A stretch of DNA of 64,000 bases from positions 1,689,001-1,753,000 of the forward strand of contig CP039459.1 of assembly GCA_004843165.1 (NCBI GenBank), in the 5' to 3' direction. This stretch comes from Acetobacteraceae bacterium. GTDB taxonomy: Bacteria; Pseudomonadota; Alphaproteobacteria; Acetobacterales; Acetobacteraceae. Shown in pieces: positions 1 to 64,000 of the stretch. The translations under genes and the position numbers were made by a program. Positions within the stretch are counted from its first letter, which is position 1, and each line of letters starts with the position of its first letter. The notes below the pieces were generated by a model. It saw only the letters and a list, made by a program, of their open reading frames with translations. It was not told the origin of the DNA and ran no database searches.

Positions 1-563
1 GCATCTGCTAAGCCATTGAGCGGTTTATTAAAGTCCGTTGGGATATTTTCGCCTGTCTCAATCCCTTTCCCCATGAGGGTAAAGGCTCCAAAAAGTCCAC
101 GTGCAGAGGGATCTGCGGCAAGCGTTCCGAGAAAAGCCTGCGAAGAAACGAGTGAGTCTAAAAGAGATTGTAATTGCGGCTCTTCTAAAAAGAGTAACGC
201 ACGGTCGAGATAATAGGGATTAGCATTGGGAAGGCTGACGGCAGAAAAATGCGTTTTATCTTTTTCCAGCCTATCTGCAAGCTGTTTTGCAGCATCTTGC
301 GCCTCTTCAGGGGTTTTCCCACGTATAACAGCAACCAATGTGCCTTTTTCACCTGGAAAAAGATGTTCCACCTCTGAGATTTTTTGCTTCCATTGCAAAG
401 AATCTGAAAAAAGACGATCCGTTTCGGTTGTAATTCCAAGATGCTTTGTTGTGTAGGCACAGGATAGGATTGCCAAGAGCGTAAAGATCCCAAAAGTTTT
501 CCACGCATGTTTCTGACAAAGATGACCGAGGCGGGTAAGGATCGAAGTGAGAGAAAAACGCAT
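1..563 (-). CDS. hpnN: Hopanoid-associated RND transporter HpnN, N-terminal part (runs off the window)
   Basis: The reading frame is open from an ATG at 563 to the window edge (187 complete codons), so only the N-terminus is visible. It begins MRFSLTSILTRLGHLCQKHA, then has one hydrophobic segment (about residues 20-37), followed by a periplasmic region with TTETDRLFSDSLQW, FPGEKGTLVAVIRGKTPEEA and QAFLGTLAADPSARGLFGA. This order (a TM1 anchor, then an 'LGTLAADPSxRGLF' block) is the pattern I associate with HpnN, the MMPL/RND-type inner-membrane protein that moves hopanoids to the outer membrane. The start has AGAGG 5 nt upstream. It lies 42 bp downstream of tgt on the same strand. An unspecific MMPL-family protein is the alternative, but the LAADPS block favours HpnN. 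Catalytic or transport residues of later helices cannot be seen. Confidence 0.85.
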   Translation of the reverse strand, partial: MRFSLTSILTRLGHLCQKHAWKTFGIFTLLAILSCAYTTKHLGITTETDRLFSDSLQWKQKISEVEHLFPGEKGTLVAVIRGKTPEEAQDAAKQLADRLEKDKTHFSAVSLPNANPYYLDRALLFLEEPQLQSLLDSLVSSQAFLGTLAADPSARGLFGAFTLMGKGIETGENIPTDFNKPLNGLAD

Positions 564-605
564 AAAAACCTCTTGGGATAGAACCGAATAAATCGTTTTT
601 GAAGG

Positions 606-1820
606 CTATAATGGCATTGGATCTATGGGGGGCGGAACAGGCGTATTCCACTCTGACATTTCCCAATCGCCTTTAAGCCATTCCTCTCTCAAATAGGAGG
701 CCGTTTCAGCAAGATTTTGAGAAATAATCGCACGACGAATTTGTTGCATCAAGCGTTGATAATATGCCAAATTATGCAGAGTCAAGAACATTGCGCCAAG
801 CATTTCTTGGCATTTAAAAAGATGATGAAGATAGGCCCGAGAGACATTTTTGAGTGGCCCCTCTTCATAAGGTGTAAGAGGGCGAGGGTCTTCTGCAAAG
901 CGTGCATTTCGGAGATTGATATAGCCTCGCTCCGTATAGGCTCTAGCAGTTCTACCTGCACGTGAAGGCATGACACAATCAAACATATCAATACCACGCT
1001 CAATCGCCCCAAGCATATCTTGCGGCGTTCCAACACCCATTAGGTAGCGTGGTGCCTCTGTCGGTAAAAAAGGCAAGGTATAATCAAGGGTTGAAAACAT
1101 CAGTTCCTGAGGTTCACCAACAGCAAGGCCGCCGACAGCATAACCTTCAAAACCAATTTTTTTCAGCCCTTCGGCCGAGCGTTCTCTGAGGTCTTTTTCC
1201 GTACCCCCCTGAACAATTCCAAATTGCCCATATCCGGGACGTTTTTTGAAAGCATCACGGGACCTTTGTGCCCATCGGAGAGAGCATTCCATTGAGCTCT
1301 CCAGACGTGCTTTGGTAGCGGGAAGGGCTGGACATTCATCCAAGACCATTGAAATATCCGCATCAAGCATAAATTGAATATCGGTCGAGCGTTCAGGGCT
1401 TAGAAAATGACGGGAACCGTCAATATGAGATTGAAAAGTAACGCCTTCCTCTTTGACTTTTGCAAGTTTTCCGAGAGACATGACCTGAAATCCGCCTGAA
1501 TCTGTTAAAATAGGGCCAGCCCAGTTCATCATCTGATGCAAGCCGCCTAGCTTTTGGACGCGTTCCGGGGTTGGGCGCAACATTAAGTGGTAAACATTTC
1601 CAAGAATAATGCCAGCGCCTGTTGAGCGTAGCATTGCAGGAGTCATACCTTTGACGGTTGCGCAGGTGCCAACAGGCATAAAGATAGGGGTTGGCACCTT
1701 GCCGTGGGCAGTATGGAGCCAGCCAGCGCGGGCTTTACCATCTTGTTTTTCAGAAACCCATTGAAATTTATCGCAAGGTGTAAAATCAGGCCATGGTGGT
1801 GTGTTATTTTTTAAAGTCAT
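606..1820 (-). CDS. tgt: tRNA-guanine transglycosylase
   Basis: Exchanges guanine-34 of GUN-anticodon tRNAs for the queuine precursor preQ1. The 404-residue protein is near the usual bacterial length (about 375-385) and has the family blocks: MPVGTCATVKGM near residue 48, ILTDSGGFQVMSLG with the first active-site Asp, FGIVQGG, and FDCVMPSRAGRTARAYT, whose first Asp is the nucleophile. The C-terminal zinc module is abnormal. Where bacterial enzymes have CxCxxC just before SRAYLHHL, this protein reads PLTPYEEGPLKNVSRAYLHH, so all three Cys ligands are absent, although the His partner (TLHN) is kept. I checked the other two frames there and found no hidden cysteine motif. Five bases separate it from queA, the partner gene upstream, so the two are surely co-transcribed. 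Confidence 0.93.
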   Translation of the reverse strand: MTLKNNTPPWPDFTPCDKFQWVSEKQDGKARAGWLHTAHGKVPTPIFMPVGTCATVKGMTPAMLRSTGAGIILGNVYHLMLRPTPERVQKLGGLHQMMNWAGPILTDSGGFQVMSLGKLAKVKEEGVTFQSHIDGSRHFLSPERSTDIQFMLDADISMVLDECPALPATKARLESSMECSLRWAQRSRDAFKKRPGYGQFGIVQGGTEKDLRERSAEGLKKIGFEGYAVGGLAVGEPQELMFSTLDYTLPFLPTEAPRYLMGVGTPQDMLGAIERGIDMFDCVMPSRAGRTARAYTERGYINLRNARFAEDPRPLTPYEEGPLKNVSRAYLHHLFKCQEMLGAMFLTLHNLAYYQRLMQQIRRAIISQNLAETASYLREEWLKGDWEMSEWNTPVPPPIDPMPL

Positions 1821-1825
1821 TGTGA

Positions 1826-2935
1826 TTACTTATTTTTTTCTAAGAGGCAAAGATCCCCATAGGAGTAAAAGCGCAGGTTATTTTTAATGGCATATTGATA
1901 GGCATGACGCATTTTTTCTGTTCCTGCAAAAGCACATACCAGCATAAATAAGGTTGAGCGTGGCAGGTGAAAATTGGTTAAGAGCGCATCTGCGGCATGA
2001 AATTCACAGCCGGGACGTAGAAAAATAGCCGTTTCGCCAGTCCAAGGCTGGATTTTACCTGTTTTTGTTGCCGCACTTTCCAGAAGGCGTAAAGAGGTCG
2101 TGCCAACGGGGATAATACGTGCCCCTTTTGAGCGTGCTTGATTGATTTTATCAGCACTTTCTTTTGAAATTTCACCCCATTCAGGATGCATGACATGCTC
2201 ATCTGGAGAGTCGTGCACAGGAAGAAAAGTACCTGCGCCGACATGTAACGTCACAAAAGTCCAGTCAATTCCAATGGCTTTAAGCGTCTCTAATAAGCTA
2301 TCTGTAAAATGCAGGCTTGCGGTTGGTGCTGCAACGGCCCCTTCTTTTTTTGCAAAAACGGTTTGGTAGTTTTGCTCATCTTCCAGCGTAGGGCCTTGAG
2401 GACGTTCAATATAAGGCGGCAGGGCGAGCTTGCCGACACGGCAAAGAAAATTATGAAAATCTGTTCCGGAAACAGAAAAAATAATTTCCGCTACCCCCTG
2501 ATCAATGTCGGAAATTTTTGCGCTGACAGGATCCGGTTTTCCTTCGGGGAGAGTTGCTCCATATTTATTGCCAGCGATCGCAGGGAAAAAAGAGAGCGTA
2601 TCTTCTTTTTTAAGACGTTTTGCATTACGAACCAATACACGCCAAGCCCCATTGGGAAGAGGGCGATCTAGCGTAAGTTCGACATGAGCCGTCTGTTCAT
2701 TTCGGGTGCGCCATGCTTGTATTTTCGCGGGAATGACCTTGGTGTCGTTAAAGACGAGCAGATCCCCTTTTTTTAAAAGCTTTGGCAAATCCCTGACAAA
2801 ATGAAGATCTGGTGATTGTGTGTCATTTTGAGAGGAGAGGACATGAAGCAATCTTCCACTTTCACGTGGTGAAGCAGGATTTAAGGCAATCTGCTCACTA
2901 GGAAGGTGGAAGTCAAATACTTGCATGGGGTCCAT
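1826..2935 (-). CDS. queA: S-adenosylmethionine:tRNA ribosyltransferase-isomerase
   Basis: Converts preQ1-modified tRNA to epoxyqueuosine-tRNA, using the ribosyl group of AdoMet. At 369 residues it has the normal family length. Visible hallmarks are the N-terminal VFDFHLPSEQIALNPASPRE, the block GDLLVFNDTKVIPAK, APTASLHFTDSLL in the middle, HVGAGTFLPV, and the C-terminal NFHLPRSTLFMLVCAFAG. Two start codons are possible: ATG at 2935, or ATG at 2926, which begins MQVFDFHLP; the conserved sequence starts at the second. It forms a two-gene queuosine operon with tgt (5 bp apart). The later enzyme QueG/QueH and the preQ1 biosynthesis genes are not in this window. Confidence 0.95.
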   Translation of the reverse strand: MDPMQVFDFHLPSEQIALNPASPRESGRLLHVLSSQNDTQSPDLHFVRDLPKLLKKGDLLVFNDTKVIPAKIQAWRTRNEQTAHVELTLDRPLPNGAWRVLVRNAKRLKKEDTLSFFPAIAGNKYGATLPEGKPDPVSAKISDIDQGVAEIIFSVSGTDFHNFLCRVGKLALPPYIERPQGPTLEDEQNYQTVFAKKEGAVAAPTASLHFTDSLLETLKAIGIDWTFVTLHVGAGTFLPVHDSPDEHVMHPEWGEISKESADKINQARSKGARIIPVGTTSLRLLESAATKTGKIQPWTGETAIFLRPGCEFHAADALLTNFHLPRSTLFMLVCAFAGTEKMRHAYQYAIKNNLRFYSYGDLCLLEKNK

Positions 2936-2952
2936 AAGATAAGATCCCGTTT

Positions 2953-3603
2953 TTAGCTGGTGGTACCTGATTTATTCGTTGTATCGTAACCCCCAACTTG
3001 CTTTCTCATGGCTAAGATAAGTTGCTTCACTTCGCCATTATGGTTTCCAAGGAAAGCACGATAATCGTTTCTCTGGGTAATACGAATGCTCATACCTTCT
3101 GTATAGACATCCACAATTTTTGGAGGTTCCCCATTTGTGACAACAGAGAGCTTAATGGGCTCACCGCTTGGACGTGTGACAAGGGCATCCACTTTTTCAC
3201 CAAGCGGCAATGTCGTACTACTGAGAACATTGATGCTGATATTTTGAAAATTTTCCACTTGGGTTGTGATGGCATGCATGAGAACTTTACGGAAAAGTTC
3301 AAGATATTCTTTTTGCTCTTCTTCCGTTGCCTGTTTCCAGTAGTGGCCAAGGCAATATTGTCCGATGGCCGGGATATCAACATTTTTGCTGATAAGTGGT
3401 AAAATTTCTCGGCGTTTTTCGGTCAAAGTAATCGGGGCATTGATAATGGTTGCAATTTGCGCACCAAAATCAGTAACAAAGGCCCGTCCACTTTGGGCGG
3501 CATCTTGTGCCTGGGCATGAGGGGCATTTACCACAGTAAGAAAGCTTCCCGTTGCAAGCGCAGCGCTGAGAGGAAGAGATCTTAGGAAACGGCTCAAAGA
3601 CAT
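2953..3603 (-). CDS. MlaC/Ttg2D-family periplasmic lipid-binding protein (possibly HpnM)
   Basis: A secreted protein of the toluene-tolerance Ttg2D/MlaC family, which shuttles phospholipids across the periplasm. With the ATG at 3603 it begins MSLSRFLRSLPLSAALATGS, a clean signal peptide ending HAQAQDA. The mature part has DFGAQIATIINAP, DIPAIGQYCLGHYWKQATEE and the late block PKIVDVYTEGMSIRITQR, all typical of the family. A TTG at 3708 would add 35 charged residues before the signal peptide, so I prefer 3603, although neither start has a strong Shine-Dalgarno. It lies between queA (17 bp) and mlaA. HpnM belongs to the same superfamily and hpnN is close by, so a hopanoid role is an alternative that sequence reading alone cannot exclude. 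Confidence 0.82.
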   Translation of the reverse strand: MSLSRFLRSLPLSAALATGSFLTVVNAPHAQAQDAAQSGRAFVTDFGAQIATIINAPITLTEKRREILPLISKNVDIPAIGQYCLGHYWKQATEEEQKEYLELFRKVLMHAITTQVENFQNISINVLSSTTLPLGEKVDALVTRPSGEPIKLSVVTNGEPPKIVDVYTEGMSIRITQRNDYRAFLGNHNGEVKQLILAMRKQVGGYDTTNKSGTTS

Positions 3604-3794
3604 AAGGCTGGGAACTTTCGAGAAACTTTTATGTTGGATAGGTTTAGAAAGATTAAGCTGATCCAAACTCTCATCAAGAGAATTTTCAGAAAAACGGATA
3701 ATTTTCAAGAGATTAGGTTTATTTTAAAATAAGATAAAATAGAGCGTTTGGCAAAGATATTTTCGATAAAGCGGAAAAGCCGACAAAGTGGGAT

Positions 3795-4622
3795 TTAGTA
3801 ATACCAGCTTGGCGGAGTTGAGCGCTTATCTTTTTTAAGGGCATCAATTTGTCCTTGCCGGTTCTGCTGCCATGCGCTTCGCAAAAAGGCATAAGGATCA
3901 AGGCTTTGATGCTCCAGCTGTTCCAGCTGATCCGAAGCAGACGCAAACATGTTGAAAGTGCCGAGGACGTTATATCCCCAGTCAAATTGAATCAGACCGT
4001 AACCGCTTGGCACATAGTTAATCGGGGTGAGGGCTTGTCCAACAGCATAACCGATGGCATCACGAAAGTTACTTGGGCCAATGCCGGGAAGAAAGAGATA
4101 AGGTCCTGGATCAATATCCCAGAGCGCAAAAACCATACCCGGATCTGTTGGCTCTTCTTTATAGCCTGCAAATTTAGCAATATCGAAAAAACCCGCAATT
4201 CCAAAACTCATATTAATGGCAAAACGCATAAAAGAATTACCCGCACGATAAGGTTTTCCTGCCCCCGCACTGGAGAAAAAAACCATTGGCTCACGCCATG
4301 TTTCTTCGAGGGTGGAGATAGAATCCCGAACAGGTTTAGGAATATATTTTTTCCATAATTGTCCCAGAGGACGCAGGGCTTTGTGATAAACCCACATATT
4401 TAATGCAAAAAGATCACGGTTCAGAGGTTCTAGAGGGTCATTTGCCTCATTATATTCTTCAAGCTCATCCGGATCTGTTGGTGGGGGCTTGATAAATTTA
4501 TCACTGCTGCATCCTGTTAAAATACCTAGAATAAGTGCAAGAGAGATGACTTTTTTGGACAGTGCGCGCTGCTTTTTGAAAGAAGGGCGAGCCAAGGCTA
4601 ATTTTTTAAGAAAAGAGGACAA
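3795..4622 (-). CDS. mlaA: Outer-membrane lipoprotein MlaA (VacJ)
   Basis: MlaA removes phospholipids from the outer leaflet of the outer membrane and hands them to MlaC. The N-terminus has a basic stretch, a hydrophobic core and the lipobox LTGC at about residues 36-39, followed by CSSDKF. Family blocks include NEANDPLEPLNRDLFALN, RAGNSFMRFAINMSFGIAG, DPGPYLFLPGIGPSNFRDA and the DPYAFLRSAW tail. The only in-frame start is a TTG at 4622. It is immediately preceded by AAGGA with no spacing and by an in-frame TAA three bases further up, so initiation here is unusual. At 275 residues it is slightly longer than the E. coli protein (251). It is upstream of the mlaC-like gene on the same strand, consistent with joint work. 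Confidence 0.9.
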   Translation of the reverse strand: MSSFLKKLALARPSFKKQRALSKKVISLALILGILTGCSSDKFIKPPPTDPDELEEYNEANDPLEPLNRDLFALNMWVYHKALRPLGQLWKKYIPKPVRDSISTLEETWREPMVFFSSAGAGKPYRAGNSFMRFAINMSFGIAGFFDIAKFAGYKEEPTDPGMVFALWDIDPGPYLFLPGIGPSNFRDAIGYAVGQALTPINYVPSGYGLIQFDWGYNVLGTFNMFASASDQLEQLEHQSLDPYAFLRSAWQQNRQGQIDALKKDKRSTPPSWYY

Positions 4623-4824
4623 TCCTTAAGCACTTTGCATTTTAAAAGGGAAGAGAGCAGATCATTTTTATTTAAAAATAGAAAAAAAATCTGAAAGAAT
4701 AAAGGTTTAATAAATTTATCTCTTTGAAGACGGGTTCTTTTCGTTTCATCTTCTGTTTTTCCGTTATATATCTTAGGCAGTTGGAAACGCTTTTATGACA
4801 TAAGCGCATGGAGAAACCCTTTAT
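4623..4824. promoter_or_regulatory. Divergent promoter region between mlaA and galM
   Basis: A 202-bp AT-rich spacer between two divergent genes, so it must carry promoters in both directions. TTATATAT near 4764 could serve as a -10 for galM. I could not assign a matching -35 box with confidence, and no clear hairpin is present. Confidence 0.4.
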
Positions 4825-6051
4825 ATGCAGTTCTCAAAGATTTTTTACACCGCATCATCGGCTTTTGCTGTTGGTATCATTTCATGCGGCTTTCTGTCGC
4901 TTATCCCTGTATCCGCTCTTGCAAAGGCCAAGGTGCCGGCAGCAGTGCAGCAGGAGAATGGCCCTAAGATTAAATTGGAAAATTGGGGAAAAACACAAAA
5001 AGGCAAATCGGTTCAGCGGATTATTTTGTCTAATCAGCATGGGGTTACAGCGAGAATTTTGACCTATGGTGCAACCCTTCAGTCGCTTGATATTCCAGAT
5101 GCAAAAGGAAAATCGGCCAATGTTGTCCTCGGCTTTAAAGATCTAAAAGGCTATGAGGCGACTGGCCCCTCTCCACGGACTTATTTCGGTGCAACGATCG
5201 GACGTGTTGCGAACCGTATTCCAAATGGGACATTTAGTCTTGATGGGCAAACTTATAATGTTCCAACCAATGCCGGTGATAATGCCATTCATGGTGGCAA
5301 TGTCGGCTTGGATCAAAAGGTTTGGAAAATTCTTGATAAGGGACAAAATGCAAAGGGCGCTTGGGTTAAGCTAGGCTGTGTAAGTCCAAGTGGCGATCAG
5401 GGGTTCCCCGGTGCCGTTAATATTGAAGCAACTTATTTCTTAGGGGCGGAGAATGCGCTGACGTTGGAATATAAGGCGACAACAGATAAAAAAACACCTC
5501 TTAGTATGACAAACCATACTTATTGGAATCTTAATGGGGAAGGGTCAGGCTCCATAGCATCGGAAACTTTACAGGTTTTTGCAGATCGCTATACGCCAAC
5601 AGATATTTCCCTTATCCCAACAGGGCATATTTTACCTGTTGAGGGCAGTGTCTTTGATTATCGTAAGCCAATTTTGTTGCGCGAGCGTTTAAATTTATCA
5701 GAAAATCAAATGCTATGGCATCACGGCTTAGATGAGAATTTTGTTTTAAATGGTGCCTATGGCGAGGAGCCACGTCCTGCCGCTATTTTAGCAGATCCAC
5801 GCTCAGGCCGTGCCTTAAGAATTTCGACAACGGAGCCGGGAATTATTGCTTATACAGGGAATTCTTTGGATGGTGGCTATGTCGGCACATCTGGGAAAAC
5901 TTACCGTCAAACAGATGGAATTGCTCTTGAATCAGGTGGTTTCCCCGATTCTCTGCACCATCCGAACTTCCCCTCTATCATTATTACGCCAGCAGACGCT
6001 TATCATGCGACAACCGTCTGGGAATTTGGCGTTATTGATAATGGAAAATAA
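4825..6051 (+). CDS. galM: Exported aldose 1-epimerase (mutarotase)
   Basis: Interconverts alpha and beta anomers of glucose and galactose. The 408-residue protein begins MQFSKIFYTASSAFAVGIIS with a hydrophobic core and a cleavage site near SALAKA, so it should act in the periplasm; E. coli GalM lacks such a peptide. The epimerase domain has GRVANRIPNGTFSLDG, NAIHGGNVG, TNHTYWNLNGEGSG (catalytic His) and LESGGFPDSLHHPNFP (catalytic Glu). It is a monocistronic gene facing away from mlaA, with a hairpin terminator at 6060-6081 after it. Acetic acid bacteria oxidise glucose in the periplasm with PQQ-glucose dehydrogenase, which prefers the beta anomer, so feeding that enzyme is a reasonable but unproven role. 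Confidence 0.93.
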   Translation: MQFSKIFYTASSAFAVGIISCGFLSLIPVSALAKAKVPAAVQQENGPKIKLENWGKTQKGKSVQRIILSNQHGVTARILTYGATLQSLDIPDAKGKSANVVLGFKDLKGYEATGPSPRTYFGATIGRVANRIPNGTFSLDGQTYNVPTNAGDNAIHGGNVGLDQKVWKILDKGQNAKGAWVKLGCVSPSGDQGFPGAVNIEATYFLGAENALTLEYKATTDKKTPLSMTNHTYWNLNGEGSGSIASETLQVFADRYTPTDISLIPTGHILPVEGSVFDYRKPILLRERLNLSENQMLWHHGLDENFVLNGAYGEEPRPAAILADPRSGRALRISTTEPGIIAYTGNSLDGGYVGTSGKTYRQTDGIALESGGFPDSLHHPNFPSIIITPADAYHATTVWEFGVIDNGK

Positions 6052-6059
6052 AAGAAGTG

Positions 6060-6081
6060 GGATGACCTTAAGGGGTCATCC
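6060..6081. terminator. Bidirectional hairpin terminator between galM and the ubiH-type gene
   Basis: GGATGACC at 6060-6067 and GGTCATCC at 6074-6081 form a perfect 8-bp stem with a 6-nt loop, followed by TTCTCCTTTTCC on the plus strand. It lies between two convergent genes and overlaps the last codons of the minus-strand gene. The T tract is interrupted, so strength is uncertain. Confidence 0.7.
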
Positions 6082-7344
6082 TTCTCCTTTTCCAAGGGAT
6101 TGCTTGGCGATCATTTTTCGCAGGGCAGGAATTTTCTTAAAGAGGCCAAGCGTTGCCTGACGTCCTGCTCTGAGAATAGGATTTGAGCTACTAAAAGAGC
6201 GCTCCATTAAATCGCAAGAGGCGAGCAACGCCATATTATAGGGGCGTGTTTTGCGTTGATATGTTTTGAGAATTTTATCAGAACCGAGATCCTCCCCTCT
6301 GGAAAAGGCCTCTGTTAAAATCTTTTTGAGAACAGAGACATCCCTAAATCCTAAATTCATTCCCTGACCCGCAACGGGATGAAGGCCATGTGCGCTATCA
6401 CCGATAAGCGCAAGCCTCGATGCGATATATTTATGCGCATATTGAGAGCACAGCGGATATGTCCAGCGTGGGCCAATATTGGAAATTTCCCCCAGCTCTT
6501 TTTCAAGTTTGGGACGAAGCAGATTTAAAAAAGATTTTTCTGGAAGGCTTTTTAGGCGTGCGATCCATTCTGGAGTATCTGTCCAGACAATTGCGGAACA
6601 ATGCGGATGATTTTCCATGCCTTGGAGGGGAAGACGTGCGAAAGGACCTTCAGGTAAGAAATTTTCTAAGGCACTCCCTTGATGCGCATGTTCGTGAGCA
6701 ATTAAAGTGACAAGCGCATCTTTATGATAGGGGATGATTGTGAGGTCAATGCCGACCTGTTCACGTAACTGTGATTTTCTACCATCTGCGGCAATGACTA
6801 AAGCGGCTGTAAAGTTTTCTATCTCTACAGCATCTTCTTTTTGGGCGGAGATATATACTTTCTCTTGTGATGTTTTAAAGTCGAATTTTGCCGTATAGGG
6901 AGAGAGGACGGTCAAATTAGGGCAAGTTTTTAGGGCGTGTGTAATGGCCGGTAAAAGATCAGCGGCCTCCACCATCCAGCCAAAAGGTTCTTTTTTTGGG
7001 AGGTCACTTGGAAGAAAAGAAAAGCCTTCCATATTTTTTAGCCAAGAGAAAGCAGGTTTGAAGCAATCTTTGACATGAATGATATTGATGGCTTGCGGAA
7101 GATTGGAAAAATTTTCCCAAATTTTTGTTTTTTCTAAAAGCGGACGAATGCGGGCATTGAGGGCATAGGCTCTGCCATCTTGAGCAAGAATTCTGTTCAG
7201 CGGAAGTTTGCGCCGCTCCAACATTAGAACCTTGAGGCCTTTTTGGGCGAGAGAAATGCCGAGAACAGCCCCAATAGGGCCAGCGCCATTGATGCAAATA
7301 TCAAAATGTGTCGTTGGTTCCGAAGCAGTGAAGTTTTGTACCAT
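6076..7344 (-). CDS. UbiH/UbiF/Coq6-family FAD-dependent monooxygenase
   Basis: A flavoprotein hydroxylase of the group that adds hydroxyls to the ubiquinone ring. It has a Rossmann FAD motif near the start (DICINGAGPIGAVLGISLAQ), DGRKSQLREQVG in the middle, and the second FAD motif LIGDSAHGLHPVAGQGMNLG at about residue 310, which is characteristic of this family. The length of 422 residues is typical. Its ATG overlaps the TAA of ispE by one base (TAATG), so translation of the two is likely coupled. Which ring position it hydroxylates (UbiH, UbiF, UbiI or UbiL type) cannot be told from the sequence alone. The C-terminal tail is rich in basic residues. Confidence 0.85.
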   Translation of the reverse strand: MVQNFTASEPTTHFDICINGAGPIGAVLGISLAQKGLKVLMLERRKLPLNRILAQDGRAYALNARIRPLLEKTKIWENFSNLPQAINIIHVKDCFKPAFSWLKNMEGFSFLPSDLPKKEPFGWMVEAADLLPAITHALKTCPNLTVLSPYTAKFDFKTSQEKVYISAQKEDAVEIENFTAALVIAADGRKSQLREQVGIDLTIIPYHKDALVTLIAHEHAHQGSALENFLPEGPFARLPLQGMENHPHCSAIVWTDTPEWIARLKSLPEKSFLNLLRPKLEKELGEISNIGPRWTYPLCSQYAHKYIASRLALIGDSAHGLHPVAGQGMNLGFRDVSVLKKILTEAFSRGEDLGSDKILKTYQRKTRPYNMALLASCDLMERSFSSSNPILRAGRQATLGLFKKIPALRKMIAKQSLGKGEG

Positions 7345-8285
7345 TAGAAATCTTTCATTGGATTTTGTTTACTAGGGTAGGTTTCTCCGCTCCAGATCCA
7401 CCAATTTTGAGGTGTATTAGGGGAAGAACGTAAAATCTTCCCAGCCTTCATGGCATCGTCTTTTGTCTTAAAAAGAGCAAAGCACGTAGCGCCAGAGCCA
7501 CTCATTCTTGCAATTTGGCAAGCAGGAAGCGTCTTGAGCTGAGAAAGAAGTTTTTGAATTTCTGGTACCAGTCGGATGGCTGGCAACTGTAAATCATTGC
7601 GTGTTTGGTTGAGAAAAGAAAATAAGCTTTCTGCGTTTTCCCATCCATTCGTAGGGAATTCAGGAAAAATTACCCGTTGAAGCTTTTCAATCTTTAATTT
7701 TTTAAAAATTGCAGGTGTGCTGACTTTAATGCGAGGATTAACCAGTAGAATTCCAAGTTCTGGAAAATTTGAAATTTTTGTTAGAATTTCACCAATACCC
7801 TGCATTCTTTTTGGCATTGAATCTATCGTGACAGGTCCGTCAGCGCCTAGTTTAAGGGCGAGTGCCCTATAATCTGCTTCTTTCAGATGGGGGATTGGAT
7901 AAAATTGGCGGAGTAAGTTTAGGGTGGCGGAGGCATCTGCGCTACCGCCGCCAATACCGGCTGCAACGGGAAGATTTTTTTCAAGGAAACAGTTAAAGAA
8001 GGGCAGAGAGATATTTTGTTCTTGAGCGGCTTCTCGCCAAATGCGACAGGCTTTCAGGACGGAGTTTGAAGAAATGTTTTTTTCAGCGTTAAGAATATCT
8101 GCAAAATCGCCGGAAATATGAAGAGAATCATGCCTTTTTGTTGGATTTTCCTCAAGGGAAATATTGTCCCCGTATTTCGCAAAAACGGTTAGGCTATCAA
8201 GTTCATGATAGCCATCCTTCCGCCGAGCTGTGACATGGAGAAAGAAATTAATTTTCGCAGGGGCAATGGAGTGAAGCGAAGAAAT
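7344..8285 (-). CDS. ispE: 4-diphosphocytidyl-2-C-methyl-D-erythritol kinase, apparent ATT start
   Basis: Fourth enzyme of the MEP isoprenoid pathway (GHMP kinase fold). The frame reads through the standard N-terminal block APAKINFFLHVTARRKDGYH, the ATP loop LPVAAGIGGGSADAS, LGADGPV and the C-terminal MSGSGATCFALF. The upstream in-frame stop is TAA at 8310-8312. Between it and the first internal ATG at 7817 there is no ATG, GTG, TTG or CTG, yet every conserved N-terminal motif lies in that stretch. The best start is ATT at 8285, which has GAAAGG 9 nt upstream and gives ISSLHSIAPAKIN, a normal N-terminus; ATT at 8267 is second choice. This gives 313 residues. A shortened call from 7817 would lose the active site. 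The gene leads a coupled pair with the UbiH-type gene. Confidence 0.85.
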   Translation of the reverse strand: MSSLHSIAPAKINFFLHVTARRKDGYHELDSLTVFAKYGDNISLEENPTKRHDSLHISGDFADILNAEKNISSNSVLKACRIWREAAQEQNISLPFFNCFLEKNLPVAAGIGGGSADASATLNLLRQFYPIPHLKEADYRALALKLGADGPVTIDSMPKRMQGIGEILTKISNFPELGILLVNPRIKVSTPAIFKKLKIEKLQRVIFPEFPTNGWENAESLFSFLNQTRNDLQLPAIRLVPEIQKLLSQLKTLPACQIARMSGSGATCFALFKTKDDAMKAGKILRSSPNTPQNWWIWSGETYPSKQNPMKDF

Positions 8286-8480
8286 GCTGAAAAACCTTTC
8301 ATCAATGATTTAAGTTGGCGGAACGTAAAGGATCTTCTGAAAAAGAATAACTTTTTCTTAAATGATTCTATGTATTATATGCTTATAATTTGATTTTATG
8401 AAAAAAGAATTAACGTTTTTGAGACTTTCTTCCTTAAAAGAAAGGGCGTTTACGGAGATTTTTGGAAGGTTCAGCTGGGG

Positions 8481-9512
8481 ATGCAAAATCTTGTCGATCA
8501 AAAAGCATTGGAAGAGAAAAATTCGGCAGCTTTATGCGCTTCTTGGGAGAATTCTTCCGCTTTTTCTATTGTAGATTTACACGCTGCCTTAGCCTGTCAA
8601 ATGGATTGGGGAGTCTCAGATGTTTTTGATGCACTTCCGGGTCTTTCGGCAGAGAAATACGAAGAAACAGAGCAAAAAACCAATCCTTTTTCATTCTTAT
8701 CCTCTCATGCTTCAGGAGTCTTCGTAGAAGAGAGACTCTCTGCTATTGGGAATAGTTCACAAAAGAAACCGCTTTCACAAACAGCACGTGCCCTTTTAGA
8801 TGCGCCGCCAAAAGTCAATATTGCGAGAGCCCCTGTTTCGCAAATTTCAATCAAGGATTTGACGCTTAAGCTTCAAGAAACGCAGACGATTGAAGACGCC
8901 TTAGCATGTGCAAGATCATTTGGTGGTGCAGGTTTAGCTCAAACAGCTTTAAACGATATTAAAGGCGCAACAGGCATAAAGGGCGGTGGTTTTTTTGTCA
9001 GTTCAGAAATTTCTCAGGAATCTGAAAGAGCAGGAAAGATATTGGTAGGCGATGAGGGGCTTTTAATGCGGCGGCTTTTTCTCTCTGTTGGACTTTCTTT
9101 AGAGGCGCTTGGATCAGCACCAGCCTTGCCTTGGCGCCCGCCAGGTGGACGAGATCCATTACCCGAAGAGGTTGAGGCATGTGTTCCCCTGCTGAAACGG
9201 ATGATTGTGTTGAACGCACCAAAATGGATTGTTACTTTTGGTAGCTTATCGGCACGTATGCTTTTGGATAATGTGCCGCAGGATGAAACGGAGGGGGGCG
9301 TAAAGCGTTTTTTGCGTCCTTCCTTCCGTCTTTCTTCTGTAAGAGGGCGTTGGCATAAGGTTTCTTTTTTAGGGATGGAGGAAAAAATAAATATTTTTCC
9401 ATTGATCTCTCCTGCCCGCTTGAAAAATTCTGCGAGAATGCGTCAGTCTATGTGGCAGGATCTTCAGGTTTTTAAGCAAGGATTGGCTGAAATTTCAGAA
9501 AGAGAAAAATAA
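8481..9512 (+). CDS. Uracil-DNA-glycosylase-fold protein with degenerate active site
   Basis: A 343-residue protein whose C-terminal 200 residues follow the family 4/5 uracil-DNA glycosylase pattern, most clearly in LPWRPPGGRDPLPEEVEAC and the spacing around AGKILVGDEGLLMRRLF. The catalytic features are missing. Where active enzymes have GEAPG, this one has SSEIS (residues 174-178). The Asn before the LPWRPP block is replaced (SAPALPW), and the HPA/HPS motif reads SPA in FPLISPARL. The first FeS-cluster Cys (FDGCxL in relatives) is Ala in FGGAGLAQ; the Cys in VEAC remains. The N-terminal 120 residues show no domain I recognise. It faces away from ispE and is probably monocistronic. It may be a pseudoenzyme with a DNA-binding or structural role. 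Confidence 0.65.
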   Translation: MQNLVDQKALEEKNSAALCASWENSSAFSIVDLHAALACQMDWGVSDVFDALPGLSAEKYEETEQKTNPFSFLSSHASGVFVEERLSAIGNSSQKKPLSQTARALLDAPPKVNIARAPVSQISIKDLTLKLQETQTIEDALACARSFGGAGLAQTALNDIKGATGIKGGGFFVSSEISQESERAGKILVGDEGLLMRRLFLSVGLSLEALGSAPALPWRPPGGRDPLPEEVEACVPLLKRMIVLNAPKWIVTFGSLSARMLLDNVPQDETEGGVKRFLRPSFRLSSVRGRWHKVSFLGMEEKINIFPLISPARLKNSARMRQSMWQDLQVFKQGLAEISEREK

Positions 9513-9674
9513 TTTTTCATTTTTCTTTTTCATAGTCTCAAAAAGAAAACGCTGATATATTGCACAGGAATCTAGATCTACAAAGATGACCCTAGCTTCA
9601 GATTTTATGTCATCAAAAACTGATTTTTCTATAAAATCTAATAAGACATAATAATCTTTTACGCAGATAAAGAT

Positions 9675-9700
9675 TGTAGATGTGTAAGATCGCACCTACA
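9675..9700. repeat. Imperfect inverted repeat upstream of edd
   Basis: TGTAGATGTG and CGCACCTACA flank a 6-bp centre and pair over ten positions, with one mismatch and one G-U. Its place 88 bp before edd suggests an operator or a leader stem-loop. Confidence 0.45.
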
Positions 9701-9735
9701 TGCGTGAGGAAGATGAGGTAAGTCTGTTTTTTAAA

Positions 9736-9768
9736 CCTCGTGGCAATATTGAAGAAGCCCTAACGAGG
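9736..9768 (+). repeat. Short stem in the edd leader
   Basis: CCTCGT at 9736-9741 and ACGAGG at 9763-9768 are perfect complements 21 nt apart, just upstream of the edd Shine-Dalgarno (GGAGAGG). A leader structure is possible; six base pairs may also be chance. Confidence 0.3.
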
Positions 9769-9788
9769 AAATATAGAGGAGAGGTTTT

Positions 9789-11651
9789 ATGTCGCTAAAT
9801 CCAGTTGTTGAAGCGGTTACCGCTGATATTCGGAAAAGATCCGCAAAAACGCGTACTGCTTATTTGCAACTGATGAAGCGGAATAAGGAAAAGGGAATTT
9901 CTCGTCCTAAATTGGCTTGCGGCAATTTAGCGCATGCTGTTGCCGCTTGCAGTGATGATAAGCCTGCTTTGATTGCAGACCGTACGCCAAATATTGGTAT
10001 TATCACCTCTTACAATGATGTACTTTCAGCACATCAGCCTTATGCAAACTATCCTAATCAAATGCGTATTTTCGCCCGCGAAGCAGGGGCAACAGCTCAG
10101 GTTGCCGGCGGCGTTCCAGCGATGTGCGATGGGGTTACTCAAGGGCAGGAAGGGATGGATCTGTCTCTCTTCTCAAGAGAGACAATTGCACTCTCTACCG
10201 CTATCGGTCTGAGCCATGGTATGTTCGATGCGGTTGCTTTGTTGGGTGTTTGCGATAAAATTGTCCCAGGTCTTTTGATCGGTGCATTGCGTTTTGGACA
10301 TCTGCCCACAATGTTCTTCCCGGCAGGCCCAATGACTTCCGGTCTTCCAAATAAAGAAAAAATCCGTATTCGTCAGCTTTATGCACAGAAAAAAATTGGC
10401 AAAGACGAGCTGCTAAAAGCAGAGATGGAATCTTATCACGCTCCTGGAACCTGTACTTTCTACGGCACGGCAAATAGTAACCAAATGCTTGTAGAAGTTA
10501 TGGGTTTGATGATGCCAGACGGTTCTTTCGTCAATGCAGACACAAAATTGCGCCAGGAAATGATTCGTAACTCAACCCATCGTTTGGCAAAAATGAGTCA
10601 TTTTGGCAGTGATGAGCGTACATTGGCAGAATGCGTTGATGAACGTGCGATTGTGAATGCAATTGTTGGTTTGATGGCAACAGGGGGTTCTACGAATTTG
10701 ACCATGCACATTCCTGCAATTGCACGTGCTGCAGGAATTAAAGTGACATGGGAGGATTTTGAACGTCTTTCCAAAGAAGTTCCGCTTCTTTGCCGTGTTT
10801 ATCCAAATGGTCCGGCGGATGTGAATGCTTTCCGTAAGGCCGGCGGTCTTCCTTTTGTGATCAACCAACTGATGAAGGGCGGTCTTTTACACGATATTTG
10901 CACTGTTTCCGAAGACGGTTATAAAGCTTATTGCTTAGAAGCAAATTTGGATGACAATGGTAAGCTTGTTTACGCAGAAAGAAAAACTTCTGGAGATGAG
11001 GACATTATCCGTCCAATCGATAATCCGTTTCAAAAAGATGGCGGTATGTTGATGCTTAAAGGTAATTTGGGACGTGGTGTTTATAAAATCAGTGCCGTTC
11101 AGCCAGAACATCAAAGTGTTGAAGCGCCATGCCGTGTTTTCGAAACACAGCAAGCTGTTGTCGATGCCTATGAAAATGGTGAATTGAATAAAGATGTTGT
11201 TATTGTCTTAAGGGGTCAAGGACCACAGGCAAATGGTATGCCTGAACTTCATCGTCTGATGCCGCTTCTTGGTGTTCTTCAGGATGAAGGCCGTCATGTT
11301 GCTGTTGTAACAGATGGCAGAATGTCCGGTGCCAGTGGTAAAGTCCCTTCTGCACTTCACGTTTATCCAGAGGCGGTTACCGGTGGGCCAATCTCTCTTT
11401 TAAGAGATGGTGATGTCGTCCGTCTTTGCGGTAAAACAGGTGAGCTATCTGCACGTGTTGATGAAAAAGAATGGGCAGAGCGTAAACCTCAGATTCCTGT
11501 TCCTGAAGTTGAGGGAACCGGTCGTGAACTTTTTGCGATTTTCCGTCATTCCGCTCCGGCTTTGCCAGAGGATGGCGCATCTTCGATGCTTCATCTTATG
11601 GATGAAGAGATTGAAGCGCTTCATGGTGGTTTAACAGGTCGCGATCTTTAA
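9789..11651 (+). CDS. edd: Phosphogluconate dehydratase
   Basis: Dehydrates 6-phosphogluconate to 2-keto-3-deoxy-6-phosphogluconate, the committed Entner-Doudoroff step. The 620-residue length fits the ILVD/Edd family. Cysteines expected to bind the iron-sulfur cluster are in MCDGVTQGQEG, GVCDKIVPG and GTCTFYGTANSNQM; GGSTNLTMH and the late DGRMSGASGKVPSALH are also diagnostic. The dihydroxyacid dehydratase paralogue (IlvD) is usually shorter and not followed by eda. A strong Shine-Dalgarno (GGAGAGG) precedes the ATG. eda follows after 21 bp. The 276-bp upstream spacer holds two inverted repeats that may control the operon. Codon use is like that of its neighbours. Confidence 0.96.
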   Translation: MSLNPVVEAVTADIRKRSAKTRTAYLQLMKRNKEKGISRPKLACGNLAHAVAACSDDKPALIADRTPNIGIITSYNDVLSAHQPYANYPNQMRIFAREAGATAQVAGGVPAMCDGVTQGQEGMDLSLFSRETIALSTAIGLSHGMFDAVALLGVCDKIVPGLLIGALRFGHLPTMFFPAGPMTSGLPNKEKIRIRQLYAQKKIGKDELLKAEMESYHAPGTCTFYGTANSNQMLVEVMGLMMPDGSFVNADTKLRQEMIRNSTHRLAKMSHFGSDERTLAECVDERAIVNAIVGLMATGGSTNLTMHIPAIARAAGIKVTWEDFERLSKEVPLLCRVYPNGPADVNAFRKAGGLPFVINQLMKGGLLHDICTVSEDGYKAYCLEANLDDNGKLVYAERKTSGDEDIIRPIDNPFQKDGGMLMLKGNLGRGVYKISAVQPEHQSVEAPCRVFETQQAVVDAYENGELNKDVVIVLRGQGPQANGMPELHRLMPLLGVLQDEGRHVAVVTDGRMSGASGKVPSALHVYPEAVTGGPISLLRDGDVVRLCGKTGELSARVDEKEWAERKPQIPVPEVEGTGRELFAIFRHSAPALPEDGASSMLHLMDEEIEALHGGLTGRDL

Positions 11652-11672
11652 TTTAGAACAAAGGAAAAAATA

Positions 11673-12287
11673 ATGCCTGTGAATAAAATTAAAGAGGTTG
11701 TTAAAACCTCTCCTATCGTGCCTGTTTTAACTCTTGATGATGCTGCGCAAGCACATGCTGTCGGGGAGGCGCTTGTTACGGCAGGCGTCAAGCTTTTAGA
11801 AGTGACTCTTCGGACAGAGGCTGGTCTTCAGTCCATTAAGGAAATGTCACGTATTGAAGGCGCCGTTGTCGGCGCAGGGACAGTTTTGGATGCAGAACTT
11901 GCAAAAAAAGCTGTTGATGCCGGTGCAACTTTTCTCGTAAGCCCAGGTCTCAGCGCTGGTGTTGCAAAAGAGGCAGAAAGACTTAATGTGCCTTATCTGC
12001 CGGGTGTTGCAACCTCTACAGATATTATGCAAGCCAGAGATCTTGGGATTAATTGGTTAAAATTCTTCCCTGCAGGCGCATTGGGCGGTATTAAAACGCT
12101 TAAAGGCTATGCCTCTGTTTTCCCTGAAATCGAGTGGATGCCTTCTGGCGGCATTAGTGAAAATGATTATGCTCAATGGTTAGAACTTTCTAAAGTGATT
12201 GCTGTTGGCGGATCATGGCTCACAAGCGGTGGTGCCGATGCAAAAGAAATTCATGCGCGTGCAAAGCGTTTGAAACTTGTTGCCTAA
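11673..12287 (+). CDS. eda: KDPG aldolase (2-dehydro-3-deoxy-phosphogluconate aldolase)
   Basis: Cleaves KDPG to pyruvate and glyceraldehyde 3-phosphate, finishing the Entner-Doudoroff pathway. The 204-residue protein has the usual trimeric-aldolase pattern: KLLEVTLRT with the catalytic Glu at about residue 45, GAGTVLD, FLVSPGLS, and WLKFFPAGALGG, whose Lys forms the Schiff base. The C-terminal IAVGGSWL phosphate site is also present. The start has AAAGGAAAA at good spacing. It sits 21 bp behind edd and 14 bp before a small secreted-protein gene, so all three are likely one transcript. Confidence 0.96.
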   Translation: MPVNKIKEVVKTSPIVPVLTLDDAAQAHAVGEALVTAGVKLLEVTLRTEAGLQSIKEMSRIEGAVVGAGTVLDAELAKKAVDAGATFLVSPGLSAGVAKEAERLNVPYLPGVATSTDIMQARDLGINWLKFFPAGALGGIKTLKGYASVFPEIEWMPSGGISENDYAQWLELSKVIAVGGSWLTSGGADAKEIHARAKRLKLVA

Positions 12288-12301
12288 AATAGAGGTTTAG
12301 G

Positions 12302-12727
12302 GTGTTTATTTCTTCTTTTAAAATACACTCTAAAAAGGCTTTGGCGGTCATGGGGCTTTCCGCTCTTATGGCCGCTGGTCTTCTTTTTGATACGACTGTT
12401 TTTGCTGCACCTTGTCAGTTTGACGTTGATACTCTTGCCTTAAAAACTGGAACGGTGACGAGAATTAGCGGAGATGGGGTTATCATTTCTGACGGGACAG
12501 ATGTTATTCTGCCAGAGGCGTTATTGCCCTATGCCCGTTTAAATCAGCCCCTCAAAGTAAAAGGGCTGGCAGGAATTAAAGAGAAACAATTTTGGGCGGT
12601 TGCAGTTCTCTTACCAAATGATGATGCGGTTTGTCCTAATGTTGGTGATGTTCGTAAAGGGGCACATCCCGGATCGAATGTTTATGATGTTATCATTGGT
12701 GGGGTTCGTCCTACACCGCCATTATAG
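12302..12727 (+). CDS. Small secreted protein of unknown function in the edd-eda operon
   Basis: I do not recognise this 141-residue protein. A GTG start with AGAGG 6 nt upstream gives a basic N-terminus and a hydrophobic segment (about residues 14-33) with a probable signal-peptidase site near VFAAP. The mature part of about 105 residues is beta-rich, with TGTVTRISGDGVIISDG and LNQPLKVKGLAG, a pattern that could be an OB-like or SH3-like barrel. It has two cysteines (APCQFD and AVCPN) that could form one disulfide, and ends in a Pro-rich tail. Its 14-bp distance from eda suggests co-expression with sugar catabolism, but nothing in the sequence ties it to an enzyme activity. Confidence 0.75.
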   Translation: MFISSFKIHSKKALAVMGLSALMAAGLLFDTTVFAAPCQFDVDTLALKTGTVTRISGDGVIISDGTDVILPEALLPYARLNQPLKVKGLAGIKEKQFWAVAVLLPNDDAVCPNVGDVRKGAHPGSNVYDVIIGGVRPTPPL

Positions 12728-12762
12728 TTCTTACCTGTCATTTTTTCTTAGGATGAATTCAT

Positions 12763-13533
12763 TTGGTGTTCAAAATCGCCTTTCTGCATTCTAAAACGCC
12801 AAAAGCAAGCAAAGCGACAGAAGCTTTGGTCGAAGCTTATGGAAACTATTCAATAGAGCAGGCAGATATAATTGTTTGCTTGGGGGGAGATGGTTTTCTT
12901 TTAGAAACACTTCATCGTATCTCCTCACGGAAAATTCCTGTTTATGGGATTAATTATGGAACAGTTGGCTTTTTACTCAATACACCTTTAAGCCATACAG
13001 ATGATTTGAAAAAAAGGCTTTTGGATGCACAGCCTGTCAAAATCTCGCCCTTACGAATGAGCGTAAAGAAGGTGGATGGCACAGTACAGGAAGCGCTTGG
13101 TTTTAATGATATTTTTATTTTTAGACAAAGCCACCAAACCATCCGTACCCGTATCGAAGTTGACGGACGCACACGCCTTTTTGATTTAAAAAGCGATGGT
13201 GTTATTCTTTCAACACCCGCAGGTTCGACCGCTTATAATTATTCTGTCAGAGGTCCAATCGTTCCTTTGAATGCAAATATTTTGCCGCTGACGCCTATTG
13301 CACCAACCAATCCTCGTCATTGGGGAGGAGCACTTCTACCTATGGGGTCTTCGGTGAAATTTATCCTTTCCGAAACGGATAAACGTCCTGCCGCTGCAGT
13401 TGCAGATTCACGTGAAATTAGGGATGTGGTAGAGGTCTCTGCTCGGATGGATCTTTCTATCGAGGCAACATTGCTTTTTGATCCAGAATTCAGCCTTTCT
13501 GAAAAAATGGTTCAGCAACAATTCTCCGGATAA
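12763..13533 (+). CDS. nadK: NAD kinase
   Basis: Phosphorylates NAD to NADP. Family motifs are present in order: VCLGGDGFLLETLH (the GGDG loop) near residue 45, YGINYGTVGFLLN, LGFNDIFIF, and STPAGSTAYNYSVRGPIVP at about residue 155. The 256-residue length is the normal short bacterial form. The frame can start at TTG 12763 (AGGA 9 nt upstream) or at GTG 12766; the N-terminus is FKIAFLHSK in either case. It is 35 bp downstream of the small secreted-protein gene and may be the last gene of the edd operon. Its stop touches the end of a convergent lipoprotein gene, with no room for a dedicated terminator. Confidence 0.93.
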   Translation: MVFKIAFLHSKTPKASKATEALVEAYGNYSIEQADIIVCLGGDGFLLETLHRISSRKIPVYGINYGTVGFLLNTPLSHTDDLKKRLLDAQPVKISPLRMSVKKVDGTVQEALGFNDIFIFRQSHQTIRTRIEVDGRTRLFDLKSDGVILSTPAGSTAYNYSVRGPIVPLNANILPLTPIAPTNPRHWGGALLPMGSSVKFILSETDKRPAAAVADSREIRDVVEVSARMDLSIEATLLFDPEFSLSEKMVQQQFSG

Positions 13534-13797
13534 TTATAAAGGTTCTCCGTCAGGACCTCTTGCTATAGAGGTTTTTTGTGTCGGACGTGGGATTCTTAGC
13601 CCACAATCTGCACAATAGCTTTTGGAACGTGCAGGCCCATAATGAGAACTGCCATCTTCACCAATAGGGTAGCTACTTGCAAAAGGAATATTGGTAAGTG
13701 GATGGACATCTCTGACAGGGTTCGTATCACATCCTGTTAAGATAAGAAGCGTTGATCCTAAAAGCAGTCCCATTTTTTTCTGCGTGGGGTTGAACAT
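13534..13797 (-). CDS. Small lipoprotein of unknown function with a CxxC motif
   Basis: An 87-residue protein not recognised beyond its lipoprotein signal. It has MFNPTQKKMG, a hydrophobic core and the lipobox LTGC at about residues 20-23, so the mature part has only 65 residues. That part carries SYCADCGLRIPRP, a CxxC pair that could bind metal or form a disulfide. It starts one base after the stop of the hydroxyacid dehydrogenase gene (TGATATG arrangement) and so belongs to the same minus-strand operon. It ends exactly where nadK ends on the other strand. Confidence 0.75.
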   Translation of the reverse strand: MFNPTQKKMGLLLGSTLLILTGCDTNPVRDVHPLTNIPFASSYPIGEDGSSHYGPARSKSYCADCGLRIPRPTQKTSIARGPDGEPL

Positions 13798-13798
13798 A

Positions 13799-14746
13799 TC
13801 AGGAAAATCCTTTGAGCGGTGTCAGAAGCGGTTTATGCATAAAATATGCTTTTAAATTATCAATAACATTCATTGCCATAGCTTGTCGGGTCTCCAAAGC
13901 AGCTGAGCCTTGGTGCGGCTGAAGAATACAATTGGAAAGTGTATAAAATTCAGGATTGATTTGAGGCTCTGTCTGGAAAACATCTAACCCAGCCCCTTTG
14001 ATAATTTTATGTTTTAAGGCGCTTATGAGGGCGATTTCATCAATAACACTGCCTCTGGCAATATTGATGAGTAATCCATTTTGCCCTAGTTTTTTTAAAA
14101 TATTTTCATCAATTAAATGGGATGTTTCTTCTGTTCCCGCAATAGCAAGAATAAGAGAATCAGACCATTCTGCAAGCCTCTCTAGGCTCGCCTCCCGTTG
14201 AAAGCTAGCGCCACGATCTGAACGATTATAATAGCGGACAGAGGCACCAAGTGCTTTTACCCTGTGGGCAATAGCTTGGCCGATAGAACCAAAGCCGACA
14301 ATGCCAATTTTGGCGTTTTTGACTGAATGTCCGAGAGGCGGCTCTCCCATTTTTTCCCATGAGCCATCTTTCATCCATGCTGTATTTTTTAAAAAATTGC
14401 GTTTCAGATTGAGAAGAAACATGAGGGCACTATCTGCAACTTCATCAGCACTTATGCTGCCTGTTGTGGAGATTTTTATTTTTTTATCTCTCACTTTTTC
14501 TAGGGGAATACGATCAATACCAACACCAAAAACAGAAATCATTTCTAAAGCGGGAAGATTGTCGAAGAGTTTTTCAGGTAAGCCAATCGCACCATTCGTA
14601 ATAATTGCTTTTATATTTTGGCTTTGCGTCAGCTCACCGGCTTCATTGAGGTAACGCATGGTGAAAGGAAAGAGATTCTTGTCTATAAGCGCCTCAAAGC
14701 CCTCGTCTAAAAGGAGAACTTCAGAGCTGTGGGGATGGAGGGGCAT
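13799..14746 (-). CDS. D-isomer-specific 2-hydroxyacid dehydrogenase (glyoxylate/hydroxypyruvate reductase type)
   Basis: An NAD(P)H-dependent reductase of 2-keto acids. The nucleotide-binding motif is GIVGFGSIGQAIAHRV, and the catalytic Arg, Glu and His are visible in NIARGSVIDE, FQTEPQIN and LQPHQGSAALET. Arg or Ser in the YYNRSD position after the second beta strand suggests NADPH preference. I place the start at ATG 14746 (MPLHPHSSEVLLLDEG), where the conserved sequence begins. A TTG at 14785 would add 13 residues, overlap the phosphatase gene by 11 bp and has no Shine-Dalgarno. The true substrate (glyoxylate, hydroxypyruvate or 2-ketogluconate) cannot be decided; the last would suit an acetic acid bacterium. 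Confidence 0.88.
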   Translation of the reverse strand: MPLHPHSSEVLLLDEGFEALIDKNLFPFTMRYLNEAGELTQSQNIKAIITNGAIGLPEKLFDNLPALEMISVFGVGIDRIPLEKVRDKKIKISTTGSISADEVADSALMFLLNLKRNFLKNTAWMKDGSWEKMGEPPLGHSVKNAKIGIVGFGSIGQAIAHRVKALGASVRYYNRSDRGASFQREASLERLAEWSDSLILAIAGTEETSHLIDENILKKLGQNGLLINIARGSVIDEIALISALKHKIIKGAGLDVFQTEPQINPEFYTLSNCILQPHQGSAALETRQAMAMNVIDNLKAYFMHKPLLTPLKGFS

Positions 14747-14774
14747 TATATTCTCATTGGGAATTGGAGGGTTA

Positions 14775-15251
14775 TTATCTATCAAATAGCGCTATGGCTA
14801 ATTCAGAACAAGCTTCTTTGATTAAAGACCAAGAATATTCAAAGTCATTTTCAGATCCAAAATAAGGGTCTGGCACATTTTTATCTGTTGTCTGCGGAAG
14901 ATATTCCATCAAAAGAGAAATATGTGGGTTTGCGTTCTGTGGCTTTTCCTTTTTGAGCCAGTCAAAATGCGTTTGATCGAGTGCAATCATATGTGTAAAA
15001 CGCAGAAAATCCTCTTTGGTAACCTGGCGGGAAGAGAGTTGTTCCATCGCCAGTATTTGGGAGGGGTGATATTTTTGAATAATATTCTGAGCCCGAAAAT
15101 CTGGACGCTCATGTAGATTCCATCGTCCTGTTGCAGCAGAATCAATATCGCAGGTTAGCCCCCTTTTAGAAGCCTCTATTCTCATTGAAATTTCTGCTAA
15201 AGGGGAACGGCAAATGTTTCCTGTGCAGACAAAAAGAATAGAGGGCAACAT
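14775..15251 (-). CDS. Low-molecular-weight protein tyrosine phosphatase
   Basis: The N-terminus holds the P-loop FVCTGNICRSPLAE (CX5R with the nucleophile Cys at about residue 9), and the general acid is in VPDPYFGSENDFEY near residue 130, the two signatures of the LMW-PTP family. The length of 158 residues is standard. In bacteria these enzymes often control exopolysaccharide tyrosine kinases, but no kinase or polysaccharide gene is next to it. It is transcribed just ahead of the hydroxyacid dehydrogenase gene and 24 bp behind a lipoprotein gene. Confidence 0.93.
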   Translation of the reverse strand: MLPSILFVCTGNICRSPLAEISMRIEASKRGLTCDIDSAATGRWNLHERPDFRAQNIIQKYHPSQILAMEQLSSRQVTKEDFLRFTHMIALDQTHFDWLKKEKPQNANPHISLLMEYLPQTTDKNVPDPYFGSENDFEYSWSLIKEACSELAIALFDR

Positions 15252-15275
15252 AAAAGTACTAACCTGCGATAAAAA

Positions 15276-16010
15276 TCATTTCTTTGACGCTGCTTGTGCC
15301 GGAGCTGGCTTAGAAGCAGATGTAAGGGGTGCTGGCGCAGAGTTAGAGGCTGGCGCAGCAGGTGCTGGTGGAAGATTTTGAACAGGCGCTGATTGGATAG
15401 TCGTCGTCGCTGTCGGTGTCTCTAACTGTGGTGGCGCAACAAAACCGGCGGGTGCCTCTGTTTTAAGTTCCGTCTTGACGGAAGCAGGGGCTTTCCCTTC
15501 CTCACGCAATTGCTTTTCAAGCTTTTTAGCAGCCTCTCTTTCTGCTTTTTTCTGCTCTTTTTGCTCTCGTGTTAATTTAGGCGGTGTTGGTGGCGGGACA
15601 TAATCCGGCGGTGTAATGAATTTCTGGCACACTTGCGTGTCCTGATATTCTTTTTGATCACATCCCAACCACCATTGGAGAAGAGCATTCCCGAAATTTT
15701 TATGACGAATAATTTTCGTCGATTTTATCGGATGTTTTGCCTGATAAGCTTGGAACGCATCGAAAGTTGTTTTTTGGTAATCCGTCATCGCACTTAAGTT
15801 GCCATCAAGGATTTCCATATTACTTTTATCAATGGCGTAATAGGTTTTATTGCCGTAACGAATTTCCTCCCAATTGACATGTTTCAAGGAAGGCGGAGGT
15901 GCAATATTCTCACGTTCCTGTTCCTCCGGTGGAATGGTTACCCGGTGATATGTGGAAACCGCACAGCCAGACAAAAGCCCTACAGAAAGTAGTAAAAGAT
16001 ATTTATTCAT
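15276..16010 (-). CDS. Lipoprotein with a Pro/Ala-rich C-terminal tail, unknown function
   Basis: A 244-residue protein I do not recognise. It begins MNKYLLLLSVGLLSGCAVST, a short lipoprotein signal with lipobox LSGC. A globular part of about 110 residues follows, with QWWLGCDQ and QVCQKF (two Cys). Then comes a charged helical stretch (TREQKEQKKAEREAAKKLE) and a low-complexity Pro/Ala/Thr tail of about 75 residues. Its ATG overlaps the stop of the upstream gene by 4 bp (ATGA), so the two are translationally coupled. Together they pair an anchored coiled-coil inner-membrane protein with an outer-membrane lipoprotein, which suggests the two proteins touch across the periplasm. Confidence 0.75.
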   Translation of the reverse strand: MNKYLLLLSVGLLSGCAVSTYHRVTIPPEEQERENIAPPPSLKHVNWEEIRYGNKTYYAIDKSNMEILDGNLSAMTDYQKTTFDAFQAYQAKHPIKSTKIIRHKNFGNALLQWWLGCDQKEYQDTQVCQKFITPPDYVPPPTPPKLTREQKEQKKAEREAAKKLEKQLREEGKAPASVKTELKTEAPAGFVAPPQLETPTATTTIQSAPVQNLPPAPAAPASNSAPAPLTSASKPAPAQAASKK

Positions 16011-16459
16011 TTTTTAACTTCGTCCTTGGCAAAAGAGGAGAAAAGCTGATTCTGTTGCTCACCCAATTGGTCAGATTTTACTTTAACGGGTTTTAGTGGT
16101 GAGACCACATTTTTTATAACATGAACATATTCATGATTCTGCTGGCAAAGAGGAAGAGCCCAAAAAATGGAAGGAGGATGGAAGGAAAGAGTTGAGCTCT
16201 GCTTTGCATCATATTGTTTTAAATCCCCGATCCAGTTTGTTACTTGCTCGGCAAATTTTTGCTTTGCAGCATCTTCATCTTGGAGGGCGTTGTATTTCAC
16301 TTCTAGGCTGTCAGCTTTCTTACTGAGACGATCATAAGATTCTTTTTGGTCTTCGAGCTGATTATGTTGAGAGAGCAAAACGATACCAACAATCCCTGCT
16401 ATGATAATAATTAGAGTGCTTTTAATAAACAGTCCTATATAGCGTTGATTACGATACAT
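16007..16459 (-). CDS. Membrane-anchored coiled-coil protein, partner of the following lipoprotein
   Basis: A 150-residue protein of unknown family. After MYRNQRYIGLFIKS there is one strong transmembrane helix (about residues 13-30), then a heptad-like region (LEDQKESYDRLSKKADSLEV) predicted as a coiled coil, and a periplasmic C-terminus with LCQQNHEYVHVIKN. One membrane pass with the bulk in the periplasm is likely. It overlaps the lipoprotein gene by 4 bp. The arrangement resembles small two-protein envelope spanning pairs such as phage Rz/Rz1, but nothing else here is phage-like and the lipoprotein is far larger than Rz1. Confidence 0.7.
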   Translation of the reverse strand: MYRNQRYIGLFIKSTLIIIIAGIVGIVLLSQHNQLEDQKESYDRLSKKADSLEVKYNALQDEDAAKQKFAEQVTNWIGDLKQYDAKQSSTLSFHPPSIFWALPLCQQNHEYVHVIKNVVSPLKPVKVKSDQLGEQQNQLFSSFAKDEVKK

Positions 16460-16700
16460 GCCTGTATTTTCCTTTATAGGCGTTAAGAAGTTCGGGAATA
16501 AAAGAAGGTTAGAACTTCAGAATTTTGTCGATTCGTCCATAAGGCTGTAAAAGCCTTTAACTAGAGTTGCTTAGAGATATCATTCCGTAAAGGGCGAAAT
16601 GCACTTTCATAAGTCCTTGAAGCTTAAGAAATAAAAAAAATCTGTCTATAGAGGGATATAAAAGAGTTTTGTATTTCCTCCTTATTTAGAAGAGAAATGT

Positions 16701-17150
16701 ATGCGATTGACGTTACAAACAGATTATGGGTGTCGAATTTTAATTTATTTGGCCGTAAGAGAAGGAGAATTGGTTTCGGCGGCTGATGTTGCAGAAGCCT
16801 ATGATATCCCTTTAAACCATGTCAAAAAAATCATTACGCATTTGGTTAAAGGAAAATATGTCGTCTCTCTCCGTGGTCGTAACGGCGGGATTAAAATTGC
16901 ACGTTTAGCGAGTGAAATCCGTTTGGGAGAGGTTATTCGCTATCTTGATGAAGGCGGAAATTTACTTCGTTGCATGGATGAAAGTATCACAAAGGAAGAA
17001 AAAAATCTTTTTTGTATTTTATCGGCAGGCTGTCATTTAAAATCTTTGCTGGCAGAGGCGCAGGCTACTTTTCTGGAGAAGATGAATCAATCCACTCTCA
17101 AAGATATTATCGGCCCCTGTGAAATCAAAGCATTACGGAAAAAGCGTTAG
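16701..17150 (+). CDS. Rrf2-family iron-sulfur transcription regulator, NsrR-like
   Basis: A 149-residue winged-helix regulator. MRLTLQTDYGCRILIYLAV and RGRNGGIKIAR are the recognition and wing elements of Rrf2 proteins. The three cluster cysteines are at about 91, 105 and 111 (C-x13-C-x5-C), and Asp8, a cluster ligand known in one NsrR, is present. The wide first spacing is longer than in the E. coli protein. NsrR senses nitric oxide through its Fe-S cluster; no hmp or nitric-oxide reductase gene is nearby, so the target is unknown. IscR is less likely because no isc genes follow. Its stop overlaps the stop of the next, convergent gene by 4 bp. Confidence 0.85.
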   Translation: MRLTLQTDYGCRILIYLAVREGELVSAADVAEAYDIPLNHVKKIITHLVKGKYVVSLRGRNGGIKIARLASEIRLGEVIRYLDEGGNLLRCMDESITKEEKNLFCILSAGCHLKSLLAEAQATFLEKMNQSTLKDIIGPCEIKALRKKR

Positions 17151-17605
17151 TTGTTCGCCCCAGATACCTCGACATAACGTTGACCATCCCAGATCCATTT
17201 ATCTGTTTTATCAACGAGAATATCCAGCATGCCTTTATGCCGTTCTGATAAGGTGGAAATTTCGCCATTAATGTCATCTAAAATGGTTGTCCATTGGCCT
17301 TTTTCTAAAAGGTAAATGGAGGTAGCGCACCCAGCGGCGCCGCAAAGGCGCCCTGATTGGATGCTTACAAACAAAGCTGCTGGCTCTTTGCTATCTCCTA
17401 AATGCATTGATGTTGTAAAAATAACAGGCTTTTCGCCATGCATTTGACTATCTTTGATCAGATCAGAATTGAGAGAGGAAGCTATTTTTTCCAAATCACT
17501 TCCAGGATGTCTGCTAAGGTGAACCGTCGCAGCAGAGCTAAGGCCAGGGAGCAGAAAGCAAGAAAGAAGAAAAGGTGCCGCAAAGCATTTAGAAAGATGT
17601 TTCAT
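17147..17605 (-). CDS. Secreted protein of unknown function
   Basis: A 152-residue protein I do not recognise. It begins MKHLSKCFAAPFLLSCFLLP with a likely signal-peptidase site at LSSAA. The mature part has CGAAGCATSIYLLEKGQW near its middle (two Cys four residues apart) and KWIWDGQRYVEV near the end, a beta-hairpin ending often seen in small periplasmic proteins. It follows the dioxygenase gene by 9 bp on the same strand. The stop codon overlaps that of the Rrf2 regulator. Confidence 0.7.
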   Translation of the reverse strand: MKHLSKCFAAPFLLSCFLLPGLSSAATVHLSRHPGSDLEKIASSLNSDLIKDSQMHGEKPVIFTTSMHLGDSKEPAALFVSIQSGRLCGAAGCATSIYLLEKGQWTTILDDINGEISTLSERHKGMLDILVDKTDKWIWDGQRYVEVSGANN

Positions 17606-17614
17606 ATCATGATT

Positions 17615-18394
17615 TTATTCGTGACGAAGCGTAATGACAAGAACATCTCGTGCAGCAGGTTCATCGATATTTTCAGGTTCAATGGCTGTAACACCGTGAT
17701 AAACACGGTGGTCATTGACAAAAGCCGCATCAAAGGGCTCAAAGAGTGTAAATTCGGCAAGTTTTTTTGTCTTGTCCAAATCATAAATACTCGTTGTGCC
17801 TTCTTTGACATTATGGCGCTTAATCATCAGCACAAAAACCCAGTCAACACCATCACGGTGCAATCCTTCTGGCGCAGGATGTCCCTTTTCGGATTGGTTG
17901 GCTTCAATACGGTATTGATGTATTTCGGCATGCCAAGAATCTGGTATTTCTGATCTATTTGTAAATGTTTCTGCAAGAGTCCAAACAAGTTTTAAAGTAG
18001 CCCGGAGGGCAGAGCTTTCTTTAATTTCTTCATTAATCGGATCAAACCAACGTTCTATACCGCCGTTTAAAGGATTGTAATCATGGCTTTGATAGTGGGG
18101 CTGATGCGGTTTGGAGATGATTTCATTTTCTTTGAGAGAAAAAACACCATAGCGACGACGGCGGTAACGTCCGCCATCGGCCATAAATTTATCTTTTCCA
18201 AGATCATTCCAGCTTTCTGTAAAAAGATTCCAGTCCGCAGGAGATCCGCCAAGTTTTTCAATAAGGGCGCATGTTTCCTTAGCTGGAAGAAAGGCAAAGC
18301 CTTGCTGCTGGATAGGGGGCTCTATTTTCTGAAAGAATTTTTGAGCTGCTATATCCGCGGCTAAGGATTTTATTTCTTTACCTTTAGAAAACAT
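17615..18394 (-). CDS. 2-oxoglutarate/Fe(II) dioxygenase, BsmA/isoleucine-dioxygenase-like family
   Basis: A 259-residue protein of the family that includes free L-isoleucine 4-hydroxylase. The iron facial triad can be read: HRDGVDWVFVL (His and Asp of HxD) and VYHGVTAIEP (distal His), with the 2-oxoglutarate-binding Arg in DVLVITLRHE at the C-terminus. It has the RRRYGVFSL block near residue 80. A good Shine-Dalgarno (GGAAGAAA) precedes the ATG. It is followed by the small secreted-protein gene and preceded by ndh (25 bp), so one operon ndh-dioxygenase-secreted protein is likely. The substrate is unknown; a free amino acid is the family precedent. Confidence 0.82.
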   Translation of the reverse strand: MFSKGKEIKSLAADIAAQKFFQKIEPPIQQQGFAFLPAKETCALIEKLGGSPADWNLFTESWNDLGKDKFMADGGRYRRRRYGVFSLKENEIISKPHQPHYQSHDYNPLNGGIERWFDPINEEIKESSALRATLKLVWTLAETFTNRSEIPDSWHAEIHQYRIEANQSEKGHPAPEGLHRDGVDWVFVLMIKRHNVKEGTTSIYDLDKTKKLAEFTLFEPFDAAFVNDHRVYHGVTAIEPENIDEPAARDVLVITLRHE

Positions 18395-18419
18395 ACGTTT
18401 CTTCCTTATCGGATTAGAC

Positions 18420-19622
18420 CTAGGACAATTTCTTTTTTAGAAATTTCTTTACAACAAAAGAAAGGCCACCAAGTTCATATTGCTGGCGTATAAAAAGACA
18501 ATTATGCAAAAAATGTGCAAAACAATTGCCTAGACCTTTTCCACCATAGGTTTTCCCAGAGGGAAGTTCAGCCCAGCCAGCATATTGCGCTAAAACAACA
18601 ATACTCCCTTGGTCTTGATAAACAAATGATTCTGGCGTTTTTCCTTCAAGAAGTGCCGGAAGAGCTGTTTGCTGAACGTAGATGCCTTCTTTACGGGCAA
18701 CTTGCGCTGTTGGTGGAAGCGGTTTATCTGCAATAAAGGCGCAGTCACCGACAGCCAAAATACGGGGATCTTTTGTTGTTTGAAGCGTATTTCTCACAAC
18801 CAAAGCGCCATTTCGGGCAAACTCAAAATCGGGAAGTAAGACTTTAAGGCTTGTATTTGCTTTTACGCCGGCTGTCCAAATGACCATATCCGCAGGAATA
18901 AAAGTTTCATCTTTGAGAAAAATTCCCTCCGGTGTCGCTTTGGAAACTTGCGCATTAAGACACACATTAACCGGTAATTGTGCCAGTCGTTTTGCGGCAT
19001 TCAGACCGATATTTTCAGCAAAGCTCGGTAAGAGTTTCGGAGCCCCTTCGACAATGCTTACGTCAATTGAAGGGGAATGTCTTTTTGCAAAAGTTTTGTA
19101 GAGCTCTGCTGTCAACTGAACGCCTGTCGGGCCGCCACCAATCACAGCCACTTTAAAAGAACGTTTTTGCTGAGAGGCTGCACGGACGCCAATTTGCACT
19201 TTTTTATAAATATCATCTGCATCTGCAGTGTTATTTAAAAAATAAGCGTGCTCTTCAACACCTTCAATGTGGAAAACATTTGGAACAGCGCCACAGGCGA
19301 TGACAAGCCAATCATAGTCAATCACGTCACCTGTCGAGAGCTGAATAGTGCGTGTATTTGTGTCAATAGATTGGGACTTTGCTTGGATAAAATTAAAGTT
19401 AAATTTTCGGGCAAGTTCTGTGAAGGGGAATCCGTTATCTTTAGGTGCGAGAGAGCCAGCGGCTACCTCGTGCAAGGCAGGTTTACAAATGTGAAAGAGG
19501 TGAGGATCGATGAGGGTTGCAGAAATATTCTTAAGATCTTTTAATTTTCTAAGAACATTCATTCCTCCAATGCCACCCCCTAAAACAACGATTTTTTTAG
19601 TGGTTTTATCAGCGTTGGGCAC
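18420..19622 (-). CDS. ndh: Type II NADH:quinone oxidoreductase
   Basis: A single-subunit membrane-associated flavoprotein that passes electrons from NADH to ubiquinone without pumping protons. The FAD motif is VVLGGGIGGMNVLRKL near the start, the NADH motif is VAVIGGGPTGVQLTAEL at about residue 155, and AVGDCAF marks the second FAD contact. The length of 400 residues is usual for this family, and the C-terminus is basic (KKFLKKKLS), as expected for a membrane-touching tail. The start is GTG at 19622 with AAGGA 5 nt upstream. Such enzymes are the main NADH oxidases in many acetic acid bacteria. Confidence 0.92.
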   Translation of the reverse strand: MPNADKTTKKIVVLGGGIGGMNVLRKLKDLKNISATLIDPHLFHICKPALHEVAAGSLAPKDNGFPFTELARKFNFNFIQAKSQSIDTNTRTIQLSTGDVIDYDWLVIACGAVPNVFHIEGVEEHAYFLNNTADADDIYKKVQIGVRAASQQKRSFKVAVIGGGPTGVQLTAELYKTFAKRHSPSIDVSIVEGAPKLLPSFAENIGLNAAKRLAQLPVNVCLNAQVSKATPEGIFLKDETFIPADMVIWTAGVKANTSLKVLLPDFEFARNGALVVRNTLQTTKDPRILAVGDCAFIADKPLPPTAQVARKEGIYVQQTALPALLEGKTPESFVYQDQGSIVVLAQYAGWAELPSGKTYGGKGLGNCFAHFLHNCLFIRQQYELGGLSFVVKKFLKKKLS

Positions 19623-19650
19623 GGTATTCCTTTTAATTTAGGCATAATTC

Positions 19651-19671
19651 TTTCTGGAAAAAATCCAGAAA
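19651..19671. repeat. Perfect inverted repeat upstream of ndh
   Basis: TTTCTGGA and TCCAGAAA form an 8-bp perfect stem around five A residues, 29 bp before the ndh start. On the minus strand the loop is a T run and the stem lies 91 bp after argJ. It could be an argJ terminator or an operator for ndh. Confidence 0.5.
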
Positions 19672-19761
19672 ATTGGGTGGAGGATAAATTAAAGTCGATC
19701 CAGCTTAATACAAATTTACACTGAAAGGAATATTCTTCCATCGAATTTCGTTGCGTGCTGA

Positions 19762-20991
19762 TTAGCTTCGATATGCGGCGTTGATATCAATATAGGTTTT
19801 TGTAAGGTCACATCCCCAAACCTCAGCTTCTGCCTGTCCATTCCCAAGGGAGACGACAATCGGAACCTCTACCGTACGCATCTTTTTTTGGAGGAAAGAT
19901 TCGTCATAAGAGAGGCATTCTCCAGCAGCAGCGACATCAATCCCGCAAAAAGAAATCCTGACATGTTGAAAATCAATTTTAACACCTGATTTACCGATTG
20001 CCATTGCAATTCGACCCCAATTTGGATCAGCCCCTGCAAGTGCTGTTTTAACAAGGGGGGAATTCGCAATCGAAAAAGCGATTTTTTTTGCATCATCTCG
20101 AGAAGATGCTTCGACCACTTTGACATGCATAAGGCGAGAAACGCCTTCACCATCTTTTAAAACAAGGAGGGCAAGTTCTGTGGTGATCTCTCTTATTTTT
20201 CTTCGAAAATCAGAGAGAATAGGATCGTCCAAATTTTTAGGCTGAGGATTTTGTGCTTTGTTCAAAGCAAAACAAAGAGCCATGTCAGAGGTAGAAGTGT
20301 CAGAATCTACCGTGATCGCATTGAAGCTCTCTTCTGCGGCTTCTGAAATAATTTGTTGTAAAATAGAAGAGGGCAGGGTTGCATCTGTAAAGATATAGGC
20401 GAGCATTGTTGCCATATTTGGCGCAATCATGCCTGATCCTTTGACAAATCCCTGAATTTTAACTTTTGTATTGCCAATATAGGCGCAACCGACAGCACCT
20501 TTTGGAAAGGTATCGGTGGTCATAATGGCACGTGCCGCTTTTTCCCAGTTCATGGGAGATAGACTTAATTTCGCAGGCAAAATCGCTTTGAGAATAGAAT
20601 TTGTAGGAAAAGCCTCTCCAATGACCCCTGTTGATCCTAGAAAAATACTTTCAATTGGAATGTCAAAAATTTTGGAAATTTTTTGAGCACAAAGCGAGGC
20701 GGCTTCTTTCCCTTCTTTCCCGGTTAAAACATTTGCATTACCGGCATTGACGAGGAGGGCTCTTGCAAAATTGTGAGGGTGAGAGAGACATTCTCGGCAC
20801 CATGTAACAGGGATTCCGGGACATTGGTTCGAGGTAAAAACACCACCAACAGAGGCTGGAGAGTCGAAATAAACGAGTAAAAGATCATCTCGATTTCGGT
20901 AGCGACTGTTGGTCTGTGCTGTTCCAAACGTAACCCCCTCAAGAGGCATGAAAAAAGGCAGAGGCTTCTGTAAGGGGGATTTGTTTGTCAT
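19762..20991 (-). CDS. argJ: Bifunctional glutamate N-acetyltransferase / amino-acid acetyltransferase
   Basis: Transfers acetyl groups from N-acetylornithine to glutamate in the cyclic arginine pathway. The 409-residue precursor cuts itself at the Ala-Thr bond in GMIAPNMATMLAYIFTDA (about residues 190-207); the new N-terminal Thr is the nucleophile. Other family blocks are GVFTSNQCPG, LLVNAGNANVLTG, TVDSDTSTSD and DPNWGRIAMAIGKSG. Length and motif order are normal. It follows the parvulin gene by 9 bp on the same strand, so the two are probably co-transcribed even though their functions are unrelated. Confidence 0.96.
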   Translation of the reverse strand: MTNKSPLQKPLPFFMPLEGVTFGTAQTNSRYRNRDDLLLVYFDSPASVGGVFTSNQCPGIPVTWCRECLSHPHNFARALLVNAGNANVLTGKEGKEAASLCAQKISKIFDIPIESIFLGSTGVIGEAFPTNSILKAILPAKLSLSPMNWEKAARAIMTTDTFPKGAVGCAYIGNTKVKIQGFVKGSGMIAPNMATMLAYIFTDATLPSSILQQIISEAAEESFNAITVDSDTSTSDMALCFALNKAQNPQPKNLDDPILSDFRRKIREITTELALLVLKDGEGVSRLMHVKVVEASSRDDAKKIAFSIANSPLVKTALAGADPNWGRIAMAIGKSGVKIDFQHVRISFCGIDVAAAGECLSYDESFLQKKMRTVEVPIVVSLGNGQAEAEVWGCDLTKTYIDINAAYRS

Positions 20992-21000
20992 ATAAAAGCG

Positions 21001-21924
21001 TTATTTTTTTGAAGAAGCTGGAAGTGGGTTTCCGTTTGCATCATAGCGGACAACTTTAACGTCTGCGACGGCTTTTTGGATAACAACTTTAACTTCGTCA
21101 CGGACAATATTACGGCGAATATCATCTTGAACTTGATTATAAGCAGGAATAGGCGCTGTTCTCGTTCCAAGAACTTGAATGACGTGCCAGCCATATTGTG
21201 TATGAACTGGTTTTGGAGAAATTTCGCCTTTTTTCAAAGAGAAAGCTGCTTGTGAGAAGGCTGGAAGCATATCGCCTTTTTTAAACCAGCCGAGGTCACC
21301 GCCATCTGTACCGGCAGAGCCTTTATCTTTTGAATCTTTAGCTGCTAGCTGAGCAAAATCAGCACCGCCTTTGAGTTCTTTAATGATGTTTTGTGCTTCG
21401 GATTCTGTATCGACAAGAATATGGCGCGCATGCACTTCTTCTTCAGGTTTCTGGTCAACATAATGGGACTGATAATAAGCCTTCATTGTTTTTTCAGAAA
21501 TTTTAGGCGCAACTTGCTTTTCAAGGTAGGCATTCTGCAAAACGGTGTCAGAAGCTGCTTTCATGGCTGCCTGAACTTCAGGTTTTTTCTCAAGACCATC
21601 TTTTTTAGCAGCTGTTTCAATCGCTTTTTGCTCAATTAACTGATCGACAACAAGCGGTGTGATCATTGTTGCTTGAAGTTGGCGTGCCTCAGGAGGAAGC
21701 GCTGCAATTGTTTTCTTAACATCCTCTAAGGTGATTTTTTCACCGTTCACGGTTGCAACAGGTGAGGAAGGATTGGCGCTAGGATTATTAATTGCGGATG
21801 CTGCGGTTGCCGCAGGTTCTTCTGCCATCGCACTGCCAAAGGAGATGGGGGCAATAGCGACAGCCGCCAAGAAAGTCCATCTTAAGGAAGTAAGAGCAGA
21901 GTTAAAAGCATATTTGCGGATCAT
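21001..21924 (-). CDS. Periplasmic parvulin-type peptidyl-prolyl isomerase
   Basis: A SurA/PpiC/PrsA-like foldase. A signal peptide (MIRKYAFNSALTSLRWTFLA, cleavage near GSAMAEE) precedes an Ala/Pro-rich linker, an N-terminal SurA-type helical part with VATVNGEKITLEDVK, and one rotamase domain with VHARHILVDTESEAQNI, GTDGGDLGWFKKGDMLPAF and HTQYGWHVIQVLG. The ATG at 21924 has GAGG 6 nt upstream and gives a tidy signal peptide; an ATG at 21942 has no Shine-Dalgarno. The mature protein of about 275 residues is short for SurA (one rotamase domain rather than two). It heads the transcript with argJ. Confidence 0.88.
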   Translation of the reverse strand: MIRKYAFNSALTSLRWTFLAAVAIAPISFGSAMAEEPAATAASAINNPSANPSSPVATVNGEKITLEDVKKTIAALPPEARQLQATMITPLVVDQLIEQKAIETAAKKDGLEKKPEVQAAMKAASDTVLQNAYLEKQVAPKISEKTMKAYYQSHYVDQKPEEEVHARHILVDTESEAQNIIKELKGGADFAQLAAKDSKDKGSAGTDGGDLGWFKKGDMLPAFSQAAFSLKKGEISPKPVHTQYGWHVIQVLGTRTAPIPAYNQVQDDIRRNIVRDEVKVVIQKAVADVKVVRYDANGNPLPASSKK

Positions 21925-22342
21925 TAATTGCCTCAAAAACATATTTTTATTGAAAGAGCCTGAAATCTGAAATATCGCAAGCCTGTCAGAGTTAAGATGG
22001 TAACCTAGAATGCATAATAATTCTCAATGTTTTTTGAGGATCGCATAGAAGGCACTTGATTACCAGCTTAGGGGTCACCATTTTTTTTGTAAAGCACTCC
22101 GAAATTAGAATAAAGTGCGTTGTTATTGTTATTTAGCATTATTTAAGGTTATAAAAGCAACAAGATTTATAACAAGATTTAATAGAGAGCTGATTGCGCT
22201 TAGCCCATGTAAAAAGAATGTTTTGGGCTTTGATCTTACTTTAAACAATACGTTATTGATATTGAAAAAAGTTTTGCTAGCGGCTTTTTCTTACATGCCC
22301 TGATGGTTCAGGGAGTTTGTCAGGTTCACAGTTTGGATATTT
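21925..22342. promoter_or_regulatory. Divergent intergenic region between the parvulin gene and secA
   Basis: 418 bp without a gene I can support. It must contain the promoters of two divergent genes. The part before secA is AT-rich and holds AACAAGATTTA-like repeated words near 22155-22180 and a 6-bp inverted repeat AGCCCA/TGGGCT (22202-22229). I see no clear -35/-10 pair. A 62-codon plus frame at 22115-22303 has no ribosome site and no recognisable product. Confidence 0.45.
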
Positions 22343-25006
22343 ATGTTCGCACGTTTTGCCCATACCCTCTTTGGATCAGCCAATGATCGCGCTCTTAAAA
22401 TTTATCAAAAGCGTGTCACGCATATAAATGCCTTAGAGGACGAAATCCGGGCTTTATCTGACGCAGAGCTTCAGCAGAAAACGCTTCTGTTTCGTGAGCG
22501 GCTGGCAAAGGGTGAGACTTTAGAAGATTTGCAGTGTGAGGCTTTTGCTGTTTGCCGTGAGGCTTCCCGCAGGGTACTTGGAATGCGGCATTTTGATGTG
22601 CAGCTCATCGGCGGCATGGTTTTACATGATGGGCGCATTGCCGAGATGCGGACAGGGGAGGGAAAAACCCTTGTTGCAACATTGGCTGTTTATTTAAACG
22701 CCCTCGCCGGAAAAGGCGTTCATGTCGTTACCGTTAATGATTATCTTGCCTCTCGAGATGCATCTGAAATGTCGGTTCTCTATCAGTTTTTGGGGCTTTC
22801 CACGGGGGTTATCGTTCCGAATCTTTCGGATGAGGAACGTCGTGCGGCTTATCATGCCGATATTACATACGGTACGAATAATGAATTCGGATTTGATTAC
22901 CTTCGTGACAACATGAAATACACGCTTGAAGAAATGGTTCAACGACCCTTTTTTCATGCCATCGTGGATGAAGTTGACAGTATTCTTATTGATGAAGCCC
23001 GGACACCTCTAATTATTTCTGGTCCCGCCGAAGATAGTTCAGAGCTTTATCGTCAGGTTGATAAGATTATGGCTGTCTTATCAAAAGATATGACAACGTA
23101 CGAAAAAGATGAAAAGCTTCGTACGGTCATTTTGACCGAGGCTGGGGTTGAAAAAATTGAAAATACCCTTCTTGAAAAGGGTGTTTTGACGGGTGGGCTT
23201 TACGATGCTCAAAATGTTGAGGTTGTGCACCATGTCCAGCAATCTTTGAGGGCGCACACGTTATTTGCACGTGATGTGGATTATATCGTTCGAGATAATA
23301 AAGTTATTTTGATTGATGAATTTACAGGCCGCATGATGGATGGCCGCCGTTACTCAGAAGGGTTGCATCAAGCGCTGGAAGCAAAAGAAGGCGTTGAAAT
23401 TCAAAAAGAAAACCAGACACTGGCTTCGATCACGTTTCAAAATTATTTCCGTCTTTATCCAAAATTGTCAGGCATGACAGGAACAGCAATGACGGAGGCA
23501 AATGAGTTTGCCGAAATTTACAATTTACGTGTTATTGAAATTCCGACAAATCTGCCTGTTCAGCGTGCTGATTCAGATGATGAAATTTATCTCACAGAGA
23601 TACAAAAATTCAATGCAGTGGCTAATCTTATTGAAGAAATTCATGCAACAGGTCAGCCTGTTCTCGTTGGGACAACCTCCATCGAGAAAAGTGAGCGTTT
23701 ATCCGAGCTGTTGGTTGAGCGAAGGGTATTGCATAATGTGCTTAATGCCCGCCACCACGAACGTGAGGCGAGTATTATTGCGCAAGCGGGCTCTCCCGGT
23801 GCAATTACAATTGCAACGAATATGGCAGGGCGTGGCACAGACATTAAATTAGGCGGGAATCCTGACTTAATGATTAAAGAGCTTTTGAAAGATCTGCCAG
23901 AAGAAGAACAGACGGAAGAGCGTAAAAAAGCGATCGAAGATGCTGTTATGGCGCAAGTCAAAGAGGGGCAGAAAATTGTTCAGAAAGCAGGCGGCCTTTA
24001 TGTGATCGGTACCGAACGACATGAAAGTCGTCGTGTTGACAATCAGCTTCGTGGACGTTCCGGACGTCAAGGAGATCCTGGAAATTCCAGATTCTTCCTT
24101 TCTTTAGAAGATGATCTTATTCGTATTTTTGCAACTGGCCGTATGGGCGCGATGATGCAAAAATTAGGCCTAAAGGAAGGCGAGGCGATTATTCATCCTT
24201 GGCTCAACAAAGCACTGGAAAAAGCACAGAAAAAAGTTGAAGCACGTAATTTTGATATGCGTAAAAATACATTGAAATACGATGATGTTATGAACGATCA
24301 GCGTAAAGAAGTGTATGCGCAACGTCGAGAATATATGGAATCAGGGAATGTTTCCGAGATCATTATAGAGATGCGAACACGTATTCTTGAAGATCTTTTG
24401 GATACGCACATTCCAGAAAAGACTTTCCCTGAATCGTGGGAGATTTCAGATCTCAAAAAAGAGATTGCAGAAATTTTTGCATTGGATTTGGATTTAGAAT
24501 CTTGGATTCTTGAAGATGAAATGGATGAGGAAATTCTGCTTTCCCGTTTAGAGGAAGAAGTAACGGAATCTTATCAGAAGATTATTGATTCTATTGGTGA
24601 AGAAACGATTCATCTTTTAGAAAAACATGTTCTTTTGACCTCATTTGATGCCGTATGGAAAGAGCATCTCCACGGTTTGGATCGTTTGCGTCAGGGGATT
24701 GGTTTACGTGCTTATGGTCAAAAAGATCCTCTGAACGAATATAAGCAGGAAGCCTTTCAAATGTTTGGCTTTATGTTAGAGGAGTTGCGCCGGCGTGTTC
24801 TTTCCTCTTTGAGTCGCATGCGTACGGTTTCAGAAAATCCGTTTGCAGAGTCTGAAGTCAGCAGGGAGGATGCGCTATCTTTCCAGCAAGAACCGCCAGC
24901 TAGCGTGCAAATGTTCTCACAAGATGAGACAAGTCTATCAAGAAACGCATTATGCCCTTGTGGCTCAGGTGCGAAATATAAGCATTGCTGTGGCCGCATT
25001 GCGTAA
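22343..25006 (+). CDS. secA: Preprotein translocase ATPase SecA
   Basis: The motor that pushes precursor proteins through SecYEG. The 887-residue protein has all domains in order: [20 protein letters not shown] (Walker A), [19 protein letters not shown] (DEAD-box-like), [44 protein letters not shown], and the [18 protein letters not shown] motif. The C-terminal zinc finger [13 protein letters not shown], which contacts SecB and lipids, is intact and ends the protein. It is slightly shorter than most homologues because the linker before the zinc finger is short. It is monocistronic or followed by yebC after 48 bp; no terminator was found between them. Confidence 0.98.
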
Positions 25007-25054
25007 AGAAAGTTTTATCTGATTTTTATTTGAAAATGTATATTAAGGGTTTTT

Positions 25055-25804
25055 ATGGCAGGTCATTCCAAATTTAAGAACATTATGCACCGTAAAGGGG
25101 CGCAGGACGCACGTCGGGCACGTGATTTTGCAAAGGTGCTTCGTGAAATTACTGTTGCGACAAAAGAGGGATTACCTGATCCTGCAATGAATCCCCGTTT
25201 GCGTAGCGCTATTATTGCGGCACGTGATGTTAATATGCCAAAAGATAATATTGATCGCGCCATTAAGAAGGCATCTGGGGAAGGTGGCGGCGAAGATTAT
25301 ACAGCCGTTCGCTATGAGGGGTATGGTCCAGGCGGCATTGCTGTCATTGTTGAGGGCTTGACAGATAATCGCAACCGGACGGCCTCGGATGTGCGTGCGG
25401 CTTTCTCTAAACATGGCGGATCATTGGGCGAAGATAATTCAGTTTCTTTCATGTTTGATCGTGTTGGCGCCATTGTTTATCCACTTTCTATCGGAAGTGA
25501 AGAGGAAATCTTAGAGGCTGCGATTGAAGCTGGTGCTGAAAATGCAGAGCAAGATGAAGAAAACCACGAAATCTTGACCAGTCCGGATACCTTAATGGCA
25601 GTGAGAGAGGCTCTTGAAAAAACATTGGGAGAGCCTCGTTCTGCAAAGCTTGATTGGCGTCCTAAAAATACAATTGTTTTAGATGGGGATCAGGCTCGGA
25701 CGGCACTTAAATTGATAGATGCGCTGGAGGACAATGATGATGTTCAGACTGTCTATGCAAATTTTGATCTTTCCGATGAAATAAAGGCAGAGTTTTCTGA
25801 ATAA
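25055..25804 (+). CDS. yebC: YebC/PmpR-family transcription/translation factor
   Basis: A 249-residue cytoplasmic protein with the family start [19 protein letters not shown], the middle block [37 protein letters not shown], and the end [14 protein letters not shown]. The family was long described as DNA-binding regulators and more recently some members were shown to relieve ribosome stalling. As in most alphaproteobacteria it sits directly upstream of ruvCAB. Its last codons overlap the probable start of ruvC, so the coupling is tight. Confidence 0.95.
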
Positions 25805-26351
25805 AATCTCCTCATTTTCCCCAGTTTCAGGAAGATCTTCCGGTTCCGTACGTCTTTTAGGGCTTGATCCTGGTTTGAGATTTCTTGGCTGGGGCATTAT
25901 TGAGGCTGTTGGAAATCGTATTTCACATATTGCGGATGGTGTTTTGGTGACAGATAGCAGCATGTCTGTTCCGGAACGTTTATGTGCTCTTTATGAGGGG
26001 ATTGAAAAGGTTATCGAAACCTACTCTCCGCAAGAGGCTGCAGTTGAAGAAACCTATGTTAATGTCAATGGTGCTGCCACGCTTAAGTTAGGCTATGCTC
26101 GTGCTATGGCTTTGCTTGTGCCGACGCAGAAAGGGCTTCTTGTCGCAGAATATGGGGCAAAAGAGGTTAAGTTGGCGGTTGTTGGAACAGGGCAGGCGAC
26201 AAAACAGCAAGTTATGTTGATGATTAAGCATTTGCTGCCGGGGGCGACGTTAAAACGTGCAGATGCCGCAGATGCCTTGGCTATGGCAGTTTGTCACGCA
26301 TATCGTCGTGCGACAAATTTACGTATTGCACGGGGGAGGGTGAGTGCATGA
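25797..26351 (+). CDS. ruvC: Holliday junction resolvase RuvC, start codon not canonical
   Basis: Cuts Holliday junctions delivered by RuvAB. The catalytic Asp in [16 protein letters not shown], the Glu in [12 protein letters not shown] and the Asp pair in [14 protein letters not shown] are all readable, so the enzyme looks complete. The frame opens after TAA at 25782-25784 and has no ATG, GTG or TTG before the catalytic Asp. The first TTG, at 25875, lies after it and would delete it. The best candidate is CTG at 25797, which has AAGG 9 nt upstream and overlaps the yebC stop. This gives 184 residues, slightly longer than normal; ATC at 25806 is another option. It overlaps ruvA by 4 bp (ATGA). 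Confidence 0.85.
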
Positions 26352-26962
26352 TTGGAAGATTGCGGGGACAGGCAGACATTCTTGAGACAGGTGAATGTTT
26401 ATTGGATGTCAATGGTGTTGGCTATCTTGTCTCAGTTTCCTCAAGAACATTAGATAAAATCTCAGAAAATTTAAATGAATGCACCTTGTTAATTGAAACC
26501 ATTGTGCGTGAAGATGCTTTTTTATTATTTGGTTTTTCTGACAGAACGGAACAGCAATGGTTTCGCCGTCTTCTTGATGTTCAGGGGGTGGGAGCAAAAG
26601 TTGCTCTGGCGCTTTTGTCCGTTTCTTCCCCTGCGGAACTTTATCTTGCCGTGCAAGAACAGGATAAAAAGGTTTTCTCAAGAGCTGCTGGTGTGGGGCC
26701 ACGCTTGGCTGCACGCCTTGTGCTAGAGCTTGGCGCTCGGCCGTTACCACCTGTTCCTTTGTCTGAATTGCCTGCAAAAGAAATAAAAACACCTCAAAAA
26801 ACAGCCTCCAAACTTCAAAGTGATGATGTGATTTCGGCTTTGGAAGGGCTGGGTTTTCGTAAAAATGAAGCGGAAAAAGCCTTTCAAAAAGTTTCAGAAG
26901 CGCAAGGGGATGATTTATCAACGTCTGATTTTCTACGTCTTTGCCTCAAAGAGCTTGGTTAA
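26348..26962 (+). CDS. ruvA: Holliday junction branch-migration protein RuvA
   Basis: A DNA-binding tetramer that places the RuvB motors on a Holliday junction. I start it at ATG 26348 ([20 protein letters not shown]); this fits the family and the ATGA overlap with ruvC. The DVNGVGYLVSVS OB-fold strand and the paired helix-hairpin-helix motifs (LDVQGVGAKVALALLSV and AAGVGPRLAARLVLELG) are present. The C-terminal domain that contacts RuvB ends the protein after a Pro/Lys linker. The size of 204 residues is standard. ruvB begins directly after its stop codon. Confidence 0.95.
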   Translation: MIGRLRGQADILETGECLLDVNGVGYLVSVSSRTLDKISENLNECTLLIETIVREDAFLLFGFSDRTEQQWFRRLLDVQGVGAKVALALLSVSSPAELYLAVQEQDKKVFSRAAGVGPRLAARLVLELGARPLPPVPLSELPAKEIKTPQKTASKLQSDDVISALEGLGFRKNEAEKAFQKVSEAQGDDLSTSDFLRLCLKELG

Positions 26963-27982
26963 ATGGAAGATCGTCTTGATGCATTAGACCCTCAGGTGAT
27001 TGATTTACCTGAAATTCGCACAGAGGCTGCTTTACGTCCCCAAAATTTACAGGAATTTATTGGACAGAAAGCCGCACGTGAAAATTTACAAATTTTTGTT
27101 GAGGCAGCAAAAGAACGTGGGGAAGCCTTGGATCACGTTCTGTTACATGGTCCGCCCGGCTTAGGTAAAACAACATTGGCGCAGATTGTTGCCAAAGAGT
27201 TGGGAGTCGGTTTTCGCTCAACCTCAGGACCTGTGATTCAGCGTGCAGGGGATTTGGCTGCAATTTTAACAAACTTACAGCCGCATGATGTACTTTTTAT
27301 TGATGAAATTCATCGTTTGCAACCGGCGATTGAAGAGGTTCTGTATCCGGCAATGGAAGATTTTCAGTTAGATCTTGTCATTGGTACAGGGCCTGGAGCG
27401 CACTCCGTTAAAATTGATCTTCCGCCTTTCACCCTGGTAGGCGCAACAACACGTTCAGGCTTGCTGGCGACACCTTTTAGAGATCGTTTTGGTATCCCTA
27501 TTCGTTTAGAATTTTATAAAACAGAGGATTTGACAACGATTGTCATGGCCAATGCGGCTAAAACAGGGATGCATTTAATGCCAGAAGGTGCGCATGAAAT
27601 CGCCCGCCGTTCTCGTGGAACGCCTCGAATTGCAGGGCGTCTTTTGAGACGGGTAAGGGATTTTGCAGCCGTTGCGGGGCATGAGACTGTTGGAAAAGAT
27701 ATTGCGGATCGTGCGCTCATTCGTTTAGGTGTGGATGCGAATGGTTTGGATGCGATGGATTTGCGTTACTTGCGTAGGATCGCTTCCTTTCATGCTGGGG
27801 GGCCTGTTGGAATCGAAACACTTGCTGCCGCCTTGGCAGAGGGGCGTGACACTTTAGAAGAAGTTGTTGAGCCATATTTAATACAAGAAGGGTTGGTCGT
27901 GAGAACAGCAAAGGGGCGAATGATCGGCGATAAAACTTGGAAAATTTTAGGCATTATTCCGCCACAAAGGGGGCTTATTTAA
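26963..27982 (+). CDS. ruvB: Holliday junction branch-migration ATPase RuvB
   Basis: An AAA+ ring motor. The Walker A loop is [16 protein letters not shown] at about residue 64, Walker B is [20 protein letters not shown], sensor 1 is [19 protein letters not shown], the arginine finger and sensor 2 [18 protein letters not shown] follow, and a winged-helix C-terminus ends in [14 protein letters not shown]. The 339-residue length is typical. It starts right after the ruvA stop with no spacer, and its own stop shares a base with the ybgC start (TAATG). Confidence 0.97.
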
Positions 27983-28458
27983 TGGAAACAGAAAAATATA
28001 AATTTCGAATCTACTATGAAGATACAGATGCAGGTGGCATCGTCTACCATGCGCGCTATCTGATGTTTGCAGAGCGCTCACGTGGTGAAACCTTGCGTAT
28101 GGCTGGTTTTCCGCCAAAAGAGCTTGCAGAAAAACGCAATCTTGGTTTTGTCGTGCGCCAGCTCGAAATTCGTTATTATGATCCGATGGAGCTTGATGAT
28201 GAGGGGGAAGTCCGTAATCGCATGATTGAAGAAAAGGCGATGCGGGTGATTGTCGAGCAGGAAATTTTTAACCTTACGAAAAATAAGGTTGCTGCCCGTT
28301 TAAAAGTGGAGCTTGTTTTGATTGATTGCAAAACATTGCGTCTATGTACAAAGCCGCCGGAAGATTTAAGATTGGCTTTGCGGCATGTTTGGAATGGGGA
28401 GTATCCGCCAGAAGCGCTTAGGCAGAGAATTAAGGAAGCGAATCAGGCAATAGGATAA
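27982..28458 (+). CDS. ybgC: YbgC-type acyl-CoA thioesterase
   Basis: A hot-dog-fold thioesterase of the Tol-Pal neighbourhood; E. coli YbgC acts on short acyl-CoA and binds acyl carrier protein. The active-site block YYEDTDAGGIVYHARYLMF, with the catalytic Asp, is close to the start, and ERSRGETLRMAGF follows. Starting at ATG 27982 gives 158 residues; an in-frame TTG further up would only add a non-conserved extension inside ruvB. It is translationally coupled to ruvB and leads into tolQ 37 bp later, the arrangement common in proteobacteria. Confidence 0.92.
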   Translation: METEKYKFRIYYEDTDAGGIVYHARYLMFAERSRGETLRMAGFPPKELAEKRNLGFVVRQLEIRYYDPMELDDEGEVRNRMIEEKAMRVIVEQEIFNLTKNKVAARLKVELVLIDCKTLRLCTKPPEDLRLALRHVWNGEYPPEALRQRIKEANQAIG

Positions 28459-28495
28459 TGGCTGTTGAAAGCGTTTAGTGGCAATAGGAGAGAAC

Positions 28496-29215
28496 GTGGA
28501 TCAAGTTAATCAAGCGGTTTTGGGTTCAGGCGGTTTATCGCCTTTTGTACTTTTCATGCATGCATCGGTTGCGGTTAAATTCGTAATGGCGACGCTCTTA
28601 CTTTTTAGTATTCTTGTTTGGGCGATTGTTTTTCAAAAATCGCTTCTTCTTATTCGGGTTAATAAAGAAGCTAATCAGTTTGAAGAAAAATTCTGGTCGG
28701 GGGCTTCCTTAGATCAGCTTTACGAAGAAGAAGGAAGTCGCCCGGTACATCCGATCGCAGCTATTTTTTCTGCTGCAATGGGAGAGTGGCGTCGTTCTTC
28801 TCGTATCGCAGGGATTAATATGTCTTCTTTGACTGTGAGAGAGCGCATTGAGCAAGCTATTTCCGTGACCATCAGTCGTGAAAGCGAAAGACTTGGGCGA
28901 AATATGGTTTTTCTTGCAACAGTGGGGCCGGTTGCGCCTTTTATCGGTCTTTTTGGCACAGTTTGGGGAATTATGGTCTCTTTCCAAGCTATTGGCCAAA
29001 TGCACAGTACAAATCTTTCTGTTGTTGCGCCAGGAATTTCCGAAGCGCTCTTTGCAACAGCCATTGGGCTTGTTACGGCCATTCCAGCCTATATGGCTTA
29101 TAATTTTTTCAGTGCCGGCCTCTCGGATTTTGAAGATAGAATGGATGCATTCGGAACTGAATTTGCTGCGATTTTGTCACGACAGGCGGAAGAGCCAAAA
29201 TCCCACAAATTATAA
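28496..29215 (+). CDS. tolQ: Tol-Pal system proton-channel subunit TolQ
   Basis: With TolR it forms the inner-membrane motor that uses proton flow to energise TolA. Three membrane helices are visible (about residues 20-45, 135-160 and 170-195), including FLATVGPVAPFIGLFGTVWG and AIGLVTAIPAYMAYNFF, the most conserved parts of ExbB/TolQ proteins. I start it at GTG 28496 because AGGAG lies 5 nt upstream. A GTG at 28478 would add six residues without a ribosome site. The length of 239 residues is normal. tolR follows after 17 bp. Confidence 0.95.
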   Translation: MDQVNQAVLGSGGLSPFVLFMHASVAVKFVMATLLLFSILVWAIVFQKSLLLIRVNKEANQFEEKFWSGASLDQLYEEEGSRPVHPIAAIFSAAMGEWRRSSRIAGINMSSLTVRERIEQAISVTISRESERLGRNMVFLATVGPVAPFIGLFGTVWGIMVSFQAIGQMHSTNLSVVAPGISEALFATAIGLVTAIPAYMAYNFFSAGLSDFEDRMDAFGTEFAAILSRQAEEPKSHKL

Positions 29216-29232
29216 AAGGTGGATTTTTAAGA

Positions 29233-29649
29233 ATGGCGATCAGAAGAACACGTAAAAAGAAGAAGTTTGAAACGGCTATTAACGTGACACCTTTGGTGGA
29301 TGTGATGCTCGTTCTGCTGATTATTTTTATGGTAACAGCACCGATGATGACAACAGGGGTTAATGTTGATCTGCCAAAAGCAAGTGCAACGCCGATTAAC
29401 ACAGATTCAAAACCGATCACCGTTTCTTTAAAGAATGATGGTTCTGTTTTTGTTGGAGATAACCCTGTGACGTTGGAAAATATTGTTCCGACTTTGCAAC
29501 AGGCCTCTCATGGTGATACGGCACATCGTATTTTTGTTAGGGCGGATGCAAAGATTGACTATGGGAGAGTGATGGGCCTAATGGGGAAAGTAACCTCCGC
29601 AGGCTTTACGCATGTTGCACTTTTAGCGCAGCAGCCACCGACATCATAA
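29233..29649 (+). CDS. tolR: Tol-Pal system protein TolR
   Basis: Partner of TolQ in the proton-driven stator. A single N-terminal transmembrane helix carries the essential proton-path Asp in NVTPLVDVMLVLLIIFMVTA; the rest is a periplasmic ExbD/TolR domain with IFVRADAKIDYGRVMGLMGK. The basic start (MAIRRTRKKKKFE) fixes the topology, cytoplasmic N-terminus. It has 138 residues, the normal size, and lies between tolQ and tolA. Confidence 0.96.
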   Translation: MAIRRTRKKKKFETAINVTPLVDVMLVLLIIFMVTAPMMTTGVNVDLPKASATPINTDSKPITVSLKNDGSVFVGDNPVTLENIVPTLQQASHGDTAHRIFVRADAKIDYGRVMGLMGKVTSAGFTHVALLAQQPPTS

Positions 29650-29667
29650 GAAGGGGCTGATCTTTTT

Positions 29668-30648
29668 ATGTCCGGAGATGATGAGAAAAAAAGAGTTCGT
29701 GAATCATGGGGAGGAGGGATTTCTTTCTCCTTCCTTTTACATGGCGCATTTTTTTTAACTTTTCTTTTTGTTGGCTTTTCTTTTTTTCATAAAGAGGAAC
29801 AGCCGGCACAACCTGTGGAAATGGTTTTTGATGACGGACATACAAAGACAACGGCTGTAAAATCAAAAAATTTAAAAAAGACGCCAGAGCCGCCTTCTGA
29901 AAAGGATATTGCGGCACCGCATTCACCTGTGCCGCCGACAGAAAAGCCGCCAGAACCGCCACCGCCCTCAACACCACCGCCACCACCTTCGCCAGCCTCA
30001 CCGGATGCGAAGGAGCGACCTTCAGATCAGAAAAAAATACCACCTTCACCGGAAAAAGACGATTTGGCATTAACAAAATCGCCTCAAAAAAAGGAAATAG
30101 AAAAACCGGCTGCTGTCAAAGGTCCTAAAAATAACATAGATAAACCACCGATTAAAACACCGCCTTCTGAGACAAAACAGGAGAAGGCCGCCTCTAAAAT
30201 GGCTTCAGACAGCCACTCGCTTTTAGCTTCGATTGAAAATTTTCGCTCGGAAGAAAAACAGAAGGCACCACCAAAAGCGCATCCTAATCCAACGCCGGGG
30301 GGAACGACAAAGGGTGGGGGGAATCCCGATGGTGATACGAGAGCTTTAACTTCTGGAGAGCAAAAGGCAATGGGATCTTCTGTTCGTCGTTGTTATGAAC
30401 AGGATACAGGCAGCAGTGGCTATGAAACTTTTCAAGCACATTTAAGCATTACAACAGATACAGAAGGGGTTGTGCGCATTGCTGATTTTGCGCCAGAAAC
30501 AGCAGAAAAAATGCAATCTGATCCTGTTTATCGTGCTTTTGCAGAGCGTGCGAGGGACGCAGTTCTTAGCCCAGCTTGCTCAAAACTACCTTTGCCGGCA
30601 CGGATGCTCGGTGAAGAACATGTCTTTAAATTTGTCTTTCGGCCTTAA
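29668..30648 (+). CDS. tolA: Tol-Pal system protein TolA
   Basis: Spans the periplasm to connect TolQR to Pal and TolB. After a short cytoplasmic part there is one transmembrane helix with the conserved Ser-His-like face (SFSFLLHGAFFLTFLFVGFS). A long Pro/Lys/Ala-rich central region follows (about residues 50-215), unlike the Ala/Lys/Glu helix of E. coli TolA, and then a C-terminal domain with EQKAMGSSVRRCYEQD and two cysteines that could form a disulfide. At 326 residues it is compact. Identity rests on position between tolR and tolB plus this layout; the low-complexity part carries little homology information. Confidence 0.88.
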   Translation: MSGDDEKKRVRESWGGGISFSFLLHGAFFLTFLFVGFSFFHKEEQPAQPVEMVFDDGHTKTTAVKSKNLKKTPEPPSEKDIAAPHSPVPPTEKPPEPPPPSTPPPPPSPASPDAKERPSDQKKIPPSPEKDDLALTKSPQKKEIEKPAAVKGPKNNIDKPPIKTPPSETKQEKAASKMASDSHSLLASIENFRSEEKQKAPPKAHPNPTPGGTTKGGGNPDGDTRALTSGEQKAMGSSVRRCYEQDTGSSGYETFQAHLSITTDTEGVVRIADFAPETAEKMQSDPVYRAFAERARDAVLSPACSKLPLPARMLGEEHVFKFVFRP

Positions 30649-30741
30649 TTTTAGCATTTCGGATTCACTTTTTGGATAAGAACGTGCTAAAGCGGAAAGA
30701 GAATGTGTTACATAGCCGAGGAAGCTCGTCGGAGTATATCA

Positions 30742-32118
30742 ATGGATTTTTCTTCTTTTTCTCAATCCCCCCTGTTGTCTGACTTATCACGCCGAAAAAT
30801 GCTTGGCGGTTTGAGCTTGGCTGGGGTTATGATTAGCCCCTTAAGCGCTTTAACAGCGCAAGCTGCGCATGTTTCCAAAAAAGAAGAGGGAGCGCCGGAA
30901 ATCACGGTTGATCAGGCGCGCCAAGCACCAATTCCTCTCGTTCTAACAGATTTTGGCTCGCCAGAAGGGCAAACAATTTCAGCGATTATTGCAGGAGACC
31001 TCGCTTCCACGGGATTGTTCCGTGTTGTCAGTGGTGGTTTTTTGCCGGCAAATGTACCACCAGATTTTACGGCAATGACACGTCGCGGCGTGCGCGCCGT
31101 TGTTACGGGAAAGATTACCGTTTCTGGCGATCAGCTGACTGTTGAGATGCGTTTATGGGATGCGCCGGCTGCTAAGCAATTGCAAGGTACTTCCTACTCA
31201 GCTTCTATGAGAAGTTCTCGGCGGATTGCGCATATTATTGCAGATGTTATTTATCAGCGCCTTTTAGGAGAGGTCGGCTATTTCGATACACGTGTCGCTT
31301 ATATCGCCTTATCGGGGCCTCGACATAAGCAGACAACACGTCTTGCAATTATGGATTATGACGGTGCAAACCAGCATTTTTTAACAGATGGGCGCTGGCT
31401 GACGCTGGAACCAAGATTTAATCCGATAAAAGATCAGATCGCCTTTTTGTCTTATGCGGGTGATAGACCACGTGTTTATCTTTATGACCTTCAAACAGGT
31501 AATCAAAGCTTGATGGGCGAGTTTGAGGGAATGTCTTATGCCCCTCGATTTTCACCAGATGGAAAATTTTTAATTCTGGCAGAAACAACACGCTCCGGCG
31601 GCTCTGACATGTATATTATTGATGTAAAGACCCGGCAGCAGCGTCGTTTATCCCATGCGCCTGGCGTAATTGATACAAGTCCATGCTTTAGCCCGGATGG
31701 TAGTCAAATCGTCTTTAACTCTGATCGTGGCGGCTCGCCTCAGCTTTATATTATGCCTGCCGCAGGTGGGCCTGCAAAACGGATATCCTACGGGAATGGC
31801 CGATATGGCTCTCCAGTATGGGCGCCGTCAGGGGACTTGATTGCCTTTACCAGAATTAACGGCAATGGCTTCTCTTTAGGTATTATGCATCCAGATGGCA
31901 CGGGAGAGCGGATTTTAACGCAAGGCTTTACCGTTGAGGGGGCGAGTTTCTGTCCCAATGGACGTGTTTTAACTTTTTGCAAGCAAACAGCTGCTGGTTC
32001 GCAAGGGGCAGGTTTTAATTCTCAATTAGCAACGATTGATATAACGGGTTATAATGAGCGTGTTATTCCAACAGCAACACTCGCTTCAGATCCCGCTTGG
32101 TCTCCAAGACGAGATTAA
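30742..32118 (+). CDS. tolB: Tol-Pal system beta-propeller protein TolB with a Tat-type signal
   Basis: A periplasmic beta-propeller that binds Pal. I start it at ATG 30742 (GGAG 8 nt upstream) because this puts the twin-arginine motif SRRKMLGG at residues 17-24, within normal reach of the N-terminus; an ATG at 30703 would move it 13 residues further. The hydrophobic core and a site near TAQAAH follow. The N-terminal alpha/beta domain has GDLASTGLFRVV, and the propeller blades show the repeated SPDG pattern (APRFSPDGKFLILAE, PCFSPDGSQIVFNSDR and others). Export in folded form by Tat is unusual compared with E. coli TolB, which uses Sec. Confidence 0.93.
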   Translation: MDFSSFSQSPLLSDLSRRKMLGGLSLAGVMISPLSALTAQAAHVSKKEEGAPEITVDQARQAPIPLVLTDFGSPEGQTISAIIAGDLASTGLFRVVSGGFLPANVPPDFTAMTRRGVRAVVTGKITVSGDQLTVEMRLWDAPAAKQLQGTSYSASMRSSRRIAHIIADVIYQRLLGEVGYFDTRVAYIALSGPRHKQTTRLAIMDYDGANQHFLTDGRWLTLEPRFNPIKDQIAFLSYAGDRPRVYLYDLQTGNQSLMGEFEGMSYAPRFSPDGKFLILAETTRSGGSDMYIIDVKTRQQRRLSHAPGVIDTSPCFSPDGSQIVFNSDRGGSPQLYIMPAAGGPAKRISYGNGRYGSPVWAPSGDLIAFTRINGNGFSLGIMHPDGTGERILTQGFTVEGASFCPNGRVLTFCKQTAAGSQGAGFNSQLATIDITGYNERVIPTATLASDPAWSPRRD

Positions 32119-32175
32119 ACCAAAGGATTGATGTTGAATTTATTTGTCTTTCCTGATTTGTGGAAATTTATCGGC

Positions 32176-32205
32176 TTGACAGATAAGGCTTCAAAAGCCT
32201 TTTAT
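32176..32205 (+). promoter_or_regulatory. Possible pal promoter with a palindrome between -35 and -10
   Basis: TTGACA at 32176-32181 is a consensus -35 box. TTTTAT at 32200-32205 (18-bp spacer) is a 4/6 match to a -10. A perfect 7-bp palindrome, AAGGCTT-CAA-AAGCCTT (32185-32201), fills the spacer. It could be an operator on a pal promoter, or the tolB terminator; both are possible in the 170-bp spacer. Confidence 0.5.
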
Positions 32206-32288
32206 GGGGAGGTGGAATATGTTGCTGTAAGTAACAGGAATTTCTACTTTCAAAGGCGTTTTCGTCACATTAGAACTAGGGTGAGTTC

Positions 32289-32810
32289 ATGAATTTTAAA
32301 GTTTTGGGCGCAACAGCGCTTGGTATGCTTCTCGTCGGTTGCTCTGGCCATCATCACCATCGTCACGACATCCAGGACCAATCAACAGAAGTTTCTGACA
32401 ATACAGTAACAACAACATCTACAGAAACAACAACTTCTGCTGCTGTCGTTACACCGGGCTCCGAAGCAGACTTGGTTGCCACAGCTGGGGATCGTGTTTA
32501 CTACGCACTCAATCAGAATCGTCTAACAGATGCTGATAAAGTGACTTTGGATAAACAGGCAGCATGGCTTGCGCAATATCCAAAAGTAAACATTATTATC
32601 GCCGGTAACTGCGATGATCGTGGAACACAGGAATATAACTTGGCACTTGGTGCACGTCGTGCAAATGCAGCGCGTGATTATCTTGAAGCTAAAGGTGTTG
32701 CCAGTTCCCGTATTAAAACCATTTCTTATGGTAAAGAACGTCCAGCGCTTGACGGTGATACACCAGAAGCATGGTCTGCAAACAGAAACGCTATCACAAG
32801 CGTTCGTTAA
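32289..32810 (+). CDS. pal: Peptidoglycan-associated lipoprotein Pal
   Basis: An outer-membrane lipoprotein that binds peptidoglycan and TolB/TolA. The lipobox is VGC in MLLVGCSG (Cys at about residue 18). Directly after it the mature protein starts with SGHHHHRHD, a histidine cluster I have not seen in typical Pal proteins. A Thr/Ser-rich linker leads to the OmpA-like domain with AGNCDDRGTQEYNLALGARR and SYGKERPALDGDTPEAWSAN, which holds the diaminopimelate-binding residues. The length of 173 residues is normal. cpoB follows after 25 bp. Confidence 0.95.
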   Translation: MNFKVLGATALGMLLVGCSGHHHHRHDIQDQSTEVSDNTVTTTSTETTTSAAVVTPGSEADLVATAGDRVYYALNQNRLTDADKVTLDKQAAWLAQYPKVNIIIAGNCDDRGTQEYNLALGARRANAARDYLEAKGVASSRIKTISYGKERPALDGDTPEAWSANRNAITSVR

Positions 32811-32835
32811 TTTTATTTGCAAGTAGAGAGAACTG

Positions 32836-33807
32836 ATGCCACAAAAATGTGACTTCTTTATACGCCGTACAATTTCTGCTGCGGTGTTAGCTCTTCCTTT
32901 AACGCTATGTTTTGGGACAGTAGCTTTTGGGCAGGAGCAGGAGGATGTCAGTCGTTCCTCTATTGCTGCGAATAATGAGCGCCTTACGGCAGAGCATCGC
33001 TCTGCCGTAAGAGCGTCTTCGCTCCCGCCAACAGATCAACGGCGTATCTTGGATGAAGTGCCAGACGTGCCGAGTGATTCTTCAAATGTCGGGGGAGAGC
33101 CGCCGGTTCTCGATGAAACTGTTAAGCATCCTATTGCGATGACTCCGGCAGAGGAATTGGCTGCAAAAAATAAAATTGTAAGACAGAAATCTGTTGCCAG
33201 CACGCAAAGTGATATGATTTCACGCTTGTTAGAACGTGTAAATGACCAAGAGGATCGTATTCGAAATCTTCAAGGGTCTGTTGATGTTTTGCAAAAGCAA
33301 GTTTCAACGATGCAGGCAAGCTATGACAAGCGTCTTGATGATCTAAAATTCCAAGTTTCCCATTCTTCACCTAATGTGGTGCCCGCAGCGGTTCCAGCTC
33401 GCCCTGCAGTAAAAACCATTGATGAAAGCTTTTCAGGTTTAATCAGTGCGGCACGGAGTGCAAAAGCGCAAAAAAATTACAGCAAAGCGGAAACATTATC
33501 ACGTAAAGCTCTCGATAAAGCGCCAAAATCAGGGAGAGTGGATGCGCAATATTTGCTGGCGCAATCACTAGCTGGTGAAAAGGTTTGGAGTAAGGCGGCA
33601 GTTGCTTATTATGATTCCTACAAGCTGGCCCCAAAATCTTCTGTAGCGCCGCATGCGCTTTTAGGAACAGCACAATCTATGCATGCACTTGGAGATCATC
33701 AAGCGGCCTGTGAAGCGCTTTCTAAAGTAAATAAAGAATTTCCACATCCGGCACCTTCTTTTAAGGCAGAAGTTTCTCGGGTGCAGACGCAGTATCATTG
33801 CGGCTAA
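32836..33807 (+). CDS. cpoB: Tol-Pal associated coordinator CpoB (YbgF)
   Basis: A periplasmic protein that links outer-membrane constriction with peptidoglycan synthesis. It has a signal peptide (hydrophobic residues about 12-30, cleavage near AFGQEQ), a charged linker, a coiled-coil stretch (LERVNDQEDRIRNLQGSVDV) like the trimerising helix of YbgF, and a C-terminal TPR region (AKAQKNYSKAETLSRKALDK, AVAYYDSYKLAPKSSVAPHA). The linker between the signal and the coil is longer than in E. coli. It is the last gene of the tol cluster, and its stop codon precedes the tilS region directly. Confidence 0.9.
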   Translation: MPQKCDFFIRRTISAAVLALPLTLCFGTVAFGQEQEDVSRSSIAANNERLTAEHRSAVRASSLPPTDQRRILDEVPDVPSDSSNVGGEPPVLDETVKHPIAMTPAEELAAKNKIVRQKSVASTQSDMISRLLERVNDQEDRIRNLQGSVDVLQKQVSTMQASYDKRLDDLKFQVSHSSPNVVPAAVPARPAVKTIDESFSGLISAARSAKAQKNYSKAETLSRKALDKAPKSGRVDAQYLLAQSLAGEKVWSKAAVAYYDSYKLAPKSSVAPHALLGTAQSMHALGDHQAACEALSKVNKEFPHPAPSFKAEVSRVQTQYHCG

Positions 33808-33861
33808 TGGATTGATTTGTTGGGCGCTTTTTAAAGGGTGCCCAATAATTGAATGTTCTAA

Positions 33862-33877
33862 AAGGAGATTTCAAATT
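33862..33877 (+). promoter_or_regulatory. Strong Shine-Dalgarno placed before an ATT codon (tilS start)
   Basis: AAGGAG at 33862-33867 is followed by 7 nt and then the in-frame codon ATT at 33875-33877. It is as good a ribosome site as any in the window. No ATG, GTG or TTG lies near it in the tilS frame, which makes ATT the likely start codon. Confidence 0.7.
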
Positions 33878-35170
33878 CAGGATATTTTACCTGTTTCAGA
33901 TTTGGAATTTTCTGGACTTATGCGCCCCTATTTAGGGCTATTAAATTCTCAAAAATCTCCCTTGCTCATTGGGGTTTCCGGCGGAACGGATTCTATGGCT
34001 TTGGCTTATTTAGCCTCTCGCTTTATGGATGTTTTTGCTGTGATTGTAGATCATGGGCTGCGTACAGAATCTTCAGAAGAGGCAAAGCTAACAGCAGAGC
34101 GCCTTTCTAAACTTGGCATTGAAACGAGCATTATTCGCATAAATCCTGATTATTATCCAAAAGGGACTGGGGTTCAGGAGCGCGCGAGAGGCGCAAGGTT
34201 TGAAGCTTTTCATAAAATAGCCCGAGAGCGCCAAACAAATTTAATTGCTTTAGCGCATCATCAAGGGGATCAAGATGAAACGCTTTATATGCGTTGGCGG
34301 AAAAAAAGTGGAAATTTCGGTTTAGCCGGGATACAGCCGCTTGTAAAAGATAAAGATCTTTTTGTTTTGCGTCCTTTACTGCCCATTTCTAGAGCACGTT
34401 TACAGGCGACTTTGATCCGCAATAAAGTAAATTGGTGTGAAGATCCCTCTAATCAAAATCGTCACTATGAACGGGTTAGGGTGCGCCAGGATATTTCGAA
34501 AGATGAGCGCCAAAAAATGCGTCATCTTTCCGGTTTGGCACGCTGTAATATTGTTTTTGAGCGATATGCACTCTTTGAAGCGTGGAGAAAACATTTCCAA
34601 TGGCATGAAGATGCCGGCTGGGCTGAAATCTCTATTTCATTTTGGACAAATGTCTCGAAAAAAACGGCTCTGACGCTTTTAAGATATGCTATTCAGCTCA
34701 TTTCTGCCTCTCCGCATCCGCCTGCTTTTTCAGCAGTATCTCGTCTCTATATGGATCGTTTTGGAACGCTTGGCGGTGTGCAGCTTAAAAAATTTTTCAA
34801 AAGAGAAACTTATTCTCAGCCAACGTTTCTCCTTGTTCGGGAGATGCGAGATCTTCCAGTGATTTCTTTACAGGATTTATATTCTCAAAATTATGAAACT
34901 TCTTCTTTATGGGGAGGGGTCTGGGCTTGGGAAGGCGAGCATTTTGAGGATCCAGAAATAGAGGTTCGCCCTTTGGGAAATTTAAAAGAGCGTTTAAGGG
35001 AAAGAGACTTGCCATTGGAAGTCGCACAATCCTTGCCGTCTCTTTGGAAGGGAGAAGAATTTTTAGGCACCGTGGAAAAAAAAGGGACTTTAAAATCTTT
35101 TCCTAAATTATCCTTTAAATGGGCTGGAAATGATTTTTTAGCATTAATTAGGTGTAAAGAACTTTATTAG
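33875..35170 (+). CDS. tilS: tRNA(Ile)-lysidine synthetase, apparent ATT start
   Basis: Changes C34 of the CAU-anticodon isoleucine tRNA to lysidine; an essential enzyme. The PP-loop ATPase motif is LIGVSGGTDSMALAYLASRF near residue 30, followed by VDHGLRTESSEEAKLTAERL, GARFEAF, LIALAHHQGDQDETLYMR and the C-terminal domain. The usual homologues begin shortly before the PP-loop, and an ATT at 33875 fits this well (IQDILPVSDLEFSGLM) with a perfect AAGGAG 7 nt upstream. A TTG at 33812 gives a 21-residue extension that matches nothing and has no Shine-Dalgarno. The product is 431 residues. Convergent with a small gene; two inverted repeats follow. Confidence 0.88.
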   Translation: MQDILPVSDLEFSGLMRPYLGLLNSQKSPLLIGVSGGTDSMALAYLASRFMDVFAVIVDHGLRTESSEEAKLTAERLSKLGIETSIIRINPDYYPKGTGVQERARGARFEAFHKIARERQTNLIALAHHQGDQDETLYMRWRKKSGNFGLAGIQPLVKDKDLFVLRPLLPISRARLQATLIRNKVNWCEDPSNQNRHYERVRVRQDISKDERQKMRHLSGLARCNIVFERYALFEAWRKHFQWHEDAGWAEISISFWTNVSKKTALTLLRYAIQLISASPHPPAFSAVSRLYMDRFGTLGGVQLKKFFKRETYSQPTFLLVREMRDLPVISLQDLYSQNYETSSLWGGVWAWEGEHFEDPEIEVRPLGNLKERLRERDLPLEVAQSLPSLWKGEEFLGTVEKKGTLKSFPKLSFKWAGNDFLALIRCKELY

Positions 35171-35192
35171 AGCGTTGATGTTGTGATTAGCG

Positions 35193-35229
35193 TTTCTAAT
35201 AAGGCGATGGTTTGTCACCTTATTAGAAA
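35193..35229. terminator. Long imperfect palindrome after tilS
   Basis: TTTCTAATAAGG (35193-35204) and CCTTATTAGAAA (35218-35229) are perfect 12-bp complements; with one mismatch the stem extends to 15 bp around a 7-nt loop. It sits between two convergent genes, so a bidirectional terminator is likely, although it lacks a clear T tract. Confidence 0.6.
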
Positions 35230-35230
35230 T

Positions 35231-35250
35231 AATATGCTGGATTGCATATT
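35231..35250. repeat. Second palindrome next to the first
   Basis: AATATGC and GCATATT form a perfect 7-bp stem around 6 nt. It begins one base after the preceding palindrome. It may be part of the same termination signal, or a binding site. Confidence 0.4.
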
Positions 35251-35361
35251 AGTGTTGATCAAAAAAGCCTTCTTTAGCAAAGGTGTCTTTAAGGATACTT
35301 CTGCTTAATAAAGGAAGAAAATCGTTTTCAGAAAATGTAATCGTTAGCGTAAAGGCAGTTT

Positions 35362-35637
35362 TTACTTATCTTCTGTGATAAGTGTTTCTAAAACCTCTAT
35401 GAGTTTCTTTCTGGCTTCATTGTTGCCCGGAAGCATAAACCAAAGAGGATTTCCATGTCGTCCAGTTGGACAACTAGATGTCCCTGGCGCACCGCTCCAA
35501 CGGATACCTGTACCATTCTTCCATTTACCTTTTGTTATTTTTGCAATGGAAAAGCATTTATCATCAAAAAGAACTTCAACCTCATCAACCCAGCCTTCTG
35601 GGAATAAAACACTTTCAGGATTTACGGAATTAGCCAA
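35362..35637 (-). CDS. Small protein of unknown function
   Basis: A 91-residue protein I do not recognise. It has no signal peptide or membrane helix. Residues 20-60 include FDDKCFSIAKITKGKWKNGT and RWSGAPGTSSCPTGRHGNP, a Trp/Gly-rich beta-like region, and the C-terminus is helical (NNEARKKLIEVLETLITED). The start is TTG at 35637 with AGGA 8 nt upstream, which supports translation. It stands alone on the minus strand between tilS and ftsH, convergent to tilS. A transcript control role is possible but not supported. Confidence 0.6.
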   Translation of the reverse strand: MANSVNPESVLFPEGWVDEVEVLFDDKCFSIAKITKGKWKNGTGIRWSGAPGTSSCPTGRHGNPLWFMLPGNNEARKKLIEVLETLITEDK

Positions 35638-35835
35638 GATCTTGATCCTATTTTTATAAATTTTAAAGGGATATTAAAGACAGATTGTCCTTGAAAAATA
35701 TTTTTCTTTTGTTTGTATACAGAGGTCAAGGGATTTTCTCTATCAAAAATACCGTTATAAATGGGCTGGAAGTGATTTTTGTGATCTTATTCACATAAAA
35801 AAAAGATAAAATTGTCAAAGATTTCGTTTTTTATC

Positions 35836-35863
35836 CTTAATTTTTAAAGAGAAACCCCTATAT
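35836..35863 (+). promoter_or_regulatory. Heat-shock-like promoter candidate upstream of ftsH
   Basis: Between a minus-strand gene and ftsH lie 320 bp (35638-35957). CTTAAT at 35836-35841 and CCCCTATAT at 35855-35863 are 13 bp apart, which resembles sigma-32 promoters (CTTGAA and CCCCATnT). The -35 match is partial. Apart from an AGATAA/TTATCT repeat near 35871-35888, nothing else in the spacer could be assigned. Confidence 0.35.
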
Positions 35864-35957
35864 TGCTTAGAGATAAGAATTTTTATCTTTCCTCTAGATA
35901 TGAGATGGCATCAGAATATATCTTAGGATTGAGTATTTTTGGATGTATGGGTTTTAA

Positions 35958-37853
35958 ATGAAAAATATCGGACGCAATGTTGCCCTCTGGGTTATTTTGA
36001 TTTCATCAGGACTGTTGCTACTCAGTGTCTTTCAGTCTGGGAATCGTCACCATCCATCTGAGCAAATGAGTTTTTCTGAATTTCTACATGACGTTGACCA
36101 GCATCAGGTGCGTTCTGTTGTTATTCATGATCAAAATATTTCAGGCCAGTTTACAAATGATAAAACATTTGAAACCTATGCGCCCTTAGACCCAACTTTA
36201 CCACAGCATCTTGTGAGTGCAGGGGTAAAGGTCGAGCTTGCGAAGCCGCCGGAAAATGATGAAAATCCTTTCATGCATTATATTTCCGCTTGGTTGCCAA
36301 TTCTACTTCTTCTTGGTTTGTGTTTTATGGTTTTTCGCCAGATGCAATCCGGTGGGGCACGTGGCGCGATGGGGTTTGGTAAATCCCGTGCAAAGCTTTT
36401 AACGGAAAAGCAAGGGAAGGTTACTTTTGCAGATGTCGCCGGAATTGATGAGGCAAAAGCTGAACTTGAGGAAGTTGTTGATTTCCTTAAAGATCCTCAG
36501 AAATTCACACGCTTGGGCGGAAAAATTCCAAAAGGCGTTCTTTTGGTAGGTCCTCCAGGTACGGGTAAAACACTTCTTGCAAGATCTGTTGCAGGTGAGG
36601 CAAGTGTCCCATTTTTTAGTATTTCAGGATCTGATTTTGTTGAGATGTTTGTGGGCGTTGGGGCATCCCGTGTCCGTGATATGTTTGAGCAAGGTAAGAA
36701 ATCCGCACCATGCATTATTTTTATTGATGAGATTGATGCCGTTGGCCGTCATCGTGGCGCTGGTCTTGGCGGAGGAAATGATGAGCGTGAGCAGACACTG
36801 AACCAAATGTTGGTAGAAATGGATGGTTTTGAAAGTAATGAAGGGGTCATCCTCATTGCCGCGACAAACCGTCCGGATGTTCTTGATCCTGCTTTATTAC
36901 GTCCAGGACGTTTTGACAGGCAGGTTGTCGTGCCAAATCCTGACGTGAGCGGCCGTGAGAAGATCTTACGTGTTCACATGAAAAAATTGCCGATTTCTTC
37001 CGATGTTGATGCTAGAATTATTGCTCGGGGTACACCAGGTTTTTCCGGTGCTGATTTGGCTAATTTAGTAAATGAAGCTGCGCTTTTTGCCGCACGTCAA
37101 GATCATAAACTTGTCTCAATGATTCAGTTTGAAGAGGCGAAAGACAAGGTGATGATGGGGGCAGAACGTCGTTCTATGGTGATGACGGCAGAAGAAAAGA
37201 AAATGACAGCTTATCATGAGGGAGGGCATGCGCTTTGTGCCTATCTCATGCCTGGCAGTGATGCGATTCATAAAGCAACGATTGTTCCCCGTGGACAGGC
37301 GTTGGGGATGGTGATGACCCTGCCAGAAAAAGATAATGTTTCCTATAGTCGCAAATGGTGTCTTGCACGTTTGGTCATTGCGATGGGCGGGCGTGTCGCT
37401 GAGGAGATTATCTTTGGACGTGACGAAGTAAGTGCCGGCGCTTCGGGAGATATTAAAGGCGCCACAGATATTGCGCGCCGTATGATTATGCAGTGGGGAA
37501 TGAGCGATACGCTAGGAATGGTTGGTTATGATGGTGGCCAAGAAGTCTTTTTAGGGCATTCCATGGCGCAACAGCGTAATATTTCTGAGCAAACAGCACG
37601 TGAAGTCGATAAGGAAGTCAAATCCTTAATCGATGATGCTTACGCAACAAGTCGTCAGTTGATTTTGGATAATATTGAAGCGCTTCACCGTATTGCCCAC
37701 GCATTACAAGAGCATGAAACCCTAACAGGGAATGAAATTGGCAGTATTATTAAGGGGGAAGAAATTCCTGCCCCAGTTATTGAGGGAGAAGTTGTTCGCC
37801 GTTCTAGCTCTGGGCGGCGTGCCTCGGTACCAACAGTGCCTTTTCCCATCTAG
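35958..37853 (+). CDS. ftsH: ATP-dependent membrane zinc metalloprotease FtsH
   Basis: A hexameric AAA+ protease that destroys misassembled membrane proteins and regulators such as sigma-32 or LpxC. Two transmembrane helices (about residues 7-25 and 107-125) flank a small periplasmic domain. The ATPase part has [35 protein letters not shown], the second region of homology [20 protein letters not shown] and the pore loop. The zinc site HEGGH in [18 protein letters not shown] follows, and the third zinc ligand Asp lies near [20 protein letters not shown]. The length of 631 residues is normal. tilS upstream is the usual alphaproteobacterial neighbour; the small gene between them is not. Confidence 0.98.
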
Positions 37854-37931
37854 GGAGAGGCATTAAAGATAATGCAGATATTAGTGAAATGATAATTTTA
37901 ACCCTGCGATGAGAATAGGGGATGGGAATTT

Positions 37932-39284
37932 ATGGCCGGACAGCATAAAAGACGTTTTTTTGGGACAGATGGTCTTCGTGGCAGGGCAAATCAGTCACCA
38001 TTACTCGTTGAAACAGCTCAAAAATTAGGGCAGGCTGCCGGCCTATATTTTCAAAGACGTCCAGCTGGCCGCCATCAGGTCGTTTTAGGAAAAGACACAC
38101 GTCTTTCGGGCTATATGCTTGAGAGTGCTTTGGCTTCGGGATTTCTTTCTGTTGGGATGGATGTGATTTTTTTAGGTCCCTTGCCGACGCCGGGAGTTGC
38201 CGCTCTGACACGTTCCTTGCGTGCTGATCTTGGTGTGGTGATTTCAGCCTCTCATAATCCTTCAGAAGATAATGGCATTAAATTATTCGGCCCAGATGGT
38301 TTTAAACTTTCGGATGAGGCAGAAATTGAGATTGAGCGGTTGATGCTGTCAGATCTGACAGATTCTTTAGCCTTTCCTAAAGAAATAGGTCGTGCAGGGC
38401 GTCTTGATGATGCCGCAGGCCGTTATATGGAAATTACGAAATCCTCTTTACCAAGAGGTGTTCGTCTTGATGGACTTAAAATTGTTGTGGATTGCGCTCA
38501 TGGGGCGGCATATCAAGTTGCACCAAAGGTTCTCTGGGAGCTTGGTGCGGATGTTATTAAAGTAGGCTGTTCTCCAGATGGTGAAAATATCAATGATGGG
38601 GTAGGCTCCACCCATCCGGAAAAAATGTGTCAAAAAGTTGTTGAAACAGGTGCGCATTGCGGTATTGCATTAGATGGTGATGCTGATCGCTTATTGATGG
38701 CGGATGAAAAAGGCCATTTGGTGGATGGGGATCAAATTTTAGCTTTGATTGCAACGCTTTTTCAGCAAGAAGGCAATTTAAAAGGAAATATCGTTGTCGC
38801 AACGATAATGTCTAATCTTGGACTGGAAAAATATCTTTCAGAAAAAAATATTTCTCTTGAGCGGACTTCTGTCGGTGATCGTTATGTACAGCAAAAAATG
38901 CGAGAACTTGGTGCCAATATTGGAGGAGAGCAATCTGGGCATATTATTCTTTCAGATTATAGCTTTACAGGGGATGGACTGGTCGCTGCATTGCAAATTT
39001 TAGCAGCCCTTGTAGGAAGCGGATCTAAGGCGAGTGCGTTATTCCGTGTTTTTCAGCCCTTTCCTCAGAAAATGGTTAATCTTCCTTTAAAAGATAAAAA
39101 TGATCCTGAATTGCCTCAAAAAATAGAAGCGGCAAAAAATTGGGCAAAAAACTCTTTGCTTGAGAGAGGACGTCTTGTCCTGCGTCCAAGTGGTACAGAG
39201 CCTCTTTTGCGTGTTATGGTTGAGGCGGATAACCAAGACCTCCTAGAGAAGACGATGGCCGGAACGCTTGAAATCTTAAAATAA
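37932..39284 (+). CDS. glmM: Phosphoglucosamine mutase
   Basis: Makes glucosamine 1-phosphate from glucosamine 6-phosphate for peptidoglycan and LPS. It has [17 protein letters not shown] at the start, the phosphoserine loop [20 protein letters not shown] at about residue 100, the metal-binding [11 protein letters not shown], the sugar loop GGEQSGHII and the phosphate loop [16 protein letters not shown]. The 450-residue size is standard. It follows ftsH at 78 bp; the folP gene that lies between the two in many bacteria is absent here. tkt starts 33 bp downstream. Confidence 0.97.
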
Positions 39285-39317
39285 GACGATATTTTTCTCG
39301 AAAAGATAATCATAAAT

Positions 39318-41396
39318 ATGCAGGATAAAGTTCGAAACGATCCTATCCATGACATTCACGGGGCGGAAAAAGCGATTGCGGCTCTTCGTATCTTGTCTGC
39401 TGAATCTGTTTATCATGCAGGTTCGGGACATTTAGGGGCACCTTTAGGCTTGGCGCCGGCCTTATATGCTCTATGGGCACATGAAATCCTTTATGATCCA
39501 ACGAATCCTTTATGGGAGGGGAGAGATCGTTTTATTCTCTCTGGTGGACATGGCTCTGTCCTCTATTATGTTTTGATGCATCTGGCTGCGTTTAGAGATT
39601 CAAAAGGACAAGCTTATTTAACCTCTGAACAGCTTAGAAAATTACGAAAACTCGGCTCTTTAACCCCAGCACATCCAGAATATGGCCATACTTTAGGCGT
39701 TGAAATGACAACCGGTCCTTTAGGGCAGGGCTGTGCCTCTTCGGTTGGGATGGCGGCAGGAGTGAAATGGCTACAGGCATCGTACCCAGATTCAAATCTT
39801 TTTGAACAGCGGATTTTTACCTTTTGCGGTGATGGCGATTTGATGGAAGGCATAAGTGCCGAAGCAGCTTCTCTCGCCGGTCACTGGGGGTTAGGAAATC
39901 TTGTTTGGATTTACGATAATAATAAAGTGAGTATTGAGGGGAAAACAACCCTTGCTTTTAGCGAAGATGTGACTGCGCGCTTTAAGGCTTATGGCTGGCA
40001 TATTGAAACCGTTGAGGATGGAGAGGACTGGCAAGCTGTTCTTCAAGCTCTAAAAAAAACACGGGGACGTGACAGGCCAACCTTTATTGATCTTCATACT
40101 TGTATTGGACGTGGTCTTTTAAATCGTGAGGGGACAGAAAGAGCCCATGGCGGTACCCTTACTAAAGAAGAGCTTCAAACTTTATATCGCTTGAATAATT
40201 GGCACGGGAAAGATTTTCTTGCAGCGGATCAAGATGTTTTTGCGCATTTTGCCGAAACTTTAGGGTTGCGAGGACAAAAAGCCCATGAAGCATGGCAACG
40301 AAAATTTCAGATTTTTAAAAAAGATAATCCTGAAAAAGCGCTCTGTTTAGAAAATATTTTTAAGGGGAAATTGCCTCAAAATTGGGATCAATGCCTTGAA
40401 GAAATACTAAGCGAAAAAGGAAGCGTTTCGACCCGTATCAGCTCTGGAAAAATATTATCTGCGATTGCGGAAACGGTACCCTTTCTCTTAGGCGGTGCAG
40501 GGGATGTTGGTCCTTCAACATTTACTCTTTTGGCGAATGAAAAAGATTTTGGAGGCAAGGAAGGCTTTTCTTTCACAGGACGAAATTTCCATTTTGGTGT
40601 TAGGGAGGCCGGGATGGGAGCGATCGCAAATGGGATCGCTCTGATAGGATTGCGTCCGTTTGTTGGAACTTTTTTAGCCTTTTTTGATTATATACATCCG
40701 GCAATCCGTTTATCTGCCATGATGAAACTTCCTGTTATCTATGTTTTTACCTTAGACTCGATTAAAGTTGGTGAAGATGGGCCAACCCATCAGCCGGTTG
40801 AGCAGTTGGCACAGTTGCGTTCTATTCCTGGACTGACCGTTATTCGGCCTGCGGATGAATGTGAGACACAACAGGCTTGGCATTTTGCCATGGAAGCCAA
40901 GCGAACGCCTATTGCTTTGATTTTTTCCCGTCAGTCAGTGCCGCAATTAACTGCATCGCATATTGCAGATTATCCTGTTTCTAAAGGGGCCTATATTTTA
41001 AAAGAGGCTTGTCATGAAAATGGCCTGCCAGAGTGTATTCTAATGGCAAGTGGCTCCGAGGTAGCATTGGCGGAAGAAGTTTGGAAAAAACTTATCTTGT
41101 CAGATGTTAAGGCACGATTGGTTTCTTTCCCAAGCTTTGAATGTTTTGAACAGCAGTCCGAAGCGTATAAAGAAAAAATTTTACCGTCATCAGTTCGTGC
41201 CCGTATTGCGGTAGAGCTGGGGGTTTCTCAACCTTGGGGGAAATATTTAGGCTTGGAGGGGGGAATGCTTTCGGTTGAGGATTTTGGAGAATCTGGTGAT
41301 GGAGAAATTTTGGCGCGTTCCCGTGGTTTCACAGAGGAGAATTTGTTGGATTTAGTTCGCAAAGTGCTTTTGCGTTGTCAAAATAAAATTGAATAA
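39318..41396 (+). CDS. tkt: Transketolase
   Basis: A thiamine-diphosphate enzyme that moves two-carbon units between pentose and hexose phosphates. GSGHLGAPLGLAPALYALWA and SGGHGSVLYYVLMHLAAF near the N-terminus, the cofactor motif FTFCGDGDLMEGISAEAASL, the catalytic Glu in NFHFGVREAGMGAIANGIAL and the LDSIKVGEDGPTHQPVEQLA loop are all present. It is 692 residues, the normal length. It opens the cluster tkt-pgi-gnd-pgl-rpiA. It also needs the thiamine diphosphate supplied by the thi genes 8 kb downstream. Confidence 0.96.
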   Translation: MQDKVRNDPIHDIHGAEKAIAALRILSAESVYHAGSGHLGAPLGLAPALYALWAHEILYDPTNPLWEGRDRFILSGGHGSVLYYVLMHLAAFRDSKGQAYLTSEQLRKLRKLGSLTPAHPEYGHTLGVEMTTGPLGQGCASSVGMAAGVKWLQASYPDSNLFEQRIFTFCGDGDLMEGISAEAASLAGHWGLGNLVWIYDNNKVSIEGKTTLAFSEDVTARFKAYGWHIETVEDGEDWQAVLQALKKTRGRDRPTFIDLHTCIGRGLLNREGTERAHGGTLTKEELQTLYRLNNWHGKDFLAADQDVFAHFAETLGLRGQKAHEAWQRKFQIFKKDNPEKALCLENIFKGKLPQNWDQCLEEILSEKGSVSTRISSGKILSAIAETVPFLLGGAGDVGPSTFTLLANEKDFGGKEGFSFTGRNFHFGVREAGMGAIANGIALIGLRPFVGTFLAFFDYIHPAIRLSAMMKLPVIYVFTLDSIKVGEDGPTHQPVEQLAQLRSIPGLTVIRPADECETQQAWHFAMEAKRTPIALIFSRQSVPQLTASHIADYPVSKGAYILKEACHENGLPECILMASGSEVALAEEVWKKLILSDVKARLVSFPSFECFEQQSEAYKEKILPSSVRARIAVELGVSQPWGKYLGLEGGMLSVEDFGESGDGEILARSRGFTEENLLDLVRKVLLRCQNKIE

Positions 41397-41505
41397 AGTG
41401 CTTGGGGGTTTTGATAAGAGTTTGTTAAACTAATCCCGAAAAACAAGATTATTTTTCTTCCTACATATTTTAGAAATTTCAAGAAAAATAAGAGGAAAAT
41501 CAAAG

Positions 41506-43191
41506 ATGTCAGATACTCATCCACAAAATTCGCCAATCTCTCTTTTAGAGATCTCCTTTTCCCTTCCTACGGAGCAAAAAAAACATTTTGCTGAGTCTTT
41601 GGAAAGATGGAAGGAAAAGGGGCTCATTTCAAATCTTTGGGCCGGAGATTCAAACTTGTGGAAAGGGGATTCTGATGAGCATATGCTTGGATGGCTGAAA
41701 GCACCGGAAGATGAACCTGCGAAACTTTCTCAGGGTTTGAAACAGCTTTATGCAGAATCCAACAATTGGCAGCATGTTGTTTTACTTGGAATGGGCGGTT
41801 CTGCTCTGGGGGCAGAAGCTTTAAAAGCCTTCCTAGAACAGAAGAAAGAAGCGGCATCTTTGTTGGTTCTCGATAGTCTTGTACCGAGTGATGTTGAGGC
41901 TGTTTCAGCGCAGATTGATCCGCTAAAAACATTATTTATTGTTTCAAGTAAATCCGGTGGAACTTTAGAAAGTAATACGCTTTTTCATTATTTTTGGGGT
42001 AAGTTAGACTCTCTCCCGGAAGACAAACGTGGTGCGCATTTCGTGGCTGTGACAGATCCCGGCACCTCTTTGGAAACGCTTGCCCAAGATCGTGGTTTTT
42101 CTCATATTTTCCACGGCCACCCTAAAATTGGCGGTCGCTACTCTCTTTTCTCTGCTTTTGGATTAGTACCGCTTGCCGCTTCAGGATATGATCTTGAGCC
42201 TTTGTTGGCGGGTGCTGTTGAAATGATGCAGGCATGCTCCCCAAAAGCCCAAGCTGAAAAAAATCCGGGGCTTCTTTTAGGTACAGCGCTTGGGGTAGCT
42301 TGTCTTCAAGGGGCTGATAAGCTGATTTTTGATGCTTCAGATAAATTAAAAGCCTTTGGCCCTTGGCTGGAGCAGCTGATTGCAGAAAGTACAGGAAAAT
42401 TAGGGACAGGTATTTTCCCTGTTCTTCCAGAGGGAAAAAAAGCTTTAGCAGGGGCTGACCGTACTGTTGTTTATGCAGGGCTTTCTGCGCCGGAAAAAGC
42501 AAAGAATGCCTCTATCACTCTCAATCCGGAAAATACACAGCAAATTGGACAGATGTTCTATCTTTGGGAGTTTGCCATTGCCGTTGCAGGTTCTGTCATT
42601 TCCATTAACCCTTTTGATCAGCCAAATGTTGAATCCAGTAAAAAATTAAGCAGAGCCTTGGCGAAGGCCTATCATGAAACAGGCAAAGTTCCTGAGGTTG
42701 AGAATTTTTTAAAGGATGGTCTTTTAAGCTTTGCCTCACCAAGTGCGGCGCTTTTTGCAGCAGATAAAAATGCGGTTGAAGTATTTAAATCGGCCCTTAA
42801 AAGTCTAAAAGCTGGTGATTACCTTGGCCTTTTATTCTGGACCGGGAGGGAAAGTGCCGTAGCCGGGCAAAAAATAGCACATTTGCTTCAGGAATCTTTG
42901 GATGTTCCTGTTATGTTGGAAATGGGTCCTCGTTTTCTGCATTCAACAGGTCAGGCTTATAAGGGGGGTAAAAATGTAGGTTTATTTTTACAACTCACCT
43001 GCAATAAGAAAACTTTTTCTTCGGAAGAGTCAAAAGAGCTTGCTGTTCTTTCAGCGACACAAGAACAGGGAGATTACAAGGCGCTTTCAGAATCTAAGAG
43101 AAGGGTTTTACGCATTGAAATCGAAGATAATCTTGTTGAGGGCTTAAAAATCATAGAAAAAGATATTAAAAAAGCACTTGATCAGCTATGA
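41506..43191 (+). CDS. pgi: Glucose-6-phosphate isomerase of the Tal-Pgi fusion type, transaldolase part absent
   Basis: A 561-residue phosphosugar isomerase (SIS) protein: VVLLGMGGSALGAEALKAFL, IVSSKSGGTLESNTLFHYFW and GGRYSLFSAFGLVPLAASG are its sugar-phosphate-binding blocks. The sequence resembles the C-terminal half of the roughly 950-residue transaldolase/Pgi fusion known from acetic acid bacteria, not the E. coli-type Pgi. In particular NLWAGDSNLWKGDSDEHMLG (about residues 43-62) recalls the fusion's linker region. The first 40 residues are non-conserved and no transaldolase domain precedes it; the gap to tkt is only 109 bp. It has its own good ribosome site (AGAGGAAAA). Confidence 0.88.
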   Translation: MSDTHPQNSPISLLEISFSLPTEQKKHFAESLERWKEKGLISNLWAGDSNLWKGDSDEHMLGWLKAPEDEPAKLSQGLKQLYAESNNWQHVVLLGMGGSALGAEALKAFLEQKKEAASLLVLDSLVPSDVEAVSAQIDPLKTLFIVSSKSGGTLESNTLFHYFWGKLDSLPEDKRGAHFVAVTDPGTSLETLAQDRGFSHIFHGHPKIGGRYSLFSAFGLVPLAASGYDLEPLLAGAVEMMQACSPKAQAEKNPGLLLGTALGVACLQGADKLIFDASDKLKAFGPWLEQLIAESTGKLGTGIFPVLPEGKKALAGADRTVVYAGLSAPEKAKNASITLNPENTQQIGQMFYLWEFAIAVAGSVISINPFDQPNVESSKKLSRALAKAYHETGKVPEVENFLKDGLLSFASPSAALFAADKNAVEVFKSALKSLKAGDYLGLLFWTGRESAVAGQKIAHLLQESLDVPVMLEMGPRFLHSTGQAYKGGKNVGLFLQLTCNKKTFSSEESKELAVLSATQEQGDYKALSESKRRVLRIEIEDNLVEGLKIIEKDIKKALDQL

Positions 43192-43240
43192 ACTTACTAT
43201 TCATGATATATTGAGTTTGTAGTCAAAAATGTAAAATTTT

Positions 43241-43261
43241 GCAGAGGTGGGGGACTTCTGC
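43241..43261 (+). repeat. Hairpin upstream of gnd
   Basis: GCAGAGGT and ACTTCTGC pair over 8 positions (one G-U) around five G residues, 36 bp before gnd. A TAAAAT box precedes it, with a weak TTGAGT 15 bp upstream, so it may lie in the gnd leader. Confidence 0.35.
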
Positions 43262-43297
43262 GAAGGATAACGATTAAGAAAACCGAAAAGAGGTAAA

Positions 43298-44332
43298 ATG
43301 CGGATTGGAATAATCGGTTTAGGACGTATGGGCAGTAATATTGCAGTTCGTCTTACACGACATGGGCACGAGGTTGTCGTTTGGGACTGCGATCCGCAGG
43401 CCATTGCTGAAACGGTAGATCGTTGTGAGGAAAACCGTGCGGTTGCCGCATTTTCTCCTGAGGATCTTGTTCGTTATCTTGGAAAAGACGGTGGGCCCAA
43501 AATTGTTTGGGTGATGATCCCTGCCGGAAGTGCGACACAACAATGTTTAGATATTCTTTATGATTTGTTAGAAAAAGAAGATATCGTTATTGATGGCGGT
43601 AATAGCTATTTCAAGGATGATATTCGCAGGGCAGATCATTTCGCAACTAAAAATATTCATTATTTGGATGTCGGTACCTCTGGCGGCGTTTGGGGGCTAG
43701 AGCGTGGCTATTGCCTTATGTGTGGTGGTCGTAAAGAAATTTTCCTCAAAGTTGAACCTATCTTCAAAACACTTGCGCCGGGAAAAGGCTCTGTTAAGCC
43801 TGTTAAGCATCGTGGAGATGAACGTCATGATCCACGAGCGGAAGAAGGGTATCTTTACTGTGGACCATCTGGTTCCGGTCATTTTGTAAAAATGATTCAT
43901 AACGGTATTGAATATGGCATGATGCAGGCATTTGCCGAAGGATTTGACGTTCTTAAATCACGTAATCTTTCCCGTCTTCCAGAAAAAGAGCGTTATGACC
44001 TTAATCTTGCCGATATCGCAGAATTATGGCGTCGTGGCAGTGTTGTGACTTCATGGCTTTTGGATTTAAAAGCAGAGGCGCTCGCAAACTCTCCAGAATT
44101 ATCTGAATTTAGTGGTGTTGTTGCGGATTCAGGTGAGGGACGTTGGACGGTTGAGGCCGCTATTGATGAGGATGTTCCTGCACCTGTTATGACGGCAGCT
44201 CTTTTTGCGAGATTCCGTTCCCGCTCAGGGAATACATTCGGTGAGAAATCACTCTCCGCAATGCGCTACGGTTTTGGTGGTCATAAAGAAAATTCAACAT
44301 CTGTTTCCGATGTTGGTGAGGCTGCGAAATAG
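43298..44332 (+). CDS. gnd: 6-phosphogluconate dehydrogenase, decarboxylating (short type)
   Basis: Oxidises 6-phosphogluconate to ribulose 5-phosphate. [20 protein letters not shown] is the dinucleotide fold, VVWDCDP suggests preference for NAD over NADP because an acidic residue follows the second strand, and [28 protein letters not shown] and [20 protein letters not shown] give the substrate and catalytic residues. At 344 residues it is the short form, as opposed to the 470-residue enzyme of enterics. Good ribosome site (AAGAGG). pgl follows after 36 bp. It competes with Edd for the same substrate. Confidence 0.95.
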
Positions 44333-44368
44333 GTTCAGCCTTTATTGCATATATTATAGAAGTGAATC

Positions 44369-45103
44369 ATGAATAAAGAGATTACCTTAGAAGTTTTTCC
44401 TAATCCTCAGGCTTTAGCAGAAGCGACGCTAAGTTTTATTCAGGAAGCATCTGAAAATGCAAAGAAGGCGGGGCGTGTTTTTCGCATTGCCATTTCTGGC
44501 GGCACGACACCAAGGCGTTTATTTGCTTTAATTGAGGAAAAGGCACAGCAAGGATTTTCTATTTTATCTGATGCTGAAATTTTCTTTGTCGATGATCGTT
44601 GGGTTCCGAAGGGTCATGCTGACAATAATGGCAGTATGGCTTGGGACTATTTTAAAAATAGTGGTATCTCTAGAGAACATTTTTATCCCATCCCCACCGA
44701 GGGTATTTCTCCCGAAAAAGATGCTGAGATTTATGAAAATCTTTTAAGAGAAAAATATGGGAAGAATACGCTTGATCCAAAAGAACCTCTTTTTGATCTT
44801 GTATTATTAGGGCTTGGCGGTGATGGTCATACAGCTTCTCTTTTCCCTGAAAATGAGATCCTAAATGAAAAAACAGCATGGGTTGGAACTTCAAAACCCC
44901 TTGAAGCACCACATCGCCGGATTACACTAACTTACCCTGCGATTGCCAGCACCAGAAATGTTGTTTTTCTTGTGGAGGGAACTTCTAAAGGCGAAATGCT
45001 TGCCCGTCTTTTAGAGGGAGATACTTCTATTCCTGCGGGTTGTGTTGTCTCTGAGGGAAATCTCCTTGTTATGGCAGACCTTAATGCAACGGATGCTTTA
45101 TGA
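44369..45103 (+). CDS. pgl: 6-phosphogluconolactonase
   Basis: Hydrolyses 6-phosphogluconolactone, the step between glucose-6-phosphate dehydrogenase and Gnd or Edd. The 244-residue protein has IAISGGTTPRRLFALI, FFVDDRWVPKGHADNNGSMA and LVLLGLGGDGHTASLFPEN, the blocks of the DevB-type family. It overlaps rpiA by 4 bp (ATGA). The dehydrogenase zwf that makes its substrate is not in this window. Confidence 0.94.
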   Translation: MNKEITLEVFPNPQALAEATLSFIQEASENAKKAGRVFRIAISGGTTPRRLFALIEEKAQQGFSILSDAEIFFVDDRWVPKGHADNNGSMAWDYFKNSGISREHFYPIPTEGISPEKDAEIYENLLREKYGKNTLDPKEPLFDLVLLGLGGDGHTASLFPENEILNEKTAWVGTSKPLEAPHRRITLTYPAIASTRNVVFLVEGTSKGEMLARLLEGDTSIPAGCVVSEGNLLVMADLNATDAL

Positions 45104-45801
45104 GTGACCTTTCTTCTCAGAAGCAAATGGCAGCAAAAGAGGCTGTTACGCATTTTGTACGTTCAGGCATGACCTTAGGTTTAGGGACAGGCAGTACAAG
45201 TAATTATGTTTTAGAAGAAATTGGCCAGCGTCTAAAAGATGGACGTTTAAAAGGGATTAAAGGGATTCCAACCTCTTTAGCGACAGCAGAATTAGCGAAG
45301 CGCTGTGGCATTGAAGTTCTTTCTTTAAAAGAATGTCCAAGACCTGAACTTGCGATTGATGGAACAGATCAGGTTCTTATGGGAACATTGGATCTGATTA
45401 AGGGGCATGGTGGTGCGCTTTTAAGGGAAAAAATCATTGCTTCTGCCGCTGAAACATTTATTGTTGTGGCAGATTCTACAAAAAAAACAGAGATACTCGG
45501 TAAAAATTGTGCTGTTCCGGTGGAGGTGCCTGCTTTTGCATTAGGCGCTGTGGAAAAGGATTTAGTGCAGAGTGGAGCAATTGAAATTACTTTAAGACAT
45601 AGAAAAGACGGTCAAATTTTCTATTCTGATAATCATAATCCCATCCTTGATTGCCTTTTTGATGCAATATTATCTCCCCAAATATTATCAGATAGGCTAA
45701 ACTCTATACCAGCCGTTCTAGAACACGGATTATTTTGTAGATTAACGTCGGGTATTTTTATAGGAAGCCCTGACGGCGTAGCGTATTTTTCAGTAAAATG
45801 A
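45100..45801 (+). CDS. rpiA: Ribose-5-phosphate isomerase A
   Basis: Interconverts ribose 5-phosphate and ribulose 5-phosphate. Visible blocks are LGLGTGSTSNYVLEEIGQ, IPTSLATAELAKRCGIEVLS, AIDGTDQVLMGTLDLIKGHG with the catalytic Asp pair, GGALLREKIIASAAETFIVV and LPVEV-like PVEVPAFALGAV. The length of 233 residues is standard. It overlaps pgl and ends 33 bp before panC. The position after gnd and pgl makes sense because it consumes ribulose 5-phosphate. Confidence 0.95.
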   Translation: MSDLSSQKQMAAKEAVTHFVRSGMTLGLGTGSTSNYVLEEIGQRLKDGRLKGIKGIPTSLATAELAKRCGIEVLSLKECPRPELAIDGTDQVLMGTLDLIKGHGGALLREKIIASAAETFIVVADSTKKTEILGKNCAVPVEVPAFALGAVEKDLVQSGAIEITLRHRKDGQIFYSDNHNPILDCLFDAILSPQILSDRLNSIPAVLEHGLFCRLTSGIFIGSPDGVAYFSVK

Positions 45802-45834
45802 GATCACTCTCTTCTGAAAAAAGAGGAACGTATT

Positions 45835-46683
45835 ATGAAAGTTTGTCGAACCATAGAGGCACTTCAGAAATTACGTTCTGCCTTTAAAGAAGAAGTTGCC
45901 TTTATCCCAACGATGGGAGCTTTACATAAAGGGCATCTTTCCCTTCTTTCTCAAGCAAAGAATTCTGGAAAAAAAACAATTGTGAGCATTTTTGTTAATC
46001 GCTCTCAATTTAATCAGCCAGAGGATTTTGACAAATATCCAATGACGGAAAAAAAGGATTTAGCGCTTTTAGAAGCCTATGATCCTGACATTGTTTTTAT
46101 CCCTTCCGAAGCGGAAATCTATCCAGACGGTTTTGAAAAAAGAGTTTTGGCAGGTAAAGTTGCTCAAATGTGGGAGGGGGCGGATCGTCCAGGACATTTT
46201 GACGGGGTAACGACAATTTTAGCTAAGCTTTTTAATATTGTTCGTCCCGATGAGCTTTGGCTAGGGCAAAAAGACGCTCAGCAAGTTGCTGTTGTCGCCG
46301 ATATAATAAAAAATTTAAATTTTTCAATTTCTTTAAAAACGGCACCGACTGTCAGGGAAGAGGATGGCTTGGCTTATTCCAGTCGGAATATACGTCTTTC
46401 AGAATCAGATCGGAAACGTGCGCCAGAAATTTTTAAAGGATTGCAAAAAGTACGTGCTGCTTTTGAAGCCGGGGAACGTAAGAGTAGTACCTTAGAGGAA
46501 ATATTGCGTCATTCATTTCAGGAAGCTGGATTGCCTAATCCAGAATATGCTGCTTTGGTTCGTTCGCATGATTTCTCTCCTGTTAAAGAAGCGGATGAAT
46601 CTTCTTTAGCCATTGTAGCAATGTACCTTGGAAAGGTGCGTTTGTTGGATAATATCAAAATGAAAGATGGATACCATGAGTGA
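45835..46683 (+). CDS. panC: Pantothenate synthetase (pantoate-beta-alanine ligase)
   Basis: Joins pantoate and beta-alanine with ATP, making vitamin B5. It has VAFIPTMGALHKGHLSLLSQ (the HxGH motif), SIFVNRSQFNQPEDFDKYP, MWEGADRPGHFDGVTTILAK, LGQKDAQQVAV and the late EDGLAYSSRNIRLS with the KMSKS-like serines. The length of 282 residues is typical. A strong ribosome site (AAGAGGAA) precedes it. Its last codons overlap the start of the permease gene. panB and panD are not in the window. Confidence 0.96.
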   Translation: MKVCRTIEALQKLRSAFKEEVAFIPTMGALHKGHLSLLSQAKNSGKKTIVSIFVNRSQFNQPEDFDKYPMTEKKDLALLEAYDPDIVFIPSEAEIYPDGFEKRVLAGKVAQMWEGADRPGHFDGVTTILAKLFNIVRPDELWLGQKDAQQVAVVADIIKNLNFSISLKTAPTVREEDGLAYSSRNIRLSESDRKRAPEIFKGLQKVRAAFEAGERKSSTLEEILRHSFQEAGLPNPEYAALVRSHDFSPVKEADESSLAIVAMYLGKVRLLDNIKMKDGYHE

Positions 46684-47644
46684 CGAAATAGAACGGACAC
46701 CCTCCATAAATCAGGCCAGTAGTGGAATGGGAACGCCCCTAGCACTGCTTGCGTTTTTAACATTTTCAACCAGTGATCTTTGTTCAAAGCTTTTGCACAA
46801 CAGATTGCCTGCTTATGAAGTTGCTTTCTTTGGCGGATTGCTCGGTATTCTTTTATTTCCTGTTTTATGGAAAAAAGAATACACATTTCGTTCCTTCTTT
46901 CCTGTTGGTAAAACAGCATGGTTATTGTGGCTTTTACGTGCATTTTGTGTCTTTGCTGCGACGGCGCTGGCTGTAACAGCTTTTATGCTTTTGCCTTTAC
47001 CGATAGCTCAGGCATTGATGTTTTTAATGCCGCTTGTAACAGCAATTTTAACGGTCGTTGTTCTACGTGAAAAAGTTCCGTTTTCCACATGGGTTGTTGC
47101 TTTAGTAGGGCTTGTCGGAGTTGCTACGGTTGCAGGTCCTGATCTTCTTGCTTCTTTTCAGGAAACATTGCAATCTGGGAAATTTAATGATTTAGGAATT
47201 GGTGGACTTTGTGCGATTGGTGTCGCACTTACAGCCGGCGTTAATATTATGGCTGCGCGAGGCTTAAATGGTAAGGCAAATGATCTTAGTATTTACGCTG
47301 CTGTTGTCTTTGGACCAATCATTGGAGATGGCATTGTTTTTGGCAATACTTTTGTCATGCCTTCTTCCTTAGATGTTTGTCTTGAACTTTTTGGCTATGG
47401 CTTTTTAGCAGCACTTGCACAGCTGTTCTTAATCTATGCTTCGCAAAAAATTGCTGCGGCTAAGATTACTTTAGCTCAGTATAGTCAGCTGATTTGGACA
47501 ACTGTTTTTGCCATTATTATCTTTAAAGATATGCCTGCCATTCATACTTATGTTGGATTGGGGATTATTCTTCTTTCTGGTGTTTTCGGTGCAATTTTAC
47601 AAAAGAGAGAAGGGCGTGCTTCTCTCGTTAATCCAGAAGTTTAA
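46676..47644 (+). CDS. DMT-superfamily (EamA) membrane permease
   Basis: A 322-residue protein with ten hydrophobic helices in two repeats of five, the EamA layout. Typical signs are LLRAFCVFAATALAVTAFML early on, PLPIAQALMFLMPLVTAILT at the end of the first half, AQYSQLIWTTVFAIIIFKDM at the end of the second. I choose ATG 46676 (MSDEIERTPS) over ATG 46667, since a GGA lies close upstream. It overlaps panC by 8 bp. The substrate is unknown; a metabolite exporter related to pantothenate or riboflavin is only guilt by association. Confidence 0.85.
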   Translation: MSDEIERTPSINQASSGMGTPLALLAFLTFSTSDLCSKLLHNRLPAYEVAFFGGLLGILLFPVLWKKEYTFRSFFPVGKTAWLLWLLRAFCVFAATALAVTAFMLLPLPIAQALMFLMPLVTAILTVVVLREKVPFSTWVVALVGLVGVATVAGPDLLASFQETLQSGKFNDLGIGGLCAIGVALTAGVNIMAARGLNGKANDLSIYAAVVFGPIIGDGIVFGNTFVMPSSLDVCLELFGYGFLAALAQLFLIYASQKIAAAKITLAQYSQLIWTTVFAIIIFKDMPAIHTYVGLGIILLSGVFGAILQKREGRASLVNPEV

Positions 47645-47674
47645 AGTCATTCTTCATTTTGGATAAATAGATAG

Positions 47675-47720
47675 AAAAAGGAGGCTTACTTCAGTTGAAG
47701 TTAAGCCTCCTTTTTATTTT
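47675..47720. terminator. Strong bidirectional terminator
   Basis: AAAAAGGAGGCTTA (47675-47688) and TAAGCCTCCTTTTT (47702-47715) are perfect 14-bp complements. Their inner parts (CTTCA/TGAAG) also pair, so almost the whole 41 nt folds with one bulge, followed by ATTTT. It separates the permease from two convergent LysE genes. Confidence 0.9.
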
Positions 47721-47741
47721 GGGAAAATTTCTTTGTGAGAT

Positions 47742-48413
47742 TTAGAAAAAATGGTGAAGGAATGTCAGAAATTTTATATCCAGAGCCGTTTCCCGAAAGA
47801 GTTGATAACTAATAATGAGGAAGATAATTCCTGCAATTCTATCAATCCAAAGTGCGATACGGGGGTTGGAGATAAAACGGGAAAAAGAGTTTGCAAGGAG
47901 AACCATTGCACCAGAAATAAGCAAGGTATCCAGTGCCATAATCGCCCCTAAAATCAAGCTAAAATAAGCAGGATTATAACCAGGGGGAATAAAAGCAGGA
48001 AAAAAGGTTAGGATAAAGATCGCCGTTGTCGGGCTTAAAAGATCTGTTGCAATCCCTTGTTTAATTCCTGTGAAAAATCCGTCAGCAAGATTGAGCGTTC
48101 CCTCATTATTCTCTCCGAGAAAAGAGGCTGATTTACTCATAATCATTTGAATGCCAAGCCATGCCAGCCAGAGAACGCCAATGATAGCTAAAATATTAAA
48201 AATTTTAGGAGAGACGGCAATGAGTGCGCAGAGTCCAATCGCACTTGCACCTCCCCAAATGAGAGAGCTAATCATAATGCCAAAGACACATCCCCATGCC
48301 AGGCGCAAATTTCCCTTTAAAGCAGATCGGAGTACCAATGCCATATCTGGGCCGGGTGAAACCTGAAAGGCTGATTCAGCAATGAAAAATTTTAGGAGAT
48401 AAGCAGATAGCAT
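47742..48413 (-). CDS. LysE/RhtB-family amino-acid exporter
   Basis: An inner-membrane efflux protein of 223 residues with about six hydrophobic helices. The family motif SPGPDMALVLRSALKG is at residues 19-34, and the second half has AWLGIQMIMSKSA and LLSPTTAIFILTFFPAFIPP. Members export lysine, threonine, homoserine or leucine; the substrate cannot be read from the sequence. It lies 27 bp downstream of a related gene on the same strand, so the two probably arose by duplication and are co-transcribed. Confidence 0.88.
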   Translation of the reverse strand: MLSAYLLKFFIAESAFQVSPGPDMALVLRSALKGNLRLAWGCVFGIMISSLIWGGASAIGLCALIAVSPKIFNILAIIGVLWLAWLGIQMIMSKSASFLGENNEGTLNLADGFFTGIKQGIATDLLSPTTAIFILTFFPAFIPPGYNPAYFSLILGAIMALDTLLISGAMVLLANSFSRFISNPRIALWIDRIAGIIFLIISYQLFRETALDIKFLTFLHHFF

Positions 48414-48440
48414 AAAAGGAACCTAAGGTAAGGTGGAAGA

Positions 48441-49070
48441 TTAAGAGGAGGTGAGGAGCTTAAGGCAGAGATAGAGAAAGACGAAACCTGTTAGCCAATC
48501 AAGATAGCGTGAAATATCAGGGCGTTTGAGAAAGCCAGAAAGAGGACGTGCAAGAAGGGCTAAGGCACTAAAAATAATCAGACATTCGCCCATTGTGATT
48601 AACGTCAGCATCAAGCTGTAGAGGGGAGGATTGGCTCCGGCTGGAATAAAAGGCGGAAAAAAAGTAAGGGTAAAAATACCTGTTTCTGGGTTGAGAAGAT
48701 CTGTAACCATGCCAATTTTAAAGCCGGCATAGAGGCCTGCTTCTTGTGTGTTAGCAAGATTATTTTCCATTTCTGTACCAAAAGCTTTTTCTTTTGGTAG
48801 AAACATTTTAATTCCAAGCCAAGCCAGCCACATCGCCGCCACCCATTTAAGGGGCGTATAGGCTTGAGGATAAAGTTTTAGGAGTGCGCAGAGGCCAAGG
48901 GCATTTGCTACTCCCCAAGCAAAAGTACTAAAAAGAACTCCTGCAATGACACCAAAAGCCGTTTTTAGTCCTTCTCGAAGGGTACTGCTTAAAACAAGAG
49001 CTGTATCTGTTCCTGGAGAGGCCATTACGAGCGTGGATGCGATAAAGAAATCCCATAGTGAAGTATGCAT
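48441..49070 (-). CDS. LysE/RhtB-family amino-acid exporter, tandem paralogue
   Basis: A 209-residue relative of the next gene. It has SPGTDTALVLSSTLREGLKT, AWLGIKMFLPKEK and LLNPETGIFTLTFFPPFIPA, which align with the neighbour block by block. It is the promoter-proximal gene of the pair. The spacer upstream (49071-49202) is AT-rich and should contain the promoter. Two adjacent exporters may serve different amino acids or form mixed assemblies; neither was tested. Confidence 0.87.
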   Translation of the reverse strand: MHTSLWDFFIASTLVMASPGTDTALVLSSTLREGLKTAFGVIAGVLFSTFAWGVANALGLCALLKLYPQAYTPLKWVAAMWLAWLGIKMFLPKEKAFGTEMENNLANTQEAGLYAGFKIGMVTDLLNPETGIFTLTFFPPFIPAGANPPLYSLMLTLITMGECLIIFSALALLARPLSGFLKRPDISRYLDWLTGFVFLYLCLKLLTSS

Positions 49071-49202
49071 GAAAAATCCAAGTAAATTTATTTGATTATT
49101 ATATTGAAAATTAAATTTCTAAGTAAGCAAAAGCGAAGAGTAAGAAAAAATCTTTTGGAATGCTAGGTATATTTTTACATTAGAAATTTAGAAGAAGAGA
49201 AA

Positions 49203-50030
49203 TTATGCGCCATCGTCTATTCGTCGTGCATCTTTTTCCCAAAGCGCATAAAAATGGTGAACAGGACCGCAACCCTGACCAATTTTCAATAAGTCGGCAT
49301 GCTGTATCGCATGGTTTAGCCAATCTTTTGCTTGGATAACGGCTTCACTTAGCGGTTTTCCCTGCCCTAAAAGGCTAGCGATAGCAGCGGAGAGAGAGCA
49401 TCCTGTGCCATGCGTATTTTTGGTTTTCCAACGTTTACCTGGGATAGCGAGTGTTTGCGATGGCGTAATGAGTAAATCTGTGCTGTCTTGCGCTTCAAAA
49501 TGCCCCCCTTTCATTAAAATGGCATTGGGGCCGAATTTTAATAAAGATTTTCCTTGGGCTTCCGCTTCTTCTAAAGAGGTGGCTTCTTTTTGTCCTAATA
49601 AATCGGCTGCTTCTGGAAGATTGGGCGTTAAGATCGTTGCTAGGGGAAGTAATTTTTTCTTTAGAACATTGAGAGCTTTTTCTTGTAAGAGGCGATGACC
49701 ACTTTTAGAGATCATGACAGGATCAAGAATGATTGGGAGTGTAAGGTCTTTAATTTGTTTATAAACCGCCTCTATAATATCTGCGGTACCTAACATTCCA
49801 ATTTTGATTGCATCAATATGAATATCTTCTATCAACGACTGAATTTGTTTTGCAACGAAATCAGCAGGAACAGGAAAACTTTCTTGAACGCCTTTTGTAT
49901 TCTGTGCTGTTAAACAGGTAATGACCGCCATTCCATAAGCATGAGAGGCGGAAATAGCCTTTAGGTCTGCCTGAATACCTGCACCGCCGGAAGGATCAGA
50001 CCCTGCAATGCTTAAAATATTGGCAACCAT
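49203..50030 (-). CDS. thiD: Hydroxymethylpyrimidine / HMP-phosphate kinase
   Basis: Phosphorylates HMP twice to give HMP-PP for thiamine. ILSIAGSDPSGGAGIQADLK at the start and KTKNTHGTGCSLSAAIASLL near the end are the ribokinase-like substrate and anion-hole motifs; VLDPVMISKSGHRLL-type sequence (IILDPVMISKSGHRLL) lies between. The start ATG at 50030 has AAGGA 6 nt upstream; ATG at 50036 overlaps that Shine-Dalgarno directly. 275 residues, normal length. Last gene of thiM-thiE-thiD. Confidence 0.94.
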   Translation of the reverse strand: MVANILSIAGSDPSGGAGIQADLKAISASHAYGMAVITCLTAQNTKGVQESFPVPADFVAKQIQSLIEDIHIDAIKIGMLGTADIIEAVYKQIKDLTLPIILDPVMISKSGHRLLQEKALNVLKKKLLPLATILTPNLPEAADLLGQKEATSLEEAEAQGKSLLKFGPNAILMKGGHFEAQDSTDLLITPSQTLAIPGKRWKTKNTHGTGCSLSAAIASLLGQGKPLSEAVIQAKDWLNHAIQHADLLKIGQGCGPVHHFYALWEKDARRIDDGA

Positions 50031-50065
50031 GTTCATTCCTTAAAATTTGATATGATATGTTTGTA

Positions 50066-50701
50066 TTAAGCTAAATTTTTCCATGTCCGAGAAAATAATG
50101 CGATAGCTTCGGAAGGATTTTTATTCTGGCTGATTGCACTAATAACAGCAATACCTTTTGATCCTGCTTTTTTTAAAGGAGATAAATCTTCTAAGACGAT
50201 GCCGCCAATGGTAATGACAGGAAATTTGGTTAAAGAAATAATTTCTTTGATTCCCTCAAAACCAAGCGGGAGATCATGGTCTTTTTTTGATGTGGTTGCC
50301 CGTAAAGGGCCAACCCCAATATAGTCGATCTGACATTTTGGAATAGATTTTAGCTGCCTAGGTGCTGTAATAGAAAGTCCAAGAATCATCTTGCAGCCAA
50401 TTTTTTGGCGAATATGTTCGATATTTCCATCCTTTTGCCCAACATGCAGACCATGTGCCTGAACTTGGATGGCCACATCAATACGGTCATTGATAATAAG
50501 CCGGCAAGGATAGGGAGCGATGGCGTTTAAAATTTCTTTTCCCCATAAAATCATTTGCGCATCAGAAGCTATTTTATCTCTGAGCTGTATAACAGAAGCG
50601 CCATTTTGGGCCGCTTGTTTTGCCTGTTCAATAACAGAAAGAGAAGCGTGTCTATCCGTTATGACGTGTAGACCTTCGAGATGTTGTGTGTGGGATGTCA
50701 T
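50066..50701 (-). CDS. thiE: Thiamine-phosphate synthase
   Basis: Joins HMP-PP and hydroxyethylthiazole phosphate to thiamine phosphate. The protein has GLHVITDRH, SVIQLRDKIASDAQMILWG, RLIINDRIDVAIQVQAHGLH, VGQKDG and the GVGPLRATTSKKDHDLPLGF phosphate loop, all in family order, and PVITIGGI near the end. The length of 211 residues is usual. It lies 9 bp behind thiM and 35 bp before thiD on the same strand. Confidence 0.93.
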   Translation of the reverse strand: MTSHTQHLEGLHVITDRHASLSVIEQAKQAAQNGASVIQLRDKIASDAQMILWGKEILNAIAPYPCRLIINDRIDVAIQVQAHGLHVGQKDGNIEHIRQKIGCKMILGLSITAPRQLKSIPKCQIDYIGVGPLRATTSKKDHDLPLGFEGIKEIISLTKFPVITIGGIVLEDLSPLKKAGSKGIAVISAISQNKNPSEAIALFSRTWKNLA

Positions 50702-50710
50702 AAGAATTTC

Positions 50711-51526
50711 TTAAGAAGGGAGAAGGTAGGTTTTGTAAATTTGTTCTTTTGAAAGATTAAAAAGTGTGTCTAAGAATAAATTTTGGAAACTACCAGGGCC
50801 ACGTGCGAGCTTGGCAGCGATTTCACCGGAAATATTGTAAATTAAAAAGGCTACTTTTGCGGCTTCAAAAGCAGGCAGTTCCGTTAAAAAACCGGCAAGA
50901 ACAGAACTTAGCGCACATCCTGTTGCTGTAATTTTTGTCATTAAAGGATGGCCATTTTGATTTTGAGAAAAATCAGTGCCATTTGTGATATAGTCTTTTG
51001 CGCCGCTAACAACGACGATATTCTTATGCTCTAAAGCGAGGGAACGAGCAGCATCATGCGCTTCTTCAACTTTATTTTGACTATCAATGGCCGCATTTTG
51101 AGCTGTTTCACCAGCCAGCGCTAATATCTCACTCGCATTGCCACGAATGATATTGGGCTTGAAGATGATGAGATCTCGGCAGGCTTGCCGACGAAACAGG
51201 CTAGCGCCAACCCCCACAGGATCAAGAACCCAAGGTTTCTTGTGATGTTTCATATTTTCAACAGCTCTCAGCATGGATTTAAGCTGACGGGTGTGAAGGG
51301 TTCCGATATTGATTGAAAGCGCTTGAGAGATGTTTGTAATCTCTCTCATTTCAACATCTTCATCTGCCATAAGCGGGGAACACCCTAAGGCAAGTAGAAT
51401 ATCAGCTGTTCTTTGAGAGGCAACTTGGTTGGTGATGTTGTGAATGATGGGGGATTTTTGACGTAAAAGCATCAGGGTTTCAAAGGCAGAATCAAGAAAC
51501 GGCAGTGCATTATTATTTTTGATCAT
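50711..51526 (-). CDS. thiM: Hydroxyethylthiazole kinase
   Basis: Phosphorylates salvaged thiazole alcohol. It has SPIIHNITNQVASQRTADIL, ALGCSPLMADEDVEM, WVLDPVGVGAS and the C-terminal TKITATGCALSSVLAGFLTE with the catalytic Cys region. I start it at ATG 51526 (MIKNNNALPF). An ATG at 51556 would overlap the tRNA 3' end. With only 29 nt between the tRNA gene and this ATG there is no room for a TPP riboswitch. thiM-thiE-thiD is a salvage set; thiazole and pyrimidine synthesis genes (thiC, thiG, thiO) are not here. Confidence 0.92.
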   Translation of the reverse strand: MIKNNNALPFLDSAFETLMLLRQKSPIIHNITNQVASQRTADILLALGCSPLMADEDVEMREITNISQALSINIGTLHTRQLKSMLRAVENMKHHKKPWVLDPVGVGASLFRRQACRDLIIFKPNIIRGNASEILALAGETAQNAAIDSQNKVEEAHDAARSLALEHKNIVVVSGAKDYITNGTDFSQNQNGHPLMTKITATGCALSSVLAGFLTELPAFEAAKVAFLIYNISGEIAAKLARGPGSFQNLFLDTLFNLSKEQIYKTYLLPS

Positions 51527-51555
51527 GCTTAAAACTTTGAATTTTTGAGAGATCA

Positions 51556-51632
51556 TGGTGGACTCGGCGCGATTCGAACGCGCGACCTTCGCCTTCGGAG
51601 GGCGACACTCTATCCAGCTGAGCTACGAGTCC
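51556..51632 (-). tRNA. tRNA-Arg (anticodon CCG)
   Basis: On the minus strand, starting GGACTCG and ending CGAGTCC-A-CCA, a 77-nt cloverleaf: 7-bp acceptor stem, D arm with AGCTCAGCTGGATAGAG, an anticodon stem TCGCC/GGCGA around CTCCGAA, and T arm GTTCGAATC. Anticodon CCG reads CGG arginine codons. The CCA end is encoded. Immediately downstream on the same strand is thiM. Confidence 0.96.
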
Positions 51633-51873
51633 ATAATGCCAACACATTTTTAAAATGTCGGTGGCGTGCCTTCTTTTTTTACTACCTAAAAGATTTTGAC
51701 GCTTTTTACCAGTCATTTTAGCATTTTTCTCTCTCCGGGGGCGTTTTCTTTTGAATAAGGTAAGACAAAGCTCGCCTTCCTTTGGTAAAGCTAGGGAAAG
51801 AAGAAAGATGCGCTGTCATTTTATTTGTCTTAAAGGCTGAGTTTTAGAAAAAGAATAGGGGATATTAAGGGCA
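51633..51873. promoter_or_regulatory. Divergent spacer between tRNA-Arg and polA
   Basis: 241 bp that should hold the tRNA promoter (minus) and the polA promoter (plus). A 15-bp palindrome, ACATTTT-T-AAAATGT, lies at 51644-51658, only 12 bp from the tRNA 5' end, so it could be part of the processing or promoter region. No other element could be assigned. Confidence 0.35.
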
Positions 51874-54696
51874 ATGGTAGACGAGATGAATTTAAGCAGC
51901 TTAGATGATTTCGATAAGGTCGGAGAGCAGGAAAGTGATATTAAAAAGCTCTTACTCATAGATGCTTCTGGCTTTATTTTTCGTGCCTTTTTTGCCTTTC
52001 CACCTTTAAATGCACCTGATGGAACCCCTGTGAATGCGGTTTATGGCTTCTGTAATTTACTCTTAAGAACTCTCAATAAACATCCAGATTGGGTTGTCGG
52101 TGTTGTTTTTGATTCCAGTCGAAAAACGTTTAGATCCGATATTTATCCAGAATATAAAGCGCATCGTCCGCCAGCACCTGAAGATTTGATCCCTCAATTT
52201 GCGCTCATTCGTGAGGCTTCGGAGGCCTTTGGTCTGCCACCGATCGAATTGGAAGGCTGGGAAGCCGATGATTTAATGGCGAGCTATGCTAAAGAAGCAG
52301 TGACGAGAGGGCAGCATTGCAAATTAATTTCGTCTGATAAGGATTTAATGCAACTCATCCGCCCTGGCGTTGAGCTTGAAGACCCGATGAAGCAAAGACC
52401 TGTTGGTATTCCTGAGGTGGAAAAAAAATTCGGCGTACCACCGCATCTTGTTACGGCAGCGCAATCTTTGATTGGTGACAGTACCGATAATGTTCCAGGT
52501 GTCCCGGGGATTGGCCCCAAAAATGCGGCACAGCTTATACATGAATATGGTGGCTTAGAAGAGATTCTTGCAGCGGCGCCGGAGATGAAAAAGTCGAAAC
52601 GTCGGGATAATCTCATTGAATTTGCAGAGCAGGCACGGATTTCCTTAAAGCTCGTTACATTGGATGAAGATGCGCCGCTACCTTTACCTATTTCCGGTTT
52701 GAAACATCCCGATGTCAAAAGTGAGAAATTACAGACTTGGCTTGAAAAACTTGGGTTTAATTCTTTAATTTCGAAATTAGGAACGGGAAAAAAAGCGCCA
52801 CTGAAAACAGAGCATTCACCTTCATTTGAAATGCAAAAATCAGCCTTGCAAGATGTGGTAGAGGCTGTGGAATGGAACAAATATCAGCTGATTAAAGCAG
52901 AAAGTCAGCTCATAGAGTGGATTGAAAAGATTAAAACTTCTGGGAAAGTTGGCATTTGGGTACAGCCTCTTTTCCAAGATCGATTTGTTGTCGGGATTGG
53001 CGGGATTGCTTTGTCTCCAGAAGAGGGGGAGGCTGCTTTAATTCTTTTCCCATCGGAAGCTCAAGAAGGTGGGGATTTGTTAGTAGAAGCGCCAGCTTTG
53101 TCAAAAGAGAAGATCATTTGTCTTTTGAATCCTCTCTTTGCGGATCTTTCCATTTTAAAAGTCTTTTACGATCGTAAAGAGCAAAATCGTTTGCTCAGAA
53201 AAGCTGGTTTTGTCGATGTTACGCCAAGTTCAGATGTACAGCTGATTTCTTATGCGCAATCAATGGGAGAGTTTTCGCATAAATTAGAGAAAATGGTGGA
53301 AAGAAATTTCCAAAAAGAACTTTCTGAATATGGTGATAAGGCAGATCGCCAGCGTCAAAAACGTTCCCTCTTAGAAATTAAGCCGGAAGAGGCATTGGAT
53401 TATTGTGGGATGCGTGCAGATGCAATTTTGCGCCTATGGCATCAGTTGAAACCTTCTTTAAGAATTAAAAAAGCCCTTTCTTTTTATGAAGAGATGGATC
53501 TTCCGCTTTCCAGCGTCTTGGAGAGAGTTGAGGATAGAGGCATCCTTGTTGATAAAATGGAACTCGCAAAAATCTCTCAAGAGCTGATGGAAAGAATGGA
53601 AGTTCTTTCCCAAAAAATTTTCAAGGCCGCAGGGCGATCTTTTACGCTTGGTTCGCCGAAACAGCTTGGGGAGGTTCTTTTTGATGAGATGGGGTTGCCG
53701 GCACCGAAAAAGACAAAAACAGGTGCATGGTCAACAGATGCGTCTATTCTCGAAGAGCTGAGTGAAAAAAATTATGAAATTTGCACGCATATTTTAGAAT
53801 GGCGTCAGCTTGATAAACTAAAAAACACTTATGCGGATTCATTGCCCAAAGAGATTAACCCTGAGACGGGGCGGGTGCATACCAATTATCAAATAGCCTT
53901 AACGTCAACAGGACGTTTTTCTTCCATAGCGCCAAACTTACAGAATATTCCTATTCGTAGTGCTGAAGGCGCAAGAATTAGAAGTGCCTTTATTGCCCCC
54001 AAAGGGCGCAAATTGATTTCAGCCGATTATTCACAAATTGAATTACGCTTAATGGCTATTGTTGCCAAAGTTGAACCGCTTTTGGAAGCTTTCCGCTTAG
54101 GGCAGGATATTCATGCAAGGACGGCTTCGGAAGTTTTTAATCTTCCTTTAGAAGGAATGGATCCTCTTGTAAGGCGTCAAGCCAAGGCAATTAATTTTGG
54201 AATTATTTACGGTATTTCAGCTTTTGGATTGGCCTGTCAGTTACAAATTTCAAATCTTGAAGCCAAGAAATATATTGAGGCCTATTTTACACGCTATCCC
54301 GGTATTTTAGATTATATGGAAAGCACAAAGGATTTTGCCAAAGAACATGCATATGTTCTTACGCCTTTTGGACGTAAATGCCATATTCCTGAAATTCAGG
54401 CAAAAGGAGCGCGCAGGGCAGGTGCAGAAAGACAGGCAATTAATGCGCCGCTTCAAGGGGGAGCCGCAGATATCATGCGCCGTGCGATGATTGCGGTGGA
54501 AGACAGGCTTTCAAAAAGCGGTTTAGACGGTAAAATGATTTTGCAAGTGCATGATGAGCTTCTCTTTGAAGCTTCCGACGAGGATGCGGAAAAGGTAGCA
54601 GCTCTCGCTAAAGAGGAAATGGAAAATGTGGTTAATCTTCCCATTAAATTAGAAGTTGAAACAGGGATCGCTCAAAATTGGGCTGCGGCACATTAA
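51874..54696 (+). CDS. polA: DNA polymerase I, 3'-5' exonuclease site not conserved
   Basis: Repair and Okazaki-fragment polymerase, 940 residues. The 5' nuclease part is intact: LLIDASGFIFRAFFAFPPL, EGWEADDLMASYAK, LISSDKDLMQLI, GDSTDNVPGVPGIGPKNAAQ. The polymerase part is intact too: motif A LISADYSQIELRLMAI, motif B RRQAKAINFGIIYGISAFG, motif C LQVHDELLFE. The central proofreading domain keeps its length but not its carboxylates. The DxE of Exo I aligns with W362 and Q364 (KVGIWVQPLF), the Exo II Asp aligns with Q437, and the Exo III YxxxD reads Y510-CGM-R514. It is therefore expected to lack proofreading. xseA starts 23 bp downstream, so both DNA-repair genes are co-transcribed. Confidence 0.95.
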   Translation: MVDEMNLSSLDDFDKVGEQESDIKKLLLIDASGFIFRAFFAFPPLNAPDGTPVNAVYGFCNLLLRTLNKHPDWVVGVVFDSSRKTFRSDIYPEYKAHRPPAPEDLIPQFALIREASEAFGLPPIELEGWEADDLMASYAKEAVTRGQHCKLISSDKDLMQLIRPGVELEDPMKQRPVGIPEVEKKFGVPPHLVTAAQSLIGDSTDNVPGVPGIGPKNAAQLIHEYGGLEEILAAAPEMKKSKRRDNLIEFAEQARISLKLVTLDEDAPLPLPISGLKHPDVKSEKLQTWLEKLGFNSLISKLGTGKKAPLKTEHSPSFEMQKSALQDVVEAVEWNKYQLIKAESQLIEWIEKIKTSGKVGIWVQPLFQDRFVVGIGGIALSPEEGEAALILFPSEAQEGGDLLVEAPALSKEKIICLLNPLFADLSILKVFYDRKEQNRLLRKAGFVDVTPSSDVQLISYAQSMGEFSHKLEKMVERNFQKELSEYGDKADRQRQKRSLLEIKPEEALDYCGMRADAILRLWHQLKPSLRIKKALSFYEEMDLPLSSVLERVEDRGILVDKMELAKISQELMERMEVLSQKIFKAAGRSFTLGSPKQLGEVLFDEMGLPAPKKTKTGAWSTDASILEELSEKNYEICTHILEWRQLDKLKNTYADSLPKEINPETGRVHTNYQIALTSTGRFSSIAPNLQNIPIRSAEGARIRSAFIAPKGRKLISADYSQIELRLMAIVAKVEPLLEAFRLGQDIHARTASEVFNLPLEGMDPLVRRQAKAINFGIIYGISAFGLACQLQISNLEAKKYIEAYFTRYPGILDYMESTKDFAKEHAYVLTPFGRKCHIPEIQAKGARRAGAERQAINAPLQGGAADIMRRAMIAVEDRLSKSGLDGKMILQVHDELLFEASDEDAEKVAALAKEEMENVVNLPIKLEVETGIAQNWAAAH

Positions 54697-54719
54697 AGAC
54701 GAGAAGAAAGATAAGTTCG

Positions 54720-56111
54720 ATGAATGCGTTACCTGAATATTCCGTCTCTGCACTTTCTAAAGAGATTAAAGACACGCTCGAAGGGAAGTTTTCACGTATC
54801 CGTGTAAAAGGTGAAATTACAGAACTGAAATTTTATCCTTCAGGGCATATCTATTTTTCCTTAAAGGATGAGGGGGGAAAAATTTCAGGAATTGTATGGC
54901 GTAGTCAGGTTCCCAGACTAGGACTTTCTCCTGAAAATGGTTTGGAAATTGTGGCGACAGGTCGGGTATCGGCTTATGGAGAGCGTTCTTCTTATCAGTT
55001 TATTGTCGAAAGATTTGAATATGCGGGAGAGGGTGCAATGCTTGCCCGCATTGAAAAGCTTCGTCAAAAATTACTGCAAGAGGGGCTTTTTAACCAAGAA
55101 TATAAAAAGCCTTTGCCTTATCTCCCTTTGAAAATTGGGGTCATTACCTCAAGTGCGGGGGCTGTTCTCCAAGATATTCGAACGACCTTAGAACGCCGTT
55201 TTCCCAGAGAGATTCTTTTATGGCCCGTAGCTGTTCAAGGCACAGGCGCAGCGGCACAAATTACAGAAGCAATTAAAGGCATGAGTGCCTTATCCAATCC
55301 GCCCGATATTTTGATTGTCGGGCGAGGGGGCGGCTCTTTAGAGGATTTGATGGCTTTTAATGAGGAATCCGTGCTGAGAGCTGTTTTCCAGTGTCCCATT
55401 CCTGTTATTTCAGCCGTTGGGCATGAGACAGATACCACTTTGATTGATTTTGTCTCTGATCGCCGTGCACCGACCCCAACGGCCGCCGCTGAAATGGCTG
55501 TCCCTTTACGGAGTGAAATGCTTTCCGACATTGCGCATCGGCATGTTCGCCTCCGCCAAGGTTTTGGACGTTATTTGCAGAATCGCCATTTAGCACTGCA
55601 AAATAGATCTGGTCGTTTGCCAAATTTGCAGCATCTTTTAGATGGCGTAAAAATGCGGTTAGAGGATCGCTCACAACGTTTGAGTGAGGCACTGCCAACT
55701 TATTTAAAAAGCTTACGTCAGCAAGTGGAACAAGAGGGTAGAAACCTCAAGCCAATGATAGAGCATGTTGTGCAAATGGCGGTAGGAAAGTTTAACACTC
55801 TGCCTTCTCCAGAGATACCAACACGTCGCTTATTTTCGAATAAACAGAAATTATTAGAGAGTAAACAATTACAGTTAGAGGCATTGTCACCTCAGGCCAT
55901 TCTAGAACGTGGTTTTTTGCTGATTGAAGATGCAGAGGGGAAAATTAGATCCAGATCTGCAGAAATTCCTAAAAATTCGAGGGTAAAACTCGTTTTTTTT
56001 GACGGGAAACGTGAGGCTGTGCTGGATGTAAAAAAAGAGGAAACCCCTAAAAAGAAAGTGCTAAAACAAAAAGGGCTGCCATTGGAAAATGGCAACCCTC
56101 GTTTGCTTTAG
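54720..56111 (+). CDS. xseA: Exodeoxyribonuclease VII large subunit
   Basis: Catalytic subunit of the single-strand exonuclease. The N-terminal OB fold (IRVKGEITELKFYPSGHIYF), the nuclease block LKIGVITSSAGAVLQDIRTT, the GRGGGSLEDLMAFNEESV motif and SAVGHETDTTLIDFVSDRRA are all present, with a coiled-coil C-terminal half. The ATG at 54720 (MNALPEYSVSALS) is the conserved start; an in-frame ATG at 54678 is inside polA and would add 14 residues without a ribosome site. The length of 463 residues is typical. The small subunit xseB is not in the window. Confidence 0.95.
   Translation: MNALPEYSVSALSKEIKDTLEGKFSRIRVKGEITELKFYPSGHIYFSLKDEGGKISGIVWRSQVPRLGLSPENGLEIVATGRVSAYGERSSYQFIVERFEYAGEGAMLARIEKLRQKLLQEGLFNQEYKKPLPYLPLKIGVITSSAGAVLQDIRTTLERRFPREILLWPVAVQGTGAAAQITEAIKGMSALSNPPDILIVGRGGGSLEDLMAFNEESVLRAVFQCPIPVISAVGHETDTTLIDFVSDRRAPTPTAAAEMAVPLRSEMLSDIAHRHVRLRQGFGRYLQNRHLALQNRSGRLPNLQHLLDGVKMRLEDRSQRLSEALPTYLKSLRQQVEQEGRNLKPMIEHVVQMAVGKFNTLPSPEIPTRRLFSNKQKLLESKQLQLEALSPQAILERGFLLIEDAEGKIRSRSAEIPKNSRVKLVFFDGKREAVLDVKKEETPKKKVLKQKGLPLENGNPRLL
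56072..56099. terminator. Hairpin at the xseA/rne junction
   Basis: AGGG-C-TGCCATT and AATGGCA-A-CCCT form an 11-bp stem with one mismatch and a short GGAA loop, at the 3' end of xseA. CGTTTGCTTT follows. The two genes converge with only 10 bp between them, so it may terminate both transcripts. Confidence 0.55.
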
Positions 56112-56121
56112 AAGAATAGGA

Positions 56122-58575
56122 TTATTTGGCTGTCTGCCAAGGATTTTTCCATTCTTTTTTTTCTGTAACTGAATCGATATCAACCGCTTTCGGCGCATTG
56201 AGATTTTCAGGTGCTTTCTCTTTTGGTGCCTTTTTTACAGTGGCCGCCGGTAGAGGAGCAGATGTCTTCTCAGCCGGTATATTTTCAATATCGCTCTTAG
56301 ACGCAGGCGCTTCGGAAGCTTGTATATTGTCGGATTTTTCTTCCGTTACACTTGCTTTCTTAGAAGTTGCGCTTCGACGAGAAGTTCTCCGGCGACGTGT
56401 TGGTTTTGCCTCTGTATTTTCGACTTTTGGCATTTCCATATCAGCAGAAGCTTTTCCTTCATCCATTTCTGGCACTTCAGGTTTTGCCGTTGCTTCAATA
56501 GTCACTTCAGAAGATTTTTCATCAGGCTCTTGCGCTGTTTGCTCGGAAGGCTTCTGCCGTCTTTTTCTTTGAGAAGAAACAGATTTAGCACGTGTTTTAC
56601 GCTGAGGTTTTTTTGAAGTTTCCTCTTCCGATCCTCTGGTTTCAGCGGAAGGATTTACCGGGGTCTGCGGTGAGATATTCTTTTCTTCCGCAATGGCTGG
56701 CTCATCCTCTTTGGGAAAGTCACGTTCATTGTGATGGCTATGACGATCCTGTCTTTCCTGCCGCTCATGGCGATCACTGCGGTCGTTGCGATCATGGCGA
56801 GAGCGTGATTTTTGGGTACGTCCGTTTCTGTCGTTTCTTTTTGGCGGATTTGTTTCTTCTGCTTTTGGCGGTGCAATGGCTTCAGAAATATCTTGTCCTT
56901 CAATTTGAAGGGCATTTTCCGTCAAGTCTGAATTCGCAGCGCACGTAATTTTAATATTGTGGCGGCGTTCAATTTGTTTAAGCGTATCGCGTTTATGATT
57001 AAGAAGATAAAGCGCAACATCTGTTGGTAATGTAATGATGAGGTCTTTACCGACTTTAGCGGCGGCTTCACGATCGAGTACACGCAATGCACGGAGGGTT
57101 AAGCTCTCAATGCTCCGTAAACGTCCTGTGCCTTCACAGTGTGGGCAAGGAATGGAAAGCGTTTCGGAAAGGGAAGGGCGCAAACGCTGGCGTGACATTT
57201 CTAAAAGGCCAAAGCCTGAAATGCTGCCGACCTGTAATCGTGCACGGTCAGCTTTTAACGCATCACGTAATTTACGTTCAACCTGTGCATTGTGACGGTT
57301 TTTTGTCATGTCAATGAAATCAATGACAATCAGCCCAGCCAAATCCCGTAAACGAAGCTGGCGTGCAATTTCTTCAGCCGCCTCTAAATTTGTGCGGATT
57401 GCGGTCTCTTCAATATTGCGCTGGCTGGTGGATTTGCCGGAGTTCACATCAATGGCAACCAAAGCCTCCGTCTGATTGATGACAACATATCCACCAGATT
57501 CCAACTGAACAGTTGGCGAAACCATGCTGTGAATATGGTCATCTACGTGAAAATGAGAGAAAAGACTGTCTTTGCGGCCATTCCAAATACGTAATTCGGG
57601 CGCATTTTTGGAGAGAAGGCTGGTCGCATAATTGCGTGCCGTACGGAAAGCGTCTCTGCCATCAATGATAATTTCTTCAATATCAGGCGTTAAAAGATCA
57701 CGCAGGGCACGTTTGATAAGATTGCCTTCCTCATGGATTTGAACTGGTGCTTCGCTTTCAAGGGCAAGCAGACGCAGTTTTTCCCATAATTGGCGAAGAT
57801 AATCGCAATCTCTTCTGATTTCAGCATCCGGCTGGCCACTTCCTGCTGTGCGGATAATCATACCCATGCAGGAGGGAAGTTCAAATTGCTGAATAAGATT
57901 TCTAAGACGTTTACGGTCTTCTCTGGAAGAAATTTTGCGGGAAATTCCACCGCCATGCAATGTGTTTGGCATGAGAACAGAATAACGGCCCGGAAGAGAA
58001 AGGAAGGTACTTAAGGCGGCGCCTTTATTCCCACGTTCTTCCTTTGTTACCTGCACAAGAACAACTTGGCGCGGACGCAATACTTCCTGAATACGGTAGC
58101 TTCGCAGGAACTTTGTCAGTTCTCCACGGGGAGAGTTGATTTCTTCTCTGGCAGAAACTTCAAAATCATCATCTTTTTCTGCATTGGAAGCTGATTCTTC
58201 TTGCTCTATAGAAGGGGTTTCCACTTCTGCGCAAAGAGAAGAATCCTCTTTGAATTCCTCTTCTTCCTGTGCGAGAAGATAGGCATTTTCCTGCTCTTGA
58301 AGCTCTTGTAATTTTTGGCGGTCTGCAACGGGAATTCTGAAATAATCCGGGTGGATCTCGTTTAGAGGCAGGAAGCCATGCCGGTTTCCGCCGTAATCGA
58401 CAAAAGCCGCTTGCAAGCTAGGTTCAATACGAATAATCCGTGCAACATAGATATTCCCCTTTAGAGGCTTCCGTGAAGCGATTTCAACGTCATATTCTTC
58501 CAGGCGATCGCCGTTGATAACCGCAACCCGTGTCTCTTCTGGATGGGTTGCATCGATGAGCATGCTCTTTGACAT
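56122..58575 (-). CDS. rne: Ribonuclease E/G family protein, RNase E type
   Basis: Main endonuclease for mRNA decay and rRNA/tRNA processing. The S1 domain begins near residue 35 (GNIYVARIIRIEPSLQAAFV, YGGNRHGFLPL) and carries a long Glu-rich insertion (about 90-150). The catalytic DNase-I-like part has VAIDVNSGKSTSQRNIEETA and GLIVIDFIDMTKNRHNAQVE with the metal-binding Asp residues, and the zinc link is PCPHCEGTGRL. A scaffold tail of some 270 residues follows, rich in Arg, Lys and Pro with HDRNDRSDRHERQERQ. ATG 58575 (GGAG 11 nt upstream) is preferred over 58614, whose extra residues are non-conserved. 817 residues. Confidence 0.94.
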   Translation of the reverse strand: MSKSMLIDATHPEETRVAVINGDRLEEYDVEIASRKPLKGNIYVARIIRIEPSLQAAFVDYGGNRHGFLPLNEIHPDYFRIPVADRQKLQELQEQENAYLLAQEEEEFKEDSSLCAEVETPSIEQEESASNAEKDDDFEVSAREEINSPRGELTKFLRSYRIQEVLRPRQVVLVQVTKEERGNKGAALSTFLSLPGRYSVLMPNTLHGGGISRKISSREDRKRLRNLIQQFELPSCMGMIIRTAGSGQPDAEIRRDCDYLRQLWEKLRLLALESEAPVQIHEEGNLIKRALRDLLTPDIEEIIIDGRDAFRTARNYATSLLSKNAPELRIWNGRKDSLFSHFHVDDHIHSMVSPTVQLESGGYVVINQTEALVAIDVNSGKSTSQRNIEETAIRTNLEAAEEIARQLRLRDLAGLIVIDFIDMTKNRHNAQVERKLRDALKADRARLQVGSISGFGLLEMSRQRLRPSLSETLSIPCPHCEGTGRLRSIESLTLRALRVLDREAAAKVGKDLIITLPTDVALYLLNHKRDTLKQIERRHNIKITCAANSDLTENALQIEGQDISEAIAPPKAEETNPPKRNDRNGRTQKSRSRHDRNDRSDRHERQERQDRHSHHNERDFPKEDEPAIAEEKNISPQTPVNPSAETRGSEEETSKKPQRKTRAKSVSSQRKRRQKPSEQTAQEPDEKSSEVTIEATAKPEVPEMDEGKASADMEMPKVENTEAKPTRRRRTSRRSATSKKASVTEEKSDNIQASEAPASKSDIENIPAEKTSAPLPAATVKKAPKEKAPENLNAPKAVDIDSVTEKKEWKNPWQTAK

Positions 58576-59122
58576 GTAAATATATACTCCTGACGGAAAT
58601 ATCCCCTTTCGCAAAGCGTTGGGAAAAACCGTTGAGAAATGTGGAAAAAAATTGGGTATTAAAGTCGTCTGAAATAGGCGAAAAAGTCGAACCTATCCCT
58701 TTTTGATAAGAAAAAAGGGAGAAAGCGTGCATCGTGTCGTGTTCGGTTCGCCGTAAAAAGTTCAGTCGCAAGTTACCACAAAATAGATCTGGGTCCATTC
58801 AGAATGAAAGGACAAGACATCTGATTAAAAATCAGACGAAGAAAAGTTAGAGGCAAGTAGATAACTTTATATCAGTCTCTGCACGTAATATGTGTTCTAC
58901 CTACTGCCACGATATTTACTATTTAGCGTAAAGATACAATTTTCTCTGTCCTTTAGAGAGAGAATAAAAGATACAGCTCTGCTTAAATAGTCTCTGAGTC
59001 TTTTTGGCCTAATAAATACATTCGGGCAAGAAGGAAGATGAAAATTAATTCATTTAATTGTAAAATTTTTTTAAAAACAGGATGATAGGAAGGTATTTTG
59101 TGACATATGAAGAGGGGGTTTA
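58576..59122. promoter_or_regulatory. Long divergent spacer between rne and the amidase gene
   Basis: 547 bp without a gene I can support. The half near rne should be its leader; RNase E leaders often hold autoregulatory stems, and CCCTTTTT/AAAAAGGG (58696-58718) is a perfect 8-bp stem in that part. TCTGATT-AAA-AATCAGA (58820-58836) is a second, 7-bp perfect repeat. The amidase end is AT-rich with no clear promoter. A minus-strand frame here (58490-58798) shares coordinates with the rne leader and has no recognisable product. Confidence 0.45.
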
Positions 59123-59953
59123 ATGGGCGGTAGCTTTATTCCACGTCGGAAAATTATTCAAGCAGGCGCTTTGATTTGCGGTACTGCGGCTTCCGCATCT
59201 TTTGCAGAACAGGTTTGGGCAAAAGCCCCTTACATTTTAAAAAAAACGCCTAAACCGCTTCCGCTTGTCATGATTGATCCAGGGCATGGCGGAAAAGATC
59301 CCGGAGCGATCGGGGTTAGTGGAATTTATGAAAAGCATGTTGTGGAGGCCATTGCGCAGGAATTTCGTCTTGCTTTGATTCGTCAGGGGCACTGCCGTGC
59401 AGATTTGACACGCCATCAAGACCATTTCATTTCATTGAATGATCGTGTGGAAATCGCACAGGAAAAAAAAGCCTCTCTTTTAATTTCTCTACATGCAGAT
59501 TCTTTTAAATCCGCCAAAATTCGTGGCGCAAGCGTTTATACAAAAGGAAAAAGAACGAATGATCCTTTGACGCTTGCTATTGAGCGCAGTGAAAATGGTG
59601 CCGACCGATTTGGTAGCTCGCATATGCGTGGTGTTGATTCGGATGTGATGGATATTTTATCGAGTATGGTTAGCGACCGAGCGCGAAAATCCTCGGCGCA
59701 TATCGCCTCTGCTGTTGTGAAGTCTTTTCAGGGTAAAACACCGTTACTTGAGACCCCAACACGCCATGCAGGATTTTTTGTTTTAAAATCAAGAGAAATC
59801 CCATCGGTTCTTGTTGAAATGGGGTTCCTTTCCAATCATCAGGACGAGCTGGCACTCAGAAATAGGCTGCATCGTCGCCTTTTGGCAGAGCAACTTGCAA
59901 ATGCTGTTAATCATTATATAGTCTGGCAGAAGGCGGAGGGATATTCCGTTTAA
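59123..59953 (+). CDS. N-acetylmuramoyl-L-alanine amidase (AmiC type, Tat signal)
   Basis: Cleaves peptide side chains from peptidoglycan during cell separation. It begins with a twin-arginine signal (PRRKIIQAGALICG). The Amidase_3 zinc ligands are visible in MIDPGHGGKDPGAIG (His), GIYEKHVVEA (Glu) and LISLHADSF (His), and the catalytic Glu in SVLVEMGFLSN near the end. It has 276 residues, short because the AMIN domain of E. coli AmiC is absent. A strong Shine-Dalgarno (AGAGGGGG) lies upstream. rne and the amidase gene are divergent neighbours in many alphaproteobacteria. Confidence 0.93.
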   Translation: MGGSFIPRRKIIQAGALICGTAASASFAEQVWAKAPYILKKTPKPLPLVMIDPGHGGKDPGAIGVSGIYEKHVVEAIAQEFRLALIRQGHCRADLTRHQDHFISLNDRVEIAQEKKASLLISLHADSFKSAKIRGASVYTKGKRTNDPLTLAIERSENGADRFGSSHMRGVDSDVMDILSSMVSDRARKSSAHIASAVVKSFQGKTPLLETPTRHAGFFVLKSREIPSVLVEMGFLSNHQDELALRNRLHRRLLAEQLANAVNHYIVWQKAEGYSV

Positions 59954-60035
59954 GCGTTTTGGAGGAAGAACAAAAGCGGCGTGCGATTGGTGGGGACCAT
60001 TCTCGGCAAATTGATTGTACAAAATTCGCTCCTAA

Positions 60036-60060
60036 AGGCTGGCGTGAGCCGTCTTTTTTG
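60036..60060 (+). terminator. Possible terminator after the amidase gene
   Basis: GGCT and AGCC form a short stem around GGCGTG, followed by GTCTTTTTT near 60050-60060. The stem is only 4 bp, so this is tentative. Confidence 0.4.
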
Positions 60061-60086
60061 TGCTACTTTTGACAAAACATCGGTAC

Positions 60087-60104
60087 TTCGTAAATCGTTA
60101 CGAA
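60087..60104. repeat. Palindrome in the mreB upstream region
   Basis: TTCGTAA-ATCG-TTACGAA, a perfect 7-bp inverted repeat 66 bp before the mreB start. A TTGACA box begins at 60069. Confidence 0.5.
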
Positions 60105-60122
60105 ATGGGTGAATTGTGTAAA

Positions 60123-60139
60123 CCCGAAAAAGTTTCGGG
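60123..60139. repeat. Second palindrome in the mreB upstream region
   Basis: CCCGAAA-AAG-TTTCGGG, a perfect 7-bp inverted repeat 31 bp before the mreB start. Operator or leader hairpin; the sequence does not decide between them. Confidence 0.5.
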
Positions 60140-60155
60140 CAGTTACAAAAGATGA

Positions 60156-61211
<1,056 letters not shown>

Positions 61212-61241
61212 TTTTTCGAACCATAAAAATGGATCTGTCAG

Positions 61242-62117
61242 ATGCTATCGGTTAAGAGGCGGGAGTTTCTAGCGAGCGTCACACGGACAGGAACAGTTTT
61301 AGGCGCTGTTTTTCTTCTTTTTGCGGCGAGTATTTTCCCCGTTCCATTCGAACATATGCGGCTTTGGGGACGGTCGCATGTGGGATTTTTTTATGAATGG
61401 GCGCTTTTTCCTCAAGATTGCATTGATGATTTACAGCACAAAATTTCAGCTTCTTTAACGCTTTCAAGTGAAAATAAACGTTTAAGGCTAGAGAACCAAG
61501 CGCTTAATGCAGAGCGGGACAATGCGCTTCAGCTACAGGTTGAAAATGAACATTTAAAATCACTGCTCCATTGGAGTGAAATTCCAGCCTTTGGATATGT
61601 TACGGGACGTGTCATGGGAGAAGAGCATGGCCCTTATCGTCATGCGGTTTTGATGGGGTGGGAAGGGGCTTCGAAACCGCCAGCCGTTGGAAGCGTTGCG
61701 CTAGATATGCATGGTCTTGTTGGGCGTGTGACAGAAGTCTCGCCGCATGCTTTGCGGATATTGCTGATTGACGATAAAGCCAGCCATGTCCCTGTTGTTG
61801 GTAAAAAAAGCGCTTCTCATGCTATTCTCGGCGGAAAAGGGGAAGAGGGTGGTTTAGAGCTTGCTTATTATGCTCAGGGTGCTGCGCCGCTTGAGGGGGA
61901 GATCGTCGAAACCTTGCTGAAAGATGGGGCGGTTTCTGGGATTGCCGTTGGGCGTGTCCATTATGAGGGGCAGGGGCACCCTGTGGTGTTGCCTTTTGCT
62001 GATTTACGCCATTTATCCATTTTAAGAGTTGTTGATTATGCGCCGCTTTTACAGGTGGCTCCTGGCTATATGGATGGGAAAATCCACACCTCTCATAAGC
62101 GGAAAAAAGCAGGATGA
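61242..62117 (+). CDS. mreC: Rod-shape-determining protein MreC
   Basis: A bitopic inner-membrane protein that activates PBP2 and binds MreD. A short cytoplasmic tail, one transmembrane helix (about residues 16-35), a coiled-coil segment (SENKRLRLENQALNAERDNA) and a beta-barrel periplasmic part with VGSVALDMHGLVGRVTEVSP make up the usual layout. The 291-residue size is typical. It overlaps mreD by 4 bp, so the two are coupled. Confidence 0.92.
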   Translation: MLSVKRREFLASVTRTGTVLGAVFLLFAASIFPVPFEHMRLWGRSHVGFFYEWALFPQDCIDDLQHKISASLTLSSENKRLRLENQALNAERDNALQLQVENEHLKSLLHWSEIPAFGYVTGRVMGEEHGPYRHAVLMGWEGASKPPAVGSVALDMHGLVGRVTEVSPHALRILLIDDKASHVPVVGKKSASHAILGGKGEEGGLELAYYAQGAAPLEGEIVETLLKDGAVSGIAVGRVHYEGQGHPVVLPFADLRHLSILRVVDYAPLLQVAPGYMDGKIHTSHKRKKAG

Positions 62118-62650
62118 TATTTGAAGAAAAAAAAGACCTAGAGTTTCGAGCATGGTTTAAGGCATTTTTACGCTTTATGTTACCGGCGTTGGGCTTGGGG
62201 GTATTGGCCTTATTTTTCTCTGTTCCTTTTCGTATTCCCGGCCGCCCTGAGTTACAGGTTGCCATTTTGCTAGAGGCCGTTTGGTTTTACACAATGTATG
62301 CGCCGCAGATGATGTGGGCAGGTAATATTTTTGTTGGCGGTCTTTTATGTGAAATTTTTGTGCCGACACCGCCGGGCTTCCTCGTATTTTGGATGATTAT
62401 GGAAGCAGAACTCGTTCGGGTTGTAAGAATGCGTCTTTGTGAAGGTGGTTTTCTATTTTCATGGTTTTTATTTAGCTTTGTTTCTTGTGGTGCTTCACTT
62501 TCTTTGTGGGGATTATTTGCGCTGAGAGATTTCTTGTTTCTTTCGCCGCATCCTGCGATGTTCTTTTGTCTTTTAAGTATTGGAATTTATCCGCTATTTT
62601 ATCTTTTATGGAATAGCGTTCTTTATTTTTTTCTAAGGACAAAACGTTAA
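62114..62650 (+). CDS. mreD: Rod-shape-determining protein MreD
   Basis: A small membrane protein with about six hydrophobic helices and little conserved sequence, so identification leans on its place between mreC and mrdA. Supporting signs are AILLEAVWFYTMYAPQMM, GLLCEIFVPTPPGFLVFWM and VRVVRMRLCEGGFLFSWFLF. The length of 178 residues matches MreD. It probably holds the MreC-PBP2 complex in place. The ATG overlaps the mreC stop (ATGA). Confidence 0.82.
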   Translation: MIFEEKKDLEFRAWFKAFLRFMLPALGLGVLALFFSVPFRIPGRPELQVAILLEAVWFYTMYAPQMMWAGNIFVGGLLCEIFVPTPPGFLVFWMIMEAELVRVVRMRLCEGGFLFSWFLFSFVSCGASLSLWGLFALRDFLFLSPHPAMFFCLLSIGIYPLFYLLWNSVLYFFLRTKR

Positions 62651-62707
62651 AAAAGCTTCTTTTGAGAAGCGTTATTTGTGTCTTTTGCTTTTGCGGATAG
62701 ATTTTCT

Positions 62708-64000
62708 ATGTCACATCGCCGCCGTTTTCGTTCTGGATTTTTTCGCCGTTACTGGCGTTCAAAGGAGATTTTGACGGAATATAGAAGGGAAGCTTCTGCT
62801 GAAAAAATTTTTGGACGCAGAGCAACTTTTTTACTCTTTGGACAAATGGCTATTTTGGGGATCCTCTCTGCCAAACTCTATAAAATTCAAGTTACCGATA
62901 ATGAGGATTTTTCAGAACAGGCACGCCGAAATCGTTTATTGCGGCGTTTTTTAGTACCGCCGAGAGGCGCCATTTACGATGCTTCGGGAAACGTCTTGTT
63001 AGCAAAGAACAAGGCTGTGGTCAGAGCTATTCTTTCGGATGCCGGTGGAATTGATATTGATGCCTCCATTGCACGATTTGAAAAAATTATTTTGATGGAT
63101 GAGCGGGATCATCGCCGGGTAAAACGTGAGCGGAAAAGAGGCGGAAAAAATGCAAATTTTACGCTGAGAAATATTTTAACAGAAAAAGAGGTTGAGCGTA
63201 TAAGTCAAGTTTTGCCGCCTATTCCCGGTCTTTCCTTGGATGAGGGGTTTAGCCGCTCTTATCCTTTGGGAGAGCTGACAGCGCATGTTGTCGGATATGT
63301 TGCGATCCCGAATGAAAAAGATTTAAGACGCAATAAGGTATATGCTTTGCCGGGGATTAAAATCGGCCGTGGTGGGATTGAGGAAAATGAAGAGGATGAT
63401 CTTCGGGGGGTGCCGGGAAATTTTGAAGAAGAAGTCAATGCGAAAAGGGATTTAATTCGAGAAATCAGCAGCGTTAGTCCTATTTCAGGCAGTGATATTC
63501 ATCTGACGTTGGATGTGCGCTTTCAGGAAAAGGTTAAAGAGCGAATTGGCGATAGGGTTGCAAGTGCGGTTCTTTTAGACTGCCGGACGGGTGCCGTACG
63601 GGCAATGGTAAGCAATCCCTCTTTTGATCCTGGCGCTTTTGAAGAGGGTGTTTCGGTTGAGCAGTGGAAATCTTGGATGGAAGATCCTGCGACGCCTTTA
63701 AATAACAAAGCGATCTCCGGTTTTTATCCACCCGGTTCAACATTTAAACCTGCTGTCGCTTTGGCAGCCTTACAATCGCATGCAATTCATCCAGATGAAA
63801 TGATTGATTGTCCAGGTTATTTAGATGTGGGTGGGGTACGCTTCCATTGCTGGAAACCAGCAGGACATGGCCCCCTAACGGTTCGTGATGCGTTAAAATA
63901 TTCTTGTGACGTTTTTTTCTATCAGGCCGCGCGTCGTTGTGGGATGGATGAAATTCATAAGGCAGCTGAGGCTTTGGGGATCTGTGTTCCACCGAGTATT
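62708..64000 (+). CDS. mrdA: Penicillin-binding protein 2, N-terminal part (runs off the window)
   Basis: The elongasome transpeptidase. The frame is open from ATG 62708 to the window edge (431 codons). It has a basic start (MSHRRRFRSGFFRRYW), a transmembrane segment (about residues 41-57), LVPPRGAIYDASGNVLL, the dimerisation domain with SYPLGELTAHVVGYV, and the active-site serine motif YPPGSTFKPAVALAAL at about residue 340. The second motif KYSCDVFF is just inside the edge; the KTG motif is not visible. Positions relative to mreBCD and length so far match PBP2 rather than PBP3. A basic stretch near residue 140 (RVKRERKRGGKN) is longer than I expect. Confidence 0.93.
   Translation, partial: MSHRRRFRSGFFRRYWRSKEILTEYRREASAEKIFGRRATFLLFGQMAILGILSAKLYKIQVTDNEDFSEQARRNRLLRRFLVPPRGAIYDASGNVLLAKNKAVVRAILSDAGGIDIDASIARFEKIILMDERDHRRVKRERKRGGKNANFTLRNILTEKEVERISQVLPPIPGLSLDEGFSRSYPLGELTAHVVGYVAIPNEKDLRRNKVYALPGIKIGRGGIEENEEDDLRGVPGNFEEEVNAKRDLIREISSVSPISGSDIHLTLDVRFQEKVKERIGDRVASAVLLDCRTGAVRAMVSNPSFDPGAFEEGVSVEQWKSWMEDPATPLNNKAISGFYPPGSTFKPAVALAALQSHAIHPDEMIDCPGYLDVGGVRFHCWKPAGHGPLTVRDALKYSCDVFFYQAARRCGMDEIHKAAEALGICVPPSI

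Follow-up and report, generated by a model that had tools for sequence, protein, structure and literature searches.

A probable AUU start codon in tilS, with stronger candidates in ispE and yqgE, in an Acetobacteraceae bacterium

The start region of tilS

At which codon does translation of tilS begin in this genome? The question is raised by positions 33862–33877 of the window, by which we mean the whole 64,000-nucleotide stretch analysed (bases 1689001–1753000 of the 1.92 Mb chromosome). The sequence at these positions is AAGGAG-ATTTCAA-ATT, whose final ATT shares the reading frame of the 431-codon tilS ORF. The arrangement reported in the initial annotation is therefore present as described. 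It consists, on the + strand, of a Shine-Dalgarno (SD) sequence (33862..33867; a 7-nt match, AAAGGAG, if counted from 33861), a spacer of 7 nt (33868–33874) and the proposed AUU start codon (33875..33877).

The gene (33875..35170, + strand) encodes TilS, tRNA(Ile)-lysidine synthetase. TIGR02432 (E 1.9e-44) and PF01171 both score over their cut-offs, the PP-loop ATP pyrophosphatase domain is present with its SGGxDS motif, and solved TilS structures (PDB 3a2k, 1ni5 and 1wy5) are matched. The usual codons found in frame near the N-terminus are TTG 33812, TTG 33902 and ATG 33920. The ATT had been regarded as the only good site here. Its SD match is 7 nt long; TTG 33902 and ATG 33920, each with a 3-nt match, had been overlooked.

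A stable hairpin is predicted between ybgF and tilS (33817..33848, + strand; -18.3 kcal/mol, z -4.7). The one congener compared (G001) also has one at the equivalent position, between ybgF/cpoB and tilS (L003:1435-1463), with a T-rich tail; in other genera the genes overlap there. Another stem is predicted over the SD and ATT of tilS themselves (33863..33913, + strand; -17.1 kcal/mol, z -2.5), and the structure at this start is matched by only 2 of 200 sampled ATG starts. The stem is not found in the congener, and was rejected as a conserved switch. A search for a sigma-70 promoter on the + strand between the hairpin and tilS, and for Rfam elements near tilS, returned none.

It had been suggested that two sites of this kind in 64 kb exceed what chance would produce. 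This does not survive a count of the motifs. In the window AAGGAG-N7-ATT is present once, where shuffles give 1.25 on average, and AGGAG-N6-9-ATT five times, where 12.6 would be expected. Nor is there a clear general excess of ATT codons with a good SD near gene starts in the sampled stretches of the genome, where 6 were seen and 4.3 expected; an earlier count using duplex energies was uninformative. The frequency of the motif across the window was accordingly dropped as an argument. Because the bare motif is no commoner than chance predicts, support for the ATT of tilS must come from its location, and the argument that takes the place of the counts is one of homology.

Conservation and the competing start codons

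TilS homologues of the same family share a P-V-x-x-x-E-F motif, around 20–30 residues before SGGxDS. In homologues with a recognisable usual start, 2–4 codons separate the start from the P, and ATT 33875 has four. The P-V lies upstream of TTG 33902, and the motif lies upstream of ATG 33920. As a side observation, tilS in several other genomes (L039, L047, L050, L051 and L054) is likewise without a usual start closely preceding the motif. In one genus the tilS frame has an ATT that runs into the stop codon of ybgF (ATTAA), an overlap that the ybgF C-terminus may impose.

The TilS of the congener is 57% identical. Aligned back from the ATG, 34 of the 45 nt from ATT 33875 to ATG 33920 match the congener, whereas successive 15-nt blocks upstream of the ATT match it at only 5, 5, 1, 2 and 3 positions. 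Coding-like conservation therefore begins at the tilS ATT. In this one congener there is no ATG, GTG or TTG between an upstream in-frame TAG and an ATGATG that comes after E-F, so that no usual start precedes the motif. An ATT is found there two codons further upstream, as ATT-CAG, with an SD match of only 3 nt.

The main rival to the ATT is ATG 33920 (33920..33922, + strand), the first ATG of the tilS frame. If translation began there, the upstream SD and ATT would be coincidental and the intervening 45 nt would be a leader. This is a usual codon, at a place where most relatives have Met; it would leave the full PP-loop domain and an N-terminus about as long as that of E. coli TilS, and the predicted stem would hide the upstream SD. 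Against this, the ATG has only the 3-nt SD match, and the 45 nt before it are conserved like coding sequence and encode P-V-x-x-x-E-F. In addition, four relatives (L034, L035, L036 and L049) are without Met at this place, and the motif is therefore translated in them. We consider a start at ATG 33920 unlikely. The other usual codon within this region, TTG 33902 (33902..33904, + strand), has the attraction of lying directly before E-F, but it has no SD beyond its 3-nt match, is TAT in the congener and would remove the conserved P-V, and its use is highly improbable.

A start at TTG 33812 (33812..33814, + strand) would require reinitiation after the ybgF stop (TAA 33805–33807), 4 nt away. Such coupling is seen in other genera, where the two genes overlap and TTG or GTG serves as the start of tilS in some cases. 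The initial annotation had discounted this codon as having no SD and as adding a non-conserved extension, and both statements are borne out: no SD match was found, and the 21 added residues are unconserved. Moreover a hairpin lies directly downstream, and in the congener a counterpart of this start is excluded by the in-frame TAG. Reinitiation here thus seems very unlikely. That the ATT is simply an ATG misread in sequencing is hardly credible, given that the independently sequenced congener is also without a usual tilS start, and that the ATT codons of ispE and yqgE (below) are exactly common to both species.

On the basis of the location of the ATT and its comparison with relatives, tilS is probably translated from AUU 33875–33877. 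Against this, the SD and ATT fall within the predicted stem, and the congener has the short SD match noted above. The strong SD would hold the 30S subunit so as to place the AUU in the P site, where the initiator tRNA (anticodon CAU) would pair with it at two positions and mismatch at the third. TilS would then begin with Met and be made at a low rate. IF3 would be expected to reject many of the AUU complexes, giving low output. In both species compared, a long SD followed by AUU would also serve two further genes, ispE and yqgE.

AUU candidates in ispE and yqgE

The initial annotation had also pointed to an apparent AUU start in ispE, and ispE is a clearer case than tilS. The gene (7344..8285, - strand) encodes CDP-ME kinase (NF011202, E 9e-89; TIGR00154). 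No ATG, GTG or TTG occurs in the frame from the upstream stop to the conserved PAKIN motif, nor does one precede PAKIN in the congener. Not until ATG 7817, half-way along the protein, is there a usual codon. The proposed AUU start (8283..8285, - strand) lies 9 nt after an SD sequence, GAAAGG (8295..8300, - strand), and the whole arrangement of GAAAGG, 9 nt and ATT-TCT-TCG is common to both species. In the readable outgroups ispE starts at ATG.

Comparison of 334 pairs of orthologous ORFs, drawn from 584 kb here and 640 kb in the congener, yielded one further clear ATT case, yqgE/algH, and also recovered infC (AUA). Some of these ORFs are not genes but rRNA regions or antisense frames, and 308 of the pairs remain under a stricter score. 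At yqgE (chromosome position 1418137, + strand; L079:9137) the sequence is AAGGAG-8-ATT, and in the congener, where the ATT is conserved, AAAGGAG-7-ATT. In neither species does a usual codon precede the LAGxFLIA motif, and the outgroups again have usual starts, these being for the two genes together mostly AUG.

The two genes were picked by their missing usual starts and not by their SD sequences. All four of their sites, in both species, nevertheless have anti-SD matches of 6–7 nt at good spacing. Such matches are found at only 17 of 200 conserved ATG starts and at about 1.3% of sites taken at random. These comparisons suggest that ispE and yqgE very probably start at AUU; the confidence is higher than for tilS because no usual codon can serve either gene. 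The proposal that this genome has more than one AUU start is thus well supported.

With tilS included, the count of ATT genes is three in about 330 pairs, which suggests a share of roughly 1%. Of the approximately 4300 genes of E. coli, two are known to start at AUU, and the proportion here is high by comparison. In a control pair of genomes (G077 and G151), no comparable case conserved in both was found among 239 orthologue pairs. The difference between 3/334 and 0/239 does not reach significance, and no claim is therefore made that this genus stands out in its family. Apparent frameshifts are also numerous in G151. Many of its ORFs (L179-L198) are truncated relative to its congener G077, pointing to decay or to frameshift errors in the G151 assembly. 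Scans of genome contigs for close relatives returned none.

IF3, known AUU genes and significance

A comparison of infC and IF3 with related species had been proposed as a check. In each of the 15 genomes of the family examined (L032, L131-L144) the start codon of infC is AUA, and IF3 itself looks ordinary. In the alignment the protein of this genus is not strikingly altered, and a relaxed IF3 was rejected as the cause. Before infC, most outgroups carry the SD ACAGGAG; in this genus it is the weaker GAGGA. In the initiator tRNA (L201, L202), an A29-U41 pair replaces the first of the three G-C pairs, but this variant is also present in outgroups (G077, G258) and was likewise rejected. Neither IF3 nor A29-U41 therefore explains the presence of several AUU genes.

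The pcnB gene of E. coli starts at AUU. The AUU of E. coli infC is the basis of negative feedback by IF3, according to Sacerdot et al. (1996) as cited in PMC2268962, and high IF3 inhibits non-canonical starts (PMC2268962). The genes proposed here would resemble these in having an AUU initiator behind an SD, with weak initiation, but they are different genes, and infC itself here uses AUA. What the analysis establishes directly is the sequences and how far they are conserved, the lack of usual starts in ispE and yqgE, and how strong the SDs are. We infer that tilS uses AUU, that its expression is low and, by analogy with non-AUG starts in E. coli, that it would respond to the amount of IF3. A tie between the level of TilS and IF3 through the AUU, as the initial annotation envisaged, is a plausible hypothesis, in line with published work on IF3 and non-AUG starts (PMC2268962, PMC13009471). 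A broader version, in which the genus has swapped AUG for AUU behind strong SDs in a small housekeeping set (tilS, ispE, yqgE and perhaps 10–20 more across the genome), the translation of which varies jointly with IF3 availability, is much more doubtful.

In Staphylococcus aureus, cvfC1 has an AUU start and ccpN and infC have AUA starts; these conserved non-AUG starts are paired with unusually strong SDs, and reporters show reduced protein yield (PMC13009471). The pairing of a non-AUG start with a strong SD is the same here. The starts there are proven by ribosome profiling and reporters, whereas the evidence here is comparative, and concerns housekeeping genes in an alphaproteobacterium-like genome. 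The AUU start of Borrelia burgdorferi pncA is experimentally proven and is needed for the fold (PMC13398362). The parallel is that pncA is a metabolic gene with its true AUU start upstream of the annotated one, but in tilS the stretch from ATT to ATG may be dispensable for the fold. From these sequence comparisons, tilS is likely, and ispE and yqgE are very likely, to join the AUU-initiated genes with a strong SD, which are a known kind. Although unusual, an AUU start is in keeping with an established means of holding a protein at a low level.

Few AUU starts have been documented, gene callers usually ignore them, and such proteins are therefore annotated too short or too long. If ispE were annotated from its first usual codon, half of the enzyme would be lost. 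Three AUU genes in about 330 pairs, two of them with the codon conserved in the genus, would provide a natural test of selection for low protein through a weak start combined with a strong SD, and equally of whether IF3 sets the protein level.

It is worth adding that ruvC (25791-25877 of the window, + strand) has no ATG, GTG or TTG before its catalytic LGLDPG motif, the first being TTG 25875, just behind the motif. In place of the ATC found here at 25806-25808, the congener has a TTG immediately following the yebC stop, and in place of a GTA it has a GTG.
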